DNA of 64,000 bases, from NCBI GenBank assembly GCA_009996615.1, contig JAACZU010000001.1, forward strand, positions 124,001 through 188,000, read 5' to 3'. The notes below the pieces were generated by a model. The model was not told the DNA's origin and did not search any database. It saw only the letters and a list, made by a program, of their open reading frames with translations. Position numbers and translations under genes: made by a program. The DNA is from Rhodanobacteraceae bacterium (GTDB lineage: Bacteria; Pseudomonadota; Gammaproteobacteria; Xanthomonadales; Rhodanobacteraceae). Shown here in pieces: positions 1-64,000 of the stretch; positions within the stretch are counted from its first letter, which is position 1; the number at the start of each line of letters is the position of its first letter.

Positions 1-687
1 GAAGCGAACAAGCTGGTGCGCGCCGGCGATGCGCGCGTCACGCTGGTGGTCGGCAAGGACGAGTGGCCGCTGCCGATCCCGCTGGTGCGGCAGGGCGATC
101 GCTGGACGTTCGACACGCGCGCGGGCGAGGACGAGATCCTCAAGCGCCGCATCGGCCGCAACGAGCTCGATGCGATGAAGGTCTGCCTGGCGATCGTCGA
201 GGCGCAACGCGAGTACGCCGCGCACCACCTCGACCACGACGGCGTGCCGGTCTACGCGGCGCGCTTCGTCAGCCGGCCCGGCCACCACGACGGCCTGTAC
301 TGGCCGGTCGCCCAAGGCCCGAGCAGCCCGCTCGGCGCACTGCTCGCGGCCGCCGCCGACGAGGGCTACGTCGAGCAGGGCGCGCTGCGGCGCGAGCCGT
401 ACCACGGCTACTACTACCGCATCCTCACCCGGCAGGGGCAGGACGCGGCCGGCGGTGCGCGCGACTACCTGGTCAAGGGCAAGCTGATCGGCGGCTTCGC
501 CGTGCTCGCCTATCCGGCGCGCTGGGGCGCGTCCGGCCTGACCACGTTCATCGCCAGCGACGACGGCACGATCTACGCCCGGGATTTCGGCGCCGACACC
601 CAGGCCACCGCGCAGGCGGTGACCGAGTTCAACCCCGATAGTGGCTGGAAGCGCGAGCAGGTGGCGCAGGCGAAGCCGGCGGATTGA
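1..687 (+). CDS. DUF2950 family protein, 5' end cut off by the window
   Basis: The reading frame is open from base 1, so the true start lies upstream. About 228 codons are visible. The product resembles the DUF2950 family of secreted proteobacterial proteins: the stretches around YAARFVSRPGHHDGLYWPV and the GYYYRIL and GGFAVLAYPA segments are the family-like parts as I recall them. No enzyme function is known for the family. The signal peptide expected at the N-terminus is outside the window. The gene is followed by palindromic repeats and then a toxin-antitoxin pair, so it borders an accessory patch. Family assignment is from pattern recognition and the function is unknown. Confidence 0.75.
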   Translation, partial: EANKLVRAGDARVTLVVGKDEWPLPIPLVRQGDRWTFDTRAGEDEILKRRIGRNELDAMKVCLAIVEAQREYAAHHLDHDGVPVYAARFVSRPGHHDGLYWPVAQGPSSPLGALLAAAADEGYVEQGALRREPYHGYYYRILTRQGQDAAGGARDYLVKGKLIGGFAVLAYPARWGASGLTTFIASDDGTIYARDFGADTQATAQAVTEFNPDSGWKREQVAQAKPAD

Positions 688-699
688 ACGCCGCTTCAA

Positions 700-780
700 G
701 CCCCGCTCCGGCAGGAGAGCGGGGCAGGCGAAGCGCGACCTGAAGCCCCTTTCCCATCGGGAGAGGGGTTGGGGAGAGGG
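700..780. repeat. Two adjacent intergenic hairpin repeats
   Basis: Two imperfect palindromes lie back to back after the DUF2950 stop. In the first, GCCCCGCTC (700-708) pairs with GAGCGGGGC (717-725). In the second, CCCCTTTCCC (746-755) pairs with GGGAGAGGGG (759-768) and is followed by GGGGAGAGGG. Neither is followed by a T tract, so they look more like dispersed REP-type hairpins than a classical terminator, although the first could still end the upstream transcript. Confidence 0.5.
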
Positions 781-850
781 TTCGGGCGAAGTGTGGCGCA
801 CGATCCGAGGTACACCCGATCAAGTCGCGCACCATGATCTCGTTTGCCGT

Positions 851-871
851 TAATAACGCCGAGCGTTATTA
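851..871. promoter_or_regulatory. Palindromic operator, probable HigA/HigBA binding site
   Basis: A perfect inverted repeat: left arm TAATAACGC (851-859), three-base spacer CGA, right arm GCGTTATTA (863-871). It is strikingly AT-rich for this genome and its last base is the A of an ATG at 871, immediately before the higB start. HigA-type antitoxins repress their own operon by binding palindromes that overlap the promoter or start of higB. Position and symmetry strongly suggest that role here; binding itself is inferred. Confidence 0.7.
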
Positions 872-879
872 TGGCGTCC

Positions 880-1161
880 ATGTCGATCCAGTCCTTCCGC
901 TGCCCCGACACCCAGGCGCTGTTCGAGCGCCAGCGCTGCCGGCGCTTCGGCAACATCGAGACAGTGGCGCGGCGAAAGCTGGAGCAGTTGCACATGGCCG
1001 GCCGGCTGGACGATCTGCGCATTCCGCCCAACAACCGGCTGGAGGCGCTCAAAGGCGATCGCAAGGGCCAGTACAGCATCCGCATCAACGATCAATGGCG
1101 CGTGTGCTTCGTCTGGACAGGCACGGACGCCGAATCGGTCGAGATCGTGGACTACCATTGA
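880..1161 (+). CDS. higB: HigB-type toxin (RelE/ParE superfamily mRNA interferase)
   Basis: A 93-residue basic protein of the RelE/HigB fold. HigB toxins cleave ribosome-associated mRNA and are neutralised by HigA. The family-typical segments are RRKLEQLHMA, the PPNNRLEALKGDRKGQYSIRI region and the C-terminal NDQWRVCFVW. The toxin gene precedes the antitoxin, the usual hig order. ATG is available at 871 and 880; 880 gives the common length, and 871 would start on the last base of the palindrome. Neither has a Shine-Dalgarno sequence, so translation may be leaderless or weak. The higA start follows after 13 bases, with AGGAGG just after the higB stop. Confidence 0.85.
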   Translation: MSIQSFRCPDTQALFERQRCRRFGNIETVARRKLEQLHMAGRLDDLRIPPNNRLEALKGDRKGQYSIRINDQWRVCFVWTGTDAESVEIVDYH

Positions 1162-1174
1162 GGAGGCCAGACCC

Positions 1175-1480
1175 ATGGCTCGCAAGCTCAAGCCCATCCA
1201 CCCCGGCGAAATCCTGCGCGAGGAGTTCCTCGTGCCGCTGGGTATCAGCAACTACCGGCTGGCCAAGGAGATCGGCGTGCCGGCGCAGCGCATCGGCGAG
1301 ATCGTCGCCGGACGGCGCGCCATCACGGCCGATACCGACCTGCGCCTGTGCCGCTTCTTCGGCCTTTCCGATGGCTACTGGCTGCGCGGGCAGGCGCGTT
1401 ACGACACGGAAATGGCCCGGGAAGAGCTGCTCGGGGAACTGGCTAAGATCAAGCCGTGGCCCGGGGCCGCCGCTGCCTGA
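1175..1480 (+). CDS. higA: HigA-type antitoxin (XRE/HTH family)
   Basis: A 101-residue protein beginning with the HPGEILREEFL signature of the HigA (VapI/XRE) family, followed by a helix-turn-helix (about residues 25-60, with ISNYRLAKEIGV and the AQRIGEIVAGRRAIT recognition helix). It should bind HigB and repress the operon through the palindrome at 851-871. An AGGAGG Shine-Dalgarno at 1160-1165 sits 9 bases before the ATG, much stronger than anything in front of higB. That fits the excess of antitoxin usual in such pairs. It is co-transcribed with higB. Confidence 0.9.
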   Translation: MARKLKPIHPGEILREEFLVPLGISNYRLAKEIGVPAQRIGEIVAGRRAITADTDLRLCRFFGLSDGYWLRGQARYDTEMAREELLGELAKIKPWPGAAAA

Positions 1481-1600
1481 GCTGGCCGGGATGGCATCCA
1501 TGCGTGATGTCCGCGCGCGACCTTGCGTGTGCCACGACATCGCCGACGCGTTGGCATGAATCGCCGCCAACGGCAAAACGGCGCGACGCATGTTCGAGGA

Positions 1601-1759
1601 ATGCAACCCGTGATCCACGATCCGCAGCACACCATCGCCGCGCTGCGCGTGCTGCCCGACACGCGCCTTGTGCTCACCTTCGCCGACGGATTTTCCAAGG
1701 TCTGGTCAACCTCGTCGTCCCGGCGAAAGCCGGGACCCAGTGCCTTTGCAACCCGTTGA
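1601..1759 (+). pseudogene. Truncated DUF2442 family gene, 3' part replaced by a repeat
   Basis: From ATG 1601 the product starts MQPVIHDPQHTIAALRV and reaches TRLVLTFADGF, which resembles the first half of DUF2442 proteins (small, often toxin-antitoxin linked). After FADGFSKV the frame runs straight into the REP element at 1711 and ends at 1759 with residues translated from the repeat. About half of a normal DUF2442 domain is therefore missing. It lies just downstream of higBA. The call rests on a short match and could be a chance similarity. Confidence 0.4.
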
Positions 1760-1796
1760 AGACGCCGGGTTCCGGCTTTCGCCGGAACGACGAGGT
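1711..1796. repeat. Paired inverted REP-type element
   Basis: Two copies of a REP-like unit in opposite orientation. The left copy (1711-1741) contains CCCGGCGAAAGCCGGGACC and the right copy (about 1764-1796) contains GGTTCCGGCTTTCGCCGGAA followed by CGACGAGG. Each folds as a hairpin, and together they form a large cruciform-type pair. A single unit of the same family, in the right-hand orientation, recurs at 28953. The left copy interrupts the DUF2442 remnant. Confidence 0.75.
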
Positions 1797-1826
1797 TTCA
1801 CGTGTCCAGGCATTCCTTGATCGACA

Positions 1827-2040
1827 TCAGACCGCGCTGTAGCGCCCGGCGCCGTCGCGGCGTGCGCGGCCGATCGCGACCAGCGCGTCGAGGATCGTCG
1901 GCAGGCGCTCGCGCCAGCGGCCGCGGGTGGTGAACGCGCCGGCCAGCGCGGCTTCGTCGAGCGGTGCGCCGGCCGTGGCGAGCGCGTCGGCGACCGCGGC
2001 AGGTCGAGCAGCGCGGCCTGATCCGGGTGAATGTATGGGA
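1827..2040 (-). pseudogene. C-terminal remnant of a probable class I DNA methyltransferase
   Basis: On the minus strand, the residues before the stop at 1827 (ATAGAPLDEAALAGAF ... RGRWRERLPTILDALVAIGR ... GRYSAV) resemble the C-terminal winged-helix-like tail of large class I SAM-dependent DNA methyltransferases of Xanthomonadales. The upstream continuation HPDQAALLDLP is in another frame, implying a frameshift near 2000, and no catalytic methyltransferase motifs follow. I interpret it as a decayed remnant. The family call is from memory of the tail and is tentative; that there is no intact gene here is clear. Confidence 0.35.
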
Positions 2041-2252
2041 GGCGCGCGCGGGTCACGCCGGTGGGGGGCCACGTGCTGGTGCCGTTCGACGAGACGCAGC
2101 CGGCGCAGTTGATCCACATCAACGCCGATCGCGCCGACTCCACCACCATGGCCACATCGGCGTTGCTGCGCGGGTGTGGTCGTGACTGCCAGCGATTGCG
2201 ATCGGATCGCCAGGAAGCCGGCGGTTCGTTCCGGCCGGTGACAGGAGCGCGC

Positions 2253-4018
<1,766 letters not shown>

Positions 4019-4022
<4 letters not shown>

Positions 4023-6031
4023 ACGCACCGGCCGCCGCCAAGGTGCGCGTCAGCCGCGAGCACGCGCGCGAACTGATGCGGCAGATGGTGCTGATCCGCC
4101 GCTTCGAGGCGAAGTGCGCCGAGCTGTACGGGCAGGAGAAGATCCGCGGCTTCCTGCACCTGTACGACGGCGAGGAGGCGAACGCGGTCGGCGTGATGCA
4201 GGCGCTGACACCGGACGATGCGATCGTGGCGACCTACCGCGAGCACGGCCATGCGCTCGCGCGCGGCCTGCCGCTGACCGCGGTGATGGCCGAGATGTAC
4301 GGCAAGGCGACCGGCTGCAGCCACGGCCACGGCGGCTCGATGCACCTGTTCGACGCCGCGCACCGCTTCTACGGCGGCAACGCGATCGTCGGCGGCGGCC
4401 TGCCGCTGGCGGTCGGGCTGGCGCTGGCGGACAAGCTGCAGGGCCGCGCGCGCGTGACCTGCTGCATCTTCGGCGACGGCGCGGTCGCCGAGGGCGAGTT
4501 CCACGAGTCGATGAACCTGGCCGCGCTGTGGAAGCTGCCGGTGCTGTTCGTGTGCGAGAACAACCTCTACGCGATGGGCACCGCGCTGGAGCGCTCCGAG
4601 TCGGTGACCGACCTGTGCCGCCACGCCGCGTCGTATGGCATCGCGGCCGAGGTCGTCGACGGCATGAACGTGGTCGACGTCGAGGCGGCCGCGCGCCGCG
4701 CCGCCGAGGCGGTGCGCGCCGGCGGCGGGCCGCGCTTCCTCGAGAACCGCACCTACCGCTTCCGCGCGCATTCGATGTTCGATGCGGAGCTGTACCGCGA
4801 CAAGGCCGAGGTCGAGGCGTGGAAGCGGCGCGGGCCGATCGTGCGCTTCCGCGAATGGGCGCTCGCCAGCGGCACGCTGCATCCGGACGACCTCGACGCG
4901 ATCGAGGCCGAGGTCGCCGTCGCGATCGACGCGGCGGTCGCGTTTGCCGAGCAGTCGCCGTGGGAGCCGGTCGAGTCGCTGCTGCGCGACGTGTATGCGC
5001 CCGCGGCCGCCGCCGTCGCCGCGGAACCGGCCGCGCCGGATGCGGCGATGGGACGGCGCCGCCTGAGCTACCGCGACGCCGTGCGTGAGGCCTTGCGCGA
5101 GGCGCTGCGGCGCGACGCGCGCGTGTTCCTGATGGGCGAGGACGTCGGCCGCTACGGCGGTTCCTACGCCTGCTCGAAGGGCCTGCTGGCCGAGTTCGGC
5201 GAGGAACGCATCCGTGACACGCCGCTGTGCGAGTCCGGCTTCGTCGGCGCCGGCATCGGCGCCGCGCTCGGCGGCATGCATCCGATCGTCGAGGTGATGA
5301 CGATCAATTTCAGCCTGCTGGCGCTGGACCAGATCGTCAACAACGCGGCCACGCTGCGCCACATGTCCGGCGGCCAGGTCGCGCTGCCGCTGGTGATCCG
5401 CATGGCCACCGGCGCCGGCCGCCAGCTTGCCGCGCAGCACTCGCACAGCCTGGAAGCCTGGTACGCGCACGTGCCCGGCATCCGCGCGGTGGCGCCGGCG
5501 ACCGTCGCCGACGCGCGCGGCATGCTGCGCGCCGCGCTGGCCGAGCCGAACCCGGTCGTGATGTTCGAGCACGCCACGCTCTACAACGACGAGGACGAAC
5601 TGCCGCTGGCCGCGCCGGAGGTCGACATCGACCACGCCGCGATCCGCCGGCCCGGCCGCGACGTCAGCCTGATCACCTACGGCGGCAGCCTGAAGAAGGC
5701 GCTCGCGGCGGCCGAGGTGCTGGCCGGACAGGGCATCGACGCCGAGGTGATCGACCTGCGCACGCTGCGCCCGCTGGACCTGCCGACGTTGCTCGGCTCG
5801 GTGCGGCGCACGCACCGCGCGGTGATCGTCGACGAGGGCTGGCGCACTGGCAGCCTCGCCGGCGAGATCGCCGCGCAGCTCGCCGAGCAGGCGTTCTACG
5901 ACCTCGACGCGCCGGTCGCGCGCGTGTGCAGCGCCGAGGTACCGATCCCGTATCCGCGCCACCTCGAACGGGCCGCGACGCCGCAGGTCGAGGACATCGT
6001 CGCCGCGGCCCACCGCGTGCTGCGGCGATGA
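4019..6031 (+). CDS. 2-oxo acid dehydrogenase E1, fused alpha and beta subunits
   Basis: A 670-residue thiamine-diphosphate decarboxylase in which the usually separate E1 alpha and E1 beta chains are joined. Alpha part (1-325): GDG at about 152 and the paired asparagines near 181 form the ThDP/Mg motif, with the [10 protein letters not shown] and GGSMHLFD segments typical of PDH/acetoin-type E1 alpha. An Ala/Pro-rich linker (about 325-345) leads to the beta part (from [10 protein letters not shown], about 350), with [10 protein letters not shown] and the transketolase C-domain VSLITYGG. It should decarboxylate a 2-oxo acid and reductively acylate the lipoyl group of the next gene product. ATGA overlaps join it to both neighbours. 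The substrate (pyruvate, acetoin or a branched 2-oxo acid) cannot be decided from sequence. Confidence 0.88.
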
Positions 6032-7266
6032 GCGAGTTCCGCATGCCCTCGCTCGGCGCGGACATGGAGGCCGGCACGCTGGTCGAATGGATGCGCCGCC
6101 CCGGCGAGCGCGTGCGCCGCGGCGACGCGATCGCCGCGGTCGAGACGCAGAAGGGCACGATCGAGATCGAGGCGTTCGAGAACGGCGTGCTGGACGACCT
6201 GCGCGTGCGGATCGGCGAACGCGTGCCGGTCGGCACGGTGCTGGCGTACATCCGCACCGATGCCGAGATCGCGCACGGGGTGGCGTCGGCGCCGGCGGGT
6301 GCCGTGGCCGCGCCGGCCGCCGTGCCGAGTGTTCCGGTTCCGACCGTCGCCGCGGCGGTTCCGCCCGCACGCGCTGCGCCCGCAGCCGCCGCCGCGCCGC
6401 GGCCGCGAATCACGCCGGCGGCCTGGCAGCGCGCGCGGCAGCGCGACCTCGATCCGGCGACGCTCGCGCCCGGCGCCGATGGCGTGATCGGCCTGCGCGA
6501 GGTCGAGACGGCGCCGGCACCCGTACCCGCACCTGTGCCATCGCCGACATCCACGCCTGCACCAACGCCGGCGCCGGCACGTCCGGCCAAGCCGGGCCTC
6601 GACCTCGACGAGATGCGCCGCGCGATCGCCGTCGCGATGGCGCGTTCGTGGCGCGAGATCCCGCATTACTTCGTCGGCTCGCAGATCGACCTGACGCCGC
6701 TGCTGGCGTGGCTCGAACGCGAGAACGCGCAGCGCCCGGTGCCGGCGCGCCTGCACTACGCGGCGCCGCTGATCAAGGCGACCGCGCTCGCGCTGAAGGC
6801 GGTGCCGGCGCTGAACGGCCAGTATGGCGAGCGCGGTTTCGAGCCGGCCGCGCAGGTGCACCTCGGCGTCGCGGTCGCGCTGCGCGGCGGCGGCCTGGTC
6901 GCACCGGCCATCCTCGACGCCGACACGCTCGAGCTGGCCGAGCTGATGCGGCGCCTCGACGACCTCGTCGCGCGCGTGCGCGGCGGCCGCCTGCGCAGCT
7001 CGGAGATGAGCGCGGCGACCGCGACCTTGTCGATCCTCGGCGAGGGCACCGCCGACACGCTGCAGCCGGTGATCTACCCGCCGCAGGTCGCGATCGTCGG
7101 CTGCGGCCGCCTCGTCGAGCGGGCGTGGGCACACGACGGCGCGCTCAGCGTGCGCCGGACCATGACGATCACGGTCGGCGGCGACCACCGCGTCAGCGAC
7201 GGCCGCACCGCGGCGAAGTTCCTGAACCATCTCGATGCGCTGCTGCACGCGCCGGAGCAACTGTGA
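6028..7266 (+). CDS. Dihydrolipoamide acyltransferase E2
   Basis: A 412-residue E2. The N-terminal lipoyl domain (1-80) carries the lipoylation lysine K42 in [16 protein letters not shown], with Gln in place of the more common Asp-Lys context. An Ala/Pro/Val-rich linker is followed by a peripheral-subunit-binding domain (about 125-160), a second linker rich in P, A and T, and a catalytic acyltransferase domain (about 190-412). The latter ends with the HRVSDG active-site motif (His387, Asp391). It transfers the acyl group made by E1 from lipoate to CoA, or here possibly to a carrier protein. No E3 (lipoamide dehydrogenase) gene is nearby, so E3 must be shared. Confidence 0.88.
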
Positions 7267-7529
7267 ACACGATGGCAGCCGAAGCGCTGGTGCGTGAGGC
7301 CCTGTACGCGGTCGCGCCGGAGCTCGAGGGCGAACCGCTCGAACCCGCGCGCCGCTTTCGCGACCAGTTCGATTTCGATTCGATGGATTTCCTGCGCTAC
7401 GTCGTCGAATTGCACCGCCTCACCGGCCTGGACATCCCCGAGCGCGACTACCCGCAACTGGAGACGCTGGCCGGCGCGGCGGCATGGCTCGCGGAGCATC
7501 TCGCCACAGGCGGCGCGGCGGCGCGCTGA
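7263..7529 (+). CDS. Acyl carrier protein
   Basis: An 88-residue acidic phosphopantetheine-binding protein. The attachment serine lies in FDFDSMDFLRYV (Ser40 from the GTG start), a good match to the D-S-[LM] motif. The GTG at 7263 overlaps the E2 stop (GTGA) and has GGAG five bases upstream; an ATG at 7272 is the alternative. It is the last gene of the ligase-E1-E2-ACP operon. A dedicated carrier protein beside a dehydrogenase complex suggests that the acyl product is passed to a carrier thiol, for instance as a primer for a condensing enzyme, instead of or besides CoA. That role is inference. Confidence 0.8.
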   Translation: MNTMAAEALVREALYAVAPELEGEPLEPARRFRDQFDFDSMDFLRYVVELHRLTGLDIPERDYPQLETLAGAAAWLAEHLATGGAAAR

Positions 7530-7580
7530 GATCGGCGGCGAACGGAGCGAGCGATGCCGCACGGCCGCGGGCCGTCCACG

Positions 7581-7600
7581 CCGGCCTTGCAGGCCGGTTC
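7581..7600 (+). terminator. Candidate terminator hairpin after the ACP operon
   Basis: CCGGCCT (7581-7587) and AGGCCGG (7591-7597) form a perfect 7-bp GC-rich stem with loop TGC, followed only by TTC. A smaller palindrome (ACGGCC/GGCCGT, 7561-7575) precedes it. The lack of a T run makes it a weak intrinsic terminator, but the position just past the operon fits. Confidence 0.35.
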
Positions 7601-7685
7601 GGTGCATGCATCGGCGCGTGCTGACGGCGACGCTCGATGCATGGCACCATGCGCGGCCACCATCTGACGCATGAAGCGAGGGGAT

Positions 7686-8249
7686 ATGCCTCATTATGTG
7701 CGGCTCGTCTACGCGAGCCGGGCCACGTTTGCATCCGCCCGCGAGGGGAGCGGCGTCGAGCGCGAGATCGCGCGCATCCTGATGCAGTCGCGGCGCAACA
7801 ATCCGCGCGACAACCTGGTCGGCGCGCTCTATTACGCCGACGGTTACTTCTTCCAGTGCCTGGAAGGCGAGGTCGCGGCGGTCGACACGGTGTATGCGCG
7901 CATTGCGTCCGACCCGCGCCATCAGGACGTGCAGGTGCTGATGCGCCAGGCGATCTCGGCGCCGGCCTTCACCGGCTGGGCGATGAAGTACGGTTCGATC
8001 GCGGGCGAGGTGAAGGCATTGATGGCGCGCTTCGGACGACGGGAATTCAATCCTTACTCGTTCGACGAGCCGGTCATTGCCGGCATGCTCGACCTGCTGC
8101 GCAGCACCCCGGACGTGCCGGTCGCGGTGGCCGAGCCGGCGCCTGTGGCTCCGGGGGCGAGCGACGCGCGCGGGCGGCTCAGCCTGGCCTTGAGCGTGGC
8201 CTCGCTGGCGGTCGCGGTGGCGGCGCTGCTGGTGGCGTTGCTGCGCTGA
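7686..8249 (+). CDS. BLUF-domain blue-light sensor with C-terminal membrane anchor
   Basis: A 187-residue protein. Residues 3-95 are a BLUF (FAD-binding blue-light sensing) domain: Tyr9 in RLVYAS, Asn38/39 in SRRNNPRDNLVGAL, Gln57 in GYFFQCLEG and the Trp in FTGWAMKY match the residues that drive the BLUF photocycle. After an Ala/Pro-rich linker, residues about 163-187 form one strongly hydrophobic helix ending at the C-terminus, so the sensor would be tail-anchored with the BLUF domain in the cytoplasm. There is no output enzyme domain. ATG 7686 is preceded by a GAGGGG stretch; ATG 7671 is an alternative. The output partner is unknown. Confidence 0.88.
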   Translation: MPHYVRLVYASRATFASAREGSGVEREIARILMQSRRNNPRDNLVGALYYADGYFFQCLEGEVAAVDTVYARIASDPRHQDVQVLMRQAISAPAFTGWAMKYGSIAGEVKALMARFGRREFNPYSFDEPVIAGMLDLLRSTPDVPVAVAEPAPVAPGASDARGRLSLALSVASLAVAVAALLVALLR

Positions 8250-8344
8250 CGCGCGGGTGGAAGCGGCGGCGCGTTCGCGCCCCGTGTGCCTGAGCCATTC
8301 GCCCGGCCCGGGGCGTGGTGCGTCCGCCGGGTGCGGTTCCGAGG

Positions 8345-9295
8345 CTATTCCGCCGCGCGCTTCGCCTCGGCCGTGCCGAGAACTTCCGGCTGGCTGATGC
8401 GGCGCGCGCGGCTGATCAGCGGATGCACCAGCACCGCGCCGAGGATGATCGCGACCCCGAGGTAGAACATCGGCGTCAGCTCGCGCTGCTCGCCGAGCAG
8501 CACGATCGCCAGCGCGATCGCGTAGACCGGCTCCAGGTTGATCGCCAGCTGCGCCGCGAACGCGCTCATTTGGCGCAGCGCGACCAGCGACAGCGTGAAC
8601 GGCAGCAGCGTGCAGGCGAGCGACAGGCCGAGCAGCAGCAGCGCATCGTGCGTGTCCGGCAGCACGAACGGGCTGCCGGCGAAGGCCGGAAACAGCAGCG
8701 GCATCAGCGGCGCGAGCACGGTCAGCGTCAGCGTGCCGGCGCCGAGCTCCAGTCCGGTCACCGCGAGCGGGTCGGCATGTTCGACCAGGCGCTTGTTGAG
8801 CGAGCCGAAGATCGCGACCAGCAGCGCCGACAGCGCGCCGACCGCGATGCCGAGCCGCATCGACGCCGGCACGCCGCCGACGACCAGCGCGACGCCCGGC
8901 AGCACCGCGATGCCGAGGAACAGCTCGCGCGCGGAGAAGCGCCGGCGCGCCAGCTTCGGCTCGATCAGCGCGGTCAGCGGCGTCGCCAGCGCCATGCAGG
9001 TCGCGCCGACCGAGGCGTTGGCGAGCTTTATCGCGCCGTAGAAGGTCAGCCAGTGCAGCGACACCAGCACGCCGATACCGGCGTAGGCGAGCGCCAGCCG
9101 CGGCGGCATCGCGCGCAGCCCGCGCCAGGTGCGCGGAATCAGCACCAGCGCGGCGACCACCAGCAGCATGCGCCACCACACCAGCGGCAGCGCGGCCAGC
9201 GTGATCAGCTTGCCGAAGATCGCAGTGAAACCCCACAGCAGCACGCAGAAATGGATCTGCAGCTGCGCGCGGGCGGCGGGGGACAACAGGCTCAT
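8345..9295 (-). CDS. EamA/DMT-family transporter
   Basis: A 316-residue polytopic membrane protein with about ten hydrophobic helices arranged as two EamA repeats (roughly 12-145 and 160-300). The hallmark FCVLLWGFTAIFGKL opens the first repeat and INLEPVYAIALAIVLLGE lies in the second. The family exports small metabolites such as amino acids or purines; the substrate here cannot be predicted. The ATG at 9295 begins MSLLSPAARAQ, just before the first helix. The gene converges on the BLUF gene and is divergent from the class IV aminotransferase. Confidence 0.85.
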   Translation of the reverse strand: MSLLSPAARAQLQIHFCVLLWGFTAIFGKLITLAALPLVWWRMLLVVAALVLIPRTWRGLRAMPPRLALAYAGIGVLVSLHWLTFYGAIKLANASVGATCMALATPLTALIEPKLARRRFSARELFLGIAVLPGVALVVGGVPASMRLGIAVGALSALLVAIFGSLNKRLVEHADPLAVTGLELGAGTLTLTVLAPLMPLLFPAFAGSPFVLPDTHDALLLLGLSLACTLLPFTLSLVALRQMSAFAAQLAINLEPVYAIALAIVLLGEQRELTPMFYLGVAIILGAVLVHPLISRARRISQPEVLGTAEAKRAAE

Positions 9296-9389
9296 GGGAC
9301 GCAATCCGGCAACGAACGGCCGCGGGGGAGGACGGCGGGCGCGCATCGTAGCGCAGCGTCCGCCACCTCGCGTGACATCGCCTGTCTTC

Positions 9390-9468
9390 GTAGGAGCGCA
9401 CCCTGTGCGCGACCGGCGCCCCGGTCCGATGACGGCCTTCACGGGTCGCGCACAGGGTGCGCTCCTGC
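9390..9468. repeat. Inverted pair of GTAGGAGCGC-type REP elements
   Basis: The left arm begins GTAGGAGCGCACCCTGTGCG at 9390 and the right arm, starting at about 9444 (GGTCGCGCACAGGGTGCGCT), is its near-exact reverse complement, separated by about 30 bases. Each arm also contains an internal palindrome. Elements starting GTAGGAGCG are familiar REP types in Pseudomonas and Xanthomonadales. The pair sits in the intergenic region between two divergent genes. Confidence 0.75.
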
Positions 9469-9542
9469 AAAAGAGCCACGGGGTTCCACCTTCGCCGGTT
9501 TCCGCGACAATCGCGCCCTCGACAACTGGCGCAGGGCACGGC

Positions 9543-10346
9543 ATGACCGACAGTCGCATCGAACTCAACGGCGAACCGGTCGACATCGACGGCTTGCGCG
9601 TGCCGGCGCTGCTGAACTACGGCCACTTCACCTCGATGCAGGTGCGCGAGGGCAGCGTGCGCGGGCTGGACCGGCACTTGGCGCGGCTCGAGCGCGCGAC
9701 GCCGGAGCTGTTCGGCTGTGCGCTCGACGTCGCGGCGACGCGCGGCTGGATGTGCGGCATCGTCGGCGCCGATCCGGCGCCGCTGACGCTGCGTGTGAGC
9801 GTGTTCTCGCGCGCACTGGACCGCGACCGCCCGGGTCGGCCAGCCGCGCCGGACGTGCTGGTAGCGCGCAGTCCGGCGCGCGCACTCGTGCCAACGCCGC
9901 TGCGCGTGCGCAGCGTGCGCTATCAGCGCGAGCTGCCGCACATCAAGCACGTCGGCACGTTCGGCCTGTTCCATCAGAAGCGCCAGGCACAGCTGCACGG
10001 CTTCGATGACGCGCTGTTCGTCGATCCGACCGGCGCGGTCGCGGAAGGCTCGGTCTGGAACATCGGCTTCTTCGACGGCACGCGCGTGACCTGGCCGGAT
10101 GCGCCGGCGCTCGACGGCATCTCGATGCAGTTGCTCAAGGCCGGCCTGCACGCGCTCGGCGTCGAGTCGTCGACGCGGCGCATCGGCCTCGACGAGATCG
10201 CCGGCTTCCGCAGCGCGTTCTTCACGAACGCGTCGTGTGTCGCGATGCCGATCGCGTGCATCGACGCGGTGCCGTTCGCGGCCGATGCCGAGCTGGATGC
10301 GCTGCTGGCGGCCGCGATCGGCACGCAGCCGTGGCAGCGCCTCTGA
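9543..10346 (+). CDS. Class IV PLP-dependent aminotransferase
   Basis: A 267-residue fold-type IV PLP enzyme of the branched-chain aminotransferase / D-amino acid aminotransferase / aminodeoxychorismate lyase superfamily. The catalytic lysine is expected in LPHIKHVGTFG, and AVAEGSVWNIGFFDG is the family's conserved E-G-S-x-x-N phosphate-binding region. The protein is slightly short for the family. The exact substrate is open: PabC-like lyase activity is possible but there are no folate genes beside it. It is divergent from the EamA transporter with the REP pair between. Confidence 0.8.
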   Translation: MTDSRIELNGEPVDIDGLRVPALLNYGHFTSMQVREGSVRGLDRHLARLERATPELFGCALDVAATRGWMCGIVGADPAPLTLRVSVFSRALDRDRPGRPAAPDVLVARSPARALVPTPLRVRSVRYQRELPHIKHVGTFGLFHQKRQAQLHGFDDALFVDPTGAVAEGSVWNIGFFDGTRVTWPDAPALDGISMQLLKAGLHALGVESSTRRIGLDEIAGFRSAFFTNASCVAMPIACIDAVPFAADAELDALLAAAIGTQPWQRL

Positions 10347-10422
10347 GCGGGCCGCAAGCATGGTTGCACCGGTGACGCAGCGGGTGTAACACGAGGCGGT
10401 CCGCGTTCTGGAGGCCCCGGCG

Positions 10423-10725
10423 ATGCCGGAGCGGAAAACAACGCGCACGGCGGCGGGTGCCCGGCGCTGGTCGCAGCACGTCACCGAGACGAGCAGCGCG
10501 CTCGATCTCGAGCCGGGCGTGTTTACCTGGGACGATCCGGTGCGCATCGCGCAGTCGCTGAAGCGCTCGGCCGAAGGCAGCCAGCGACGCAAGGCCGAGC
10601 CGTTCCGCTCGGCGATGTCGATGCTGGTGTTCTACATCAACCGCGCTGGCCGCAACCTGCCGCAGGAGCGGCGGCGCACGCTGGAAGCGGCCAAGGACGC
10701 GCTGCGCGCCGCGTTCGGTCGCTAG
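10423..10725 (+). CDS. DUF3175 family protein
   Basis: A 100-residue basic protein of the DUF3175 family: RRWSQHVTETSSALDLEPG, the WDDPVRIAQSLKRSAEGS segment and SAMSMLVFYINRAGRNLP are its conserved blocks. The function is unknown. Its TAG stop interlocks with the stop of the convergent DUF72 gene on the palindrome CTAG (10722-10725), so the two coding regions share four bases. Confidence 0.85.
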   Translation: MPERKTTRTAAGARRWSQHVTETSSALDLEPGVFTWDDPVRIAQSLKRSAEGSQRRKAEPFRSAMSMLVFYINRAGRNLPQERRRTLEAAKDALRAAFGR

Positions 10726-11567
10726 AGCCGCGCCAGCAGCGCCATCGCCGCGGCCGGATTGCGTTCCTTCGCCGCACTGATGAAATAGAGGAACACGTCG
10801 CGCGGTTTCGCCGCGGCCGGCGCCGCGCCGGGCACGCGCGGCAGGTCGTCCGGTTCGCCGCCGCCCGCCCAGCGCCGCGCGCGTTCAGCCCAGGCCGCGA
10901 GCGCCGCGTCGGCGTAGCCGGTCGCCAGCGTGGCCTCGCTGCGCATCAGCCGCGCGTAGACGAAGTCGCCGGTCAGGTCGGCCAGCGAGGGATGCGTCGG
11001 CGAGTCGGTGAACACGGTGGTCATGCCGTGGCGGCGGGCGAGGGCGACGTAGTCGGCACAGCGGAAGCTCTCGTGCCGCACCTCCAGCACGTGGCGCAGC
11101 GGGCGGCCGTCGAGCGCGCGCGGCAGCAGCGCGAGGAAGGCGTCCAGGTCGTCCGGTTCGAAGCGCCGCGACGGCGGCAACTGCCAGTTGATCGGGCCGA
11201 GGCGGTCGCCCAGTTCGGCCAAGCCGCCCTCGATGAAGTCGCGCGCGGTCTTGCCGGCGCCGGCCAGCGCGCCGCGCTCGGTGACGTAGCGCGGCGCCTT
11301 CAGCGAGAACACGAAGCCGTCCGGCGTCTCGCTGCGCCATTTCGCGTAGGTGGCCGGCTTCTGCGCGCCGTAGTAGGTGCCGTTGATCTCGATCGTGGTC
11401 ACGTGGCGGCTGGCGAACTCCAGTTCGCGGCGCTGCACGAGCTTGTCCGGGTAGAAGGTGTTGCGCCACGGCGCGTAGGTCCAGCCGCCGATGCCGACGC
11501 GGATGCGCGGCGTGCTGGACACAGGCGCTGCGAACAGGTCGCCGGCAGGCGCTGCGGGGATCGGCAC
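10722..11567 (-). CDS. DUF72 family protein (YecE-like)
   Basis: A 281-residue TIM-barrel-like protein of the DUF72/YecE family. Diagnostic segments are VGIGGWTYAPWRNTFYP at the start, EINGTYYGAQKPATY, GFVFSLKAPRYVTE, and the C-terminal FLYFISAAKERNPAAAMALL. No biochemical role is firmly established. It converges with the DUF3175 gene, with a four-base overlap of the 3' ends. The ATG at 11567 gives the usual length. Confidence 0.88.
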   Translation of the reverse strand: MPIPAAPAGDLFAAPVSSTPRIRVGIGGWTYAPWRNTFYPDKLVQRRELEFASRHVTTIEINGTYYGAQKPATYAKWRSETPDGFVFSLKAPRYVTERGALAGAGKTARDFIEGGLAELGDRLGPINWQLPPSRRFEPDDLDAFLALLPRALDGRPLRHVLEVRHESFRCADYVALARRHGMTTVFTDSPTHPSLADLTGDFVYARLMRSEATLATGYADAALAAWAERARRWAGGGEPDDLPRVPGAAPAAAKPRDVFLYFISAAKERNPAAAMALLARL

Positions 11568-11636
11568 GACGCGGCTCCGGTGATGGCAAGGCGCTATGAT
11601 GCGATGCCGTCCGGCCCGTCGCCACTCCGTGCCGTC

Positions 11637-12266
11637 ATGTCGCCATCATCGTCGTCCGCCCGTTCCTTCGCCGCGCTGATCGCGCTGCTCGCGTGGAGCG
11701 CGCTGGTGCTGCAATACGGCCTGCTGGTCGGCTCGACGCGGCACGGCGGCGGCCCGCTGCTGGCGACGCTGCGCTACTTCAGCTTCTTCACGATCCTGAG
11801 CAACCTGCTGGTCGCGCTGACGACGAGCGCGGCGGTGGGGTGGCCGCAGTCGCGGCTGGCCAGCCCGCGCGTGCGCGGCGCCGCGGCGCTGTGCATCGCG
11901 GTGACCTGCGGCGTCTACTACTTCGTGCTGGCGCGGACGTGGGCGCCGCACGGCGCGCAGCTGCTCGCCAACGTCGCGCTGCACTACCTCGTGCCGCCGC
12001 TGTACCTGGCCTGGTGGATCACCTGCGTGCCACATGGCCGGCTGGCGTGGGCCGATGCGCTGCGCTGGCTGCTGCTGCCGCTCGGCTTCCTCGGCTGGAC
12101 CCTCGCGCGTGGCGCCTGGCTGCACGAATACCCGTATCCGTTCGTCGACGTCGACGTACTCGGGATCGGCGAGGTGTTGCGCAACGCGCTCGCGCTCGGC
12201 GTGCTGTTCCTGCTGGTCGGCCTGGTGCTGGTCGCGCTCGACCAGGCGCGCCATCGCCGCGGGTGA
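11637..12266 (+). CDS. Pr6Pr family membrane protein
   Basis: A 209-residue protein with about six hydrophobic helices and the conserved RYFSFFTILSNLLVAL and HYLVPPLYLAWW segments of the Pr6Pr (FAR-17a/AIG1-like) family. An acidic/aromatic loop PYPFVDVDVLG precedes the last helix, as usual. The function is unknown. In-frame ATGs exist at 11583, 11604 and 11637; 11637 puts a short hydrophilic leader before the first helix. It is divergent from the DUF72 gene. Confidence 0.8.
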   Translation: MSPSSSSARSFAALIALLAWSALVLQYGLLVGSTRHGGGPLLATLRYFSFFTILSNLLVALTTSAAVGWPQSRLASPRVRGAAALCIAVTCGVYYFVLARTWAPHGAQLLANVALHYLVPPLYLAWWITCVPHGRLAWADALRWLLLPLGFLGWTLARGAWLHEYPYPFVDVDVLGIGEVLRNALALGVLFLLVGLVLVALDQARHRRG

Positions 12267-12302
12267 GCGCCGTGCGGGCCTGAGCAGGGAAGGATGGGCG
12301 TG

Positions 12303-12570
12303 ATGGCCTTCGACATCGTTCGCAATGCGGCGGCGGACCGCTTCGAGACCACGGTCGAGGGTGCGCTGTGCGTGCTCGACTACAGCCTCTCCCACGGCGT
12401 GCTCACGATCGACCACGTCGGCGTGCCCGACGCGGTCGGCGGACGCGGCATCGCCGCGGCGTTGACCCAGGCCGCACTCGACACGGCACGCCGGGAAGGC
12501 TGGCGCGTGGTGCCGAACTGCGGCTACGCCGCCGCCTGGATCGACCGCCATCCCCTGTACCGCGCGCTGC

Positions 12571-12584
<14 letters not shown>
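12303..12584 (+). CDS. GNAT-type N-acetyltransferase (YidJ-like small family)
   Basis: A 93-residue minimal acetyltransferase of the COG2388/GNAT-like group: VGVPDAVGGRGIAAALTQAA is the acetyl-CoA-binding motif and NCGYAAAWIDRHPLYRALL the typical C-terminal block. ATG 12303 has AAGGA about eight bases upstream; ATG 12294 is in frame but too close to that site. The last 14 bases overlap the 3' end of the convergent kinase gene (12571-12584). Substrate unknown. Confidence 0.85.
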
Positions 12585-15335
<2,751 letters not shown>

Positions 15336-15339
<4 letters not shown>

Positions 15340-15926
15340 GGGGCGAGCTTCTGCCGCAGCCAGGCGCGCGCGAAGCGCAGCTCGCGGTCGACCGTCGGCA
15401 CCGACACGCCGATGACCTCGGCGATCTCCTCGCGCTTGAGGCCGAGCAGGTAGGTCAGTTCGATCACCTCGCCCTTGCGCGGATCGAGCGCGCGCAACGC
15501 CTGCAGAGCCTCGTCGAGCGCGAACGCCTCGCCCTCGTCGCCACCCACGTCCTCGGCGGCCGACAGCGTGACGTGCACCTGGCCGCCGCCACGCCGCTCG
15601 GCGCCGCGCGCGCGCGCGGTGTCGACCAGGATGCGCCGCATGGCCACGCCGACCACGCCGTAGAAATGGCGCCGGTCCTGCCAGTCGATGCCGGCATCGA
15701 GCAGGCGCAGGAACAGCTCGTTGGCGAGTTCGGTCGCCTGCAGCGTGAGCGGGCCGCCGCCGAACTGGCGCAGGTGCTTGCCGGCGATCGCGCGGACCTG
15801 GCCGTAGACGAGTTCGGCCAAGCGTTCGGCGGCCGCTTCGTCGCCGCCGCTCCAGGCGCGCAGCAGCCGGGTGACCTCGCGCGGCGCGGGCGCTTGCGTC
15901 TCGACGGGACTGTCGGGCTGGGTCAT
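15336..15926 (-). CDS. ECF RNA polymerase sigma factor (TIGR02999/ECF43-like)
   Basis: A 196-residue sigma-70-family factor. Region 2 contains LVYGQVRAIAGKHLRQF and TELANELFLRLLD ... WQDRRHFYGVVGVAMRRILVD, which marks the subgroup encoded beside Ser/Thr kinases with no anti-sigma factor. Region 4 is the LTYLLGLKREEIAEVIGVSV helix-turn-helix. The ATG at 15926 begins MTQPDSP. The stop overlaps the kinase GTG, so the two are made together. Phosphorylation by the partner kinase is the likely control, by analogy with the subgroup. Confidence 0.9.
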
Positions 15927-16083
15927 GGGCCGCTTCGCACGTCGGGCGCGAGCCCGATGATGGGATTTGCCGCCGCCTTCCGTATTGGAGGATGAGCGTT
16001 CGTGAAATCGGCGAAACACCCGAGCCTTCCAGCGCAATTTGGCGCAGTAGCCGCGCCGACATTCCGCCACGGAGGGAAACGAC

Positions 16084-16590
16084 ATGGAGTATACGAACGC
16101 ACGCCGCCGGCTGCATCGACTCGGCTGCCTCGCCCTGTTGCCGATACTGCCCGGCGTGGTGGCTCCGCTTGCGGAATCCGCCCCGGACTGGGGCGCGGGC
16201 ATCCCGGCGGCGTTCGAGGCGAGTGCTGCGGCGACGGTCCCGCCGTTCGCAAGTGGTTGGTTTTCCAGCATGGGTTTCACCCCGTCATCCCGGCCTGCGC
16301 GACTTCCCCGGCGGGCAGTCACCGGGATGGCGGTCTCCTGCAGCGCGCGTGGCGCGCGGTTCGGCGTGCTGCCGACCCGCGCCGCCAGCTCGCCCATGGG
16401 ACGTGTCCGCGATCGCATGACCACTGTGACGCAGGTCCGCCAGTGCCCGTCGAGCGAGTCAAATCCGCGTCCAAACCGCCCTGTTAGAATGTTTTTGATC
16501 GTTTCGGCGATTACAGGGGATTCGGGGCCGATGCAGGGGCGCCCATGCGACCCGGGGCGGAATGTCCGCGCCGAACGAGTATATGCGTAG
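16084..16590 (+). CDS. Hypothetical short exported peptide, possibly a decayed gene
   Basis: ATG 16084 has a good Shine-Dalgarno (GGAGGG, about seven bases away). The first 55 residues look like a signal peptide, MEYTNARRRLHRLGCLALLP, plus an Ala-rich stretch. From about residue 57 onward the frame is basic, proline/serine rich and overlaps an imperfect inverted repeat (CGTCATCCCGG near 16282 against CCGGGATGGCGG near 16323), so that part looks non-coding. It may be the 5' remnant of a secreted protein cut by a repeat. I do not recognise it. The rest of 15927-16612 holds nothing else I can name. Confidence 0.3.
   Translation: MEYTNARRRLHRLGCLALLPILPGVVAPLAESAPDWGAGIPAAFEASAAATVPPFASGWFSSMGFTPSSRPARLPRRAVTGMAVSCSARGARFGVLPTRAASSPMGRVRDRMTTVTQVRQCPSSESNPRPNRPVRMFLIVSAITGDSGPMQGRPCDPGRNVRAERVYA
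16485..16490 (+). promoter_or_regulatory. Candidate -10 box (TAGAAT) for the CsgG-like gene
   Basis: TAGAAT preceded by CTGT and followed by an AT-rich stretch (GTTTTTGATCG), unusual in this GC-rich region and 120 bases before the next gene. A -35 box is not convincing. It shares the TAGAAT hexamer with candidate promoters at 34364 and 51030. Confidence 0.35.
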
Positions 16591-16612
16591 ATCCATCAAC
16601 GGGAGTGATGCG

Positions 16613-17320
16613 ATGAAGAAGTCCTGTCTTGCGGTCCTGCTGGCCGGCCTCGTCGGCGCGGGAAGCGCCTTTGCGGCCGGCAAGCCGGCGATCGGCGTGG
16701 CCGAGTTCAAGAACGAGTCCGGTGCCGGCTGGTGGCGCGGCGGCGTCGGCTGGGAGCTGTCCGGCATGCTGTCGAACGAGCTGTCCAGCACCGGCAATTT
16801 CCGCGTGCTCGAGCGCAACAAGCTCGGCAACGTGCTCGAGGAGCAGAACCTCGCCGCGTCCGGCCGCGTGCGCGCCGGCACCGGTGCGAAGATGGGACAG
16901 GTGACCGGCGCCGATTACCTGGTGTTCGGCACGGTTACCTCCTACGAGGAGCACACGGCCGACACCGGCGGCGGACTGAGCTTCCGCGGCATCTCGCTCG
17001 GCGGCAAGAAGTCGGAGGCCTACATCGCGGTCGACGTGCGCGTGGTCAACGCCGAGACCGGCGAGGTCGACTACTCGCGCACGATCGAGGGGCGCAGCTC
17101 CGGCGGCGGCGTGTCCGTCGGCGTGTTCCGCGGCGGCTTCGGCGGCAGCCTCGCGCACGAGCAGAACACGCCGGCCGGCAAGGCGATCCGTGCTGCGCTG
17201 GTCGAGATCACCGACTACCTCGATTGCGTGATGGTCGCCAAGGACGGCTGCGAAGCCGAGTTCAGCGCGAAGGAACGCAAGCGCCGCGACAGCAACCGCA
17301 AGTCGCTCAAGCTCGACTGA
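16613..17320 (+). CDS. CsgG/HfaB-like exported protein
   Basis: A 235-residue protein with a clear Sec signal peptide (MKKSCLAVLLAGLVGAGSAFA, cleavage after AFA) and a CsgG-type domain: IGVAEFKNESG, LSNELSSTGNFRVLERNKL, GQVTGADYLVFGTVTSYEE, VDVRVVNAETGEV. CsgG forms the curli secretion pore in the outer membrane. This protein lacks the lipobox cysteine of CsgG and there are no csgA/B/E/F genes nearby. It is more likely a periplasmic or peripheral CsgG-fold protein of unknown role. GGGAG eight bases upstream supports ATG 16613. A strong hairpin terminator follows, so it is probably monocistronic. Confidence 0.85.
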   Translation: MKKSCLAVLLAGLVGAGSAFAAGKPAIGVAEFKNESGAGWWRGGVGWELSGMLSNELSSTGNFRVLERNKLGNVLEEQNLAASGRVRAGTGAKMGQVTGADYLVFGTVTSYEEHTADTGGGLSFRGISLGGKKSEAYIAVDVRVVNAETGEVDYSRTIEGRSSGGGVSVGVFRGGFGGSLAHEQNTPAGKAIRAALVEITDYLDCVMVAKDGCEAEFSAKERKRRDSNRKSLKLD

Positions 17321-17345
17321 CGCCGCGCGACCGGTGATGAAAAGA

Positions 17346-17372
17346 AAACGGCGGGGAAACCCGCCGTTTTTC
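17346..17372. terminator. Bidirectional rho-independent terminator
   Basis: The stem AACGGCGGG/CCCGCCGTT with a short AAA-type loop is followed by a T run on the plus strand. On the minus strand the same stem is followed by TTTTCTTTT. It lies 26 bases after the CsgG-like stop and about 98 bases beyond the rluB stop, so it can terminate both convergent transcripts. Confidence 0.9.
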
Positions 17373-17469
17373 GTTCGCCGTGCCGGCGAGGATCGGAGCC
17401 TGGAAGCAGCATCCCGTCCTCCCGGTGAACGGGAGGACGCAAGGTTTGAAGGCGAGGCCTTAACGCGCG

Positions 17470-18990
17470 TCAGCGCGTGCGCGGTCCGCCGCGACGGCCG
17501 CCGCCACCACCGCCACCACCGCCACCGGGACGGCGATTGCCGGAGGCACCCTCGTAGATCGAGTTGCCTGGCGTGCCGCGATTGCCCGGGCGCGGGCCGC
17601 GGTTGCCGGACGGAGCGCTCTTCGGCCCGCGCGGCGGGCGGTTGCCGCGTTCGGCCTGCGGTGCGTGCGGCTGGAACTGGCCGGCTTGGAACGTCACCGC
17701 CTCGCCCGGGCGTGCGCCGCGGCGCTTGCGGCCGCCCGGCTGCGCGGCGGTTTCAGGGAACCAGCTGCGCAGCACGGCCGGACTCAGGCCCGGCTCGGCC
17801 CATGCCGCTCCGGGATGCTGGCCACGCGGCTGTCCCTGTCCCTGTCCCTGGCGTTGTCCTTGTCCCTGACGCGGGCCTTGCCCTTGTCCTGGGCCACGGC
17901 GCTGCCCCTGGCGTGGTCCCTGGCCTGGTTGTGCCTGCGCGGGCGCACCGCGACCGCGCTTGGCGCCTTGGCCGGGAGCGCCCTTGCGCGCGCCGCCCGG
18001 CTTGCGTCCGGGCTTGGCCGCGGCACCGCGCCAGCCGTCGTCGCGCATGCGGTCGAACGCGGCGAATTCGCGCGCCTCCTCGTTGCGCGCACCGGTCCAC
18101 GCCTGCTGCGCCTTCGGGTTCGGGCGGAACTCGGTCGGCGCCGCGCGGCGCTGGCCGATCACCGGCGCCAGGGTCAGGCGCGGCGTTGGCTCCTTCATGC
18201 CGGCGCGTTCGCGCAGCGCGGCGATCGTGGCCGTATCGAGCTCGGTCGACTGGCCGCGCAGCAGGCCGCGCGGCAGTTCGACGATGCCGTAGCGGATGCG
18301 CTTGAGGCGGCTGACCATCAGGCCCTGCGATTCCCACATGCGGCGGACTTCGCGGTTGCGCCCTTCGCGCAGCACGACGCGGAACCAGGAGTGGCTGGCG
18401 CCGCGGCTGATCACGGCGATCTCGTCGAAGTGGGCCGGGCCGTCCTCGAGCTCGACGCCGGTGTGCAGGCGCTCGATCACCTCGTCGGGCACCTCGCCGT
18501 GCACGCGGCAGATGTATTCGCGTTCAATCTCCGAACGCGGATGCATCAGCGCGTTGGCCAGGTCGCCATCGGTGGTCAGCAGCAGCAGGCCGGTGGTGTT
18601 GATGTCGAGGCGGCCGACCGTGATCCAGCGCGCGCCCTTGATCTGCGGTAGCTGCTCGAACACGGTCGGGCGGCCCTCGGGATCGTCGCGCGTGGCGACC
18701 ACGCCGTCGGGCTTGTTGTAGACGATGACCTGCGCATGCTCGGCATTGTCGGCGATGACGACGAAACGCTTGCCGTCGACCTCGACGCGGTCGCCGGTGC
18801 GCACGCTCTGGCCGAGCGTGGCGGCGGCGCCGTTGACCTGCACCTCGCCGGCCTCGATGCGTTGTTCGAGCATGCGGCGCGAGCCGAGGCCGGCGTTGGC
18901 GAGCACCTTGTGCAGGCGCTCCTCGATCGCCGGCGCCTCGCCCTGGGCGTTGCGCTTGAGTTTGAGAATGGAACGGGTGGGGCTGGTCAT
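17470..18990 (-). CDS. rluB: 23S rRNA pseudouridine synthase RluB with long disordered tail
   Basis: A 506-residue RsuA/RluB-family enzyme that converts U2605 of 23S rRNA to pseudouridine. It has an S4 RNA-binding domain (about 23-80), then the catalytic domain with Asp129 in GRLDINTTGLLLLTTDGD and REGRNREVRRMWES near the substrate pocket. The catalytic part ends near residue 270. The remaining 235 residues are a low-complexity basic tail with tandem Gln-Gly units (GQGQ, RQGQ) and a closing Gly/Arg run, encoded by short tandem repeats around 17820-17930. Such tails occur in Xanthomonadales RluB, but this one is long. It starts with ATG overlapping the scpB stop. Confidence 0.92.
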   Translation of the reverse strand: MTSPTRSILKLKRNAQGEAPAIEERLHKVLANAGLGSRRMLEQRIEAGEVQVNGAAATLGQSVRTGDRVEVDGKRFVVIADNAEHAQVIVYNKPDGVVATRDDPEGRPTVFEQLPQIKGARWITVGRLDINTTGLLLLTTDGDLANALMHPRSEIEREYICRVHGEVPDEVIERLHTGVELEDGPAHFDEIAVISRGASHSWFRVVLREGRNREVRRMWESQGLMVSRLKRIRYGIVELPRGLLRGQSTELDTATIAALRERAGMKEPTPRLTLAPVIGQRRAAPTEFRPNPKAQQAWTGARNEEAREFAAFDRMRDDGWRGAAAKPGRKPGGARKGAPGQGAKRGRGAPAQAQPGQGPRQGQRRGPGQGQGPRQGQGQRQGQGQGQPRGQHPGAAWAEPGLSPAVLRSWFPETAAQPGGRKRRGARPGEAVTFQAGQFQPHAPQAERGNRPPRGPKSAPSGNRGPRPGNRGTPGNSIYEGASGNRRPGGGGGGGGGGRRGGPRTR

Positions 18991-19781
18991 GCGATGGTTT
19001 CCGGGGTGTCTTCCTGGGCGTCGCCGGCCAGCGGCGCGTCGTGGAGGGAGGGGGCGCGCGCGCGGTCGTCCGCGTTGCGGTCAGGGGGAAGGTCGGTGCC
19101 GTCGTCGGCCGGCGCGATTCCGGCGGGTTCGCCGGCCGCGTCGTCGTCGGCGGCGGCGTCGGTGTCGATGTCGGCATCTTGCGCGGACGCAGCGATGCGG
19201 GCCGCGATCGCCGCGTCGTCGGCGTCGAGCGCCAGTTGCGGATCGAGATCCTCGATCTCGCGGATTTCGCTCAATGGCGGCAGCTCGTCGAGCGACTTGA
19301 GGTTGAAGTAGTCGAGGAACGTGCGCGTGGTGCCGAACAGCGCCGGCTTGCCGGGCAGGTCGCGGTGGCCGACGACGCGGATCCACTCGCGCTCCTCCAG
19401 CGTGCGCACGATGTTGGTCGACACCGCCACGCCGCGGATCTGCTCGATCTCGGCGCGCGTGATCGGCTGGCGGTAGGCGATCAGCGACAGCGTCTCGAGC
19501 AGCGCGCGCGTGTAGCGCGTCGGGCGCTCGGCCCACAGGCGCGAGACGAACGCGTGCACGTCCTGGCGCACCTGGTAGCGGAAGCCGGAGGCGACCTCGA
19601 CCAGTTCGACGCCGCGTCCGCTGCAGTCCTCCTGCAGTTCGGCCAGCGCACGCGCGAGGTCCTCGTGCGACGGCATGTCGAATTCGTCGAACAGCGCCGA
19701 CAGCTGCGGCAGCGTGAGCGGGTGCGTCGAGGCGAGCAGCGCCGCTTCGAGGATGCGTTTGAGTTGGCTGGGTTCGGGCAT
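18987..19781 (-). CDS. scpB: Segregation and condensation protein B
   Basis: A 264-residue ScpB, the kleisin-associated winged-helix subunit of the Smc-ScpAB condensin. The conserved core (1-185) includes RILEAALLASTHPLTLPQL, TRALLETLSLIAYRQPITRAEIEQIRGVAVSTNI and LFGTTRTFLDYFNLKSLDELP. The last 75 residues form an Asp/Ala-rich acidic tail that looks disordered. It lies between scpA (12 bases upstream) and rluB (four-base overlap) in one operon, and the smc gene is a few hundred bases beyond scpA on the other strand. Confidence 0.93.
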   Translation of the reverse strand: MPEPSQLKRILEAALLASTHPLTLPQLSALFDEFDMPSHEDLARALAELQEDCSGRGVELVEVASGFRYQVRQDVHAFVSRLWAERPTRYTRALLETLSLIAYRQPITRAEIEQIRGVAVSTNIVRTLEEREWIRVVGHRDLPGKPALFGTTRTFLDYFNLKSLDELPPLSEIREIEDLDPQLALDADDAAIAARIAASAQDADIDTDAAADDDAAGEPAGIAPADDGTDLPPDRNADDRARAPSLHDAPLAGDAQEDTPETIA

Positions 19782-19793
19782 CGGAGGGTTGGA

Positions 19794-20648
19794 TCAGTCG
19801 GCGGTGGCCAGCGACTTGACGTAGATCGGCGCGAGCGCCTCTTCCTGCACGATCTCGACCAGTTGCTCCTTGGCCAGCTCGAGCAGCGCGAGGAAGGTGA
19901 CGACGACGCCGCGCCGGCCCTCCTCGAAATCGAACAGGTTCTCGAAGCGGTGGAAGCCGCCGTCGCCGAGCAGGCGCAGCACGTCGGTCATGCGGCTGCG
20001 CACGTTCAGCGCTTCGCGCTGGATCGCGTGGTGGCCGTGCAGCTCGGCGCGCTTCATCACGTCTTTAAGAGCCAGCAGCAGCTCGCGCAGCTCGACCGGC
20101 GGCGGCAGGCGCACCACGTTGCGGTCGGTCACGACCACGTTCGCCACCGCGAAGTCGCGCTCCATGCGCGGCATCGCGTCGATGTCCTCGGCCGCCTTCT
20201 TGAAGCGCTCGTATTCCTGCAGGCGGCGCACCAGTTCGGCGCGCGGATCGAGCTCGACGCCTTCCTCGACCGGCGGCCGCGGCAGCAGCAGGCGCGACTT
20301 GATCTCGGCCAGGATCGCGGCCATGACCAGGTACTCGGCCGCCAGCTCCAGCTTCATCTCGCGCATCAGCTCGATGTAGTCGACGTACTGGCGCGTGATC
20401 TCGGCGATCGGGATGTCGAGGATGTCGAGGTTCTGCCGCCGGATCAGGTACAGCAGAAGGTCGAGCGGGCCCTCGAACGCCTCCAGGATCACCTCGAGCG
20501 CGTCCGGCGGGATATACAGGTCCTGCGGGATCTCCAGCACCGGTTGCCCGCGCACGACCGCCAGCGGGATTTCCTGCTGCTGCGGGACCGGCGGAAACAC
20601 GCCGGGCGGCGTTTCGGGCGTTGGCTGTGGGAGGCTGTCGGTGTTCAT
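19794..20648 (-). CDS. scpA: Segregation and condensation protein A
   Basis: A 284-residue kleisin that bridges the Smc heads. The N-terminal Smc-neck binding part contains FEGPLDLLLYLIRRQNLDILDIPIAEITRQY, the middle EYLVMAAILAEIKSRLLLPRP, and the C-terminal winged helix ends FLALLELAKEQLVEIVQEEAL. ATG 20648 leaves a Pro-rich N-terminal 40 residues; a GTG at 20693 is a weaker alternative. It is the first gene of scpA-scpB-rluB, divergent from yciI-bolA-smc. Confidence 0.93.
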   Translation of the reverse strand: MNTDSLPQPTPETPPGVFPPVPQQQEIPLAVVRGQPVLEIPQDLYIPPDALEVILEAFEGPLDLLLYLIRRQNLDILDIPIAEITRQYVDYIELMREMKLELAAEYLVMAAILAEIKSRLLLPRPPVEEGVELDPRAELVRRLQEYERFKKAAEDIDAMPRMERDFAVANVVVTDRNVVRLPPPVELRELLLALKDVMKRAELHGHHAIQREALNVRSRMTDVLRLLGDGGFHRFENLFDFEEGRRGVVVTFLALLELAKEQLVEIVQEEALAPIYVKSLATAD

Positions 20649-21008
20649 GCTCGATCCCGTGACGCCCGGCGCCTCACGACGCGGGTCATGCACAGATCAT
20701 TGCGAGTTGCGACGTGGCGTGCGGTCAGGAATCGCCTGAAATCCGGCGCGGCGCCAGCAACGGAGGACGCCCGGCTCCTGGAGGATCCGGAGGTCGACAA
20801 AAAACCTTCAAAAGGTTCAAGAGGCGCGGCAGGGATCGTCGCCGCGTCGCCTCGCGGGAATTCCGGCCTCTCGATTCGCGCTAAGCCTAAGCGCAAAGCG
20901 GCCCGCCGTCTAGAGCCTGTTACCATACGCCCTTTGCGCCGGCGGCCGGGCGCGCGCGCCGCCCGCACGCTGCGCCGGCGTGGCGCCCCCTGATTTTCGA
21001 GGTTATGC
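20649..21008. other. Divergent intergenic region between scpA and yciI
   Basis: This 360-base region has no supported gene. On the minus strand AACCTT/AAGGTT (20803-20817) forms a small hairpin followed by a T run, upstream of scpA. On the plus strand TGTTACCAT (-10-like TACCAT at 20921-20926, extended TG) lies about 80 bases before yciI and is the best promoter candidate. The rest is GC-rich with no further feature visible. Confidence 0.4.
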
Positions 21009-21308
21009 ATGTGGTACGCGATCATCGGCACCGACATTCCTGATTCGCTGGCGCAGCGCCTGGCGGCGCGGCCGGCGCATCTGGAGCGCCTGCAGCGCCT
21101 GCGCGACGACGGTCGGCTGCTGCTGGCCGGGCCGTTTCCGGCGATCGACGCGGAGGACCCGGGGCCGGCCGGCTTCAGCGGCAGCCTGATCGTGGCCGAG
21201 TTTGCCGATCTCGCCGCCGCGCAGGCCTGGGCCGACGCCGATCCGTACATCGCCGCCGGCGTGTATGCCGGCGTGCGCGTGCAGCCGTTCCGCAAGGTGT
21301 TGCCGTGA
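21009..21308 (+). CDS. YciI family protein
   Basis: A 99-residue ferredoxin-like-fold protein of the YciI family: [38 protein letters not shown], the [20 protein letters not shown] block and [20 protein letters not shown]. The biochemical role of YciI proteins is uncertain. It is followed by bolA through a GTGA overlap and then smc, an order I recall from other Xanthomonadales genomes. ATG 21009 follows GAGGTT at a normal distance. Confidence 0.9.
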
Positions 21309-21577
21309 GCGCGCGCGTCGAGGCGATCCGCGCCCGTTTGAGCGCGGCGCTGGCGCCGCAGGAACTGGTGGTCGAGGACGAGAGCCACCGCCACGCCGGC
21401 CATGCCGGCGCGCGCGATGGCCGCGGCCATTTCCGCGTGCACATCGTCAGCGCCGCGTTCCGCGGCCAACGGCCGCTGGCGCGCCACCGTGCGGTGTATG
21501 CCGCGCTGGGCGAGCTGATGCAGACCGACATCCACGCGCTGGCGATCGACGCCCGCGCGCCGGAGGAGGTCGCGTGA
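21305..21577 (+). CDS. bolA: BolA family protein
   Basis: A 90-residue BolA/IbaG-type protein. The conserved [25 protein letters not shown] and [13 protein letters not shown] blocks are all present, including the His thought to share an Fe-S cluster with monothiol glutaredoxins. It starts with GTG at 21305 overlapping the yciI stop, so translation is coupled. BolA proteins take part in Fe-S cluster trafficking; no glutaredoxin is nearby. Confidence 0.92.
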
Positions 21578-21637
21578 ACACCGTTGTGCCGTCGTCCCGC
21601 GCCGTCCGTCCCTCGCGCCCCTGAGGTAGCCGCCCGC

Positions 21638-24600
21638 ATGCGCCTGACCACGATCAAGCTGGCCGGATTCAAGTCGTTCGTCGACCCGACCACGCTGCAC
21701 CTGCCGACCAACATGACCGGCGTTGTCGGTCCGAACGGCTGCGGCAAGTCCAACATCATCGACGCGATCCGCTGGGTCATGGGCGAAAGCGCCGCCAGCC
21801 GCCTGCGCGGCGACGCGCTGACCGACGTGATCTTCTCCGGTTCGAGCGGGCGCAAGCCGGTCGGCGCGGCCACGGTCGAGCTACTGTTCGACAACTCCGA
21901 CGGCGCGATCGCCGGCGAGTACGCCAGCTACAACGAGATCTCGGTCAAGCGCCTGGTCAGCCGCGATGGCCAGTCGCAGTACTTCCTCAACGGCGTGCGC
22001 TGCCGCCGCCGCGACATCACCGACCTGTTCCTCGGCACCGGCCTCGGCCCGCGCAGCTACTCGATCATCGAGCAGGGCATGATCAGCGAGATCGTCGAGG
22101 CCGATCCGGAGCAGCTGCGCAACCACCTCGAGGAAGCGGCCGGCATCTCCAAGTACAAGGAGCGCCGCAAGGAGACAGAGAGCCGCATCAAGGCCACGCG
22201 CGAGAACCTCGACCGCGTGCGCGACGTGCGCGACGAGGTCGACAAGCAGCTCGAGCACCTGAACCGGCAGGCGCGCACCGCCGAGCGCTGGCAGCGGCTG
22301 AAGGACGAGCAGAAGAAGAAGGAAGCCGAGCTCAAGGCGCTGAACCTGCGCGCCGCCCAGGGCGAACTCGAAGGCCATTCCAGCGCGCTGCGCAAGGCCG
22401 AGCTGGCGATCGAGCAGGTGCTGGCCGAGCAGCGCCGCTGCGAGGCCGAGCTGGAAGCCGGCCGCGAGAAGCACGCGGCGGCGAGCGAGCACCTCAATGC
22501 GGTGCAGTCCGAGGTCTACCGCGTCGGCGCCGAGATCGCGCGCGTCGAGCAGCAGATCCAGCACAGCAAGCAGTTGTCCGAGCAGCTCGAGCGCACGCGC
22601 CACGAGACCGAGCGCGCGCACGCCGAGCTGAGCGAGCACATCGAGGTCGACCGCCAGCGCTTCGAGGAACTCGGCGCGCTGCTGGGCGATGCCGAACCGC
22701 AACTGGCGACGTTGCGCGAGGCCGAGGACGCCGCCGGCGAGGCGCTGCGCAGCGCCGAGACGCGCCTGGCCGAGTGGCAGGCGACCTGGGACCGCCATGC
22801 GCAGGCGATCTCGCAGGCGGCGCAGGCGGCCGAGGTCGAGCGCACGCGCCTGGACTACCTCGACAAGCAATGCCTGCAGGCCGACCAGCGCCGCAGCGCG
22901 CTCGAGGCCGAGCGCGGCGCGGCCAACGTCGACGAACTCGCGCTCGCGCTGGAGGCGCTCGACAACGAACACGACGGCCTGCGCGAGCAGGTCGAGCTGC
23001 ACACGGCCGCGCTCGACGAGCGTCGCCACGCCGCCGAGGCGGCGCTGGAACTCGAACGCGCCACGCAGGCGGCGCTCAGCCGCAAGCGCGGCGACCTCGA
23101 GGGCCTGCGCGGCCGGCTCGGCTCGCTCGAGGCGCTGCAGCACGCCGCGCTCGGCGAGGCCGACGGCGCCGTGCAGGCGTGGCTGCAGCGCTTCGGCCTG
23201 CGCTCGGCGCGCCGCCTCGGCGAGGCGCTGCAGGTCGAGCCGGGCTGGGAACGCGCGGTCGAGACCGTGCTGGACGGCTGGCTCGAGGCGGTGCTGGTCG
23301 ATGAGCCCGAGCGCCTCGCCGGCGAACTCGGCACGCTCGGCGACGCCGACCTCGTGCTGATGGCCGCGGACGGGCAGGGCGCCGACATCCCGGCCGACTC
23401 GCTCGCCGCGCGCACGCAGGGCCCGGCGCCGGCGCGCGCGCTGCTCGCGCGCGTGCGCGCATGCGACTCGCTCGCGGCGGCCCGCGCGCAGACGGCCGCG
23501 CTCGCTCCGGGCGAGTCGCTGGTCACGCCGCAGGGCGAATGGCTTGGCCGCGGCTTCGTGCGCGTGCAGCGTGGTGCCGGCGCGCAGGTCGGTGTGCTCG
23601 CGCGCGAGCGCGAGATCCGCGAGCTCGGCGCGCGCATCGGGCAGCTGGAAGCCGAGATCGACGGCCACGCCGACGACCTCGAACGCGGCAAGCAGCAGCG
23701 CATCGACGCCGAGCGTGCGCGCGACGACGCGCAGCGCGAGCTGTACACCGCGCACCGCCGCCTGGCCGAGGTCGCCGGGCAGCTGCAGAGCCAGCGCGGC
23801 CGCATCGACAGCGCGCAGGAACGCCTGGCGCGCGTCGCGCGCGAGCTGGAGGATGTCATCGCCCGGCTCGACGCCGATCGCGAGCAGGTGCGCGAGGCGC
23901 GCGGCCGGCTGGAAGCCGCGGTCGCGCACATGGGCGACCTCGAGCAACGCCGGCAGGAACTGGACAACGAGCGGCGCGGCCTGCTCGAGGCGCGCGAGGA
24001 AGCGCGCATGAACGCGCGCGAGGCGCGCGACGCGGCGCACCAGCTCGCGCTGTCGACCGAATCGCGGCGCAGTGCGGTCGCCTCGCTGGAGCAGTCACTG
24101 CAGCGCATGCACGGCCAGCTCGCGCAGCTCGAACAGCGCCGCAGCGACATCGCCGCGCAGCTCGCCTCCAGCAGCGATCCGCTGGCCGGCCTCGAGGACG
24201 AGCGCCAGCTGCACCTGAACCAGCGCCTGCTGGTCGACCGCCGGCTGGTCGAGGCTCGCCAGGCGCTGCAGGAACAGGACACCGAGCTGCGCCGGCTGGA
24301 ACAGGCGCGCCACGGCTTCGAGCAGACGCTCAACGGCCACCGCGAGCAGGTCGCCAACCTGCGCCTGCGCGAGCAGGAGTATCGCCTGCGCGCGCAGGCG
24401 CTGGAGGCCGCGATCGCCGAGGCCGGTTTCGAGCTGCCCGCGCTGTTCGAAACGCTGCCGGCCGAGGCCGACGCGGCGCAGTGGCAGGGCGAGCTGGCCG
24501 AGCTGGAGCAGAAGATCCGCCGCCTCGAGCCGGTCAACCTCGCCGCGATCCAGGAATACGAGGAGCAGTCGCAGCGCAAGACCTACCTCGATGCGCAGCT

Positions 24601-25141
24601 GGCCGACCTCGGCACCGCGCTGGAGACGCTCGAAGGCGCGATCCGCAAGATCGACAAGGAAACGCGTGCGCGCTTCAAGGAAACCTTCGACCGCGTCAAT
24701 GCCGGCTTCCAGGAACTGTTCCCGCGCCTGTTCGGCGGCGGCCACGCGCACTTGGAACTGACCGGCGAGGACCTGCTCTCGACCGGCGTGTCGATCCTCG
24801 CGCGCCCGCCCGGCAAGCGCGTCAGCTCGATCTCGCTGCTTTCCGGCGGCGAGAAGGCGATGACCGCAGTGGCGATGGTGTTCTCGATCTTCCGCCTCAA
24901 CCCGGCGCCGTTCTGCCTGCTCGACGAGGTCGACGCGCCACTCGACGAGGCCAACGTCGGCCGCTTCTCGGCGATGGTGGCCGAGATGAGCGAGCACGTG
25001 CAGTTCATCTTCGTCACCCACAACAAGGCCACGATGGAAGCCGCGCGCCAGCTCTGCGGCGTTACCATGCGCGAACCGGGCGTGTCGCGGCTGGTGCAGG
25101 TCGACCTCGCCGAGGCGACCAAGCTCGCCGGCGCCGCCTGA
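21638..25141 (+). CDS. smc: Chromosome segregation ATPase Smc
   Basis: A 1167-residue structural-maintenance-of-chromosomes ATPase. Walker A is GPNGCGKSN (31-39). Long coiled coils run from about 165 to 500 and 660 to 990, with a flexible hinge between (around GEALQVEPGWERAVETVLDG). The C-terminal head carries the signature LLSGGEKAMTAVAM and Walker B FCLLDEVDAPLD. It condenses and segregates chromosomes with ScpA and ScpB, whose genes are next door on the other strand. ATG 21638 has TGAGGT upstream; the frame stays open to 21584 but the head motif starts right after 21638. zipA follows 29 bases later. Confidence 0.96.
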   Translation: MRLTTIKLAGFKSFVDPTTLHLPTNMTGVVGPNGCGKSNIIDAIRWVMGESAASRLRGDALTDVIFSGSSGRKPVGAATVELLFDNSDGAIAGEYASYNEISVKRLVSRDGQSQYFLNGVRCRRRDITDLFLGTGLGPRSYSIIEQGMISEIVEADPEQLRNHLEEAAGISKYKERRKETESRIKATRENLDRVRDVRDEVDKQLEHLNRQARTAERWQRLKDEQKKKEAELKALNLRAAQGELEGHSSALRKAELAIEQVLAEQRRCEAELEAGREKHAAASEHLNAVQSEVYRVGAEIARVEQQIQHSKQLSEQLERTRHETERAHAELSEHIEVDRQRFEELGALLGDAEPQLATLREAEDAAGEALRSAETRLAEWQATWDRHAQAISQAAQAAEVERTRLDYLDKQCLQADQRRSALEAERGAANVDELALALEALDNEHDGLREQVELHTAALDERRHAAEAALELERATQAALSRKRGDLEGLRGRLGSLEALQHAALGEADGAVQAWLQRFGLRSARRLGEALQVEPGWERAVETVLDGWLEAVLVDEPERLAGELGTLGDADLVLMAADGQGADIPADSLAARTQGPAPARALLARVRACDSLAAARAQTAALAPGESLVTPQGEWLGRGFVRVQRGAGAQVGVLAREREIRELGARIGQLEAEIDGHADDLERGKQQRIDAERARDDAQRELYTAHRRLAEVAGQLQSQRGRIDSAQERLARVARELEDVIARLDADREQVREARGRLEAAVAHMGDLEQRRQELDNERRGLLEAREEARMNAREARDAAHQLALSTESRRSAVASLEQSLQRMHGQLAQLEQRRSDIAAQLASSSDPLAGLEDERQLHLNQRLLVDRRLVEARQALQEQDTELRRLEQARHGFEQTLNGHREQVANLRLREQEYRLRAQALEAAIAEAGFELPALFETLPAEADAAQWQGELAELEQKIRRLEPVNLAAIQEYEEQSQRKTYLDAQLADLGTALETLEGAIRKIDKETRARFKETFDRVNAGFQELFPRLFGGGHAHLELTGEDLLSTGVSILARPPGKRVSSISLLSGGEKAMTAVAMVFSIFRLNPAPFCLLDEVDAPLDEANVGRFSAMVAEMSEHVQFIFVTHNKATMEAARQLCGVTMREPGVSRLVQVDLAEATKLAGAA

Positions 25142-25170
25142 TCGCTCCGCAGAACCACCAGGGTATCGTC

Positions 25171-25923
25171 ATGGACTGGAACCCCGCCATCGGCATTCCA
25201 CTCATCCTCATCGGCGCGCTCGTGCTCGCGCTGATCTACCTGTTCGGACGGCCGAAGAGGCCCGAACAGGGCGAGCGCCGCGCGCCGCGGCGCACGGACG
25301 GCGGCGAGCGCGTCGAGCCGTCGATCGGCGACCCCGATGCGCTCGCGCAACCCGAGCAGGGCGAGCTGGACGTGTCGCTGCGCAGCGAGCTCGAGCGCCT
25401 CGGCGCGGCCGTGGCGGAACAGACGGGCGTGCCGCGCACGCCGCCGCGCGCCAACGTCGGCGTGCGCCCGGCCGACCGGCCGATCGAGCGCATCGTGACG
25501 CTGTTCGTCGCCACGCGCGGTGGCGAGCCACTGGCCGGCGCCGACATCGTCGTCGCGGCCGAGAAGGCCGGCCTCGAATTCGGCGACATGGGCATCTTCC
25601 ACCGCCTCGCCGGCAGGGCCGGCGACGGACCGGTGTTCAGCATGGCCAACATGGTCAAGCCCGGCCATTTCGACATGGCGCGCCTGGACGAGGTGCAGAC
25701 GCTCGGCGTGACGCTGTTCATGACGCTGCCCGGGCCGCTGCCGGCGCTCGACGCGTGGGAGATGATGCTGCCGACCGCGCAGCGGCTGGCCGAACTGCTC
25801 GATGCGCAGGTGCTCGACGAGGGCCGCAACGCGCTCGGCCGCCAGCGCATCGCGCACATCCGCGACGAGCTGCGCGCGTGGGACCGCCAGCAGGAACGCA
25901 GCCAGATCAAGCCGGGCTGGTAA
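25171..25923 (+). CDS. zipA: Cell division protein ZipA
   Basis: A 250-residue bitopic protein. The N-terminal membrane helix (IGIPLILIGALVLALIYLFG, residues 7-26) is followed by a charged linker and a C-terminal ZipA domain (about 108-250) with FVATRGGEPLAGADIVVAAE, FHRLAG, FSMANMVKPGHFD and GVTLFMTLPGPLPALDAWEMM. It tethers FtsZ to the membrane. The smc-zipA order is common in gammaproteobacteria, where ligA usually follows. Here ligA is absent and an oppositely oriented acyl-CoA-binding protein comes next. Confidence 0.93.
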   Translation: MDWNPAIGIPLILIGALVLALIYLFGRPKRPEQGERRAPRRTDGGERVEPSIGDPDALAQPEQGELDVSLRSELERLGAAVAEQTGVPRTPPRANVGVRPADRPIERIVTLFVATRGGEPLAGADIVVAAEKAGLEFGDMGIFHRLAGRAGDGPVFSMANMVKPGHFDMARLDEVQTLGVTLFMTLPGPLPALDAWEMMLPTAQRLAELLDAQVLDEGRNALGRQRIAHIRDELRAWDRQQERSQIKPGW

Positions 25924-25965
25924 GCCACCCGCCGGGTCGCCGCCGGATATCCGGCAAGACGTGTC

Positions 25966-25990
25966 GCAGGAGCGGCTTCAGCCGCGATGC
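25966..25990. repeat. Single REP element (AGGAGCGGCTTCAGCCGC type)
   Basis: GCAGGAGCGGCTTCAGCCGC at 25966-25985 with the self-complementary core GCGGCT-TCA-GCCGC. It is related in form to the GTAGGAGCG repeats at 9390. It stands between the convergent zipA and acyl-CoA-binding protein genes. The remainder of 25924-26084 shows nothing else. Confidence 0.6.
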
Positions 25991-26084
25991 ACCTCCGGCG
26001 GCGTGCTGGATCGAGCCACAAGACCAGGGAAGATTTGCAGTCGGCGCCGCGCCGCGCGGGTCGTCCGCAGACTGCGCGACCGCC

Positions 26085-26342
26085 TCAGGCGCCGAGCTTC
26101 TCGACGAGGTCGACGTACTTCTGCATCGCGTCCTCGCTGCGCGTGCCCTTGAGCTTGGCCCACGCCTCGTACTTGGCCGTGCCGACGAAGTCGAAGAAGC
26201 CCGGCTTCGGGCCGGACACGTCACCCTCGGACGCCTGCTTGTACAGCGCGTACAGCTTCAGCAGCGTGTCGTTGTCCGGACGTTCCGGCAGGTTCTTGAC
26301 ATCGGCGGCGGCTTTTTCGAAGCGGGACTTCAGGTCGGGCAT
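26085..26342 (-). CDS. Acyl-CoA-binding protein (ACBP family)
   Basis: An 85-residue four-helix acyl-CoA-binding protein. KLYALYKQASEGDVSG, PGFFDFVGTAKYEAWAKLKG and KYVDLVEKL contain the Tyr and Lys residues that grip the CoA phosphate in eukaryotic ACBP. It would buffer and transport long-chain acyl-CoA in the cytoplasm. The family is typical of eukaryotes and patchy in bacteria. The neighbour to its right encodes a PHA-system protein. Confidence 0.93.
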   Translation of the reverse strand: MPDLKSRFEKAAADVKNLPERPDNDTLLKLYALYKQASEGDVSGPKPGFFDFVGTAKYEAWAKLKGTRSEDAMQKYVDLVEKLGA

Positions 26343-26513
26343 GGAGGCTCACCAGTCGCGGCACGCGCTGCAACTGGCGAGCTTACAACAGCGTGCCGCG
26401 CGTTGGTCAAACCGCGGGGGCGGGCGCTACGGCGTTTGGGCATTTCGCCACATTTCGCCGTTTGCATCGATGCTTCGGATGAGGCGTTCGAACGTGGACG
26501 TGGGATCGCGCCG

Positions 26514-26789
26514 CTAAGCGACGTGCCGATCGAGCTGCCGCTCGATCTCGCGCTCGATCACCGGCTTCAGCGCGCCGAGCAGGAAGCCGAGCTCGATGTG
26601 CACGCGCACGTCGTGCTCGGCGACGGCGATGCGGCCCTTCACACCGTGGCGGTCGAAGTGCAGTTCGTCGCCATGCCAGCGGCGGGTGAGGCCGTATTCG
26701 GTGGCGATCGCTTCGGCGACCCGTTCGACCGCTGCCTTGGCGGCGGCGATGCCGTGCACGTGCGGGCGGTGGATATCGATGACGGGCAT
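26514..26789 (-). CDS. Polyhydroxyalkanoic acid system family protein
   Basis: A 91-residue protein of the PHA_gran_rgn family: HRPHVHGIAAAKAAVERVAE at the start, EYGLTRRWHGDELHFDRHGVKGRI in the middle, ELGFLLGALKPVIEREIERQLD at the end. Members are linked to polyhydroxyalkanoate granule regulation by annotation, without a defined mechanism. No phaC or phaP is visible here. ATG 26789 gives the usual length; the frame is open a little further upstream. Confidence 0.8.
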   Translation of the reverse strand: MPVIDIHRPHVHGIAAAKAAVERVAEAIATEYGLTRRWHGDELHFDRHGVKGRIAVAEHDVRVHIELGFLLGALKPVIEREIERQLDRHVA

Positions 26790-26929
26790 GGCGGACTCGG
26801 ACGGCGTGCGGAGGGGCGCCATGATGCCCGAAGCAGGCTCGGCACGGGACCGCACACGCGCCGCGCGCTGCCTCCGGCGCGCCGCAACCCCTGTGCTAGA
26901 GTTCGCCGAAACCCCCTGAAATCCGAGCG

Positions 26930-27745
26930 ATGCGACTGAGTTTTGCCAACGGCGAGCACGCCGATTTCGTCATGGAAGACGGCGTCGCCACCCTCGGCAG
27001 CGCGGACGGCAACACCGTGGTGTTGCCGCGCGCGGACGTTGCGGCGCGCCATGCGCGCCTGAGTGTCGATGCACGCGGCGTCGTGCTGGAAGTGCTCGAT
27101 CCGGCCGCGCGAACGCACGTCAACGCGCGCCCGGTGCGCGAGAAGGCGCTGCTGCGCTGCGGCGACGTGCTCTGCCTCGGCAAGGTCGTGATCGTGGTCA
27201 AGGCCGCGCGCGATGACGAGATCGAAACCAGGGTGCCGGCGCCTGCGGGAGGCATCGAAGACGCCACGCATCCCGCGCGCGTGGTCCTGCGTGGCGTGTC
27301 CGGCAGCCATTTCGGCCGCGCGATCGCGGTCAATCCGCGCATCGTCGTCGGGCGCGACCCGGCCTGCGGCCTGGTCATCGACGAGGCGCAGGTCGCGCCG
27401 CGGCATGCGACGGTCGAGCAGGCCGGCGAGGCGATCTACCTGCGCGATGTCGATTCGCCCAACGGCGTGCGCGTCAATGGCGTGCGCGTGCGCAACGCCG
27501 TGATCCACCCGGGCGACCAGATCGCGTTCGAGCGCAGCCATTTCGTCGTCGAGGCGCCGGGGCTGCCGTTGCGCGGCGAGGACCGCCGCGAGGCCGGGCG
27601 CGCGGTCGGCGATGCTGCCGGCGTCGTGGCGGATGCCTCTCCGTCCTCGGGCGCCGAGCCGGCGCATGGCGCGATCTGGTGGCTGATCGGCGCGGCCGCG
27701 CTGATTGCGCTCGGCCTGGTTGCCCTGCTCCAGCGCGGCATCTGA
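26930..27745 (+). CDS. Double FHA-domain protein with C-terminal transmembrane helix
   Basis: A 271-residue protein. Two forkhead-associated domains are visible: one at about 1-90 (LGSADGNTVVLPRADVAARHARL) that lacks the usual Gly-Arg phosphothreonine loop and may be degenerate, and a good one at about 118-210 (VVGRDPACGLVIDEAQVAPRH ... DVDSPNGVRVNGVRV). A linker is followed by one hydrophobic helix near the C-terminus (IWWLIGAAALIALGLVALLQ), so it is tail-anchored with both FHA domains in the cytoplasm. It could read Ser/Thr-kinase signals such as those of the kinase at 12571, but that link is inference. Confidence 0.85.
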   Translation: MRLSFANGEHADFVMEDGVATLGSADGNTVVLPRADVAARHARLSVDARGVVLEVLDPAARTHVNARPVREKALLRCGDVLCLGKVVIVVKAARDDEIETRVPAPAGGIEDATHPARVVLRGVSGSHFGRAIAVNPRIVVGRDPACGLVIDEAQVAPRHATVEQAGEAIYLRDVDSPNGVRVNGVRVRNAVIHPGDQIAFERSHFVVEAPGLPLRGEDRREAGRAVGDAAGVVADASPSSGAEPAHGAIWWLIGAAALIALGLVALLQRGI

Positions 27746-27816
27746 CTTTCCCGGGCGCGTGCGGGGCGCGAAAGCGGACACCTCGCATTTGCCAGTTGCC
27801 AGTTGTTGCGCCGCGG

Positions 27817-27822
27817 CATAAT
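27817..27822 (+). promoter_or_regulatory. Candidate -10 box (CATAAT) for serC
   Basis: CATAAT 41 bases before the serC GTG, in an AT-richer segment. Upstream lies a small direct repeat (TTGCCAGTTGCCAGTTG, 27789-27805) whose TTGCCA copies could act as -35 boxes at 15 or 22 base spacing, neither ideal. Confidence 0.35.
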
Positions 27823-27862
27823 GTTCCGGGGCGACCGCATCGGTCGACCTCGGGAGTCCTTC

Positions 27863-28945
27863 GTGAGCCGTGGATACAACTTCAGCGCCGGCCCTGCCGC
27901 GCTGCCGGAAGAGGTGTTGCGCCAGGCGCAGGCCGAACTGCTCGAATGGGACGGCGTGCGCGCGTCGGTGATGGAGATCAGCCACCGTGGCAAGCCGTTC
28001 ATCGCGCTGGCCGAACAGGCCGAGCGCGACCTGCGCGAGCTGCTCGCGGTGCCGTCGAACTACAAGGTGTTGTTCCTGCAGGGCGGGGCGACCCAGCATT
28101 TCGCGCAGATCCCGCTGAACTTCACGCGGCGCGGCCAGGCGGTCGACTACGTGCTGACCGGCGACTGGAGCGAAAAGGCCGCCAGGGAAGCCGGTCCGCT
28201 GGCCGACGTGCGCATCGCGGCGAGCTCGGCCGCCACGAACTACGACCGCATCCCGGCGCGCGACGGCTGGGACCTGGACCCGAACGCCGCCTACGTGCAC
28301 GTGACGCCGAACGAGACGATCCGCGGCGTCGAGTTCCACGACATCCCCGACGTCGGCGCGGTGCCGCTGATCGGCGACGTGTCCTCGACGATCCTGTCGC
28401 GCCCGCTCGACGTGTCGAAGTACGCGCTGCTCTACGCCGGCGCGCAGAAGAACATCGGCCCGTCCGGACTGGTCGTGATGATCGTGCGCGAGGACCTGCT
28501 CGAACGCTGTCCGAAGGACCTGCCGAAGATCTTCAACTACGCCGAACACGCCGCGCAGGATTCGATGCTGAACACGCCCAACACCTGGGGCTGGTACCTG
28601 GCCGGGCTGGTGTTCCAGTGGCTCAAGCGGCAGGGGGGCGTCGCCGCGATGGCCGCGCGCAACCGCGCCAAGGCCGAGCTGCTGTATGGCTACATCGACG
28701 GCTCGGGCTACTACCGCAACCCGGTCGAGCCGTCCGCACGCTCGTGGATGAACGTGCCGTTCACGCTGCCGCGCGAAGACCTCGACGCGCCGTTCCTGAA
28801 GGAAGCGGAAGCGGCCGGCCTGCTCGCGTTGAAGGGACACCGTGCGGTCGGCGGCATGCGCGCGTCGATCTACAACGCGATGCCACTGGAAGGCGTGCAG
28901 GCACTGGTCGACTTCATGCGCGATTTCGCGCGGCGCAACGGTTGA
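27863..28945 (+). CDS. serC: Phosphoserine aminotransferase
   Basis: A 360-residue PLP enzyme of serine (and vitamin B6) synthesis: 3-phosphohydroxypyruvate plus glutamate gives phosphoserine. YNFSAGPAALPEEVLRQAQ is the N-terminal signature, FLQGGATQHFAQIPLNF and GDVSSTILSRPLDVSKY are conserved, and the PLP lysine is in YAGAQKNIGPSG. GTG 27863 with GGGAG upstream gives the canonical length; the 20 extra codons available upstream have no family match. It starts the serC-serA-pheA-hisC-aroA-cmk-rpsA-ihfB supercluster. Confidence 0.95.
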   Translation: MSRGYNFSAGPAALPEEVLRQAQAELLEWDGVRASVMEISHRGKPFIALAEQAERDLRELLAVPSNYKVLFLQGGATQHFAQIPLNFTRRGQAVDYVLTGDWSEKAAREAGPLADVRIAASSAATNYDRIPARDGWDLDPNAAYVHVTPNETIRGVEFHDIPDVGAVPLIGDVSSTILSRPLDVSKYALLYAGAQKNIGPSGLVVMIVREDLLERCPKDLPKIFNYAEHAAQDSMLNTPNTWGWYLAGLVFQWLKRQGGVAAMAARNRAKAELLYGYIDGSGYYRNPVEPSARSWMNVPFTLPREDLDAPFLKEAEAAGLLALKGHRAVGGMRASIYNAMPLEGVQALVDFMRDFARRNG

Positions 28946-28952
28946 ACAGACA

Positions 28953-29027
28953 CTGGGTCCCGGCCTTCGCCGGGACGACGAGATGGTTGGCTTTTTCGCA
29001 TCCCCAATCCCGAATCCCCAATCCCGG
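28953..29027. repeat. REP unit plus short tandem repeat between serC and serA
   Basis: CTGGGTCCCGGCCTTCGCCG (28953-28972) continuing to GACGACGAG is one unit of the REP family seen paired at 1711-1796, in the orientation of the right-hand copy there. Just after it come tandem units of TCCCCAATCCCGAATCCC type (29001-29027). They occupy most of the 88-base gap inside the serC-serA transcription unit. Confidence 0.65.
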
Positions 29028-29033
29028 CTTTCC

Positions 29034-30200
29034 ATGTTCACCATCCAGACGCTCAACAACATCTCGCGCAGTGGCCTCGACCGCCTGCCGGCGAACCTGT
29101 ACCGCGTCGCCAGCGAAGTCGATGCGCCCGACGCGGTGCTGGTGCGCTCGGCCGACCTGCACGCGGTGCCGATCCCGGCCAGCGTGAAAGCGGTCGCACG
29201 CGCCGGTGCCGGTACCAACAACATCCCGGTCGCGGCGCTGTCGGCGCGCGGCGTGCCGGTGTTCAACGCGCCCGGCGCGAACGCGAACGCGGTCAAGGAG
29301 CTGGTCGTCGCCGGCATGCTGCTGGCCGCGCGCAACCTTGCCGATGCGCTCGCGTTCGTGCGCGGCCTGACGCCGGACGGCGAGCTGGAGCGCCGCGTCG
29401 AGGCCGAGAAAAAGCGCTTCGTCGGGTCCGAGCTGGCCGGCAAGACGCTCGGCGTGGTCGGCCTCGGCGCGATCGGCGTCAAGGTCGCGAACGCGGCCCA
29501 TGCGCTGGGCATGGGCGTGATCGGCTTCGATCCGTACATGACGGTCGACGGCGCCTGGCAGCTGTCGGCGGACGTGGCCAAGGCCGGCTCGCTCAACGAG
29601 CTGTTCGCCGCTTCGGACTACATCTCCTTCCACGTGCCGCTCAACGACAAGACACGCGGCACGTTCGGCCTGCCGGCGCTCGAGCTGGTGCGGCCCGGAG
29701 TCGTGCTGCTGAACTTCGCGCGCGAGGGCGTGGTCGACGCCGCCGCGCTGCGCAAGGGCCTGGACGAGGGCCGCATCGGCCGCTACGTGTGCGACTTCCC
29801 GGACGCCGACCTGCTCGGCGATGCGCGCGTGATCGCGCTGCCACACCTGGGCGCCTCGACCGGCGAGGCCGAGGAGAACTGCGCGGCGATGGTCGTCGAC
29901 CAGCTGCGCGACTTCCTCGAGCATGGCAACACGCGCAACTCGGTGAATTTCCCGGAGACGCGCATGGCGCGGGCCGGCCGCGCGCGCATCTGCATCGCCA
30001 ACAGCAACCGGCCGAACATGATCGGCCAGCTCTCCCACGCGCTCGGTCAGGCCGGCGTCAACATCGCGCAGATGCACAACGCCTCGCGCGGCGAGCTCGC
30101 CTACAGCCTGATCGACGTCGACTCGCCGGTGCCCGATTCGCTGGTCGCCGCGATCGCGGCGATCGACGGCATCCTGTCGGTGCGGGTCATCGGAACCTGA
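29034..30200 (+). CDS. serA: Phosphoglycerate dehydrogenase (short, ACT-terminated SerA)
   Basis: A 388-residue D-isomer-specific 2-hydroxyacid dehydrogenase that oxidises 3-phosphoglycerate, the first step of serine synthesis. The NAD fold carries GVVGLGAIGVKVANAA, the catalytic arginine segment is NFAREGVVDAAAL and the His is in LPHLGASTGEAEEN. A C-terminal ACT domain (about 315-388, ICIANSNRPNMIGQLSHALG) is the usual serine-feedback site. It directly follows serC, so two of the three serine-synthesis steps are co-expressed. SerA lies elsewhere in many gammaproteobacteria. Confidence 0.92.
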   Translation: MFTIQTLNNISRSGLDRLPANLYRVASEVDAPDAVLVRSADLHAVPIPASVKAVARAGAGTNNIPVAALSARGVPVFNAPGANANAVKELVVAGMLLAARNLADALAFVRGLTPDGELERRVEAEKKRFVGSELAGKTLGVVGLGAIGVKVANAAHALGMGVIGFDPYMTVDGAWQLSADVAKAGSLNELFAASDYISFHVPLNDKTRGTFGLPALELVRPGVVLLNFAREGVVDAAALRKGLDEGRIGRYVCDFPDADLLGDARVIALPHLGASTGEAEENCAAMVVDQLRDFLEHGNTRNSVNFPETRMARAGRARICIANSNRPNMIGQLSHALGQAGVNIAQMHNASRGELAYSLIDVDSPVPDSLVAAIAAIDGILSVRVIGT

Positions 30201-30204
30201 CAGC

Positions 30205-31314
30205 ATGAGCAACAAGACCGACCCGGTCGTGCAGCAGCCGGACCTCGCCGAGGTGCGCGCCCGCATCGACGCCATCGACCGCCAGATCCAGGCGCTGATC
30301 GCCGAGCGCGCGCGCTTCGCGCACCAGGTCGGCAAGGCCAAGGGCAAACTCGCCGCCGCGGTCGACTACTACCGGCCCGAGCGCGAGGCGCAGGTGCTGC
30401 GCATGGTGGTGGACCGCAACGAGGGACCGCTCAGCGACGAACTGCTCGTGCACGTGTTCCGCGAGATCATGTCGGCCTGCCTGGCGCAGCAGGAGCCGCT
30501 GAAGATCGGCTACCTCGGCCCCGAAGGCACGTTCAGCCAGCAGGCGGTGCTGAAGCATTTCGGTCGCTCGGCGCACGGCCTGCCGATGGCCAGCATCGAG
30601 GAGGTGTTCCAGGAGGTCGAGGCCGGCCATGCCGACTTCGGCGTGGTGCCGGTCGAGAACTCGGGCGAGGGCACGATCCAGGTCACGCTCGACATGTTCC
30701 TGACCTCCAACCTCAAGATCTGCGGCGAAGTCGAGCTGCGCGTGCGCCAGTACCTGATGTCGCGCTCGGGCCGCATCGAGGACATCGAGCGGATCTACTC
30801 TCACCCGCAGTCGTTCGCGCAGACCCAGGGCTGGCTGCGCAGCAACCTGCCCAGGGCCGAGAAGATCCCGGTCTCCAGCAACGCCGAGGGCGCGCGGCGC
30901 GCGCGCAACGCCGACGATGCGGCGGCGATCGCCGGCGAGTCGGCCGGCCTCGTCTACGGCCTGAAGAAGGTCGTCACCGACTCGATCGAGGACCGCGCCG
31001 ACAACACCACGCGCTTCCTCGTGCTCGGCCGCCAGCTGTTCCCGCCGTCCGGCCACGACCGCACCTCGGTGCTGGTGTTCGTCAAGGACCAGCCCGGCGC
31101 GCTGTTCAACGTGCTCAGCCCGTTCGCGCGGCACGGCATCAGCATGAACCGCATCGAATCGCGCCCGTCGCACCAGGCCAGGTGGGAGTACGGCTTCTTC
31201 ATCGACCTGGCCGGCCACGTCGAGGATGCGGCGATGAAGGACGCGCTGGCCGAGCTCGACGCGCACGCGGCCGCGATCAAGGTGCTCGGTTCGTATCCGG
31301 TGGCGGTGCCATGA
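30205..31314 (+). CDS. pheA: Bifunctional chorismate mutase/prephenate dehydratase (P-protein)
   Basis: A 369-residue three-domain protein. Chorismate mutase AroQ domain about 12-95 (LAEVRARIDAIDRQIQALIA). Prephenate dehydratase about 98-275 (GYLGPEGTFSQQAVLKHFG, VVPVENSGEGTIQ and the catalytic DNTTRFLVLG). ACT domain about 285-369 with GALFNVLSPFARHGISMNRI and ESRPS, the phenylalanine-binding motif. It makes phenylpyruvate from chorismate and is expected to be inhibited by phenylalanine. It starts four bases after serA, and its stop overlaps the hisC ATG. Confidence 0.96.
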   Translation: MSNKTDPVVQQPDLAEVRARIDAIDRQIQALIAERARFAHQVGKAKGKLAAAVDYYRPEREAQVLRMVVDRNEGPLSDELLVHVFREIMSACLAQQEPLKIGYLGPEGTFSQQAVLKHFGRSAHGLPMASIEEVFQEVEAGHADFGVVPVENSGEGTIQVTLDMFLTSNLKICGEVELRVRQYLMSRSGRIEDIERIYSHPQSFAQTQGWLRSNLPRAEKIPVSSNAEGARRARNADDAAAIAGESAGLVYGLKKVVTDSIEDRADNTTRFLVLGRQLFPPSGHDRTSVLVFVKDQPGALFNVLSPFARHGISMNRIESRPSHQARWEYGFFIDLAGHVEDAAMKDALAELDAHAAAIKVLGSYPVAVP

Positions 31315-32447
31315 CCGTGCAGCCTCGACGCGGCGACGCGCCGTTCGACGCCGCCCGCCTCGCCAACGCCGCGACCGCGGCGCTGCAGGCATACGACCCG
31401 GGCCACGACCTGCCGGCGTTGCGCCGACGCTTCGGCGCGACGATCGCCGAACTCGGCTCGAACGAGAATCCGCTCGGCCCCAGTCCGCACGCGCTCGAGG
31501 CGATGCGCGTGGCGCTGGCCGACACGTTCCGCTACCCCGACCCGCGCGGTGCGGCGCTGAAGGCGGCGCTGGCGCTGCACCTGGGCGTCGATGCGGCGCG
31601 CATCGCGCTCGGCAACGGGTCGCACGAACTTTTGATGATGCTGGCGCAGTGCTTCGCCGATCCGGCCCATTCGGTCGTGTTCTCGCAGTACGGTTTCGCG
31701 GTGTTCCCGATCGCGACCGCCGCGGCCGGCGCGCAGCCGATCCGCGTGCCGGCGCTGCCGCGCTCGCATGCGCAGGCGCCGCTCGGGCACGACCTGGAGG
31801 CGCTCGCCGCGGCCGTGCGCGCCGACACGCGCCTGGTGTATCTCGCCAACCCGAACAACCCGACCGGCACCTGGTTCGACGACGCGGCGCTGGAGCGTTT
31901 CCTCGCGCGCGTGCCGGCGGACGTGCTGGTCGTCGTCGACGAGGCCTACCACGAATACGTCGACGCACCGGGCGTGACGACCGCGCTGCGCCACGCCGAC
32001 CGCCATCCGAACCTGATCGTCGCACGCACGTTCTCCAAGGCCTACGCGCTGGCCGGCCTGCGCATCGGGTACCTGGTCGCGCACGCGAGCGTGGTCGCCG
32101 TACTCGAGCGTCTGCGCGAGTCGTTCAACGTCAACAGCCTCGCGCTGGTCGCCGCCGAGGCCGCGCTCGCCGACCGCGCGCACCTCGAACGTGCGCGCGC
32201 ATTCAATGCGAGCGAGCGCGCCTGGCTGGCCGAGGCGCTCGCCGCACGCGGCTACGAGAGCCTGCCGTCGCAGACGAACTTCCTGCTGATCGACCTCGGC
32301 CGCGATGCGGATTCGCTCGAACGACACCTGTTCGAGCGCGGCGTGATCGTGCGGCCGATGGGCGGCTATGGGTTGTCGCAGTGCCTGCGCATCAGCGTTG
32401 GCAACCGCGCCGACAACGAGCGGTTGCTGGGGGCGCTGGATGGGTAG
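31311..32447 (+). CDS. hisC: Histidinol-phosphate/aromatic aminotransferase
   Basis: A 378-residue class I/II PLP aminotransferase of the HisC type. GSNENPLGPSPHALEAM, LANPNNPTGTW, DEAYHEYVD and the PLP lysine in ARTFSKAYALAGLRIGYL are present. In this cluster (after pheA) HisC2-type enzymes usually serve tyrosine/phenylalanine as well as histidine synthesis. It is coupled to pheA by ATGA. The next gene is separated by a 550-base repeat region, so the operon may be broken there. Confidence 0.93.
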   Translation: MTVQPRRGDAPFDAARLANAATAALQAYDPGHDLPALRRRFGATIAELGSNENPLGPSPHALEAMRVALADTFRYPDPRGAALKAALALHLGVDAARIALGNGSHELLMMLAQCFADPAHSVVFSQYGFAVFPIATAAAGAQPIRVPALPRSHAQAPLGHDLEALAAAVRADTRLVYLANPNNPTGTWFDDAALERFLARVPADVLVVVDEAYHEYVDAPGVTTALRHADRHPNLIVARTFSKAYALAGLRIGYLVAHASVVAVLERLRESFNVNSLALVAAEAALADRAHLERARAFNASERAWLAEALAARGYESLPSQTNFLLIDLGRDADSLERHLFERGVIVRPMGGYGLSQCLRISVGNRADNERLLGALDG

Positions 32448-32480
32448 TCGGGTTGTGGCTTCGACCTTGGCCGGGTGCGC

Positions 32481-32970
32481 AGCTTTAAGCCCTCCCCTTC
32501 AAGGGGAGGGTTGGGTGGGGATGGGGTTGTTTTTGCGTCACCGTATTTGTGAAAACCGACCCGCATCCGTGCGTTTTCCGCTCGCATCCGTGCGAGCGGG
32601 TTACTTCTCTTTGCTTGTCCAAAGAGAAGTAACCAAGAGAAAGGACACCCCAACAGCGCCGCCCTCCGGGCATCCTGCCCTCTGGGTGCGTGTTCGCCGG
32701 CCGGGGTTCGCCGACGGCACATCCGTGTGCCGACGGCGAACGCGCGCGCATCGTGCGCGCGCCCCTGCGGGCTGATCCGTCCGGCGCCCACCGCCGCTGA
32801 AAGGGGACCCGAAAGAGCAACGCGCTCCTGCGCGCAGAAGCAACAACAAGAACGAAAAGCGAAAAGCCGTAGCGGAAAACGCAAGGATGCGGTTCACGGA
32901 AACGGTGACGCGAAAACCGAACACCATCCCCACCCAACCCTCCCCTTGAAGGGGAGGGCTTGAAGACCGC
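32481..32970. mobile_element. Structured repeat element with long terminal inverted repeats
   Basis: This ~490-base unit fills the hisC-aroA gap. Its ends are imperfect inverted repeats of about 90 bases. The best-matched part is CCCTCCCCTTCAAGGGGAGG then GTTGGGTGGGGATGG (32487-32525) against its reverse complement (32923-32962), and the match goes on through GCGTCACCGT and GCATCC further in. Between the ends lie consecutive hairpins: CGCTCGCA/TGCGAGCG (32579-32598), GGTTACTTCTCTTTG/CAAAGAGAAGTAACC (32599-32634), an imperfect one (32661-32685), GTTCGCCG.. (32706-32741) and GCGCGCGCA/TGCGCGCGC (32742-32762). Several have TCC or TCCG loops. There is no transposase. I treat it as a non-autonomous repeat; frames across it are low-complexity and I do not call genes. 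Confidence 0.75.
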
Positions 32971-33003
32971 TCCGCTGAAGGGGCGTGAGCGAACTGGACA
33001 CAC

Positions 33004-34317
33004 ATGACGCCCGAACGCATCGACTGGATCAGCCACCCCGCCGGCCCGCTGCACGGCGAGCTCACGGTGCCCGGCGACAAGTCGATCTCGCACCGCGCGA
33101 TCATGCTCGCCGCGCTGGCCGAGGGCGTGTCGCGGATCGACGGTTTCCTCGAAGGCGAGGACACGCGTGCGACCGCGGCGATCTTCGGCGCGATGGGCGT
33201 GCGCATCGAGACGCCGTCGGCATCGCGGCGCATCGTGCATGGCGCCGGCCTGCATGGCCTGGCGGCGCCGGCCGGTGTGCTCGATTGCGGCAATTCCGGC
33301 ACCGGCATGCGCCTGCTCGCCGGGCTGCTCGCCGGGCAGCGCTTCGATTCGGTGCTGGTCGGCGACGCCTCGCTGTCGCAGCGGCCGATGCGGCGCGTGA
33401 TCGAACCGCTGGCGGCGATGGGCGCGCGGATCGAGGCGGAGCCGGGCGGCCTGCCGCCGCTGCGCATCGCGGGCGGTGCGGCCCTGAGTGGTATTGCCTG
33501 CACGCCGCCGGTCGCCAGCGCGCAGGTGAAGTCCGCGATCCTGCTGGCCGGCCTGTATGCCGATGATGTGACCGAAGTGCGCGAGGTCCATCCGACGCGC
33601 GACTACACCGAGCGCATGCTGGCCGCGTTCGGCTGGCCAATCGAGTTCGCGCCGGGCTGGGCGCGCCTGTCCGGCGGCCATCGCCTGCATGCGACCGACG
33701 TCGTGGTCCCGGCCGACTTCTCGTCGGCCGCGTTCTTCCTCGTCGCGGCGACGCTGGTGCCGGGCTCGGCGCTGGTCCTGCGCGGCGTCGGGCTCAACCC
33801 GCGCCGCACCGGCCTGCTCGCGGTACTGCGGCGGATGGGCGCCGACATCGTCGAGCAGAACCGGCGCGAGCAGGGCGGCGAGCTCGTCGCCGACCTTGTT
33901 GTGCGGTACGCGCGGCTGCGCGGCATCGACGTTCCGGTCGAGCACGTTGCCGACATGATCGACGAGTTTCCTGCTCTTTTCGTCGCCGCGGCGGCGGCCG
34001 AGGGCATCACCATGGTACGCGGCGCGGCCGAGCTGCGGGTCAAGGAATCCGACCGCATCGCGGTGATGGCGGACGGCCTGCGCCGGCTCGGCATCGCGGT
34101 CGAGGAGACGCCGGACGGCGCCGTGATCGAAGGCGGCGCACTGCGTGGCGGCGAGGTCGCCAGCCACGGTGACCATCGCATCGCGATGAGTTTCGCGGTC
34201 GCGGCGTTGGTCGCGCGCGGCGCGGTGCGCATCGGCGACTGCGCGAACGTGGCGACCTCGTTCCCGGGCTTCGTCGAGCTGGCCAACGGCTGCGGCTTCC
34301 GGCTTGCGCCGGCCTGA
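33004..34317 (+). CDS. aroA: 3-phosphoshikimate 1-carboxyvinyltransferase (EPSP synthase)
   Basis: A 437-residue EPSP synthase, which joins shikimate-3-phosphate and PEP in the shikimate pathway. [45 protein letters not shown] and [19 protein letters not shown] cover the substrate loops. Two half-barrels of the usual size are present. The ATG at 33004 follows the repeat element directly. It may rely on read-through from hisC or on its own promoter, none of which is obvious. Confidence 0.96.
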
Positions 34318-34363
34318 CGGTGCACCTGCGCGCCGGCATCGCGTGCCGCGGCGCGCATCCGGC

Positions 34364-34369
34364 TAGAAT
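34364..34369 (+). promoter_or_regulatory. Candidate -10 box (TAGAAT) for cmk-rpsA
   Basis: TAGAAT followed by GCGCCGCC, 26 bases before the cmk ATG and inside the 77-base aroA-cmk gap. A matching -35 is weak. Independent transcription of cmk-rpsA is expected because rpsA is a high-demand ribosomal gene. Confidence 0.35.
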
Positions 34370-34394
34370 GCGCCGCCTTCGAGGGAGCGCATCG

Positions 34395-35081
34395 ATGAGT
34401 CCGACCGAAAAAACCGCCGTGCCCGTGCTGACCATCGACGGTCCGTCCGGCGCCGGCAAGGGCACGATCAGCCGCGCGGTGGCCGAGGCGCTGGGCTGGC
34501 ACCTGCTCGATTCCGGCGCGCTGTATCGCGCGGTCGGCTATGCCGCCGGCATGGCCGGCATCGATCTGTCGGATGCCGCCGCCGTCACGCGCTGCGCCGA
34601 GACCACGAAGATCGTGTTCCGCGCGCCGAAGGACGGTGGCGAGACGCGCGTGATCGTCAACGGCCATGATGCGACCGACGAGATCCGCACCGAGACCGCC
34701 GGCGCCGCCGCCTCGGCGATCGCCGCGATCCCGGCCGTGCGCGCGGCGCTGTTCGACCTGCAGCGCGCGTTCCGCAAGGCGCCGGGCCTGGTCGCCGACG
34801 GGCGCGACATGGGCACGGTCGTGTTCACCGATGCGCCGCACAAGATCTTCCTGACCGCCAGCGCCGACGAGCGCGCGCGCCGGCGCTATAAGCAGTTGAA
34901 GGCAAAGGGGTTGGCTGTTAAACTCTCATCCCTTTTGAGCGAGATCGAGGCGCGGGACCAACGCGATGCGGCGCGCAAGGTCGCTCCGCTGAAGCCGGCC
35001 GTCGGAGCACTGATCGTCGATACGACCGGAATGCCGGTCGAAGACGTCGTGGCCCGCGTGCTGGCTGTCGTCCGTTACTGA
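34395..35081 (+). CDS. cmk: Cytidylate kinase
   Basis: A 228-residue (d)CMP kinase. P-loop [10 protein letters not shown] near the N-terminus, [14 protein letters not shown] for CMP binding, [20 protein letters not shown] and the LID-type arginines in [17 protein letters not shown] 34395 has GAGGGAG at a good distance, and the residues upstream are unrelated to Cmk. The cmk-rpsA-ihfB order is classic for gammaproteobacteria. Confidence 0.95.
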
Positions 35082-35214
35082 TCCCGTTCGAGGAAATGCC
35101 CGTGAAGGGCAAGGCTCCGGCGCCGTCCGCCGGAACGCGATGATGCGGCGTATTCGCATCCCCTGAAGGTGGGTCATCGCTGTCGCGGTGACCTGTTTGC
35201 TGACTGGAACCAAC

Positions 35215-36882
35215 ATGACTGAAAGTTTCGCTGAACTGTTCGAACAGAGCCAGGCGTCCCTCAACAAGCTGCGCTCGGGCGCCATCGTCCTCGGCCGCGT
35301 CGTCGAGATCCGCTCCGACGTGGTCGTCGTCAACGCCGGCCTGAAGTCCGAAGGCATCATCCCGATCGAGCAGTTCAAGAACGAAAAGGGTGAACTCGAG
35401 ATCAACGTCGGCGACGACGTCAAGGTCGCGCTCGACGCGATCGAGAATGGTTTCGGCGAAACCATGCTCTCGCGCGAGAAGGCCAAGCGCTCGCTGGTGT
35501 GGGACGAGCTCGAGGAAGCGCAGGCTGCCAACGAGGCCGTCACCGGCCGCATCTCCGGCAAGGTCAAGGGCGGCTTCACGGTCGACATCAAGGACGTCCG
35601 CGCGTTCCTGCCGGGCTCCCTGGTCGACGTGCGCCCGGTGCGCGACCCGTCGTACCTCGAGGGCAAGGAACTCGAGTTCAAGATCATCAAGCTGGATCGC
35701 AAGCGCAACAACGTCGTGGTGTCGCGCCGCGCCGTCGTCGAGAGCGAGTTCAGCGCCGAGCGCGAGCAGCTGCTCGACCGCCTGCAGGAAGGCGCGGTCG
35801 TCAAGGGCGTGGTCAAGAACCTCACCGACTACGGTGCGTTCGTCGACCTCGGCGGCATCGACGGCCTGCTGCACATCACCGACATGGCGTGGAAGCGCGT
35901 GCGTCATCCGTCCGAAGTCGTCAATGTCGGCGACGAACTGGAAGTGCGCGTGCTCAAGTTCGACCGCGAGCGCAACCGCGTTTCGCTGGGCCTCAAGCAG
36001 CTCGGCGAGGATCCGTGGGTGCACATCTCGCGCCGCTACCCGAGCAACACGCGCCTGTTCGGCAAGGTCTCCAACGTCACTGACTACGGCTGCTTCGTCG
36101 AGCTGGAGCCGGGCGTCGAGGGCCTGGTCCACGTGTCGGAAATGGACTGGACCAACAAGAACGTCAACCCGGCCAAGGTCGTGCAGGTCGGCGACGAGGT
36201 CGAGGTCATGGTGCTCGACGTCGACGAGGAGCGTCGCCGCATCTCGCTCGGCATGAAGCAGGTCAGCGCCAATCCGTGGGAAGCGTTCGCCGCGATCCAC
36301 AAGAAGGGCGACAAGGTCTCCGGCACGATCAAGTCGATCACCGACTTCGGCATCTTCGTCGGCCTGGACGGCGGCATCGACGGCCTCGTGCACCTGTCGG
36401 ACATCTCCTGGCAGACCACCGGCGAAGACCTCGTGCGCAACTTCAAGAAGGGCGACGAGATCGAGGCGGTCGTGCTGGCGGTCGATCCGGAGCGCGAGCG
36501 CATCTCGCTCGGCATCAAGCAGCTCGAGCAGGATCCGTTCGGCCAGTTCATGGCCACGCATCCGCGCGGCAGCATCCTGACCGGCACGGTGCGCGAAGTC
36601 GACGCGCGCGGCGCGACGATCGACCTCGGCGACGGCGTCGAGGGCTACCTGCGCGCGAACGACATCGCCAAGGAGCGCATCGAAGACGCGACCCAGCACC
36701 TGAAGGTCGGCGACAAGGTCGAGGCGAAGTTCGTCGGCATGGACCGCAAGGGCCGTTCGCTGCAGCTGTCGATCCGCGCGAAGGACGAGGACGAGCTGCA
36801 GAGCACGCTGGAGGAATACCAGAGCGCCACGGGCGGCACGACCAAGCTCGGCGCGCTGCTCAAGGAACAGCTGAACCGTTGA
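35215..36882 (+). CDS. rpsA: 30S ribosomal protein S1
   Basis: A 555-residue S1 with six OB-fold S1 repeats, starting about 20, 105, 190, 277, 364 and 451. The repeats carry G-x-V-K-x-[IL]-x-x-[FY]-G motifs such as [20 protein letters not shown] and [20 protein letters not shown]. The first two bind the ribosome and the others mRNA. ATG 35215 begins [12 protein letters not shown], the conserved start; the nine residues before it are leader. A 133-base untranslated leader with small hairpins (GCCC/GGGC near 35097-35110; TCCGGCG/CCGCCGGA near 35117-35135) precedes it. S1 autoregulates its own translation in E. coli. Confidence 0.97.
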
Positions 36883-36891
36883 TGCAATACC

Positions 36892-36958
36892 CGGCGCGCG
36901 GCCCGAGGCCGCGCGCCGCTCCGCACTTGCGCGCACCGGTAACGGTGCGCGTTTTTTT
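36892..36958 (+). terminator. Tandem hairpins ending in a rho-independent terminator after rpsA
   Basis: The first hairpin is a perfect 12-bp stem, CGGCGCGCGGCC (36892-36903) with GGCCGCGCGCCG (36907-36918), and no T run. The second, GCGCACCG (36931-36938) with CGGTGCGC (36943-36950), loop GTAA, is followed by GTTTTTTT: a standard intrinsic terminator. Both lie between rpsA and ihfB, so ihfB is either attenuated or transcribed from its own promoter. Confidence 0.88.
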
Positions 36959-36984
36959 CAACCGAGAACACATATCCCATCGCG

Positions 36985-37293
36985 ATGACCAAGTCCGAGC
37001 TGATCGAGGCCCTGGCCCAGCGGCAGAAGCATCTCGCCGCGAATGACGTCGAACTCGCCGTGAAGAGCGTGCTCGAGCAGATGAGCCATTCGCTTTCGGT
37101 CGGCGAGCGCATCGAAATCCGCGGCTTCGGCAGCTTCTCGCTGCACTTCCGGCCGCCGCGCATGGGACGCAACCCGAAGACCGGCGAATCGGTCGCGCTG
37201 CCCGGCAAGCACGTGCCGCATTTCAAGCCCGGCAAGGAATTGCGCGAGCGCGTGAACCAGACCGCCGAGGCGGCATCGCCGGAATCGGCCTGA
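36985..37293 (+). CDS. ihfB: Integration host factor subunit beta
   Basis: A 102-residue HU/IHF-family DNA-bending protein. [14 protein letters not shown], the [20 protein letters not shown] beta-arm region and [20 protein letters not shown] with the Pro that intercalates into DNA identify IHF-beta. The C-terminal tail [10 protein letters not shown] is a little longer than in E. coli. The position after rpsA is conserved. No strong Shine-Dalgarno is seen. Confidence 0.95.
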
Positions 37294-37414
37294 GCCGGAG
37301 GCGACCATCCATGGCAGCGCGGGCGCAGAGCTCCTCGCAGCCCGCACGAACTGGCTTCGCCGCGCTCGTGCTACGGTGGGCCATCCCAGGCACGAACCTG
37401 CACCACCGCCCGTC

Positions 37415-37696
37415 ATGCGCCCGCTACTGATCGTCCTGCTCGTGCTCGTCATCGCCGCCGGCGCGCTGTTCGGCGCCCTCAACGGCGCGCGCGTGCCGAT
37501 CGGTTTCTACGTCGCCGAGGTCGAGGTGCCGCTCGGTGTCGCGCTGCTGTGCGCGTTGCTTGCGGGCTGGCTGCTCGGCGGCCTGACCGCGTGGCTTGGC
37601 CAGGTGCCGCGGCTGCGGCGCCAGTTGCGTGCGGCGCAGCGCGAGCTGCGCGAGGCGCGCGCGGCATCGGCGGACGCGGCGCGCGAGGCGGCATGA
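37415..37696 (+). CDS. lapA: Lipopolysaccharide assembly protein LapA (DUF1049)
   Basis: A 93-residue inner-membrane protein with two helices (about 3-22 and 38-60), the intervening segment NGARVPIGFYVAEVEVPLG and a C-terminal amphipathic coiled coil rich in Arg/Ala/Glu. LapA partners LapB in controlling LpxC and LPS assembly. ATG 37415 begins MRPLLIVLLVLV at the first helix. Its stop overlaps the lapB ATG. Confidence 0.88.
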   Translation: MRPLLIVLLVLVIAAGALFGALNGARVPIGFYVAEVEVPLGVALLCALLAGWLLGGLTAWLGQVPRLRRQLRAAQRELREARAASADAAREAA

Positions 37697-38865
37697 ACGA
37701 GTTCGCCTTGCTGTTCCTGCTGCTGCCGGTCGCCGCGCTGTCCGGCTGGTTCGTCGGCCGTCGCGGCAGCGAGCGCAGCTCCGGCGCACGCGTGAGCGAG
37801 CTGTCCACCAGTTATTTCCGCGGACTCAATTACCTGCTCAACGAGCAGCAGGACAAGGCGATCGAGGTCTTCCTCAAGCTCGCCGAGATCAACCGCGACA
37901 CGGTCGAGACGCACCTCGCGCTCGGCAACCTGTTTCGCCGCCGCGGCGAGGTCGACCGTGCGATCCGCGTGCACCAGCACCTGATAGCGCGCCCCAACCT
38001 CAACCAGGACGAGAAGACCGTCGCGCTGCTGGAACTGGGCGAGGACTACATGCGCGCCGGCCTGCTCGACCGCGCCGAGACGCTGTTCACCGACCTCGTC
38101 GCGATGGACGCGCTGGCGCCGCCGGCGCTCAAGCACCTGATCGGCATCTACCAGCACGAGCGTGACTGGGACAAGGCGATCGAGCACGCGCGCCGGCTCG
38201 AGCAGGCGACCGGCGAATCGCAGGGCGCGGTCATCGCGCAGTTCTACTGCGAGCTGGCCGAGCAGGCGCGCGCGCAGGGCGCGCACGAGGACGCGCGTGC
38301 CCACATCGACGCCGCATTCGCCGCGCAGGCCGACTGCGTCCGCGCGAGCATGATCGAAGGCCACCTCGAATCCGCCGCCGGCGACCTCGATGCGGCGATC
38401 CGCGCGTTCGAGCGGGTCGCCGAGCAGGACGTCGACTACGTGCCGGAGATCCTCTCGCCGCTGCTCGACTGCTATGCGCGTGCGCAGCGCATGCAACGTG
38501 CCGAGGAGTTCCTGCTCGCGATCACCGAGCGCTACCACGGCGTGTCGCCGGTGCTGGCGCTGGCCAAGCTGTATGCGAGCACGCGCGGCGAGACCGCCGC
38601 GATCGAGTTCCTCAACCGCATCCTGCGCGAGCGGCCGTCGGTGCGCGCGCTGATGGCGCTGATCGACGTGAACCTGCACACCGCCAACGGCGAGGCGCGC
38701 GAGAACCTGCTGACGCTGCGTGACCTCACGCGCAAGCTGGTCGAGGGCAAGGCGATGTACCGTTGCAACCAGTGCGGCTTCGGCGCCAAGGCGCATCACT
38801 GGCAATGCCCGAGCTGCAAGAGCTGGGGCTCGGTGCGCCCGATCCACGGCGTGGTTGGCGAATAG
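37693..38865 (+). CDS. lapB: Lipopolysaccharide assembly protein LapB
   Basis: A 390-residue protein with one N-terminal membrane helix (about 4-22), eight or nine TPR units in the cytoplasm (from STSYFRGLNYLLNEQQDKA) and a C-terminal rubredoxin-like metal site with two CxxC pairs, CNQCG and CPSCK. LapB (YciM) acts with FtsH to degrade LpxC and coordinates LPS synthesis. It is coupled to lapA and followed after seven bases by the polysaccharide initiation glycosyltransferase. Confidence 0.95.
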   Translation: MNEFALLFLLLPVAALSGWFVGRRGSERSSGARVSELSTSYFRGLNYLLNEQQDKAIEVFLKLAEINRDTVETHLALGNLFRRRGEVDRAIRVHQHLIARPNLNQDEKTVALLELGEDYMRAGLLDRAETLFTDLVAMDALAPPALKHLIGIYQHERDWDKAIEHARRLEQATGESQGAVIAQFYCELAEQARAQGAHEDARAHIDAAFAAQADCVRASMIEGHLESAAGDLDAAIRAFERVAEQDVDYVPEILSPLLDCYARAQRMQRAEEFLLAITERYHGVSPVLALAKLYASTRGETAAIEFLNRILRERPSVRALMALIDVNLHTANGEARENLLTLRDLTRKLVEGKAMYRCNQCGFGAKAHHWQCPSCKSWGSVRPIHGVVGE

Positions 38866-38872
38866 CGCGCGC

Positions 38873-39967
38873 ATGGGCGCCGACCTGGCTTCCCGCGCCT
38901 GGCTCGAGGGGGGCGCGGCCGCGCTCGTCGCCTGCGCCGTGTCCGCCATGCTGACCTGGCTGGCGATCCACTACGCGCACCGACGCGCGCTGATCGACCA
39001 TCCCGGGCAGCGCCGCTCGCACACGATGCCGACGCCGCGCGGCGGCGGCATCGGCCTGGTCGTCGCATCGGTCGCGGCGACGCTGCTCCTGCGCCTGGTC
39101 GGTTCGCCGGTCGCGATGCCGTTGGCGCTGGCGGCGGGGCTGCTCGCGGCCGTGGCGCTGGTCGCCGCGGTCGGCTGGATCGACGACCACCGCGGGCTGG
39201 CCGCGCGCTGGCGCTTCGCCGCGCATGGCATCGCCGCGGCGATCGTGCTCGGCGCCGGCCATACCGGTCCATTGCTGCATGTGGCCGCGGCGGCCTGGCT
39301 CGCCGTGGCGACCGCCGCCGTGCTGTGGCTGGCGATCGCCTGGAGCATCAACCTGCACAACTTCATGGACGGCATCAACGGCTTGCTCGCGACGCAGGCG
39401 ATCTTCGTCTTCGTCGCGCTGGCCGGGCTGTTCCATCAGGCCGGCACGGTGCCGGGCGCGGTGGCCGCCTGTGCCGTATTCGCCGCGGCCACGGTGGGCT
39501 TCCTGCCGTTCAATTTTCCGCACGCGCGCATCTTCATGGGTGACGTCGGCAGCGGCGTGCTCGGCCTGCTGGTCGCGCTGGTCGTGCTGTGGCAACTGGC
39601 CGTGCCGGGCATCGCGCCGGCGAGCGGCCTCGTGCTGTGTTCGGCGTTCGTCACCGATGCGAGCTGCACGCTGCTTTCGCGCATGCTGCGTGGTCGGCGT
39701 TGGTATAGTGCGCACCGCGAACACCTCTACCAGTGGCTGGTGCGCTGCGGTTTCACGCACGCGCAGGTCGTCGCGCTCTACATGGGCTGGAACCTGCTGC
39801 TCGCACTGCCTGTCGTCTACTGGATGAACCGCATGCCGGAAATGGACAGCTCGCTCGGGATCGGCGCCGCGATCGCGACCTATGCGCTTGCCGGTGCGCT
39901 CTGGTGGCTCGGCAAGCGCGCCTGCCTGCGCGCGGTGCGGGGGCGGGGGCTGCATGCAACTGCGTAA
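38873..39967 (+). CDS. WecA/WbpL-like undecaprenyl-phosphate sugar-phosphate transferase
   Basis: A 364-residue glycosyltransferase family 4 membrane enzyme with about ten helices. Diagnostic loops: DHPGQRRSHTMPTPRGGGIG near the start, VGWIDDHRGLAARWRF, INLHNFMDGINGLLA and HARIFMGDVGSG (the DD and D residues bind Mg and the polyprenyl phosphate), then the basic RMLRGRRWYSAHREHLYQ. It starts O-antigen or other surface glycan synthesis by loading a HexNAc-phosphate on undecaprenyl phosphate. It overlaps the next gene by 14 bases. Confidence 0.9.
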   Translation: MGADLASRAWLEGGAAALVACAVSAMLTWLAIHYAHRRALIDHPGQRRSHTMPTPRGGGIGLVVASVAATLLLRLVGSPVAMPLALAAGLLAAVALVAAVGWIDDHRGLAARWRFAAHGIAAAIVLGAGHTGPLLHVAAAAWLAVATAAVLWLAIAWSINLHNFMDGINGLLATQAIFVFVALAGLFHQAGTVPGAVAACAVFAAATVGFLPFNFPHARIFMGDVGSGVLGLLVALVVLWQLAVPGIAPASGLVLCSAFVTDASCTLLSRMLRGRRWYSAHREHLYQWLVRCGFTHAQVVALYMGWNLLLALPVVYWMNRMPEMDSSLGIGAAIATYALAGALWWLGKRACLRAVRGRGLHATA

Positions 39968-41834
39968 GGCGATCGCCGGCATCCATCCGCGTCTGGCCGT
40001 GGTCGCGCACGACATGGTCATGGTCTGGTTCGCCTGGACCGCGGTCAGCATGCTGCGCTGGTCGTTGGCGCCGAATCCGGCGCCGGTGTCGTGGTTCGGC
40101 GCCGAGGTCTGGCTGGTGCTCGCCGCGCAGGGCCTGATCTTCTGGTGGACCGGCCTGTACCGCGGCCTGTGGCGCTTCGCCAGCATGCCGGACATGTGGA
40201 ACATCGCGCGCGCCTGCCTGCTCGGTGCGCTCGCCGTCGCGGTCACGCTGTTCGTCTACAACCGACTGGTCACCGTGCCGCGCACGGTGCTGCTGGTGTA
40301 TCCGCTCGTGCTCGCCGTGCTGCTCGGCGCGCCGCGCCTGGCCTACCGCTACTGGAAGGACAGCCGCATCGACTTCATCGCGCGCGCGCCGAGCCAGCGC
40401 ATCCTCGTGCTCGGCGCCGGCAAGGCCGGCGAGGCGCTGGTGCGCGATCTGCGCCGCGAGAACCGCTACCTGCCGGTCGGCTTCCTCGACGACAACACGC
40501 AGCTGCGCGGCGCGCGCGTGCACGGCGTGCCGGTGCTCGGCACGCTCGACCAGTTGCCGCAGCTCGCGCGCGAGACCGCGGCGCAGATGCTCGTCATCGC
40601 GATGCCGGCGGCGAACAAGGCGCAGATGCGCCGCGCGGTTGACCTGTGCGAGGCCTGCAACCTGCCGTTCCGCACCGTGCCGCGGCTCGAGGACGTGGTC
40701 GCCGGCCGCTCCAGCTTCAACGAGCTGAAGGAGGTCGCGATCGAGGATCTCCTCGGGCGCGAGCCGGTGCAGCTGGACTGGACCGCGATCCGCACGCGCC
40801 TGGCCGGCAAGCGCGTGCTGGTCAGCGGCGGCGGCGGCTCGATCGGTTCGGAACTGTGCCGACAGGTCGCGCGCCTGGGCGCCGAATCGCTGACCGTGCT
40901 CGAGCAGTCCGAGTACAACCTCTACGCGATCGAGCAGGAACTGCGCCGCGACTACCCGGACCTGCTGTTCAACGCGCGTCTGGGCGACTGCGGCGACGCG
41001 ATGACATGCGAGCGCGCGTTCGCCGACGCGCGCCCGGAAGTCGTGTTCCACGCTGCCGCCTACAAGCACGTGCCGCTGCTGCAGGGGCAGGTGCGCGAGG
41101 CTTTCCGCAACAACGTGCTCGGCACGCGCGCGATGGCCGAGGCGGCCGACCGCCACGGCACCGACTGCTTCGTGCTGATCTCGACCGACAAGGCGGTCAA
41201 CCCGACCAGCGTGATGGGCGCGTGCAAGCGCGTCGCCGAGCTGTTCTGCCAGAACTTCGCGCAGCGGTCGCGCACGCGCTTCATCACGGTGCGGTTCGGC
41301 AACGTGCTCGATTCGGCCGGCTCGGTCGTGCCGCTGTTCCGCGAGCAGATCCGCGCCGGCGGGCCGGTCACGGTCACGCACCCGGAGATCACGCGCTATT
41401 TCATGACGATCCCGGAGGCCTGCCAGCTGATCCTGCAGGCGTCGGTGCTGGGGCAGGGCGGCGAGATCTTCGCGCTCGACATGGGCGAGCCGGTCAAGAT
41501 CCGCGATCTCGCCGAGCAGATGATCCGCCTCGCCGGCAAGCAGGCCGACGAGGTCGCGATCGTCTATACCGGCCTGCGCCCCGGCGAGAAGCTGTTCGAG
41601 GAATTGTTTCACCCGCAGGAATGCTACAGCGATACCGCGCACGCGAAGATCTTCCTCGCCCAGCCGCGCAGCATGGCTTGGAGCCTGCTGACCGCGCAGT
41701 TGCGCCAGGGCGAGCTGGCTGTGCGCGACTTCGACGAACCCGTGTTGCGACGCATCCTCGACCAGTTGCTGCCGGAGTTCGCCGCCGGCGGCGCGCCGGC
41801 CGACGGCGTGGTCATCGCGCTCGGAGCGCGCTAG
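39954..41834 (+). CDS. CapD/WbpM-like nucleoside-diphosphate sugar dehydratase/epimerase
   Basis: A 626-residue membrane protein. Four helices in the first 125 residues are followed by a first Rossmann fold (RILVLGAGKAGEALVRDLRR) and a catalytic SDR domain from about 285 (GKRVLVSGGGGSIGSELCRQ). The SDR domain carries AAAYKHVPLLQ and LISTDKAVNPTSVMGACKR; as in WbpM/FlaA1 the Tyr of the usual YxxxK is replaced by Met, typical for the large membrane type. It makes UDP-4-keto-6-deoxy-HexNAc for the sugar loaded by the preceding transferase. ATG 39954 lies inside the 3' end of that gene. Confidence 0.92.
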   Translation: MQLRKAIAGIHPRLAVVAHDMVMVWFAWTAVSMLRWSLAPNPAPVSWFGAEVWLVLAAQGLIFWWTGLYRGLWRFASMPDMWNIARACLLGALAVAVTLFVYNRLVTVPRTVLLVYPLVLAVLLGAPRLAYRYWKDSRIDFIARAPSQRILVLGAGKAGEALVRDLRRENRYLPVGFLDDNTQLRGARVHGVPVLGTLDQLPQLARETAAQMLVIAMPAANKAQMRRAVDLCEACNLPFRTVPRLEDVVAGRSSFNELKEVAIEDLLGREPVQLDWTAIRTRLAGKRVLVSGGGGSIGSELCRQVARLGAESLTVLEQSEYNLYAIEQELRRDYPDLLFNARLGDCGDAMTCERAFADARPEVVFHAAAYKHVPLLQGQVREAFRNNVLGTRAMAEAADRHGTDCFVLISTDKAVNPTSVMGACKRVAELFCQNFAQRSRTRFITVRFGNVLDSAGSVVPLFREQIRAGGPVTVTHPEITRYFMTIPEACQLILQASVLGQGGEIFALDMGEPVKIRDLAEQMIRLAGKQADEVAIVYTGLRPGEKLFEELFHPQECYSDTAHAKIFLAQPRSMAWSLLTAQLRQGELAVRDFDEPVLRRILDQLLPEFAAGGAPADGVVIALGAR

Positions 41835-41906
41835 TTTTTGATCCTTGATCGCATGAATCGAAAAGCGGCCATCCATGGGCGCACTTTCAAACCAGAAGGA
41901 CACTGC

Positions 41907-42785
41907 ATGAGCAAGCGGTTGCGCAAGGTCGTTTTCCCGGTCGCCGGACTCGGCACGCGTTTCCTGCCGGCGACCAAGGTCGTTGCCAAGGAAATGCTGC
42001 CGGTGCTGGACCGGCCGCTGATCCAGTACGCCGTCGACGAGGCGGTCGATGCCGGCGCCGACACGCTGGTGTTCGTGACCAACCGCTACAAGCACGCGAT
42101 CGCCGACTATTTCGACAAGGCCTACGAGCTGGAGAGCAAGCTCGCGCAGTCGGGCAAGAACGACCTGCTGGCGATGGTGCAGGGCACCTTGCCGCGCCAT
42201 GTGCGCTGCGTGTTCGTGACCCAGCCCGAGGCGCTCGGCCTCGGCCACGCGGTGCTGTGCGCCAAGCCCGTCGTCGGCGACGAGCCGTTCGGCGTGGTGC
42301 TGCCGGACGACCTGATCTGGAATGGCAAGGGCCCCGGCGCGCTGCGCCAGATGGCCGAGCTGGCGGCGGACGAGCACGCCGGCGTGATCGCGGTCGAGGA
42401 AGTGCCGCGCGAGCAGACCCACAAGTACGGCATCGTCGACGCCACCCCGGTGTCGCACCGCGCGGCGAAGATCAACCTGGTCGTCGAGAAGCCCAGGCCC
42501 GAGCTCGCGCCGTCGAACCTCGCGATCGTCGGCCGCTACGTGCTGCCTGGCCGCATCTTCGAGCTGCTGGAGAACACCAAACCTGGCGCCGGCGGCGAGA
42601 TCCAGCTGACCGACGCGATCGAGGCGCTGCTGGCCGAGCAGTCCGTGCTCGCCTACCGCTTCGAGGGCACGCGCTTCGACTGCGGCAACAAGCTCGGCCT
42701 GGTCAAGGCGACGCTGGCTATGGCGCTGGAGGATCCGCAGCTGGCCGAGGCGACGCGCGGGTTCATGCGCGAGGTGGCGTGCTAG
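41907..42785 (+). CDS. galU: UTP-glucose-1-phosphate uridylyltransferase
   Basis: A 292-residue nucleotidyltransferase that makes UDP-glucose for LPS core, exopolysaccharide and trehalose. FPVAGLGTRFLPATKVVAKE is the UTP-binding loop, with KEMLPVLDRPLIQYAV, QPEALGLGHAVLCA, NLVVEKPRPE and TRFDCGNKLGLVKA as further signatures. ATG 41907 follows AGAAGGA. It completes the surface-polysaccharide block that began with lapA. Confidence 0.96.
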   Translation: MSKRLRKVVFPVAGLGTRFLPATKVVAKEMLPVLDRPLIQYAVDEAVDAGADTLVFVTNRYKHAIADYFDKAYELESKLAQSGKNDLLAMVQGTLPRHVRCVFVTQPEALGLGHAVLCAKPVVGDEPFGVVLPDDLIWNGKGPGALRQMAELAADEHAGVIAVEEVPREQTHKYGIVDATPVSHRAAKINLVVEKPRPELAPSNLAIVGRYVLPGRIFELLENTKPGAGGEIQLTDAIEALLAEQSVLAYRFEGTRFDCGNKLGLVKATLAMALEDPQLAEATRGFMREVAC

Positions 42786-42871
42786 GCCCATGCCCGCGAC
42801 CGGCCGCTCGGAAGGCGCAACCTTTTTCGTCTTCGCCGCGCCGGCGATGGCGAAACGTGCTGGCATGGGTG

Positions 42872-43063
42872 ATGCTCCATACCGAAAGTGCGATGGTCCT
42901 GCTGGGGCCGCTCGCTTCGGTAATTGTCTCGTTTGTTGCGTTGCTCGTTGCGGTCGTTCATGCAGTCAGGAAGAAGGACCTTGTGTTCCTCTTCGGTACC
43001 CTATGGGCAGCCGGCGGCATTGCGCTGGCGGTCTTTCTCATCAGAAGAATCTCTTGGTATTGA
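42872..43063 (+). CDS. Small two-helix membrane protein of unknown function
   Basis: A 63-residue frame (56 from ATG 42893) with two hydrophobic helices (LASVIVSFVALLVAVV and LFGTLWAAGGIALAVFLI) separated by the basic loop HAVRKKD and ending RRISWY. This reads as a real membrane protein. Its TGA overlaps the ATG of the next gene (TGATG), so translation is likely coupled. Codon use differs from the neighbours (GTA, ATT, AGG, CTA and AGA AGA in a GC3-rich region), hinting at foreign origin or weak expression. The start is uncertain: GTG 42857 and ATG 42893 are alternatives. I do not recognise a family. Confidence 0.55.
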   Translation: MLHTESAMVLLGPLASVIVSFVALLVAVVHAVRKKDLVFLFGTLWAAGGIALAVFLIRRISWY

Positions 43064-44229
43064 TGGATCTCAGCTACATCCTCAACCAACTCGGCGAAGA
43101 CCGCGAACGCTATTTCGGCGCGGTCGCGCCGCCGATCGTGCAGTCGTCGATCTTCGCGTTCCCGAGCGTGGACGCGATGCGTGCGGGTTTCCGCGACGAG
43201 TTCGGCCAGCACGTCTACACGCGCGGCAACAACCCGACCGTCGAGATCCTGCGCAAGAAGGTCGCCGCGCTCGAAGGCGCCGAGGATTGCCTGATGTTCG
43301 GCAGCGGCGCGGCGGCGATGGCGGCCGGCGTGATCGCCAGCGTGTCCGGCGGCGACCATGTGGTCTGCGTGGCCAGGCCGTACAGCTGGACGCGCGCGGT
43401 GCTGAAGGACCTGCTCGGCCGTTTCGGCGTGACCACGACCTTCGTCGACGGCACCGATACGGCGAATTTCGAGGTGGCGTTGACCGCGCACACGCGCCTG
43501 ATCGTGCTGGAAAGCCCGAACTCGATGACGTTCGAGCAGCAGGACCTCGCCGCGGTCGCTGCGCTGGCGCAGGCGCGCGGCATCCGCACGCTGTGCGACA
43601 ACAGCTACGCGACGCCGCTGAACCAGTCGCCGCTCGCGCTCGGCATCGACCTCGTCGCGCATTCGGCGACGAAGTACCTGAACGGCCACAGCGACGTCGT
43701 CGCCGGCGCGCTGTGCGGCAGCACCGCGCTGCTGCGCGAGGTGTTCCGCGGCCCCTACATGACGCTCGGCGCGATCCTCGCGCCGCATGACGCGTGGCTG
43801 CTGATCCGCGGCCTGCGCACACTGCCGATCCGCCTGCAGCGCGTCGCGCAGACGACCGCGCAGGTGCTCGCGTTCCTCGAGGCACATCCGCGCGTCAAGC
43901 ACGTGTACTCGCCGCGCGCGAGCGCGAATCCGCAGCTCGCGCTGACCGAACAGCAACTGCGCGGTGCCAGCGGCCTGCTGACGATCGAGCTCGACGCGGC
44001 CGACGTCGCCGCGGTCGAGCGCTTCTGCGACGGCCTGACGCGCTTCCTGATGACCGTGTCGTGGGGCGGCTACGAGTCGCTGGCGTTCCCGGTCTGCGCG
44101 GTGTTTCCGCCCAATGCGCCGCTGCATCCGCCGGCCGGCGTGCCGCTCAGCCTCGTACGCCTGTCGATCGGCCTGGAGGAACCGGCGGTGCTGATCGCCG
44201 ACCTCGAGGCCGCATTCGCGCGCCTGTAG
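43063..44229 (+). CDS. Trans-sulfuration-type PLP enzyme (cystathionine beta-lyase-like)
   Basis: A 388-residue Cys/Met-metabolism PLP enzyme. YTRGNNPTVEILRKKVAALE, FGSGAAAMAAG, LESPNSMTFEQQDL, the PLP lysine in AHSATKYLNGHSDVVAGAL and SWGGYESLAFPV near the C-terminus. The SWGGYES block is typical of MetC-type cystathionine beta-lyases, but gamma-lyases and other members share the fold and the substrate remains open. The start overlaps the stop of the small membrane protein upstream. Confidence 0.87.
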   Translation: MDLSYILNQLGEDRERYFGAVAPPIVQSSIFAFPSVDAMRAGFRDEFGQHVYTRGNNPTVEILRKKVAALEGAEDCLMFGSGAAAMAAGVIASVSGGDHVVCVARPYSWTRAVLKDLLGRFGVTTTFVDGTDTANFEVALTAHTRLIVLESPNSMTFEQQDLAAVAALAQARGIRTLCDNSYATPLNQSPLALGIDLVAHSATKYLNGHSDVVAGALCGSTALLREVFRGPYMTLGAILAPHDAWLLIRGLRTLPIRLQRVAQTTAQVLAFLEAHPRVKHVYSPRASANPQLALTEQQLRGASGLLTIELDAADVAAVERFCDGLTRFLMTVSWGGYESLAFPVCAVFPPNAPLHPPAGVPLSLVRLSIGLEEPAVLIADLEAAFARL

Positions 44230-44249
44230 CGCCCAGCGCAACCGCTATC

Positions 44250-44366
44250 GCGTAGGGTGGGACGCAGCGCGTGACGCGGCCCGGAAGGAATACCAGGAAC
44301 GGACGCGAGTCCCACCACACCGCCTCGGTGGGATTCGCCGCTGTGCGGCTGCGGCCCACCCTACGC
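44250..44366. repeat. Inverted GTAGGGTGGG-type REP pair
   Basis: CGTAGGGTGGG (44251-44261) and its reverse complement CCCACCCTACG (44355-44365) bracket about 93 bases that also contain GTCCCACC and GGTGGGATTC. GTAGGGTGGG repeats are frequent intergenic elements in gammaproteobacteria. It fills the gap between the PLP enzyme and the lipoprotein gene. Confidence 0.7.
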
Positions 44367-44414
44367 GGCCCTGCTGCTGCGCCGCCTGCGTGTGGTGCAG
44401 GGTAAGCTTGCGCA

Positions 44415-45344
44415 ATGAAGCGAATCGCCTTGTTCCTCTTCCTTACGCTGCCGTTGGCCGCTTGCCAGAGCCCCGGCGCGACGCGCTCGTCCGTCGCGCC
44501 GCCGGCGGTCGCAGCCGTGCCTCTGGCCGGCCAGTTCGACAATCACGCGCAGGTCTGGTCGGCACGCGAGAGCGCCGCCGCGATCGCGCCGGCGCATGTC
44601 GTCGTCACGGTCGAGCCGACGCCGCAGGCGGACTGGTCGCTCTGGCGCATCCGTCTCGACGCGACGCCTGCGCTCGAGGCGACCTGGGCGATGCATCACG
44701 TCGGTGGCGCGAATGGAGCAGGCCTGCTGCTGCCGCATCGCGCGCTGCTGGCGAATCCGGCCGACGGCGCTGCATTCGACGCGCGCCAGTGGGCACCGCT
44801 GGAGGCCTGCGCGTTGCGCGGCAGCGTGGCCGCGGCGGACTTGCGCGTCGCCGCCGATAGCCCCGCCTGCGCCGCGCTCGTGCCCGGCCTCGGCCCGGCG
44901 GCGGCGCTGCTGCCGCTGGCGGTCGAGCGCGAGGGCGAGTGGCTGCGCCTGCGCCTGTACGCCGACCAGGCTCGCGGGGCCGACGCACGCACCGACGTGC
45001 GCAAGGTCGAGGTGTTCGGCGGCTGGGCCGCGCTGAACGGCGCCGGGCCGAACGCCGCCGCCGACAGCAAGGACTGGCACATGGACCGCGCGCTGCGCCT
45101 GGGCAGCGAAGGCGGCCGCGTTACGCTGAAGTGGCGCGACGGCAAGCCGTCAGGCTATTCGCTCGTGATGGAGCGTCTGACCTACCGCGACGGCAACGTG
45201 CCGGTACTCAAGTTGTCGGTGATTGACGACCGCAGCGGCAGCACGCTTGCCTATGCCTGGGCGAACCCGGAGGCGAGCCGGATCGGCCTCAGCCTCGGCT
45301 GGGTGCAGGTCGGCCTCGAACGCGAGGCCGCGGCGGCGCGCTGA
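44415..45344 (+). CDS. Lipoprotein of unknown function, weakly CpcT/CpeT-like
   Basis: A 309-residue protein with a lipoprotein signal peptide: MKRIALFLFLTLPLAACQSP, lipobox LAAC. The mature part begins with an Ala/Val-rich stretch and then LAGQFDNHAQVWSARESAAA, reminiscent of the CpcT/CpeT (phycobiliprotein chromophore lyase) family, which also occurs in non-photosynthetic bacteria. PLEACAL, a cysteine in PACAALVPG and LPLAVEREGEWLRLRLY are further weak resemblances. The C-terminal half (from WHMDRALRLG) is unfamiliar. It would sit in the outer or inner membrane facing the periplasm. Confidence 0.7.
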   Translation: MKRIALFLFLTLPLAACQSPGATRSSVAPPAVAAVPLAGQFDNHAQVWSARESAAAIAPAHVVVTVEPTPQADWSLWRIRLDATPALEATWAMHHVGGANGAGLLLPHRALLANPADGAAFDARQWAPLEACALRGSVAAADLRVAADSPACAALVPGLGPAAALLPLAVEREGEWLRLRLYADQARGADARTDVRKVEVFGGWAALNGAGPNAAADSKDWHMDRALRLGSEGGRVTLKWRDGKPSGYSLVMERLTYRDGNVPVLKLSVIDDRSGSTLAYAWANPEASRIGLSLGWVQVGLEREAAAAR

Positions 45345-45377
45345 GCGGGACCGAGACTTGAAGCAAAGCGGACCGCC

Positions 45378-45614
45378 TGAAACACGGAGCACACGGAGCA
45401 CACGGAGAAAAGCGAATCGGATGGGCGTCGGGATGCGGCGTGGCTTTCCGCTGCCGGCAGCGAGGAGGAGCCACGCCTGCGGAGCGACGCGTCAATGCTG
45501 GCGCATTCCACCCTCGCCGGCTGGCGAGTGCGGTGCTTGAAGTCGTCACTTTGCACAGATGGCAGAGCCGATCCCGCATCGTTCTCCGTGTGCGCTGCGT
45601 GCTCCGTGTTTCAA
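45378..45614. repeat. Long inverted repeat with ACGGAGCACACGGAG ends
   Basis: The left end (45378-45409) consists of GAAACACGGAGCACACGGAG and a further CACACGGAGAA. The right end (45583-45614) is an imperfect reverse complement ending CGTGCTCCGTGTTTCA. About 170 bases of unremarkable sequence lie between. The whole 301-base gap from 45345 to 45645 contains no supported gene; this repeat takes up most of it. Confidence 0.6.
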
Positions 45615-45645
45615 TCTTTTTTCGGCAATCACCAACAGAAACCGC

Positions 45646-45978
45646 ATGGAAACCATCACCTGGTCCGATTTCGAGAAGGTCCTGATCGTCGCTGGCACGG
45701 TTACGCGCGTGGAGCCGTTTCCCGAGGCGCGCAAGCCGGCGTGGAAGGTCTGGGCCGACTTCGGGCCGTACGGCGAGAAGAAGACCAGTGCGCAGATCAC
45801 CGCGCTGTACGCGGCCGAGGACCTGGTCGGCCGCCAGATCGTCGGCGTGATCAACTTTCCCGAAAAGCAGATCGGCCCGTTCCGCTCGGAGTTCCTGCTG
45901 ACCGGCTTCCCGACCGGGGAGGGCGTCGTCGTGACCGCGATCGAGCGGCCGGTGCCAAACGGGACGCGGCTGGCCTGA
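45646..45978 (+). CDS. csaA: tRNA-binding protein CsaA
   Basis: A 110-residue OB-fold (EMAP/Trbp111-like) protein. The segments [50 protein letters not shown] and [20 protein letters not shown] are CsaA hallmarks. The family binds tRNA and has been proposed as an export-related chaperone in Bacillus. ATG 45646 follows the repeat region; in-frame sequence upstream is repeat-derived. Confidence 0.93.
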
Positions 45979-45984
45979 GCGGGC

Positions 45985-46356
45985 TCACGCCGCGGTGGCG
46001 TCCGGCGACTCCCAGTCCTCCGGCGTCAGCGGTGGCAGCCCGTGGCGCAGGCGTGCGCGATCGCATTGCGGACTGGCCTCGCCGGACTCCCAGGCCGGGA
46101 CCAGTTCACGGCATGGGCTCGGCCGGCGTTCGTAGATGCCGCACGCGGTGTGCCCGCCGACATCGCCCTGCAAGGCCACGCAGCGGTCCTCACCGGTTTC
46201 CGTGCCGCGCATGACGAGGCGGTGCGGATCGAGCTTGGCGGCGAGTTCGCGCGGGACCTTGCCGCCCATCAACGGCTCTGCCTCGGCCCAGTAGAACGCC
46301 ACGCGGAAGGTCGCGCAGCAGGCACCGCAACGCAGGCACGGATGGATCCAGGGCAT
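45985..46356 (-). CDS. YkgJ family cysteine-cluster protein
   Basis: A 123-residue protein with the Zn/Fe-binding cysteine cluster: PCLRCGACCATFRVAFYW at the start, then a Cys in EDRCVAL, TACGIYERRPSPCREL and QCDRARL. The spacing matches the YkgJ/CxxCxxCC family. The function is unknown, metal binding is probable. It converges with csaA with six bases between the stop codons. Confidence 0.88.
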   Translation of the reverse strand: MPWIHPCLRCGACCATFRVAFYWAEAEPLMGGKVPRELAAKLDPHRLVMRGTETGEDRCVALQGDVGGHTACGIYERRPSPCRELVPAWESGEASPQCDRARLRHGLPPLTPEDWESPDATAA

Positions 46357-46498
46357 CGGACGGAGAGGGCAAGAGTGCGGGCGCGATTCTAGAACGCGTG
46401 CCCTGCGCCTGAAAACGGCATGTGCCCGACTCGGCGTCCGCGCGGGATGCAGGTGGTCATCGCCGTTCCCGCACCCCGCGCGCCTGGCATGCGCGTGA

Positions 46499-47695
46499 TC
46501 AGACCGCCTCGAAGATCCCGGCCGCGCCCATGCCGGTGCCGATGCACATCGTGACCATGCCGTACTTCTGCTTGCGCCGGCGCAGACCGTGGATCAGCGT
46601 GGCCGCGCGCACCGCGCCGGTCGCGCCGAGCGGGTGGCCGAGTGCGATCGCGCCGCCGAGCGGGTTGACCCTGGCCGGGTCGAGGCCGACGTCGCGGATC
46701 ACCGCGAGCGCCTGCGCGGCGAACGCCTCGTTCAGCTCGATCCAGTCGAGCTGCTCTTTCTTCAGGCCCGCCAGTTCGAGTGCCTTCGGGATCGCCGCGA
46801 TCGGGCCAATGCCCATGACCTCGGGCGGCACGCCGGCGACGGCGAAGCCGACGAAGCGCGCCAGCGGGGTCAGGCCGTAGGCCTTGATCGCATGCTCGCT
46901 GGCCAGCAGCAGCGCGCCGGCGCCGTCGGACATCTGCGAGGCGTTGCCGGCGGTGACGCTGCCGCCCATGCGGAACACCGGCTTCAGCCTGGCCAGGCCT
47001 TCGAGGCTGGTGTCCTTGCGCGGGCCTTCGTCGATCGCGACCACGCGCGTGTCGTGGCGGATCGCGTGCGTGGCGAGGTCCGGATAGCGGTCATCCAGCG
47101 TGAATGGCGCGATCTCGTCGACGAACTCGCCGGCGGCGATCGCGGCCAGCGCCTTCTGATGGCTGCCGAGCGCGAACGCGTCCTGGTCCTCGCGGCTGAC
47201 CTTCCACTTTTCGGCGACCTTCTCGGCGGTGATGCCCATGCCGTAGGCGATCGCGACGTTCTCGTCGGCGAACGCGGCAGGGTTCATCGCGATCTTGTGG
47301 CCCATCATCGGCACCATGCTCATCGACTCGGTGCCGCCGGCGAGCATCAGGTCGGCCTCACCGAGGCGGATGCGGTCGGCCGCCATCGCGATCGCCTGCA
47401 CGCCGGACGAGCAGAAGCGGTTGATCGTGACGCCGGGCACGGTGTCGGGCAGGCCGGCCAGCAGCACGCCGATGCGCGCGACGTTCATGCCTTGCTCGGC
47501 TTCCGGCATCGCGCAGCCGATCACCGCGTCGGCGATGCGCGCCGGGTCGATGCCGGGCGCCTGCGCCAGCGCGGCGCGCAGCACGTGCGCGAGCAGGTCG
47601 TCCGGGCGCGTGTTACGGAACACGCCGCGCGGCGCCTTGCCGACCGGCGTGCGCACGGCGGAGACGATGTAGGCGTCCTGGATTTGGCGGGTCAT
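46499..47695 (-). CDS. fadA: Acetyl-CoA acyltransferase (3-ketoacyl-CoA thiolase, FadA-type)
   Basis: A 398-residue thiolase that performs the last step of beta-oxidation. The nucleophilic cysteine is in NRFCSSGVQAIAMAADRI, with NEAFAAQALAVIRD, the GGAIALGHPLGATGAVRA histidine block and the second cysteine in VTMCIGTGMGAAG. It is downstream of the multifunctional dehydrogenase/hydratase gene with 112 bases between, in the same orientation, giving a two-gene beta-oxidation unit. Confidence 0.94.
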   Translation of the reverse strand: MTRQIQDAYIVSAVRTPVGKAPRGVFRNTRPDDLLAHVLRAALAQAPGIDPARIADAVIGCAMPEAEQGMNVARIGVLLAGLPDTVPGVTINRFCSSGVQAIAMAADRIRLGEADLMLAGGTESMSMVPMMGHKIAMNPAAFADENVAIAYGMGITAEKVAEKWKVSREDQDAFALGSHQKALAAIAAGEFVDEIAPFTLDDRYPDLATHAIRHDTRVVAIDEGPRKDTSLEGLARLKPVFRMGGSVTAGNASQMSDGAGALLLASEHAIKAYGLTPLARFVGFAVAGVPPEVMGIGPIAAIPKALELAGLKKEQLDWIELNEAFAAQALAVIRDVGLDPARVNPLGGAIALGHPLGATGAVRAATLIHGLRRRKQKYGMVTMCIGTGMGAAGIFEAV

Positions 47696-47727
47696 GGGAA
47701 CTCCCTGGAGCGAGGAACGAGTGGAGA

Positions 47728-47790
47728 GGAGTGAGAAACGAGTAGAGAGGAGTGGGAAACGAGGGATCGACTTCTCTCGTTTCTCACTCC
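47728..47790. repeat. Purine-rich repeat with 15-bp perfect inverted repeat between the fad genes
   Basis: GGAGTGAGAAACGAG (47728-47742) is exactly complementary to CTCGTTTCTCACTCC (47776-47790). A direct near-copy (GGAGTGGGAAACGAG, 47750-47764) lies between. In the fadB-to-fadA transcript this folds into a strong hairpin, so it could set the ratio of the two enzymes or stabilise a processed end. Confidence 0.65.
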
Positions 47791-47807
47791 CGCGCGAAGC
47801 GCGACAA

Positions 47808-50183
47808 CTAGTTCCTCAATGGCTTGCCGGTGGTCAGCGTGTGCTGGATGCGCTCCTGCGTCTTCGGCATCTGCGCCAGTTCGAAGAAGTGCTTGCGCTC
47901 GAGGTCGAGCAGCCACTGCTCGTCGACCTGCGCGCCGCGCTCGATCGCGCCGCCGCAGAGCACATCGCCGATGCGCGTGGCGATCTCGTTGTCGTGCGCG
48001 GAGATGAAGCGGCCCTCGAGCATGTTGACCAGCGCCATCTTCAACGTCGCCAGGCCGACGTCGCCGGCCACCGTCACGGCCTTCGCCGGCAGCGGCGGGC
48101 GGTAGCCGCTCTCGGCCATCGCCGCGGCGACCTGCTTGGCCACGTGGAGCAGCTCGAAGCCGTTGAACACGATCACGTCGTCCGGGCGCAGCAAGCCGAG
48201 CTGTTTGGCTTCCAGCGCGCTGCCGGACATCTTCGCCTGCGCGACCGCCTCGAACATGCGCTTGATTTCCGGAAACACGTCGCCGTCGGCCGCGCGCTGC
48301 GCGGCGCGCACCGCGATCTCCTTCAGGCCGCCGCCGGCCGGCACCAGGCCGACGCCGGCCTCGACCAGGCCGATGTAGCTTTCCAGCGCGGCGACCGTGC
48401 GCGCGCAGTGCATCTGGAACTCGCAGCCGCCGCCGAGCGCGAGGCCGCGCACCGCCGCGACGACCGGCACCAGCGAATACTTGATGCGCTGGCTGGTCTT
48501 CTGGAAGTTCGCGATCATCGACTCGAGGCGCTCGATCTGGCCGCCCTGCACGAAGCCGAGCATGCCCTTGAGGTCGGCGCCGGCCGAGAACGCCTTGTCG
48601 CTGTCCTGCCAGATCACGAGTGCCTTGAGGTGGCGTTCGGCGTAGTCGATCGCCTGCTGCAGGCCGTCGAGCACGGCGTCGTTGACCGTGTTCATCTTGG
48701 TCTTGAACGAAACGATGCCGACGCCGTCGTCGCCGCGCGTCCACAGCCGCACGCCGTCGTTCTCCCACAGCGTGGTGCCGGTGTCGAACTTCTCGCCGAG
48801 CAGCGCGTCGGGGAACAGCTGGCGCGCGTAGACCGGATGCGTCGAGCGCGGCTCGTCCTTGCCGCTGTACGGCGAATACGAGCCCGCTGCATGGTGCACG
48901 CCGTCGACCTGGCCGACCCAGGCCGGCAGCGGTGCGCTGCTCATCGCCTTGCCGGCGGCGATGTCCTCGGCGATCCACTGGGCGACCTCGGCCCAGCCGG
49001 CCGATTGCCAGCTCTCGAACGGGCCGAGCTTCCAGCCGTAGCCCCAGCGGATCGCGAAGTCGACGTCGCGCGCGGTCTCGGCGATGTCGGCGAGGTGGTA
49101 GGCGGTGTAGTGGAACAGGTCGCGGAACACCGCCCACAGGAACTGCGCCTGCGGGTCCTGCGACGCGCGCAGCCTGGCGAATTTCTCCGCCGGGTTCTTC
49201 AGCGCGAGGATCGCGGCGACCTCGTCGGACGGCTTCGCCGCGGCGGGTACATAGTCCTGCTTGGCGAGATCCAGCACGACGATGTCCTTGCCGCGCTTGG
49301 TGTAGATGCCGGCGCCGCTCTTCTGGCCGAGCGCGCCCTTGGCGATCAGCGCCGACAGCCACGCCGGCGCGGCGAAATGCGCATGCCACGGGTCGTTCGG
49401 CAGCGTGTCGGCCATCGTCTTGATCACGTGCGCCATCGTGTCGAGGCCGACCACGTCCGCGGTGCGGTAGGTCGCGCTCTTCGGGCGGCCGATCGCCGGG
49501 CCGGTCAGCGCGTCGACGAGGTCGAACGGCAGGCCGAACTTCTCGGTGTGGTGCATCGTGGCGAGGATCGAGAACACGCCGATGCGGTTGCCGATGAAGT
49601 TCGGCGTGTCCCTGGCGTAGACCACGCCCTTGCCGAGCGTGGTGGTCAGGAACGCCTCGAGGCCGGCGAGCACGTCGCGGTCGGTCTCGCGGCTCGGGAT
49701 CAGCTCGACCAGGTGCATGTAGCGCGGTGGATTGAAGAAGTGGATGCCGCTGAAGCGCGTGCGCAGGTCGACCGGCAGCACGTCGGCCAGCGCATTGATC
49801 GACAGGCCGGACGTATTGCTCGCAACCACCGCATCTTCAGACAGATACGGAACAATCTTCTTGTAGAGGTCGAGCTTCCAGTCGAGCCGTTCGGCGATCG
49901 CCTCGATGACCAGGTCGCAGCCGCGCAGCGCGTCCAGGTGCTCGTCGTAGTTGGCCGGCGTGATCGCGGCGGCCTTGGCCTTGTCGGCCAGCGGCGCCGG
50001 CGACAGCTTGGCCAGGTTCGCGATCGCCTTCTGCGCGATGCCGCTCTTGTCGCCCTCCTTCGCCGGCAGGTCGAACAGCAGCGTTTCGACGTCGGCGTTG
50101 GCGAGGTGGGCGGCGATCTGCGCGCCCATGACACCGGCGCCGAGCACGGCGGCCTTGCGGATGCGGAGGGGAGGGAAGGTCAT
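47808..50183 (-). CDS. 3-hydroxyacyl-CoA dehydrogenase / enoyl-CoA hydratase, FadN/FadB-type
   Basis: A 791-residue two-enzyme protein. The N-terminal half is the NAD-dependent 3-hydroxyacyl-CoA dehydrogenase (AAVLGAGVMGAQIAAHLANA; FSGIHFFNPPRYMHLVELIP; RDTPNFIGNRIGVF). The C-terminal part is a crotonase domain (RGLALGGGCEFQMHCARTV and the catalytic Glu in GLVEAGVGLVPAGGG). This dehydrogenase-first order is that of Bacillus FadN and many Xanthomonadales proteins and is opposite to E. coli FadB. It carries out the two middle steps of fatty-acid oxidation, with thiolase downstream and a PsrA-like repressor upstream. Confidence 0.93.
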   Translation of the reverse strand: MTFPPLRIRKAAVLGAGVMGAQIAAHLANADVETLLFDLPAKEGDKSGIAQKAIANLAKLSPAPLADKAKAAAITPANYDEHLDALRGCDLVIEAIAERLDWKLDLYKKIVPYLSEDAVVASNTSGLSINALADVLPVDLRTRFSGIHFFNPPRYMHLVELIPSRETDRDVLAGLEAFLTTTLGKGVVYARDTPNFIGNRIGVFSILATMHHTEKFGLPFDLVDALTGPAIGRPKSATYRTADVVGLDTMAHVIKTMADTLPNDPWHAHFAAPAWLSALIAKGALGQKSGAGIYTKRGKDIVVLDLAKQDYVPAAAKPSDEVAAILALKNPAEKFARLRASQDPQAQFLWAVFRDLFHYTAYHLADIAETARDVDFAIRWGYGWKLGPFESWQSAGWAEVAQWIAEDIAAGKAMSSAPLPAWVGQVDGVHHAAGSYSPYSGKDEPRSTHPVYARQLFPDALLGEKFDTGTTLWENDGVRLWTRGDDGVGIVSFKTKMNTVNDAVLDGLQQAIDYAERHLKALVIWQDSDKAFSAGADLKGMLGFVQGGQIERLESMIANFQKTSQRIKYSLVPVVAAVRGLALGGGCEFQMHCARTVAALESYIGLVEAGVGLVPAGGGLKEIAVRAAQRAADGDVFPEIKRMFEAVAQAKMSGSALEAKQLGLLRPDDVIVFNGFELLHVAKQVAAAMAESGYRPPLPAKAVTVAGDVGLATLKMALVNMLEGRFISAHDNEIATRIGDVLCGGAIERGAQVDEQWLLDLERKHFFELAQMPKTQERIQHTLTTGKPLRN

Positions 50184-50316
50184 CGAATACTCCGGGTCGA
50201 AAGGATGTTGATGAGAAGTGCGGCAACGGATGGCCGCTGGTGGACGTCACGAAGACATGGCGTGCCAAGGGTGGTTCGCGTCACGTCGAAGCAGCGATCA
50301 GGGACGATCGCAAACG

Positions 50317-50940
50317 TCATGACCTGAGTCCTGCGGCCGAAAAACGGATCAGGTGCTGAATGGTCTGCTCGCGATGGCTGCGCTCGCTGACGTCGCCCTT
50401 GCGCTTGATCATGCCGAAGTCGGCCATCGCGTAGGTCAGCGCGCCGGCGACGATGTCGAGCCGCCAGTACAGTTCCTGCTTGTCCAGCTGCGGCAGGAGC
50501 CGCGCGAAAGCGGCCGCGAACTCGCGCAGCACGTGGCCGTAGTTGTCGGATAGGAACTTGCGCAGGCGCTCGTCATGCTCGGCAAACGCACGTGCGAGCA
50601 CGCGCACGAACGCGGTGCCGCCGGCGCTGTCCATCGATTGCTCGAGGGCAGGGCGGATGAACGCGTCGAGCACGTCCTCGAGCGTGTGGTCGGGGCGCGC
50701 GGCGACCGTGGCCAGCGCGGCGAGCCGGTGCCGATTCAGCTCGTCGAGGCGGCGCCGGAACACCTCCTCGATGAGGCTTTCCTTCGAGCCGAAGTGGTAG
50801 TTGACGGCGGCGAGGTTGACCTTGGCCGCGGCAGTGACCTGGCGCAGCGACGCGCCGGCGAACCCATGCCGCGCGAACAGCGTCTCGGCGACGCCGAGGA
50901 TGCGTTCCTTGGTGGAGAAGCCCGAGGGAGCACTGCGCAT
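50317..50940 (-). CDS. TetR-family regulator, PsrA-like fatty-acid repressor
   Basis: A 207-residue TetR/AcrR regulator. N-terminal DNA-binding domain: STKERILGVAETLFARHGF and LRQVTAAAKVNLAAVNYHFGSKESL. The C-terminal ligand domain (FVRVLARAFAEHDERLRKFL, YWRLDIVAGALTYAMADFG) resembles PsrA of Pseudomonas, which senses long-chain acyl-CoA or fatty acid and represses beta-oxidation genes. A perfect PsrA-type box lies 16 bases upstream of its start, suggesting autorepression. The gene is directly upstream of, and in the same orientation as, the fad genes, 133 bases away. Confidence 0.88.
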   Translation of the reverse strand: MRSAPSGFSTKERILGVAETLFARHGFAGASLRQVTAAAKVNLAAVNYHFGSKESLIEEVFRRRLDELNRHRLAALATVAARPDHTLEDVLDAFIRPALEQSMDSAGGTAFVRVLARAFAEHDERLRKFLSDNYGHVLREFAAAFARLLPQLDKQELYWRLDIVAGALTYAMADFGMIKRKGDVSERSHREQTIQHLIRFSAAGLRS

Positions 50941-50955
50941 GGTTCGCGGCGGCAG

Positions 50956-50971
50956 TCAAACGAGCGTTTGA
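50956..50971. promoter_or_regulatory. PsrA-type operator
   Basis: TCAAACG (50956-50962), spacer AG, CGTTTGA (50965-50971): a perfect palindrome that contains CAAAC-N4-GTTTG. The published PsrA consensus in Pseudomonas is G/CAAAC(N2-4)GTTTG/C, which this satisfies exactly. It lies between the start of the TetR gene and the candidate ndk promoter, so it may act on both. No second copy was seen before the fad genes (50184-50316). Confidence 0.75.
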
Positions 50972-51029
50972 ATATAGGCCGGTGCGCGGAAACGGTCAAA
51001 CCACGGTGTCAAACTGTAGCGAAACTGGC

Positions 51030-51035
51030 TAGAAT
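51030..51035 (+). promoter_or_regulatory. Candidate -10 box (TAGAAT) for ndk
   Basis: TAGAAT followed by TCCCATGG, with TGTCAA (51007-51012) at 17-base spacing as a weak -35. It lies 92 bases before the ndk ATG in an AT-richer segment. Orientation and place fit; strength is uncertain. Confidence 0.4.
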
Positions 51036-51127
51036 TCCCATGGATAACGTGTGCTAAGCCAGCGGTTTGGCGCAGGTTTGGCCCTCCCACCGTTCCTTTC
51101 AACCCGATTCACGGAGACCTGCAGCAT

Positions 51128-51553
51128 ATGGCGCTGGAGCGCACCCTTTCCATCATCAAGCCCGACGCGGTCGCGAAGAACGTCATCGGCGAGATCTACT
51201 CCCGTTTCGAGAAGGCCGGCCTGAAGGTCGTCGCGGCGAAGATGAAGCACCTGTCGCGCAAGGAGGCCGAGGGTTTCTACGCGGTCCACCGCGAGCGTCC
51301 GTTCTTCAACGCGCTCGTCGAGTTCATGATTTCCGGCCCGGTCATGATCCAGGCCCTCGAGGGCGACAACGCGATCCTCAAGAACCGCGAGCTGATGGGC
51401 GCGACCAATCCGAAGGACGCGGCGCCGGGCACGATCCGCGCCGACTTCGCCGAGTCGATCGACGCCAACGCGGTGCATGGTTCCGACGGCGCCGACACGG
51501 CAAAGGTGGAAATCGCGTACTTCTTCGCAGACACCGAGATCTGCCCGCGCTAA
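51128..51553 (+). CDS. ndk: Nucleoside-diphosphate kinase
   Basis: A 141-residue NDP kinase that equalises nucleoside triphosphate pools. [20 protein letters not shown] opens the fold, the catalytic histidine is in [20 protein letters not shown] and [11 protein letters not shown] precedes it. It is complete and of standard length. It is followed after ten bases by rlmN, the usual order in this lineage and in many proteobacteria. Confidence 0.97.
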
Positions 51554-51563
51554 AGGTGCAAAG

Positions 51564-52665
<1,102 letters not shown>

Positions 52666-52676
<11 letters not shown>

Positions 52677-53439
52677 GCATGGGGTGAGGGCGATCGCGCT
52701 CATGGCGGCGATCGCATTGCTGGCCGGTTGTGGCGCGAATGCCGGTGGGGTCAAGAAGGAAGATGCGGCGACCAAGCGCGAGGAAGCCGCGCGCGTGCAC
52801 ACCGACCTTGGCCAGCAGTATTTGCGCCAGGGCAAGCTGGAACTCGCGCTCGAGAAGCTCAACAAGGCGCTTTCCTACGACTCGGGTTATGTCGATGCGC
52901 ATACCGTGATCGCCGTGCTTTATGAGCACATCGGCGATTCGGCCAAGGCCGAGCAGCACTACCGGCGCGCGACCCAGCTCAGGCCCAAGGGCGGCGCCGA
53001 GCTCAACAACTACGGCACGTTCCTGTGCAAGGTCGGCCGCTACGACGAGGCGCAAGGCTATTTCGAGCGCGCCATCGCCGATCCGTTCTACCAGACGCCG
53101 GCTTTGGCGCTGACCAACGGTGGCACCTGCCTGCTCAAGGCAGGCAAGCGCGACGAGGCCGAACAGATGCTGCGCCTGGCGCTGGAGCGCCAGCCCAACG
53201 ATGCCGAGGCGCTGCTCCAGCTGGCGGGCGTGTTGTACGCGAAGGGCGAGTACTTCAATGCGCGCGCGTTCATGCAGCGCTTCGAGGCGCTGGCCGAGAC
53301 GCGGCCGGATGCCTTGCTGCTCGGCCGCAACATCGAGCTGCGGCTCGGCAATGGGCGCGCGGCAGGCGACTACACGCGCAAGCTGCTGCAGGGTTTTCCG
53401 GAATCGCAGGAAGCGCGCTCGCTGAACGCACAAGGTTAG
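52666..53439 (+). CDS. pilW: Type IV pilus biogenesis lipoprotein PilW/PilF
   Basis: A 257-residue lipoprotein: the signal peptide ([13 protein letters not shown]) with lipobox LAGC is followed by five or six TPRs ([42 protein letters not shown] and further units). PilF/PilW is the outer-membrane pilotin for the PilQ secretin. It starts inside rlmN with an 11-base overlap, an order shared with Pseudomonas and Xanthomonas, and is followed by a RodZ gene. Confidence 0.92.
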
Positions 53440-53599
53440 GCAGGTGAACGAGAACGACGGTCGGCGGCCGCGGGCCGACGGCTCTGAAGGGGTGACGCCG
53501 GGCCCGAGGGAACGCGCGACAGGGGCGCGCGGGACCGGCGAAGCGAATGCGGACAGCGCCAGCCCGCCGGCGCTGCCTTTGTCCACAGGAACCGACACG

Positions 53600-54589
53600 A
53601 TGAGAGCCGAACAGGCCAGCGAAGTGAATGAACCCAACCAGGTCGACGACGGCGCGCCACTGGATCTTCGTGATCGCCTCGACGTGCCTCTCGGGCATCG
53701 CCTCGCGGCTGCGCGCGAACGCAAAGGCTGGAGCCATGCGGACGTTGGCGCGCGCCTGAAGCTGCCGGCCCGGCTGATCGCGCGGCTGGAAGCCGACGAT
53801 TACGAGGGGCTGACGCAAGGCGTCTACCTGCATGGCTACCTCGGCAGCTACGCGCGCCTCGTCGGCATTCCGGTCGAGCAGGCTGCCCGCGTCGCCGCGG
53901 CGAACACTGAGGCCGCCCCGCTGGTGGCGACTGGCACGATCTCGCGGTCGCGCTACCTGTTCGACCGCTACTCGGTCAGCGCGACCTACCTGATCCTGAC
54001 CGCGATCATCGTGGTGCCGGCCGTCTGGCTCGCCACGCACGGCGGGCTGGAACAGAACCTGGCACGCACGACGCCGCTGGATCCGCCGGTACAGATGGTT
54101 GCGGCGACGCCGGCACCCGAGTCCCCGGTCGCCGATCCCGTCGATTCCAGTGCCGGCAGCCTGGACATGCCGGCCGATGCCGGCATCGCGCAGGCCACGC
54201 CGCCGGCTCCGGCGGCGACCACCGAGACCACGCCGGTCATCGCCTCGATGGCGCCGTTTCCGTCCACGCCGACGCCGACTCCCGCCACGCCGGGCGCGGC
54301 CACCAGCATCGGCAGCGGCGCGCATGTGCTCAGCCTCAAGCTCGCGCAGCAGAGCTGGGTCGAGGTCATCGGCGCCGACGGTCGCAAGCTCGAGTACGGC
54401 ATGCTCGGCGCCGGCAGTGAGCGCAGCTACCGCACTGACGGTCCGCTGTCGGTGCGCCTGGGCAATGCGCAGGGCGCACAGCTCGCCACCGATGGCGCGG
54501 CGCTCGACCTGGCTCCGTTCCAGCGCGGCAACGTCGCGCACGTCAAGCTGTTCGGCAGCAGCGGTCCGAGCGACGGCCGCGCCGAGTAA
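53600..54589 (+). CDS. rodZ: RodZ-like helix-turn-helix membrane protein
   Basis: A cytoskeletal adaptor linking MreB to the envelope. From ATG 53600 it has 329 residues: HTH_25 domain (LGHRLAAARERKGWSHADVG and RLEADDYEGLTQGVYLHGYL), one membrane helix (YLILTAIIVVPAVWLA), a long Pro/Ala/Thr linker and a C-terminal DUF4115 domain (AQQSWVEVIGADGRKLEYGM). The frame is open back to GTG 53444 (52 extra residues), but that stretch is low-complexity with rarer codons. ATG 53600 has AGGA nine bases upstream, hence my choice. In many gammaproteobacteria ispG and hisS follow; here yfgM comes next. Confidence 0.87.
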   Translation: MRAEQASEVNEPNQVDDGAPLDLRDRLDVPLGHRLAAARERKGWSHADVGARLKLPARLIARLEADDYEGLTQGVYLHGYLGSYARLVGIPVEQAARVAAANTEAAPLVATGTISRSRYLFDRYSVSATYLILTAIIVVPAVWLATHGGLEQNLARTTPLDPPVQMVAATPAPESPVADPVDSSAGSLDMPADAGIAQATPPAPAATTETTPVIASMAPFPSTPTPTPATPGAATSIGSGAHVLSLKLAQQSWVEVIGADGRKLEYGMLGAGSERSYRTDGPLSVRLGNAQGAQLATDGAALDLAPFQRGNVAHVKLFGSSGPSDGRAE

Positions 54590-54724
54590 GGCGCTTGCTG
54601 AACGTGTTCGCGGCGCATCGCGTTGGCGCGGTCGCGCCGCCGCGGTTTCCTGCTACCCTTTGCGCTTTCCGGCCGGCCGCAAGCCCGGCCGGCCGCGTGG
54701 TTTTGTGTCCTTCCAGGTGAATGC

Positions 54725-55423
54725 ATGGCTTTCGAAGTCCTCGACGAACACGAGCAAGGTGAACTGGTCCGCAAGTGGCTGCGTGAAAACGCACTGTCGA
54801 TCGTGGTCGGCGTGGGGCTCGGCCTCGTGCTGATCTTCGGCTGGCAGCAGTGGAAGGCGCACCGCGAGCGCCTGGCCACCGAGGCGGCCGTGCAGTACCA
54901 GGCGCTCACGACCGCGGCCAGCGCCGGCAAGAAGGACGAGGTTGCCACGGTCGCGCAGGCCCTGCGCAAGGACTTCCCGGACAGCGTCTACGCCGTGTTC
55001 GCCGCGCTGCGCCAGGCCGACGAGGCTGCCGCCAAGGGCGATCTCTCCGCTGCTGCCGAGGCGCTCGAGTGGGCGCGCCAGCATGCCGCTGCCGACAGTC
55101 TGAAGTCGCTCGCGGGGCTGCAACTGGCACGCGTCAAGCTCGCCCAGGGCGACGCAGACGGTGCGCTCAAGCTGCTCGACGCGGCACCGAAGGGCGACTA
55201 CGCCGGCCTCGCCGCCGAAGTCCGCGGCGACGCGCTGGCCAAGCTCGGCCGGACCGATGCGGCCCGCACGGCCTACCAGGACGCACTGTCGAATCTTGAT
55301 CCGACCGCGCCGGGCCGAAGCCTGGTGCAGATGAAGCTCGACGACCTTGCCGCCGCACCGGCGCAGGTCACCGTGCCGCCGGCGAAGGACGGCACCCCGG
55401 CCGCGGAGAAGCTCGGTTCATGA
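54725..55423 (+). CDS. yfgM: YfgM-like ancillary SecYEG translocon subunit
   Basis: A 232-residue membrane protein: DEHEQGELVRKWLRENALSI then one helix (VVGVGLGLVLIFGWQQW) and a periplasmic TPR-like domain (AVFAALRQADEAAAKGDLSA, GDALAKLGRTDAARTAYQDA). YfgM interacts with PpiD at the Sec translocon. ATG 54725 begins the conserved MAFEVLDEHEQ; another ATG four bases upstream is out of frame. The stop overlaps bamB (ATGA). Confidence 0.92.
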   Translation: MAFEVLDEHEQGELVRKWLRENALSIVVGVGLGLVLIFGWQQWKAHRERLATEAAVQYQALTTAASAGKKDEVATVAQALRKDFPDSVYAVFAALRQADEAAAKGDLSAAAEALEWARQHAAADSLKSLAGLQLARVKLAQGDADGALKLLDAAPKGDYAGLAAEVRGDALAKLGRTDAARTAYQDALSNLDPTAPGRSLVQMKLDDLAAAPAQVTVPPAKDGTPAAEKLGS

Positions 55424-56613
55424 AACGCTCGCTGATCCTGGTCGCGGCACTCGCGACGGCCTTGAGCGGCTGCACCTGGCTCAAGAGCCTCGGCAAGAAG
55501 GACAATGTCGCGCCGCCGACGCCGCTGACGGAGTTCACCCCGCTGACGCAGGTCGAGCGGCTGTGGACCGCGAACGTGGGCGGCGGCGCCGGCGACAGTG
55601 GCGCACGCCTCGCGCCGGGCGTGGTCGACGGCCGTGTCTACGCCGCCGGCATCGACGGCAGCGTGGCCGCGCTCGACGCGGCCAGCGGCCGCACGCTGTG
55701 GCAGAAGCGCCTCGGCGAACGCTCCGGCTGGCTGCGCCGCGGCGGCAATTCGCTGCGCTGGTCCGGCGGCCCGGCCGTGCATGGCGACCTGCTCGTCGTC
55801 GGCGGACTCGACGGCCAGCTCCACGCGCTGTCCGCGCAGGACGGCGCCGAGCGCTGGCATGTGCAGCTGACCTCCGAGGTCATCTCGGCGCCTGCGCTGA
55901 CCGACGAGGTCGTCGTCGTGCGCACCAATGACGGGAGACTCGTCGGCCTCAACGCGGCCGACGGCAGCAGCAAGTGGATCTTCGACCAGTCGGTGCCGGC
56001 GCTCAGCCTGCGCGGCAACTCGACGCCGCTGATCGCCAATGGCGTGGTCTACGACGGCTTCGACAACGGCAAGGTCGTCGCGGTCCGCGCCGACGACGGT
56101 GCCGAGCAATGGGTGCAGGCGCTGTCCGCCGGCGAAGGCCGCACCGAGGTCGAGCGCCTGTCCGACGTCGACGGCAACCTCGTCACCGATGGCGCCGCGC
56201 TGTATGGCGCGGGCTACCGCGGCCAGGTCGCCGCGCTGTCGCTCGACAGCGGCCGGCCGCTTTGGCAACGCGACCTCTCCAGCTACGTCGGCGCTGCGGT
56301 CAGCGGCAACGTGGTCGTGGTCGTCGACGCCGACGGCAACGTGTGGGCATTCGATCGCGAAACGGGCGTCAACCTGTGGAAGCAGGACCAGCTCAAGTAC
56401 CGCTGGCTGAGCGCGCCGGCGATCCAGGGCAAGTACGTCGCGGTCGGCGACAGCGAAGGCTACGTGCACTGGCTGAGCCTGGACGAGGGCAAGTTCGCCG
56501 CGCGCGAGCGCCTCAGCCGCAAGGCGATCGAAGGCGCGCCGCTGGTCGTCGACGACGTGCTCTACGTCGAGGACGTGAAAGGACACATCGGCGCCTACCG
56601 CGCCCGTCAGTAA
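55420..56613 (+). CDS. bamB: Outer-membrane assembly lipoprotein BamB
   Basis: A 397-residue eight-bladed beta-propeller lipoprotein of the BAM complex. The lipobox is LSGC in the leader (ALATALSGCTWLK). Blades repeat the pattern G-x-[VL]-x-A-[LF]-D-x-x-[ST]-G-x-x-x-W, for example VAALDAASGRTLWQKRL and VWAFDRETGVNLWKQ. It helps BamA insert outer-membrane proteins. It is coupled to yfgM and followed by der, the usual trio. Confidence 0.95.
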   Translation: MKRSLILVAALATALSGCTWLKSLGKKDNVAPPTPLTEFTPLTQVERLWTANVGGGAGDSGARLAPGVVDGRVYAAGIDGSVAALDAASGRTLWQKRLGERSGWLRRGGNSLRWSGGPAVHGDLLVVGGLDGQLHALSAQDGAERWHVQLTSEVISAPALTDEVVVVRTNDGRLVGLNAADGSSKWIFDQSVPALSLRGNSTPLIANGVVYDGFDNGKVVAVRADDGAEQWVQALSAGEGRTEVERLSDVDGNLVTDGAALYGAGYRGQVAALSLDSGRPLWQRDLSSYVGAAVSGNVVVVVDADGNVWAFDRETGVNLWKQDQLKYRWLSAPAIQGKYVAVGDSEGYVHWLSLDEGKFAARERLSRKAIEGAPLVVDDVLYVEDVKGHIGAYRARQ

Positions 56614-56699
56614 GGCGCGGCTACCGCCGCCGCCCGTGAGCCTGTCGAAGATCCCGGCAGGTCCGCGCGGCGGCCAGCGTCGCCGCGCATCCCTTTGTG

Positions 56700-56720
56700 G
56701 GCCGCCCCGTCGGGGCGGCC
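56700..56720 (+). terminator. Perfect hairpin between bamB and der
   Basis: GGCCGCCCC (56700-56708) and GGGGCGGCC (56712-56720), loop GTC, are followed by GTTTG. It is a very stable stem 17 bases before the der start. The short T run makes it an attenuator or a weak terminator, or it may be a repeat-type palindrome. Confidence 0.5.
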
Positions 56721-56736
56721 GTTTGCGGAGCCCGCG

Positions 56737-58140
56737 ATGCTTCCCGTAGTTGCCCTGGTCGGGCGCCCGAACGTCGGCAAGTCGACGTTGTTCAATGTGC
56801 TCACGCGCACGCGCGACGCGCTCGTGCACGACATGCCCGGCGTCACGCGCGACCGCCATTACGGCGTGTGCCGCCTTGCGCCGGACAAGCCCTTCGTCAT
56901 CGTCGATACCGGCGGCCTGGTCGACGACGCGACTGGCCTGGACGCGCACACCGCGCGCCAGGCGGAACTGGCGATGGACGAGGCCGACGTCGTCGTGCTG
57001 ACCGTCGACGCGCGCGACGGCCTGCTGCCGAGCGACCGCGCGATCCTCGACCGCCTGCGCCGCTCCGGCAAGCCGGTGCTGCTGGGCGTGAACAAAGTCG
57101 ACGGCCTCGACGAGCACGCCGCGCTGGCCGAGTTCGCCGCGCTCGGCCTCGCCGCCGCGCTGCCGCTGTCGGCCGCGCACGGCCGCGGCGTCACCGCGCT
57201 GCTGGCGGCGATCGAGCCGCTGCTGCCCGAACCGACGCTCGATCCACTCGCCGAGACGCCCGACGACGGCATCCGCGTCGCGATCGTCGGCCGCCCGAAC
57301 GTCGGCAAGTCGACCCTGGTCAACCGCCTGCTTGGCGAGGAGCGCGTGATCGCCTCCGACGTGCCTGGCACCACGCGCGATTCCATCCGCATCGCGCTCG
57401 AGCGCGACGGCAAGCGCTACACGCTGATCGACACCGCCGGCATCCGCCGCCGCGCGCGCGTCGAGGACGCGGTCGAGAAGTTCAGCGTGATCAAGTCGCT
57501 GCAGTCGGTCGAGGCGGCGCACGTGACCGTGCTGGTGCTCGACGCGCGCGAAGGCGTGGCCGAGCAGGATGCCACGCTGATCGGCCACGTGCTCGCCTCC
57601 GGCCGCGCGCTGGTGATCGCGGTCAACAAGTGGGACGGCCTGGACAAGTACCAGCGCGAGCAGTGCGTGACCTCGCTGGCGCGCAAGCTCGACTTCGCCG
57701 CCTGGGCGCGCCAGGTCTACATCTCGGCGCTGCACGGCAGCGGCATCGGCGAACTGATGAAGGCGGTCAACCGCGCCTACGCTTCGGCCAACCACCAGTT
57801 CACCTCGTCCGAGCTGACGCGCGCGGTCGAGGCCGCCTACCAGGCCTACCAGCCGCCGCTGGTGCGCGGCCACACGCCGAAGCTGAAGTTCGCCCATCCC
57901 GGCGGCACCAATCCGCCGACGATCGTCATCCATGGCGCGCGCACCAAGCACATCGCCGACAGCTACCGCCGCTACCTCGAGAACTTCTTCCGCAAGCGCT
58001 ACCGCCTCGAAGGCACGCCGGTGCGCATCGAGTTCCGCGACAGCGACAATCCGTACGCCGGCAAGCGCAACGAGCTGACCGAAGGCCAGCAGCGCCGGCG
58101 CACGCGCATGATCCGCAACGCGAAGCGCGGACAGCGCTGA
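56737..58140 (+). CDS. der: Ribosome biogenesis GTPase Der (EngA)
   Basis: A 467-residue double GTPase. Two G domains each have G1 GRPNVGKST (about residues 8 and 185), G3 DTGG or DTAG, and G4 NKVD / NKWD. A C-terminal KH-like domain follows ([20 protein letters not shown] ... [19 protein letters not shown]) that binds rRNA. It acts in 50S maturation. ATG 56737 begins [16 protein letters not shown]; the frame upstream overlaps the hairpin and is not Der-like. Confidence 0.97.
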
Positions 58141-58153
58141 CGCGAGTCCCGCC

Positions 58154-58831
58154 ATGCCGTCGCCGCCACTCACCGTCGCGATCCTCGCCGGCGGCGCGGC
58201 GAGCCGGGTCGGCGGCCGCGACAAGGGCCTTGAGATCCTCGGCGGCCGCCCGCTAGTCGCCTGGGTCGTCGAGGCGATCCGTCAAATGGACGACGCGCTC
58301 GCGCTCAAGCCCCTCCCTTCAAGGGGAGGGTTGGGTGGGGATGGTGTTGATTCACAGCACGACCCGCTTGCCGCAGGCGAGCTCCTGATCGTCGCCAACC
58401 GTCACCGCGACGCCTATTCGAAGTACGCGCGCACGATTCCCGATGTAACCCCCGGCTTCCGCGGTCCGCTCGCCGGCATCGCCGCCGCGCTCGCCGCCTG
58501 CGCGACGCCGTGGTTGCTGACCGTGCCGGTCGATTGCCCGACACCGCCATCCGATCTGGCTGCGCGCCTGCTCGGCGCGGCGCGCATACACGACGGCGAT
58601 GCCTTCGTCGCGCACGACGGCGAGCGCCGCCAGCCGTTGTTCGCGCTGTACCGGCGCGAGCTGGCCGCATCGGCGGCAGCCGGCGTCGCGGCCGGGCAGG
58701 GCGTGTGGCAGTGGCAGCAGGCGATCGGTGCGCGCGAGCTTGATTTCGGCGACCGCCGCGCGCAGTTTCGCAACCTCAATACGCCCGAGGATTTCGCCGC
58801 CCATGCCGCAGAGCACGACCTCGACCGCTGA
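58154..58831 (+). CDS. mobA: Molybdenum cofactor guanylyltransferase MobA with in-frame repeat insertion
   Basis: A 225-residue MobA that attaches GMP to molybdopterin. AILAGGAASRVGGRDKGLEI is the nucleotide-binding loop, VPVDCPTPPSD the metal-binding Asp segment, GERRQPLFALYRREL and FRNLNTPEDFAAH typical C-terminal blocks. Between EAIRQMDD and ELLIVANRHRDAY, where other MobA proteins run directly on, there are about 27 extra residues (LALKPLPSRGGLGGDGVDSQ and the next few). These are the translation of the palindromic repeat at 58305-58348. The frame is kept, so a longer but probably functional protein results. The next gene starts before its stop. Confidence 0.88.
   Translation: MPSPPLTVAILAGGAASRVGGRDKGLEILGGRPLVAWVVEAIRQMDDALALKPLPSRGGLGGDGVDSQHDPLAAGELLIVANRHRDAYSKYARTIPDVTPGFRGPLAGIAAALAACATPWLLTVPVDCPTPPSDLAARLLGAARIHDGDAFVAHDGERRQPLFALYRRELAASAAAGVAAGQGVWQWQQAIGARELDFGDRRAQFRNLNTPEDFAAHAAEHDLDR
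58305..58348 (+). repeat. Copy of the palindromic repeat inside mobA
   Basis: CAAGCCCCTCCCTTCAAGGG (58305-58324) continuing GAGGGTTGGGTGGGGATGG. It is almost identical to the left end of the hisC-aroA element at 32487-32525 and contains the same CTCCC-TTCAA-GGGGAG palindrome. It is translated as part of mobA without a stop or frameshift. Confidence 0.85.
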
Positions 58832-60053
58832 CTTTCCGCAGCGCCTGTCCGTCGACGAGGCGCGCGCGCGCGTGCGTGCACTGTGCGCGCAGCGGCGCCT
58901 GCCGGCCGAGGATGTCGCGCTCGATGCCGCGCTCGGCCGCGTGCTCGCCGCCGACCTCGTTGCGCCGCTCGACCAGCCGCCGTTCGCGAACTCGGCGATG
59001 GACGGCTATGCGCTGCGTGGCGTCGAGCTGCCGGCGCACGGCGAGCGTGCATTCCGCCTCGCCGGCGCCGTGCTCGCCGGTGCGCGCACCGCGCCGGCCT
59101 GCGGCCCGGGCGAGTGCATCCGCATCACCACCGGCGCGCCGCTGCCACCGGGCGCCGACACGGTCGTGATCAAGGAAAACGTACGCAGCGAAGGCGATGC
59201 GGTGGTCGTCGCGGCCGGCGAGCGCGCCGGCGCGAACGTGCGCCCGGCCGGCGAGGACTGGCGTCGCGGCGAGGTCGTGCTGCGCGCCGGCGACGTGCTG
59301 ACGCCGGCGCGGCTCGGCGTGCTCGCCGCCGCCGGCGTCGCGCAGGCCAGCGTCGCGCGGCGGCCGCGCGTGGCGCTGTTCGTGACTGGCGACGAGCTGG
59401 TGCCGCCGGCGCAGCCGCTCGGCTTCGGCCAGATCCACGACAGCAACCGCTACAGCCTCGGCGGCCTGCTGCGCGCTGCCGGCATCGAACCGGTGCAGGT
59501 CGCGCACCTGCGCGACGATCCCGACGCGTTGCGCACAGCGCTGCGCGAGGCCGGTGCGCACTGCGACCTGATCCTCAGCAGCGGCGGCGTCTCGGCCGGC
59601 GAGGCCGACTTCCTGCCGGGCCTGGTCGCCGCGCTCGGCCGCGTGCATTTCTGGAAGGTGCGCATGAAGCCGGGCATGCCGCTGCTGTGCGGCGAGATCG
59701 GCCAGGCGCTGGTGTTTGCGTTGCCCGGCAACCCGGTGTCGACGATCGCGACGTTCCTCGCGCTGGTGCAACCGGCGCTGCTCGCGCTGCAGGGCGCGCG
59801 CGTCGAGGCGCATGTGCGCCGTGCGCGCCTGGCCGCGCCGATCGCGAAGAAGCACGACCGCGCCGAGTTCCTGCGCGCCGCGCTCGAATCGCGCGACGAC
59901 GGCGCGCTGTGGGCGACGCCGTTGCGCCAGCAGGGCTCGGGCATGTTGCGCGGCGTCGCCGAGGCCGATGCGCTGATCGTCGTGCCGGAAACCGTGCATG
60001 AACTCGCGGCCGGCGCGGTCGTGGAAATCCTGCCGCTGCCGGGCCTATGCTGA
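58803..60053 (+). CDS. moeA: Molybdopterin molybdenumtransferase MoeA
   Basis: A 416-residue MoeA that inserts molybdate into adenylated molybdopterin. FANSAMDGYALRG near residue 60, GECIRITTGAPLPPGADTVVIKE, RPRVALFVTGDELVPP, HDSNRYSLGGLL, SSGGVSAGEADFLP and FALPGNPVSTIATFLALV are the catalytic and structural signatures. ATG 58803 overlaps the mobA 3' end by 29 bases. The mobA-moeA pair is followed after a repeat-containing gap by moeB. Confidence 0.94.
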   Translation: MPQSTTSTADFPQRLSVDEARARVRALCAQRRLPAEDVALDAALGRVLAADLVAPLDQPPFANSAMDGYALRGVELPAHGERAFRLAGAVLAGARTAPACGPGECIRITTGAPLPPGADTVVIKENVRSEGDAVVVAAGERAGANVRPAGEDWRRGEVVLRAGDVLTPARLGVLAAAGVAQASVARRPRVALFVTGDELVPPAQPLGFGQIHDSNRYSLGGLLRAAGIEPVQVAHLRDDPDALRTALREAGAHCDLILSSGGVSAGEADFLPGLVAALGRVHFWKVRMKPGMPLLCGEIGQALVFALPGNPVSTIATFLALVQPALLALQGARVEAHVRRARLAAPIAKKHDRAEFLRAALESRDDGALWATPLRQQGSGMLRGVAEADALIVVPETVHELAAGAVVEILPLPGLC

Positions 60054-60107
60054 TTTGGGCCGAGGGCTGAAAAACGTCGTGGTTTTACGTAAAGCGGGAA
60101 TGCGACG

Positions 60108-60152
60108 ACCGAACACCATCCCCACCCAACCCTCCAATTGAAGGGGGGGGCT
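60108..60152 (-). repeat. Further copy of the palindromic repeat between moeA and moeB
   Basis: ACCGAACACCATCCCCACCC (60108-60127) followed by AACCCTCCAATTGAAGGGGG. It matches the right end of the hisC-aroA element, including the adjoining CGAACACCATCCCC, with AATT replacing the CTTG centre, so the palindrome is slightly degraded. It lies in the 167-base moeA-moeB gap, which holds nothing else I can name. Confidence 0.8.
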
Positions 60153-60220
60153 GAAGAGCCGCCGGATACGACCGCGGCCATATCGCCCGCGGGCTGATTT
60201 AGACGTTGCTTTCCGAACCG

Positions 60221-61375
60221 ATGAATGCAGTGACCGACAATCTTTCCACCGACACCGGCCCGGCCGAGATCGATCCGGCCGAGGCGCTCGCACGCCAGCG
60301 TGCCGGCGCGCTGTTGCTCGACGTGCGCGAGGACGATGAACGTGCCGGTGGTTTCCCGGCCGGTTCCAGCGGTGTGCCGCGCGGCGAGCTGGCTGCGCGC
60401 ATCGCCGCGGTCGCGCCGGATCGCACACGACCGATCCTGACGATCTGCGCCAGCGGCCGGCGTTCGCTGCTCGCGCTCGAGACGCTGCGCGAACTCGGCT
60501 ACGCGCGGTGCGCCTCGGTGCGCGGCGGGTTTGCGCGCTGGCAGGCCGATGGCTTGCCGGTCGAGGCCGGCGTGCTCGGCGCCGACGCGGCCGAGCGCTA
60601 TGCGCGCCACCTCGTGCTGCCGGAGGTCGGCGTTGCTGGCCAGCAGCGCCTCGGCAACGCGCGCGTCGCGCTGATCGGCGCCGGCGGCCTCGGCGCGCCG
60701 GCGGCGCTGTACCTGGCGTCGGCTGGCGTCGGCCGCCTGACCCTGATCGACGACGACCGCGTCGAGCGCTCGAACCTGCAGCGCCAGGTGATCCATGCCG
60801 ACGCGCGCATCGGCGCGCTGAAGGTCGAGTCCGCGCGGCAGACGCTGAACGCGCTGAATCCCTCGGTCCGCGTCGTGACGCACGCCGAACGGCTGTGTGC
60901 AGCCAACGTAGAGGCGCTGATCGGCGACCACGACCTCGTCATCGACGGCGCCGACAACTTCCCGACGCGCTACCTGCTCGACGCCGCCTGCCAGCAACTG
61001 AAGCTGCCGCTGGTCTATGGCGCGGTGCACCGCTTCAGCGGCCAGGTCAGCGTGTTCGATCCGCGCCGGGCCGACTCGCCGTGCTACCGCTGTCTGTTCC
61101 CGCAGCCGCCATCGGCGGCCGAGGCGCCCAACTGCAGCGAGGCCGGCGTGCTCGGTGTGCTGCCCGGCGTGATCGGCCTGCTGCAGGCGACCGAGGCGTT
61201 GAAACTCCTGCTCGGTATCGGCGAACTGCTGGTCGGCCGGCTGCTGTGCTTCGACGCGCTGGCCGGCTCGTTCCGCGAGCTGCGCCTGCCGCGCGATCCG
61301 GGCTGCCCCGGCTGCGGCGCCGACGCACGCTTCGTCGGCTACGAGGACCTCGCCCAGGTCTGCGCGGCAGATTGA
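60221..61375 (+). CDS. moeB: Molybdopterin-synthase adenylyltransferase MoeB with N-terminal rhodanese domain
   Basis: A 384-residue protein. An N-terminal rhodanese domain (about 10-115) has its active-site cysteine in ILTICASGRRSLLALE. A ThiF/MoeB E1-like domain follows (from ERYARHLVLPEVG, about 127): ALIGAGGLGAPAALYLASAG, DDDRVERSNLQRQVIH, GADNFPTRYLLDAAC, with zinc cysteines in CYRC and CPGC. It adenylates the MoaD C-terminus and could also provide the persulfide sulfur. Fused MoeB/MOCS3-type proteins usually carry rhodanese at the C-terminus, so the order here is reversed. ATG 60221; a TTG at 60206 is possible. Confidence 0.92.
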   Translation: MNAVTDNLSTDTGPAEIDPAEALARQRAGALLLDVREDDERAGGFPAGSSGVPRGELAARIAAVAPDRTRPILTICASGRRSLLALETLRELGYARCASVRGGFARWQADGLPVEAGVLGADAAERYARHLVLPEVGVAGQQRLGNARVALIGAGGLGAPAALYLASAGVGRLTLIDDDRVERSNLQRQVIHADARIGALKVESARQTLNALNPSVRVVTHAERLCAANVEALIGDHDLVIDGADNFPTRYLLDAACQQLKLPLVYGAVHRFSGQVSVFDPRRADSPCYRCLFPQPPSAAEAPNCSEAGVLGVLPGVIGLLQATEALKLLLGIGELLVGRLLCFDALAGSFRELRLPRDPGCPGCGADARFVGYEDLAQVCAAD

Positions 61376-61409
61376 CCCGCCCGTTACCGCACTGCCGGCG
61401 TACGTGCGC

Positions 61410-61415
61410 GATAAT
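61410..61415 (+). promoter_or_regulatory. Candidate -10 box (GATAAT) for the CoA-transferase gene
   Basis: GATAAT followed by CGCGCTTTT, 30 bases before the ATG at 61445 and inside the 69-base gap after moeB. No clear -35 is seen. The placement fits a promoter; evidence is positional only. Confidence 0.35.
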
Positions 61416-61444
61416 CGCGCTTTTGCCACCGCCCGTTTCCGCCC

Positions 61445-62962
61445 ATGCCTACCGAACGCATCTTCCATCCGCGCCTGCGCGAGCGCCTGATGTCGGCCGA
61501 CGAAGCTGCCGCGCTGATCCAGCCCGGCGAAACCGTCGCGATGAGCGGCTTCACCGGCTCGGGCTATCCGAAGGCGGTGCCGCAGGCGCTGGCGCGGCGC
61601 ATCGAGCAGGTCAAGGCGGCCGGCACGCCGTTCCAGGTGCGCGTGCTGACCGGCGCCTCGACCGCGCCGGAACTCGACGGCGCGCTGGCCAAGGTCGATG
61701 GCATGGCGCTGCGCCTGCCGTTTCAGTCCGATCCGGAGGCGCGCACGCGCATCAACCACGGGCGCATGGAATACATCGACATGCACCTCAGTCACGTCGC
61801 GCAGCAGACCTGGTTCGGCTTCTTCGGCGAGATCGACACCGCCGTGGTCGAGGTGACCGCGATCCGCGAAGACGGCACGCTGGTGCCGTCGACCTCGGTC
61901 GGAAACAACAAGACCTGGCTCGACCTCGCGCGCAAGGTCATCCTCGAGGTCAACGACTGGCAGCCGGAAGGCATCGACGGCATGCACGATGTCTACTACG
62001 GCACCGCGCGGCCGCCGCACCGCAAGCCTATCCCGTTGGTGAACCCGGACGACCGCATCGGCGAGCGCTACCTGCGCTGCGATCCGGACAAGGTCGTGGC
62101 GGTCGTGCGCACGAATGCACCGGACCGCAACAGCCCGTTCGCGCCGATCGACGAGGCCAGCCGGCGCATCGCCGGCTACCTGGTCGAGTTCCTGCAGCAT
62201 GAGATCGCACTGGGGCGCCTGCCGGGCAATCTGTTGCCGCTGCAGTCGGGCGTGGGCAACATCCCGAACGCGGTGCTGGCTGGCCTCGCCGACAGCGGCC
62301 TGCGCGGCCTCAACGCCTACACCGAGGTGATCCAGGACGGCATGCTCGACCTGTTGCGCTCGGGCGTGCTGGCCAGCGCCTCCTGCACCGGCTTCGCGCT
62401 GAGCCCGGCCGCCAGCGAGGAGTTCAAGCGCAACGTCGAGTTCTACCGCGAGCGCATCATCATGCGCACGCAGGAGATCTCGAACCATCCCGAACTCGTG
62501 CGCCGGCTCGGCTGCATCGCGATGAACGGCATGATCGAGGCCGACCTGTACGGCAACGTCAACTCGACCCACGTCATGGGCAGCCGCATCCAGAACGGCA
62601 TCGGCGGCTCCGGCGACTTTGCGCGCAACGGCTTCCTGTCGGTGTTCCTGAGCCCGAGCACGGCCAAGCACGGCACGATCTCGGCGCTGGTGCCGATGGT
62701 CAGCCACGTCGACCACACCGAGCACGACGTGTCGGTGATCGTCACCGAACAGGGCCTGGCCGACCTGCGCGGGCTGTCGCCCAAGCAGCGCGCGCGCACG
62801 CTGCTCGCGCACTGCGTGCATCCGGACTACCGTGACGCGCTGCAGGACTATTTCGACCGCGCCTGCCGCGACAGCTTCGGCAAGCACACGCCGCACCTGC
62901 TGCAGGAGGCGCTGTCCTGGCACCAGCGCTGGCTCGACACCGGCGACATGCGCGTAGGCTGA
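61445..62962 (+). CDS. Acetyl-CoA hydrolase / acetate-succinate CoA-transferase
   Basis: A 505-residue class I CoA-transferase of the Ach1/AarC type. AMSGFTGSGYPKAVPQALA is the N-terminal glycine-rich CoA loop, the catalytic glutamate is in GLNAYTEVIQDGMLD, and GNVNSTHVMGSRIQNGIGG then GDFARNG forms the second CoA contact. It swaps CoA between succinate, acetate and related acids, recycling acetate into acetyl-CoA. Together with the ligase operon at 2253 it suggests active short-chain acid metabolism. The exact donor cannot be assigned. Confidence 0.92.
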   Translation: MPTERIFHPRLRERLMSADEAAALIQPGETVAMSGFTGSGYPKAVPQALARRIEQVKAAGTPFQVRVLTGASTAPELDGALAKVDGMALRLPFQSDPEARTRINHGRMEYIDMHLSHVAQQTWFGFFGEIDTAVVEVTAIREDGTLVPSTSVGNNKTWLDLARKVILEVNDWQPEGIDGMHDVYYGTARPPHRKPIPLVNPDDRIGERYLRCDPDKVVAVVRTNAPDRNSPFAPIDEASRRIAGYLVEFLQHEIALGRLPGNLLPLQSGVGNIPNAVLAGLADSGLRGLNAYTEVIQDGMLDLLRSGVLASASCTGFALSPAASEEFKRNVEFYRERIIMRTQEISNHPELVRRLGCIAMNGMIEADLYGNVNSTHVMGSRIQNGIGGSGDFARNGFLSVFLSPSTAKHGTISALVPMVSHVDHTEHDVSVIVTEQGLADLRGLSPKQRARTLLAHCVHPDYRDALQDYFDRACRDSFGKHTPHLLQEALSWHQRWLDTGDMRVG

Positions 62963-63022
62963 CGCGCCGGCTCTCGCAGGCCGGCCGGCGCCATCGGGCC
63001 GGCCGCGCGATGCGCGTCCAGC

Positions 63023-63319
63023 CTACGCGTGCCGCTTCTGCGCCGCTTCGAACGCGGCCAGTTGCTCGGGCGTGGCGTCCTTCTGGTGCTTCGCCTTCCA
63101 CGCCGCGAACGGCTCGCCGTAGATGCGCTCGCGCGCGGCGTCCTTGTCGAGTTCGACGCCGCGTTCGGCGGCCGCTTCGCGGTACCAGTCGGCCAGGCAG
63201 TTGCGGCAGAAGCCGGCGGTGATCATCAGGTCGATGTTCTGCACGTCGCTGCGCGTGCGCAGGTGCGTGAGCAGGCGGCGGAACGCGGCGGCTTCCAGTT
63301 CGGTGTCGGGCGAGGTCAT
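63023..63319 (-). CDS. DUF1244 family protein
   Basis: A 98-residue protein of the DUF1244 family. LEAAAFRRLLTHLRTRSDVQ, NIDLMITAGFCRNCLADWYRE with its two cysteines (CRNC), and RERIYGEPFAAWKAKHQ are the conserved blocks. The function is unknown; the helical fold and CxxC are constant. ATG 63319 is preceded by the divergent folD promoter region. The longer upstream open frame runs antisense to folD and is not coding. Confidence 0.9.
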   Translation of the reverse strand: MTSPDTELEAAAFRRLLTHLRTRSDVQNIDLMITAGFCRNCLADWYREAAAERGVELDKDAARERIYGEPFAAWKAKHQKDATPEQLAAFEAAQKRHA

Positions 63320-63380
63320 GGGGCGTGTCCAGGGGCGTGCGATGGGGCGGCGTGGTTTGAGCGGCACGACGCGGCCGTGG

Positions 63381-63386
63381 AATAAT
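63381..63386 (+). promoter_or_regulatory. Candidate -10 box (AATAAT) for folD
   Basis: AATAAT followed by GCGCGTTTTC, 24 bases before the folD ATG, in the divergent gap to the DUF1244 gene. It shares the AATGCGC extension with other candidate promoters here. No convincing -35. Confidence 0.35.
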
Positions 63387-63409
63387 GCGCGTTTTCGGCT
63401 GGATCCCCA

Positions 63410-64000
63410 ATGACCGCGCGACTTCTCGATGGCCGCCGCATCGCCGATGAAGTGCTCGATGGCGTCGCCGCGCGGGTCAGGGCGCGCGCGGCCGCCGGCC
63501 AGCGCGTGCCGGGCCTGGCGGTGATCCTGGTCGGCGCCGATCCGGCCTCGGCCGTGTACGTGCGCAACAAGCGCCGCGCCTGCAAGCACGTCGGCTTCCG
63601 TTCGTTCGACTACGACCTGCCGGCGACCACCGGCGAGGCCGAGCTGGTTGCGCTGATCGACCGCCTGAACACCGACCCGGACGTGCACGGCATCCTGCTG
63701 CAATTGCCGCTGCCACCCGGCATCAACGCGACCGCGCTGATCGACCGCATCGACGCGCGCAAGGACGTCGACGGCTTCCAGGCCGAGAACGTCGGTCGCC
63801 TCGCGCTGCGCCAGCGCGGCCTGCGGCCGTGCACGCCGAAGGGCGTGATGACGCTGCTCGCGCACACCGATCGCCCGGTGCGCGGCCGCGATGCGGTCGT
63901 GGTCGGCGTGTCCAACCACGTCGGCCGGCCGCTGATCCTAGAGCTGCTGCTGGCCGGCTGCACGACCACGGCCTGCCACAAGTTCACCGCCGACCTCGCG
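63410..64000 (+). CDS. folD: Methylenetetrahydrofolate dehydrogenase/cyclohydrolase FolD, 3' end cut off
   Basis: The first 197 residues of a protein usually about 285 long. [41 protein letters not shown] (substrate Tyr and Lys region), [21 protein letters not shown] and [14 protein letters not shown], then [11 protein letters not shown] and the NADP fold starting [19 protein letters not shown]. The usual Arg/Ser segment reads [10 protein letters not shown]. It interconverts one-carbon folate forms. The reading frame is still open at base 64000. Confidence 0.96.

Follow-up and report, generated by a model that had tools for sequence, protein, structure and literature searches.

We asked what fills the spacer between the metabolic genes hisC and aroA in the window (the whole stretch of 64,000 nucleotides from a Rhodanobacteraceae bacterium analysed here), where an initial annotation had described five consecutive hairpins enclosed by imperfect inverted repeats of ~90 bases. 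One copy of a mobile repeat occupies this spacer. The five hairpins (loops TCC, TCCG or TCG) lie either exactly where the initial annotation had placed them or at most two bases away, and its impression of pairing far beyond chance was borne out: the folding energy was −312.5 kcal/mol for the plus strand (shuffle mean −192.5, z −18.0) and −317.6 kcal/mol for the minus strand (shuffle mean −206.6, z −17.7), and none of 100 shuffles reached the value of either strand. A search of the window against Rfam gave seven matches far below threshold, which we took as chance.

The inverted repeats are present as a left arm (32483–32582) and a right arm (32871–32965), complementary in three blocks (89, 84 and 92%; 84% overall), but they are a trait of this copy and not of the repeat family. 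BLAST with the 490 bases of the locus returned 94 matching pieces in the same genome, that is, dozens of copies, as had been guessed, and these copies match the query from positions 2–28 up to about 361–370. Judged by these matches, the unit common to the copies is not the 490 bases first proposed; it runs from about 32484 to 32845, with the minus strand as the folding strand, and the left arm is its left end. Elsewhere in this genome, every match to query positions 391–485 falls on the left end of an oppositely oriented unit. The right arm is therefore a second left end, inverted and truncated, that no other copy has.

The copy is a lineage-specific insertion at the hisC–aroA junction. We found hisC in 14 of 15 same-genus relatives (in one as a weak match only) and compared the junction in 11 of them, the other three being contig-end pieces or the weak hisC match. 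None of the 11 junctions carried the motif (E 0.001); the gap between the aligned ends was 8–64 nt in ten relatives, and one had 553 nt of other sequence between hisC and aroA. The guess of mobility was thus supported by the same site lacking the element in all 11 relatives, which are too distant for the exact insertion joints to be read. A looser DNA search found the repeat somewhere in 25 of 41 genomes (the own genome and 40 relatives). Among 30 loci taken for analysis from the own genome (L001–L030), the unit was split by extra sequence in 12 (L018–L029). Four of these were inspected: L018 and L020 have hairpin-rich inserts within the pseudoknot loop described below, with linker and stem intact, and L024 and L026 have a replacement of the linker and one stem strand. 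In the left flanks of L006, L007, L014 and L023, another repeat with GGGATG-type hairpin tips (..CCGCACAGGGATGTGCGGACCGGGCTTGCGAGCGC..) abuts the left end of the unit or takes its place.

Which strand is kept foldable, and into what? We built an alignment (A3) of the minus strand of 28 hand-picked copies, which come from 13 genomes of the own order; a length criterion had removed one fragment and eight copies carrying long insertions, and 28 of the remaining 34 entered the alignment. RNAalifold predicted 70 pairs, 50 of them with compensatory double changes. With the pseudoknot added, the structure has 74 pairs, 53 with double changes, and 95.6% of cells paired, a percentage flattered by the structure having been derived from the alignment on which it was counted, so that double changes are the better measure. 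There were 322 doubly changed cells compared to 80 (sd 10) in shuffled alignments and 38–67 when the partners were slid. An earlier alignment restricted to the pseudoknot region (A1; 32 distinct, hand-picked sequences of the own order) gave double changes in 18 of 27 pairs and 122 doubly changed cells versus 33 shuffled. The covariation that the initial annotation had proposed to look for therefore exists, with its signal on the minus strand. Wobble pairs have the same polarity: A3 contains 57 G-U and 8 A-C pairs when the minus strand is folded, and 24 and 30 when the opposite strand is folded, and the pseudoknot stem contains 193 G-U and 11 A-C pairs in 203 distinct sequences, mostly at two positions, one of which (columns 19, 54) also borders hairpin H0. 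Since double changes occur together with an excess of G-U over A-C on the minus strand only, we regard the minus strand as the selected one. As far as sequence comparison can tell, this shows that it is kept foldable as one single-stranded molecule.

From its 5′ side, the predicted minus-strand fold begins with hairpin H6 (32820–32835, loop AGGA; A3 helix 1), followed by the 5′ strands of three long-range helices, P0 (about 32801–32806), P1 (32792–32799) and P2 (32782–32791), which correspond to A3 helices 2, 3 and 4. Within them are hairpin A (CCCGCAGGG, 32763–32771; A3 helix 5), hairpin B (32742–32762, an inverted repeat in the sequence that is absent from the consensus-fold helices) and hairpin C (32706–32741, loop ACGGAT; A3 helix 6, double changes in 10 of 13 pairs). 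The 3′ strand of P2 (32690–32699; A3 helix 4) has double changes in 9 of 10 pairs. Hairpin H3 (32662–32686, loop AGGA; A3 helices 7 and 8) is paired in 100% of cells, and the 3′ strands of P1 (32654–32661) and P0 (32648–32651; A3 helices 2 and 3) close the domain; P1 and P2 connect bases more than 80 apart. The pseudoknot comes next, and 3′ of it hairpin H0 (32578–32599), with covarying pairs in both alignments (A1 helix 3, A3 helix 11). The hairpin list of the initial annotation was incomplete: it lacked the strand at 32635–32647, the long-range helices and the hairpins at 32763–32771 and 32820–32835. Its overall reading was partly supported, and the main feature, a triple-helix pseudoknot on the minus strand, was missing from it.

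The hairpin at 32599–32634 is the stem of this H-type pseudoknot. Along the minus strand it consists, in this order, of a (TGTC, 32644–32647), one C, the linker L1 (TTTCTCTT, 32635–32642), the pyrimidine strand b of the stem (GGTTACTTCTCTTTG, 32620–32634), the loop bases a′ (GACA, 32616–32619), two bases, and the purine strand b′ (CAAAGAGAAGTAACC, 32599–32613). The stem b:b′ is backed by A1, A3 and the set of 203 sequences, and a pairs with a′ through four Watson-Crick pairs in 170 of the 203 (shuffle mean 26). The 8-nt pyrimidine linker runs parallel to the purine strand, as a third strand along AAAGAGAA of b′, and follows a triplex code in which T reads A, C reads G, and G reads an inverted T-A pair. 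Over all loci, this code held in 1782 of 1824 cells of 228 distinct sequences, compared to 748–984 in six shifted registers; since T and A dominate the tracts, reading the third strand antiparallel still satisfies 1202 of 1824. For these counts, hairpins with fewer than five triplex layers had been set aside (274 of 477 for the 203-sequence set, 446 of 674 for the 228-sequence set), and the distribution of layers is bimodal.

An unselected test, independent of the five-layer cut-off, gave the same result. We scanned the named genomes with a pattern free at four positions in L1 (Y) and at four in b′ (R), which yielded at least 118 stretches. Among the matches listed, 78 of 80 distinct 39-mers fit the code at all four positions. 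Counted by cells, agreement is 317 of 320, equal to that of the Watson-Crick stem, versus 127 of 320 for the antiparallel reading; the fitting 39-mers comprise six different four-base patterns. It is known that G reads a T-A inversion in a pyrimidine-type triplex, and wherever a stem pair was inverted to A-T with Watson-Crick pairing retained, the third strand had G (11 of 11 cases, at layers 3, 4 and 6, from the six genomes G185, G197, G209, G232, G317 and G401). Outside these 11 stands L349, which has a T at layer 8 on a mismatched pair and T above it instead of G. Where the pair was inverted to G-C, the third base was C (4), T (1) or A (1). In the own genome, the strict motif in L001–L030 has two arm types, with 10 and 5 occurrences, that differ jointly on all three strands. 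A coding-sequence reading of this arm pattern was rejected, as both types occur in the own genome and the swap alters the encoded residues (by eye). To our knowledge, triple helices in natural sequences are rarely backed by covariation. One point counts against our preferred explanation: with a linker of 8 nt on a stem of 15 bp, six pairs below the triplex would have to be bridged across the deep groove without a linker.

By definition, the pseudoknot falls into ITxF class IV (Hoogsteen strand first) of the intrastrand triplex classes as defined in a section of PMC4666352, and the window copy, with 8 of 8 layers, is a potential triplex of that class; the prediction can be tested in vitro at once. 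We also considered a purine-motif reading of the hairpin at 32599–32634 on the plus strand, which fits the mirror repeat but is contradicted by the wobble asymmetry. The left end of the unit could form a separate intrastrand triplex of the purine motif (class II) on the plus strand (32490–32520: CCCTCCCC, loop, GGGGAGGG, TT, GGGTGGGG). This form is exact in 21 of the 30 own-genome loci, and its third stretch is invariant there, so that it has no supporting covariation.

How far has the element spread? A covariance model of the motif (R1, 74 positions), with at most 13 candidates scored per genome, matched 86 of the 369 class genomes sampled, representing 70 of 272 genera. Among the matches listed in the pattern scan of named genomes are Xanthomonas, Stenotrophomonas, Luteimonas, Lysobacter, Dyella and Azotobacter, further Aeromonas, Methylomonas, Thiobacillus, Polaromonas and Acidovorax, and also three metagenome bins named Desulfobulbus or Desulfobacterales, although such bins can be mixed. 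R1 misses variants: a similar pseudoknot is present in L351, whose genome is R1-negative. A strict pseudoknot finder returned nothing in 12 of 14 loci, including the motif-carrying L335. A DNA-level search of plasmid, phage and E. coli collections gave no match to the window copy. These results agree with the suspicion that the family is widespread and lacks a described function: searches of the open-access literature, made also with literal sequence strings and with subscription journals mostly outside their scope, found no account of the repeat. None of the three observations that the initial annotation had named as speaking against its reading (a single copy, no covariation in the stems, no empty and filled sites) was made.

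Motif copies are often paired. Of neighbouring motifs within 2.5 kb, 48 of 54, overlapping loci included, form inverted pairs that read outward. In G401, a genome on one contig in which we examined five inverted pairs and one single copy, two pairs share 85% identity across about 685 bp; because this identity extends through the middle, the pair itself is the entity copied there. These comparisons suggest that in other genomes the spreading form may often be an inverted pair with the folded strands outward. By eye, several ends of the G401 pairs carry an outer repeat resembling GGTTTCGCACG, and no target-site duplication was seen at the element ends inspected. The middle of both inverted pairs at L331 and L329 (G401) resembles, by eye, a REP pair (GTGGGAGCGGC..). 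Elsewhere (L069/L092, L079, L093, L094 and L215), motif pairs 1.0–1.4 kb apart enclose unrelated short ORFs, perhaps cargo. In G330 and G209 many motif copies lie at extreme contig ends, as is expected if near-identical copies break assemblies.

We next consider the domain beside the pseudoknot, which resembles TwoAYGGAY (RF01731). This family matches the domain next to the motif in L071, L072, L078, L328 and L331, and its gathering threshold was passed in the relatives L071, L072, L078, L119, L328 and L331; in L328 the match beside the motif is full-length (model 1–168, 56.6 bits, gathering 43). The window copy gave no TwoAYGGAY match up to E 5, and its genome none at E 0.001. Counted by hand, 23 of the 369 class genomes have TwoAYGGAY and 13 of these 23 are R1-positive, against 86 of 369 overall; in most of the ten R1-negative genomes that were inspected we saw no such pseudoknot. 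In L337, L360, L343, L348, L338, L361 and L342, TwoAYGGAY matches lie within long palindromic hairpins in which no pseudoknot was found, which means that TwoAYGGAY is not confined to a single kind of repeat.

Covariation across copies suggests that a structured RNA, or else a single-stranded DNA, of an undescribed kind is spreading through genomes. We lean, with moderate confidence, towards a non-autonomous mobile repeat whose minus strand is selected to fold as a ~260-nt single-stranded molecule, probably an RNA. A copy of the repeat would have inserted at the hisC–aroA junction in this lineage, and the folded molecule would be the RNA produced when the locus is transcribed. It would consist of H6, a branched domain closed by P0-P1-P2 that holds hairpins A, B, C and H3, many of them GGA-looped, the H-type pseudoknot with its 8-nt pyrimidine linker laid as a parallel triple helix on the stem, and H0. 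The triple helix may make the RNA compact and resistant to degradation, and the GGA hairpins may bind a host protein. As the acting form we consider an RNA more likely than single-stranded DNA, given the long-range domain, the wobble pairs and the match to TwoAYGGAY; the last of these counts for this explanation as TwoAYGGAY is an RNA family, found in the domain next to the pseudoknot in relatives.

Is the host protein CsrA? The element could be a CsrA/RsmA decoy RNA of the CsrB/RsmY kind, with GGA hairpins that titrate CsrA. The A(N)GGA loops of such decoys are found in it, as AGGA in H3 and H6 and as ACGGAT in C and H0. In loops 5′ of the pseudoknot, GGA far exceeds TCC in all four groups (29 to 4, 22 to 1, 44 to 1 and 97 to 12), but in the 3′ hairpins the counts are 10 to 2, 3 to 1, 11 to 0 and 11 to 13, the last, from the named set, being unbiased. 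TwoAYGGAY itself belongs to the Rfam clan CL00106 of CsrA binders. Against a decoy, csrA presence is not associated with the motif (by hand count it is missing in 11 of 86 motif-bearing genomes versus 56 of 369 overall), and the share of genomes with GGA loops does not clearly differ between those that have csrA (22 of 29) and those that lack it (5 of 8), three of the 11 csrA-less genomes having given no usable element and several being incomplete. The inspected loops of G317, which lacks csrA, have no GGA, but the same is true of most of those in G209, from the same genus and with a weak csrA match. The element is present in tens of copies per genome, and we know of no CsrA decoy found at such numbers. 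Binding of TwoAYGGAY to CsrA has been proposed in part of PMC4333381 (the family also appears in sections of PMC2864571 and PMC11701678), and a passage of PMC7694677, which also describes RsmU, states that sequenced Xanthomonas have yielded no homologue of the CsrB/RsmY type; we count both points for a decoy. Weighing both sides, we consider a decoy of this kind unlikely.

The fold could instead act at the level of DNA. REP elements are thought to be folded single-strand substrates for RAYTs. By analogy, the hairpins and pseudoknot could be recognition marks on a single-stranded substrate or target of a trans-acting transposase, with transcription irrelevant. The element is mobile without a gene of its own, its neighbouring copies are mostly outward inverted pairs, the two similar G401 pairs are alike through their middle, and a strand-specific wobble fits one chosen DNA strand equally well. 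Two transcription signals also favour this alternative: we found no promoter-like sites in 32300–33100, and T-runs are few, as among 192 elements with an H0-like hairpin four T follow within 12 bases in 3, and AAA in 71. Among the six terminator-like sites in 32300–33100 (1.1 in shuffles) four are on the minus strand, three overlapping H6 on the 5′ side and one at 32660–32644, with none after H0. We count the absent promoter-like sites, the lack of a terminator-like site after H0 and the scarcity of T-runs against the RNA reading. On the other hand, no transposase was linked to the element. None of 32 Y1_Tnp loci (30 from motif-bearing genomes, two from the own genome) has the R1 motif in its flanks at E 0.001, and Y1_Tnp gave no match in 16 of 76 motif-bearing genomes searched, including the single-contig G401. 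RAYT linkage is therefore unsupported, with one exception: in Methylomonas sp. SURF-1 (L170:4569–6324) a motif pair 1.75 kb apart encloses another ORF and an ORF (5530–5964) that by eye resembles a RAYT/Y1 transposase. One of the two own-genome Y1_Tnp matches (L060:1470–2160) is followed by a stretch that by eye looks like an IS256-type transposase. Overall, action as single-stranded DNA appears doubtful to us. We think it very improbable that the effect is one of double-stranded DNA, in which H-DNA, cruciforms and intrastrand triplexes disturb replication like BoxC/TMECO and no protein reads the fold. The left end at 32490–32520 is compatible with a purine-motif triplex, and BoxC repeats, according to part of PMC4666352, form triplexes in vitro, are intergenic and sometimes occur as inverted pairs; however, strand-specific wobble, pseudoknot pairing and long-range helices indicate one folded strand.

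Returning to the mobile repeat with a folding minus strand, a fuller version is possible and offered tentatively. It would be a selfish repeat, often in inverted pairs, that encodes a ~260-nt RNA in which an eight-layer triplex protects the molecule and GGA hairpins are presented to a CsrA/RsmA-like protein, and proteobacterial TwoAYGGAY RNAs would in part be one of its domains. If this is true, the element is a new class of large mobile structured RNA in Gammaproteobacteria. The orphan TwoAYGGAY family would gain a larger context, and groups without a known CsrB/RsmY-type RNA a candidate RsmA-binding RNA. The family is found in nearly a quarter of the class genomes sampled and in dozens of copies in the window genome, yet we found no description of it.

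The nearest described systems, judged from parts of the literature, are TwoAYGGAY and the BoxC triplex repeats (PMC4666352). With TwoAYGGAY RNA (RF01731, clan CL00106) the element shares two GGA-loop hairpins within a closing stem, but it adds the triple-helix pseudoknot, H6 and mobility. Like BoxC/TMECO/PIT, it is intergenic, has triplex potential and some inverted pairs, and its left end has a similar C-rich/G-rich/G-rich plan; it differs in that its main triplex is of the pyrimidine motif, lies in a pseudoknot and is backed by covariation, and in its longer unit. The published TMECO 9-9-9 pattern had no match in the window or in L001–L030. REP/BIME/REPIN elements and MITEs are likewise non-autonomous, present in many copies, rich in hairpins and found in inverted pairs, whereas the element has a longer unit, a conserved long-range fold and no linked transposase in 32 loci. 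Telomerase RNA and SAM-II are triple-helix pseudoknot RNAs. SAM-V is a further one, according to part of PMC6061858, and with all three the element shares an H-type pseudoknot in which the linker occupies the major groove of a stem, while it differs from them in its eight layers, in reading C over G and G over T-A, and in its many dispersed copies.
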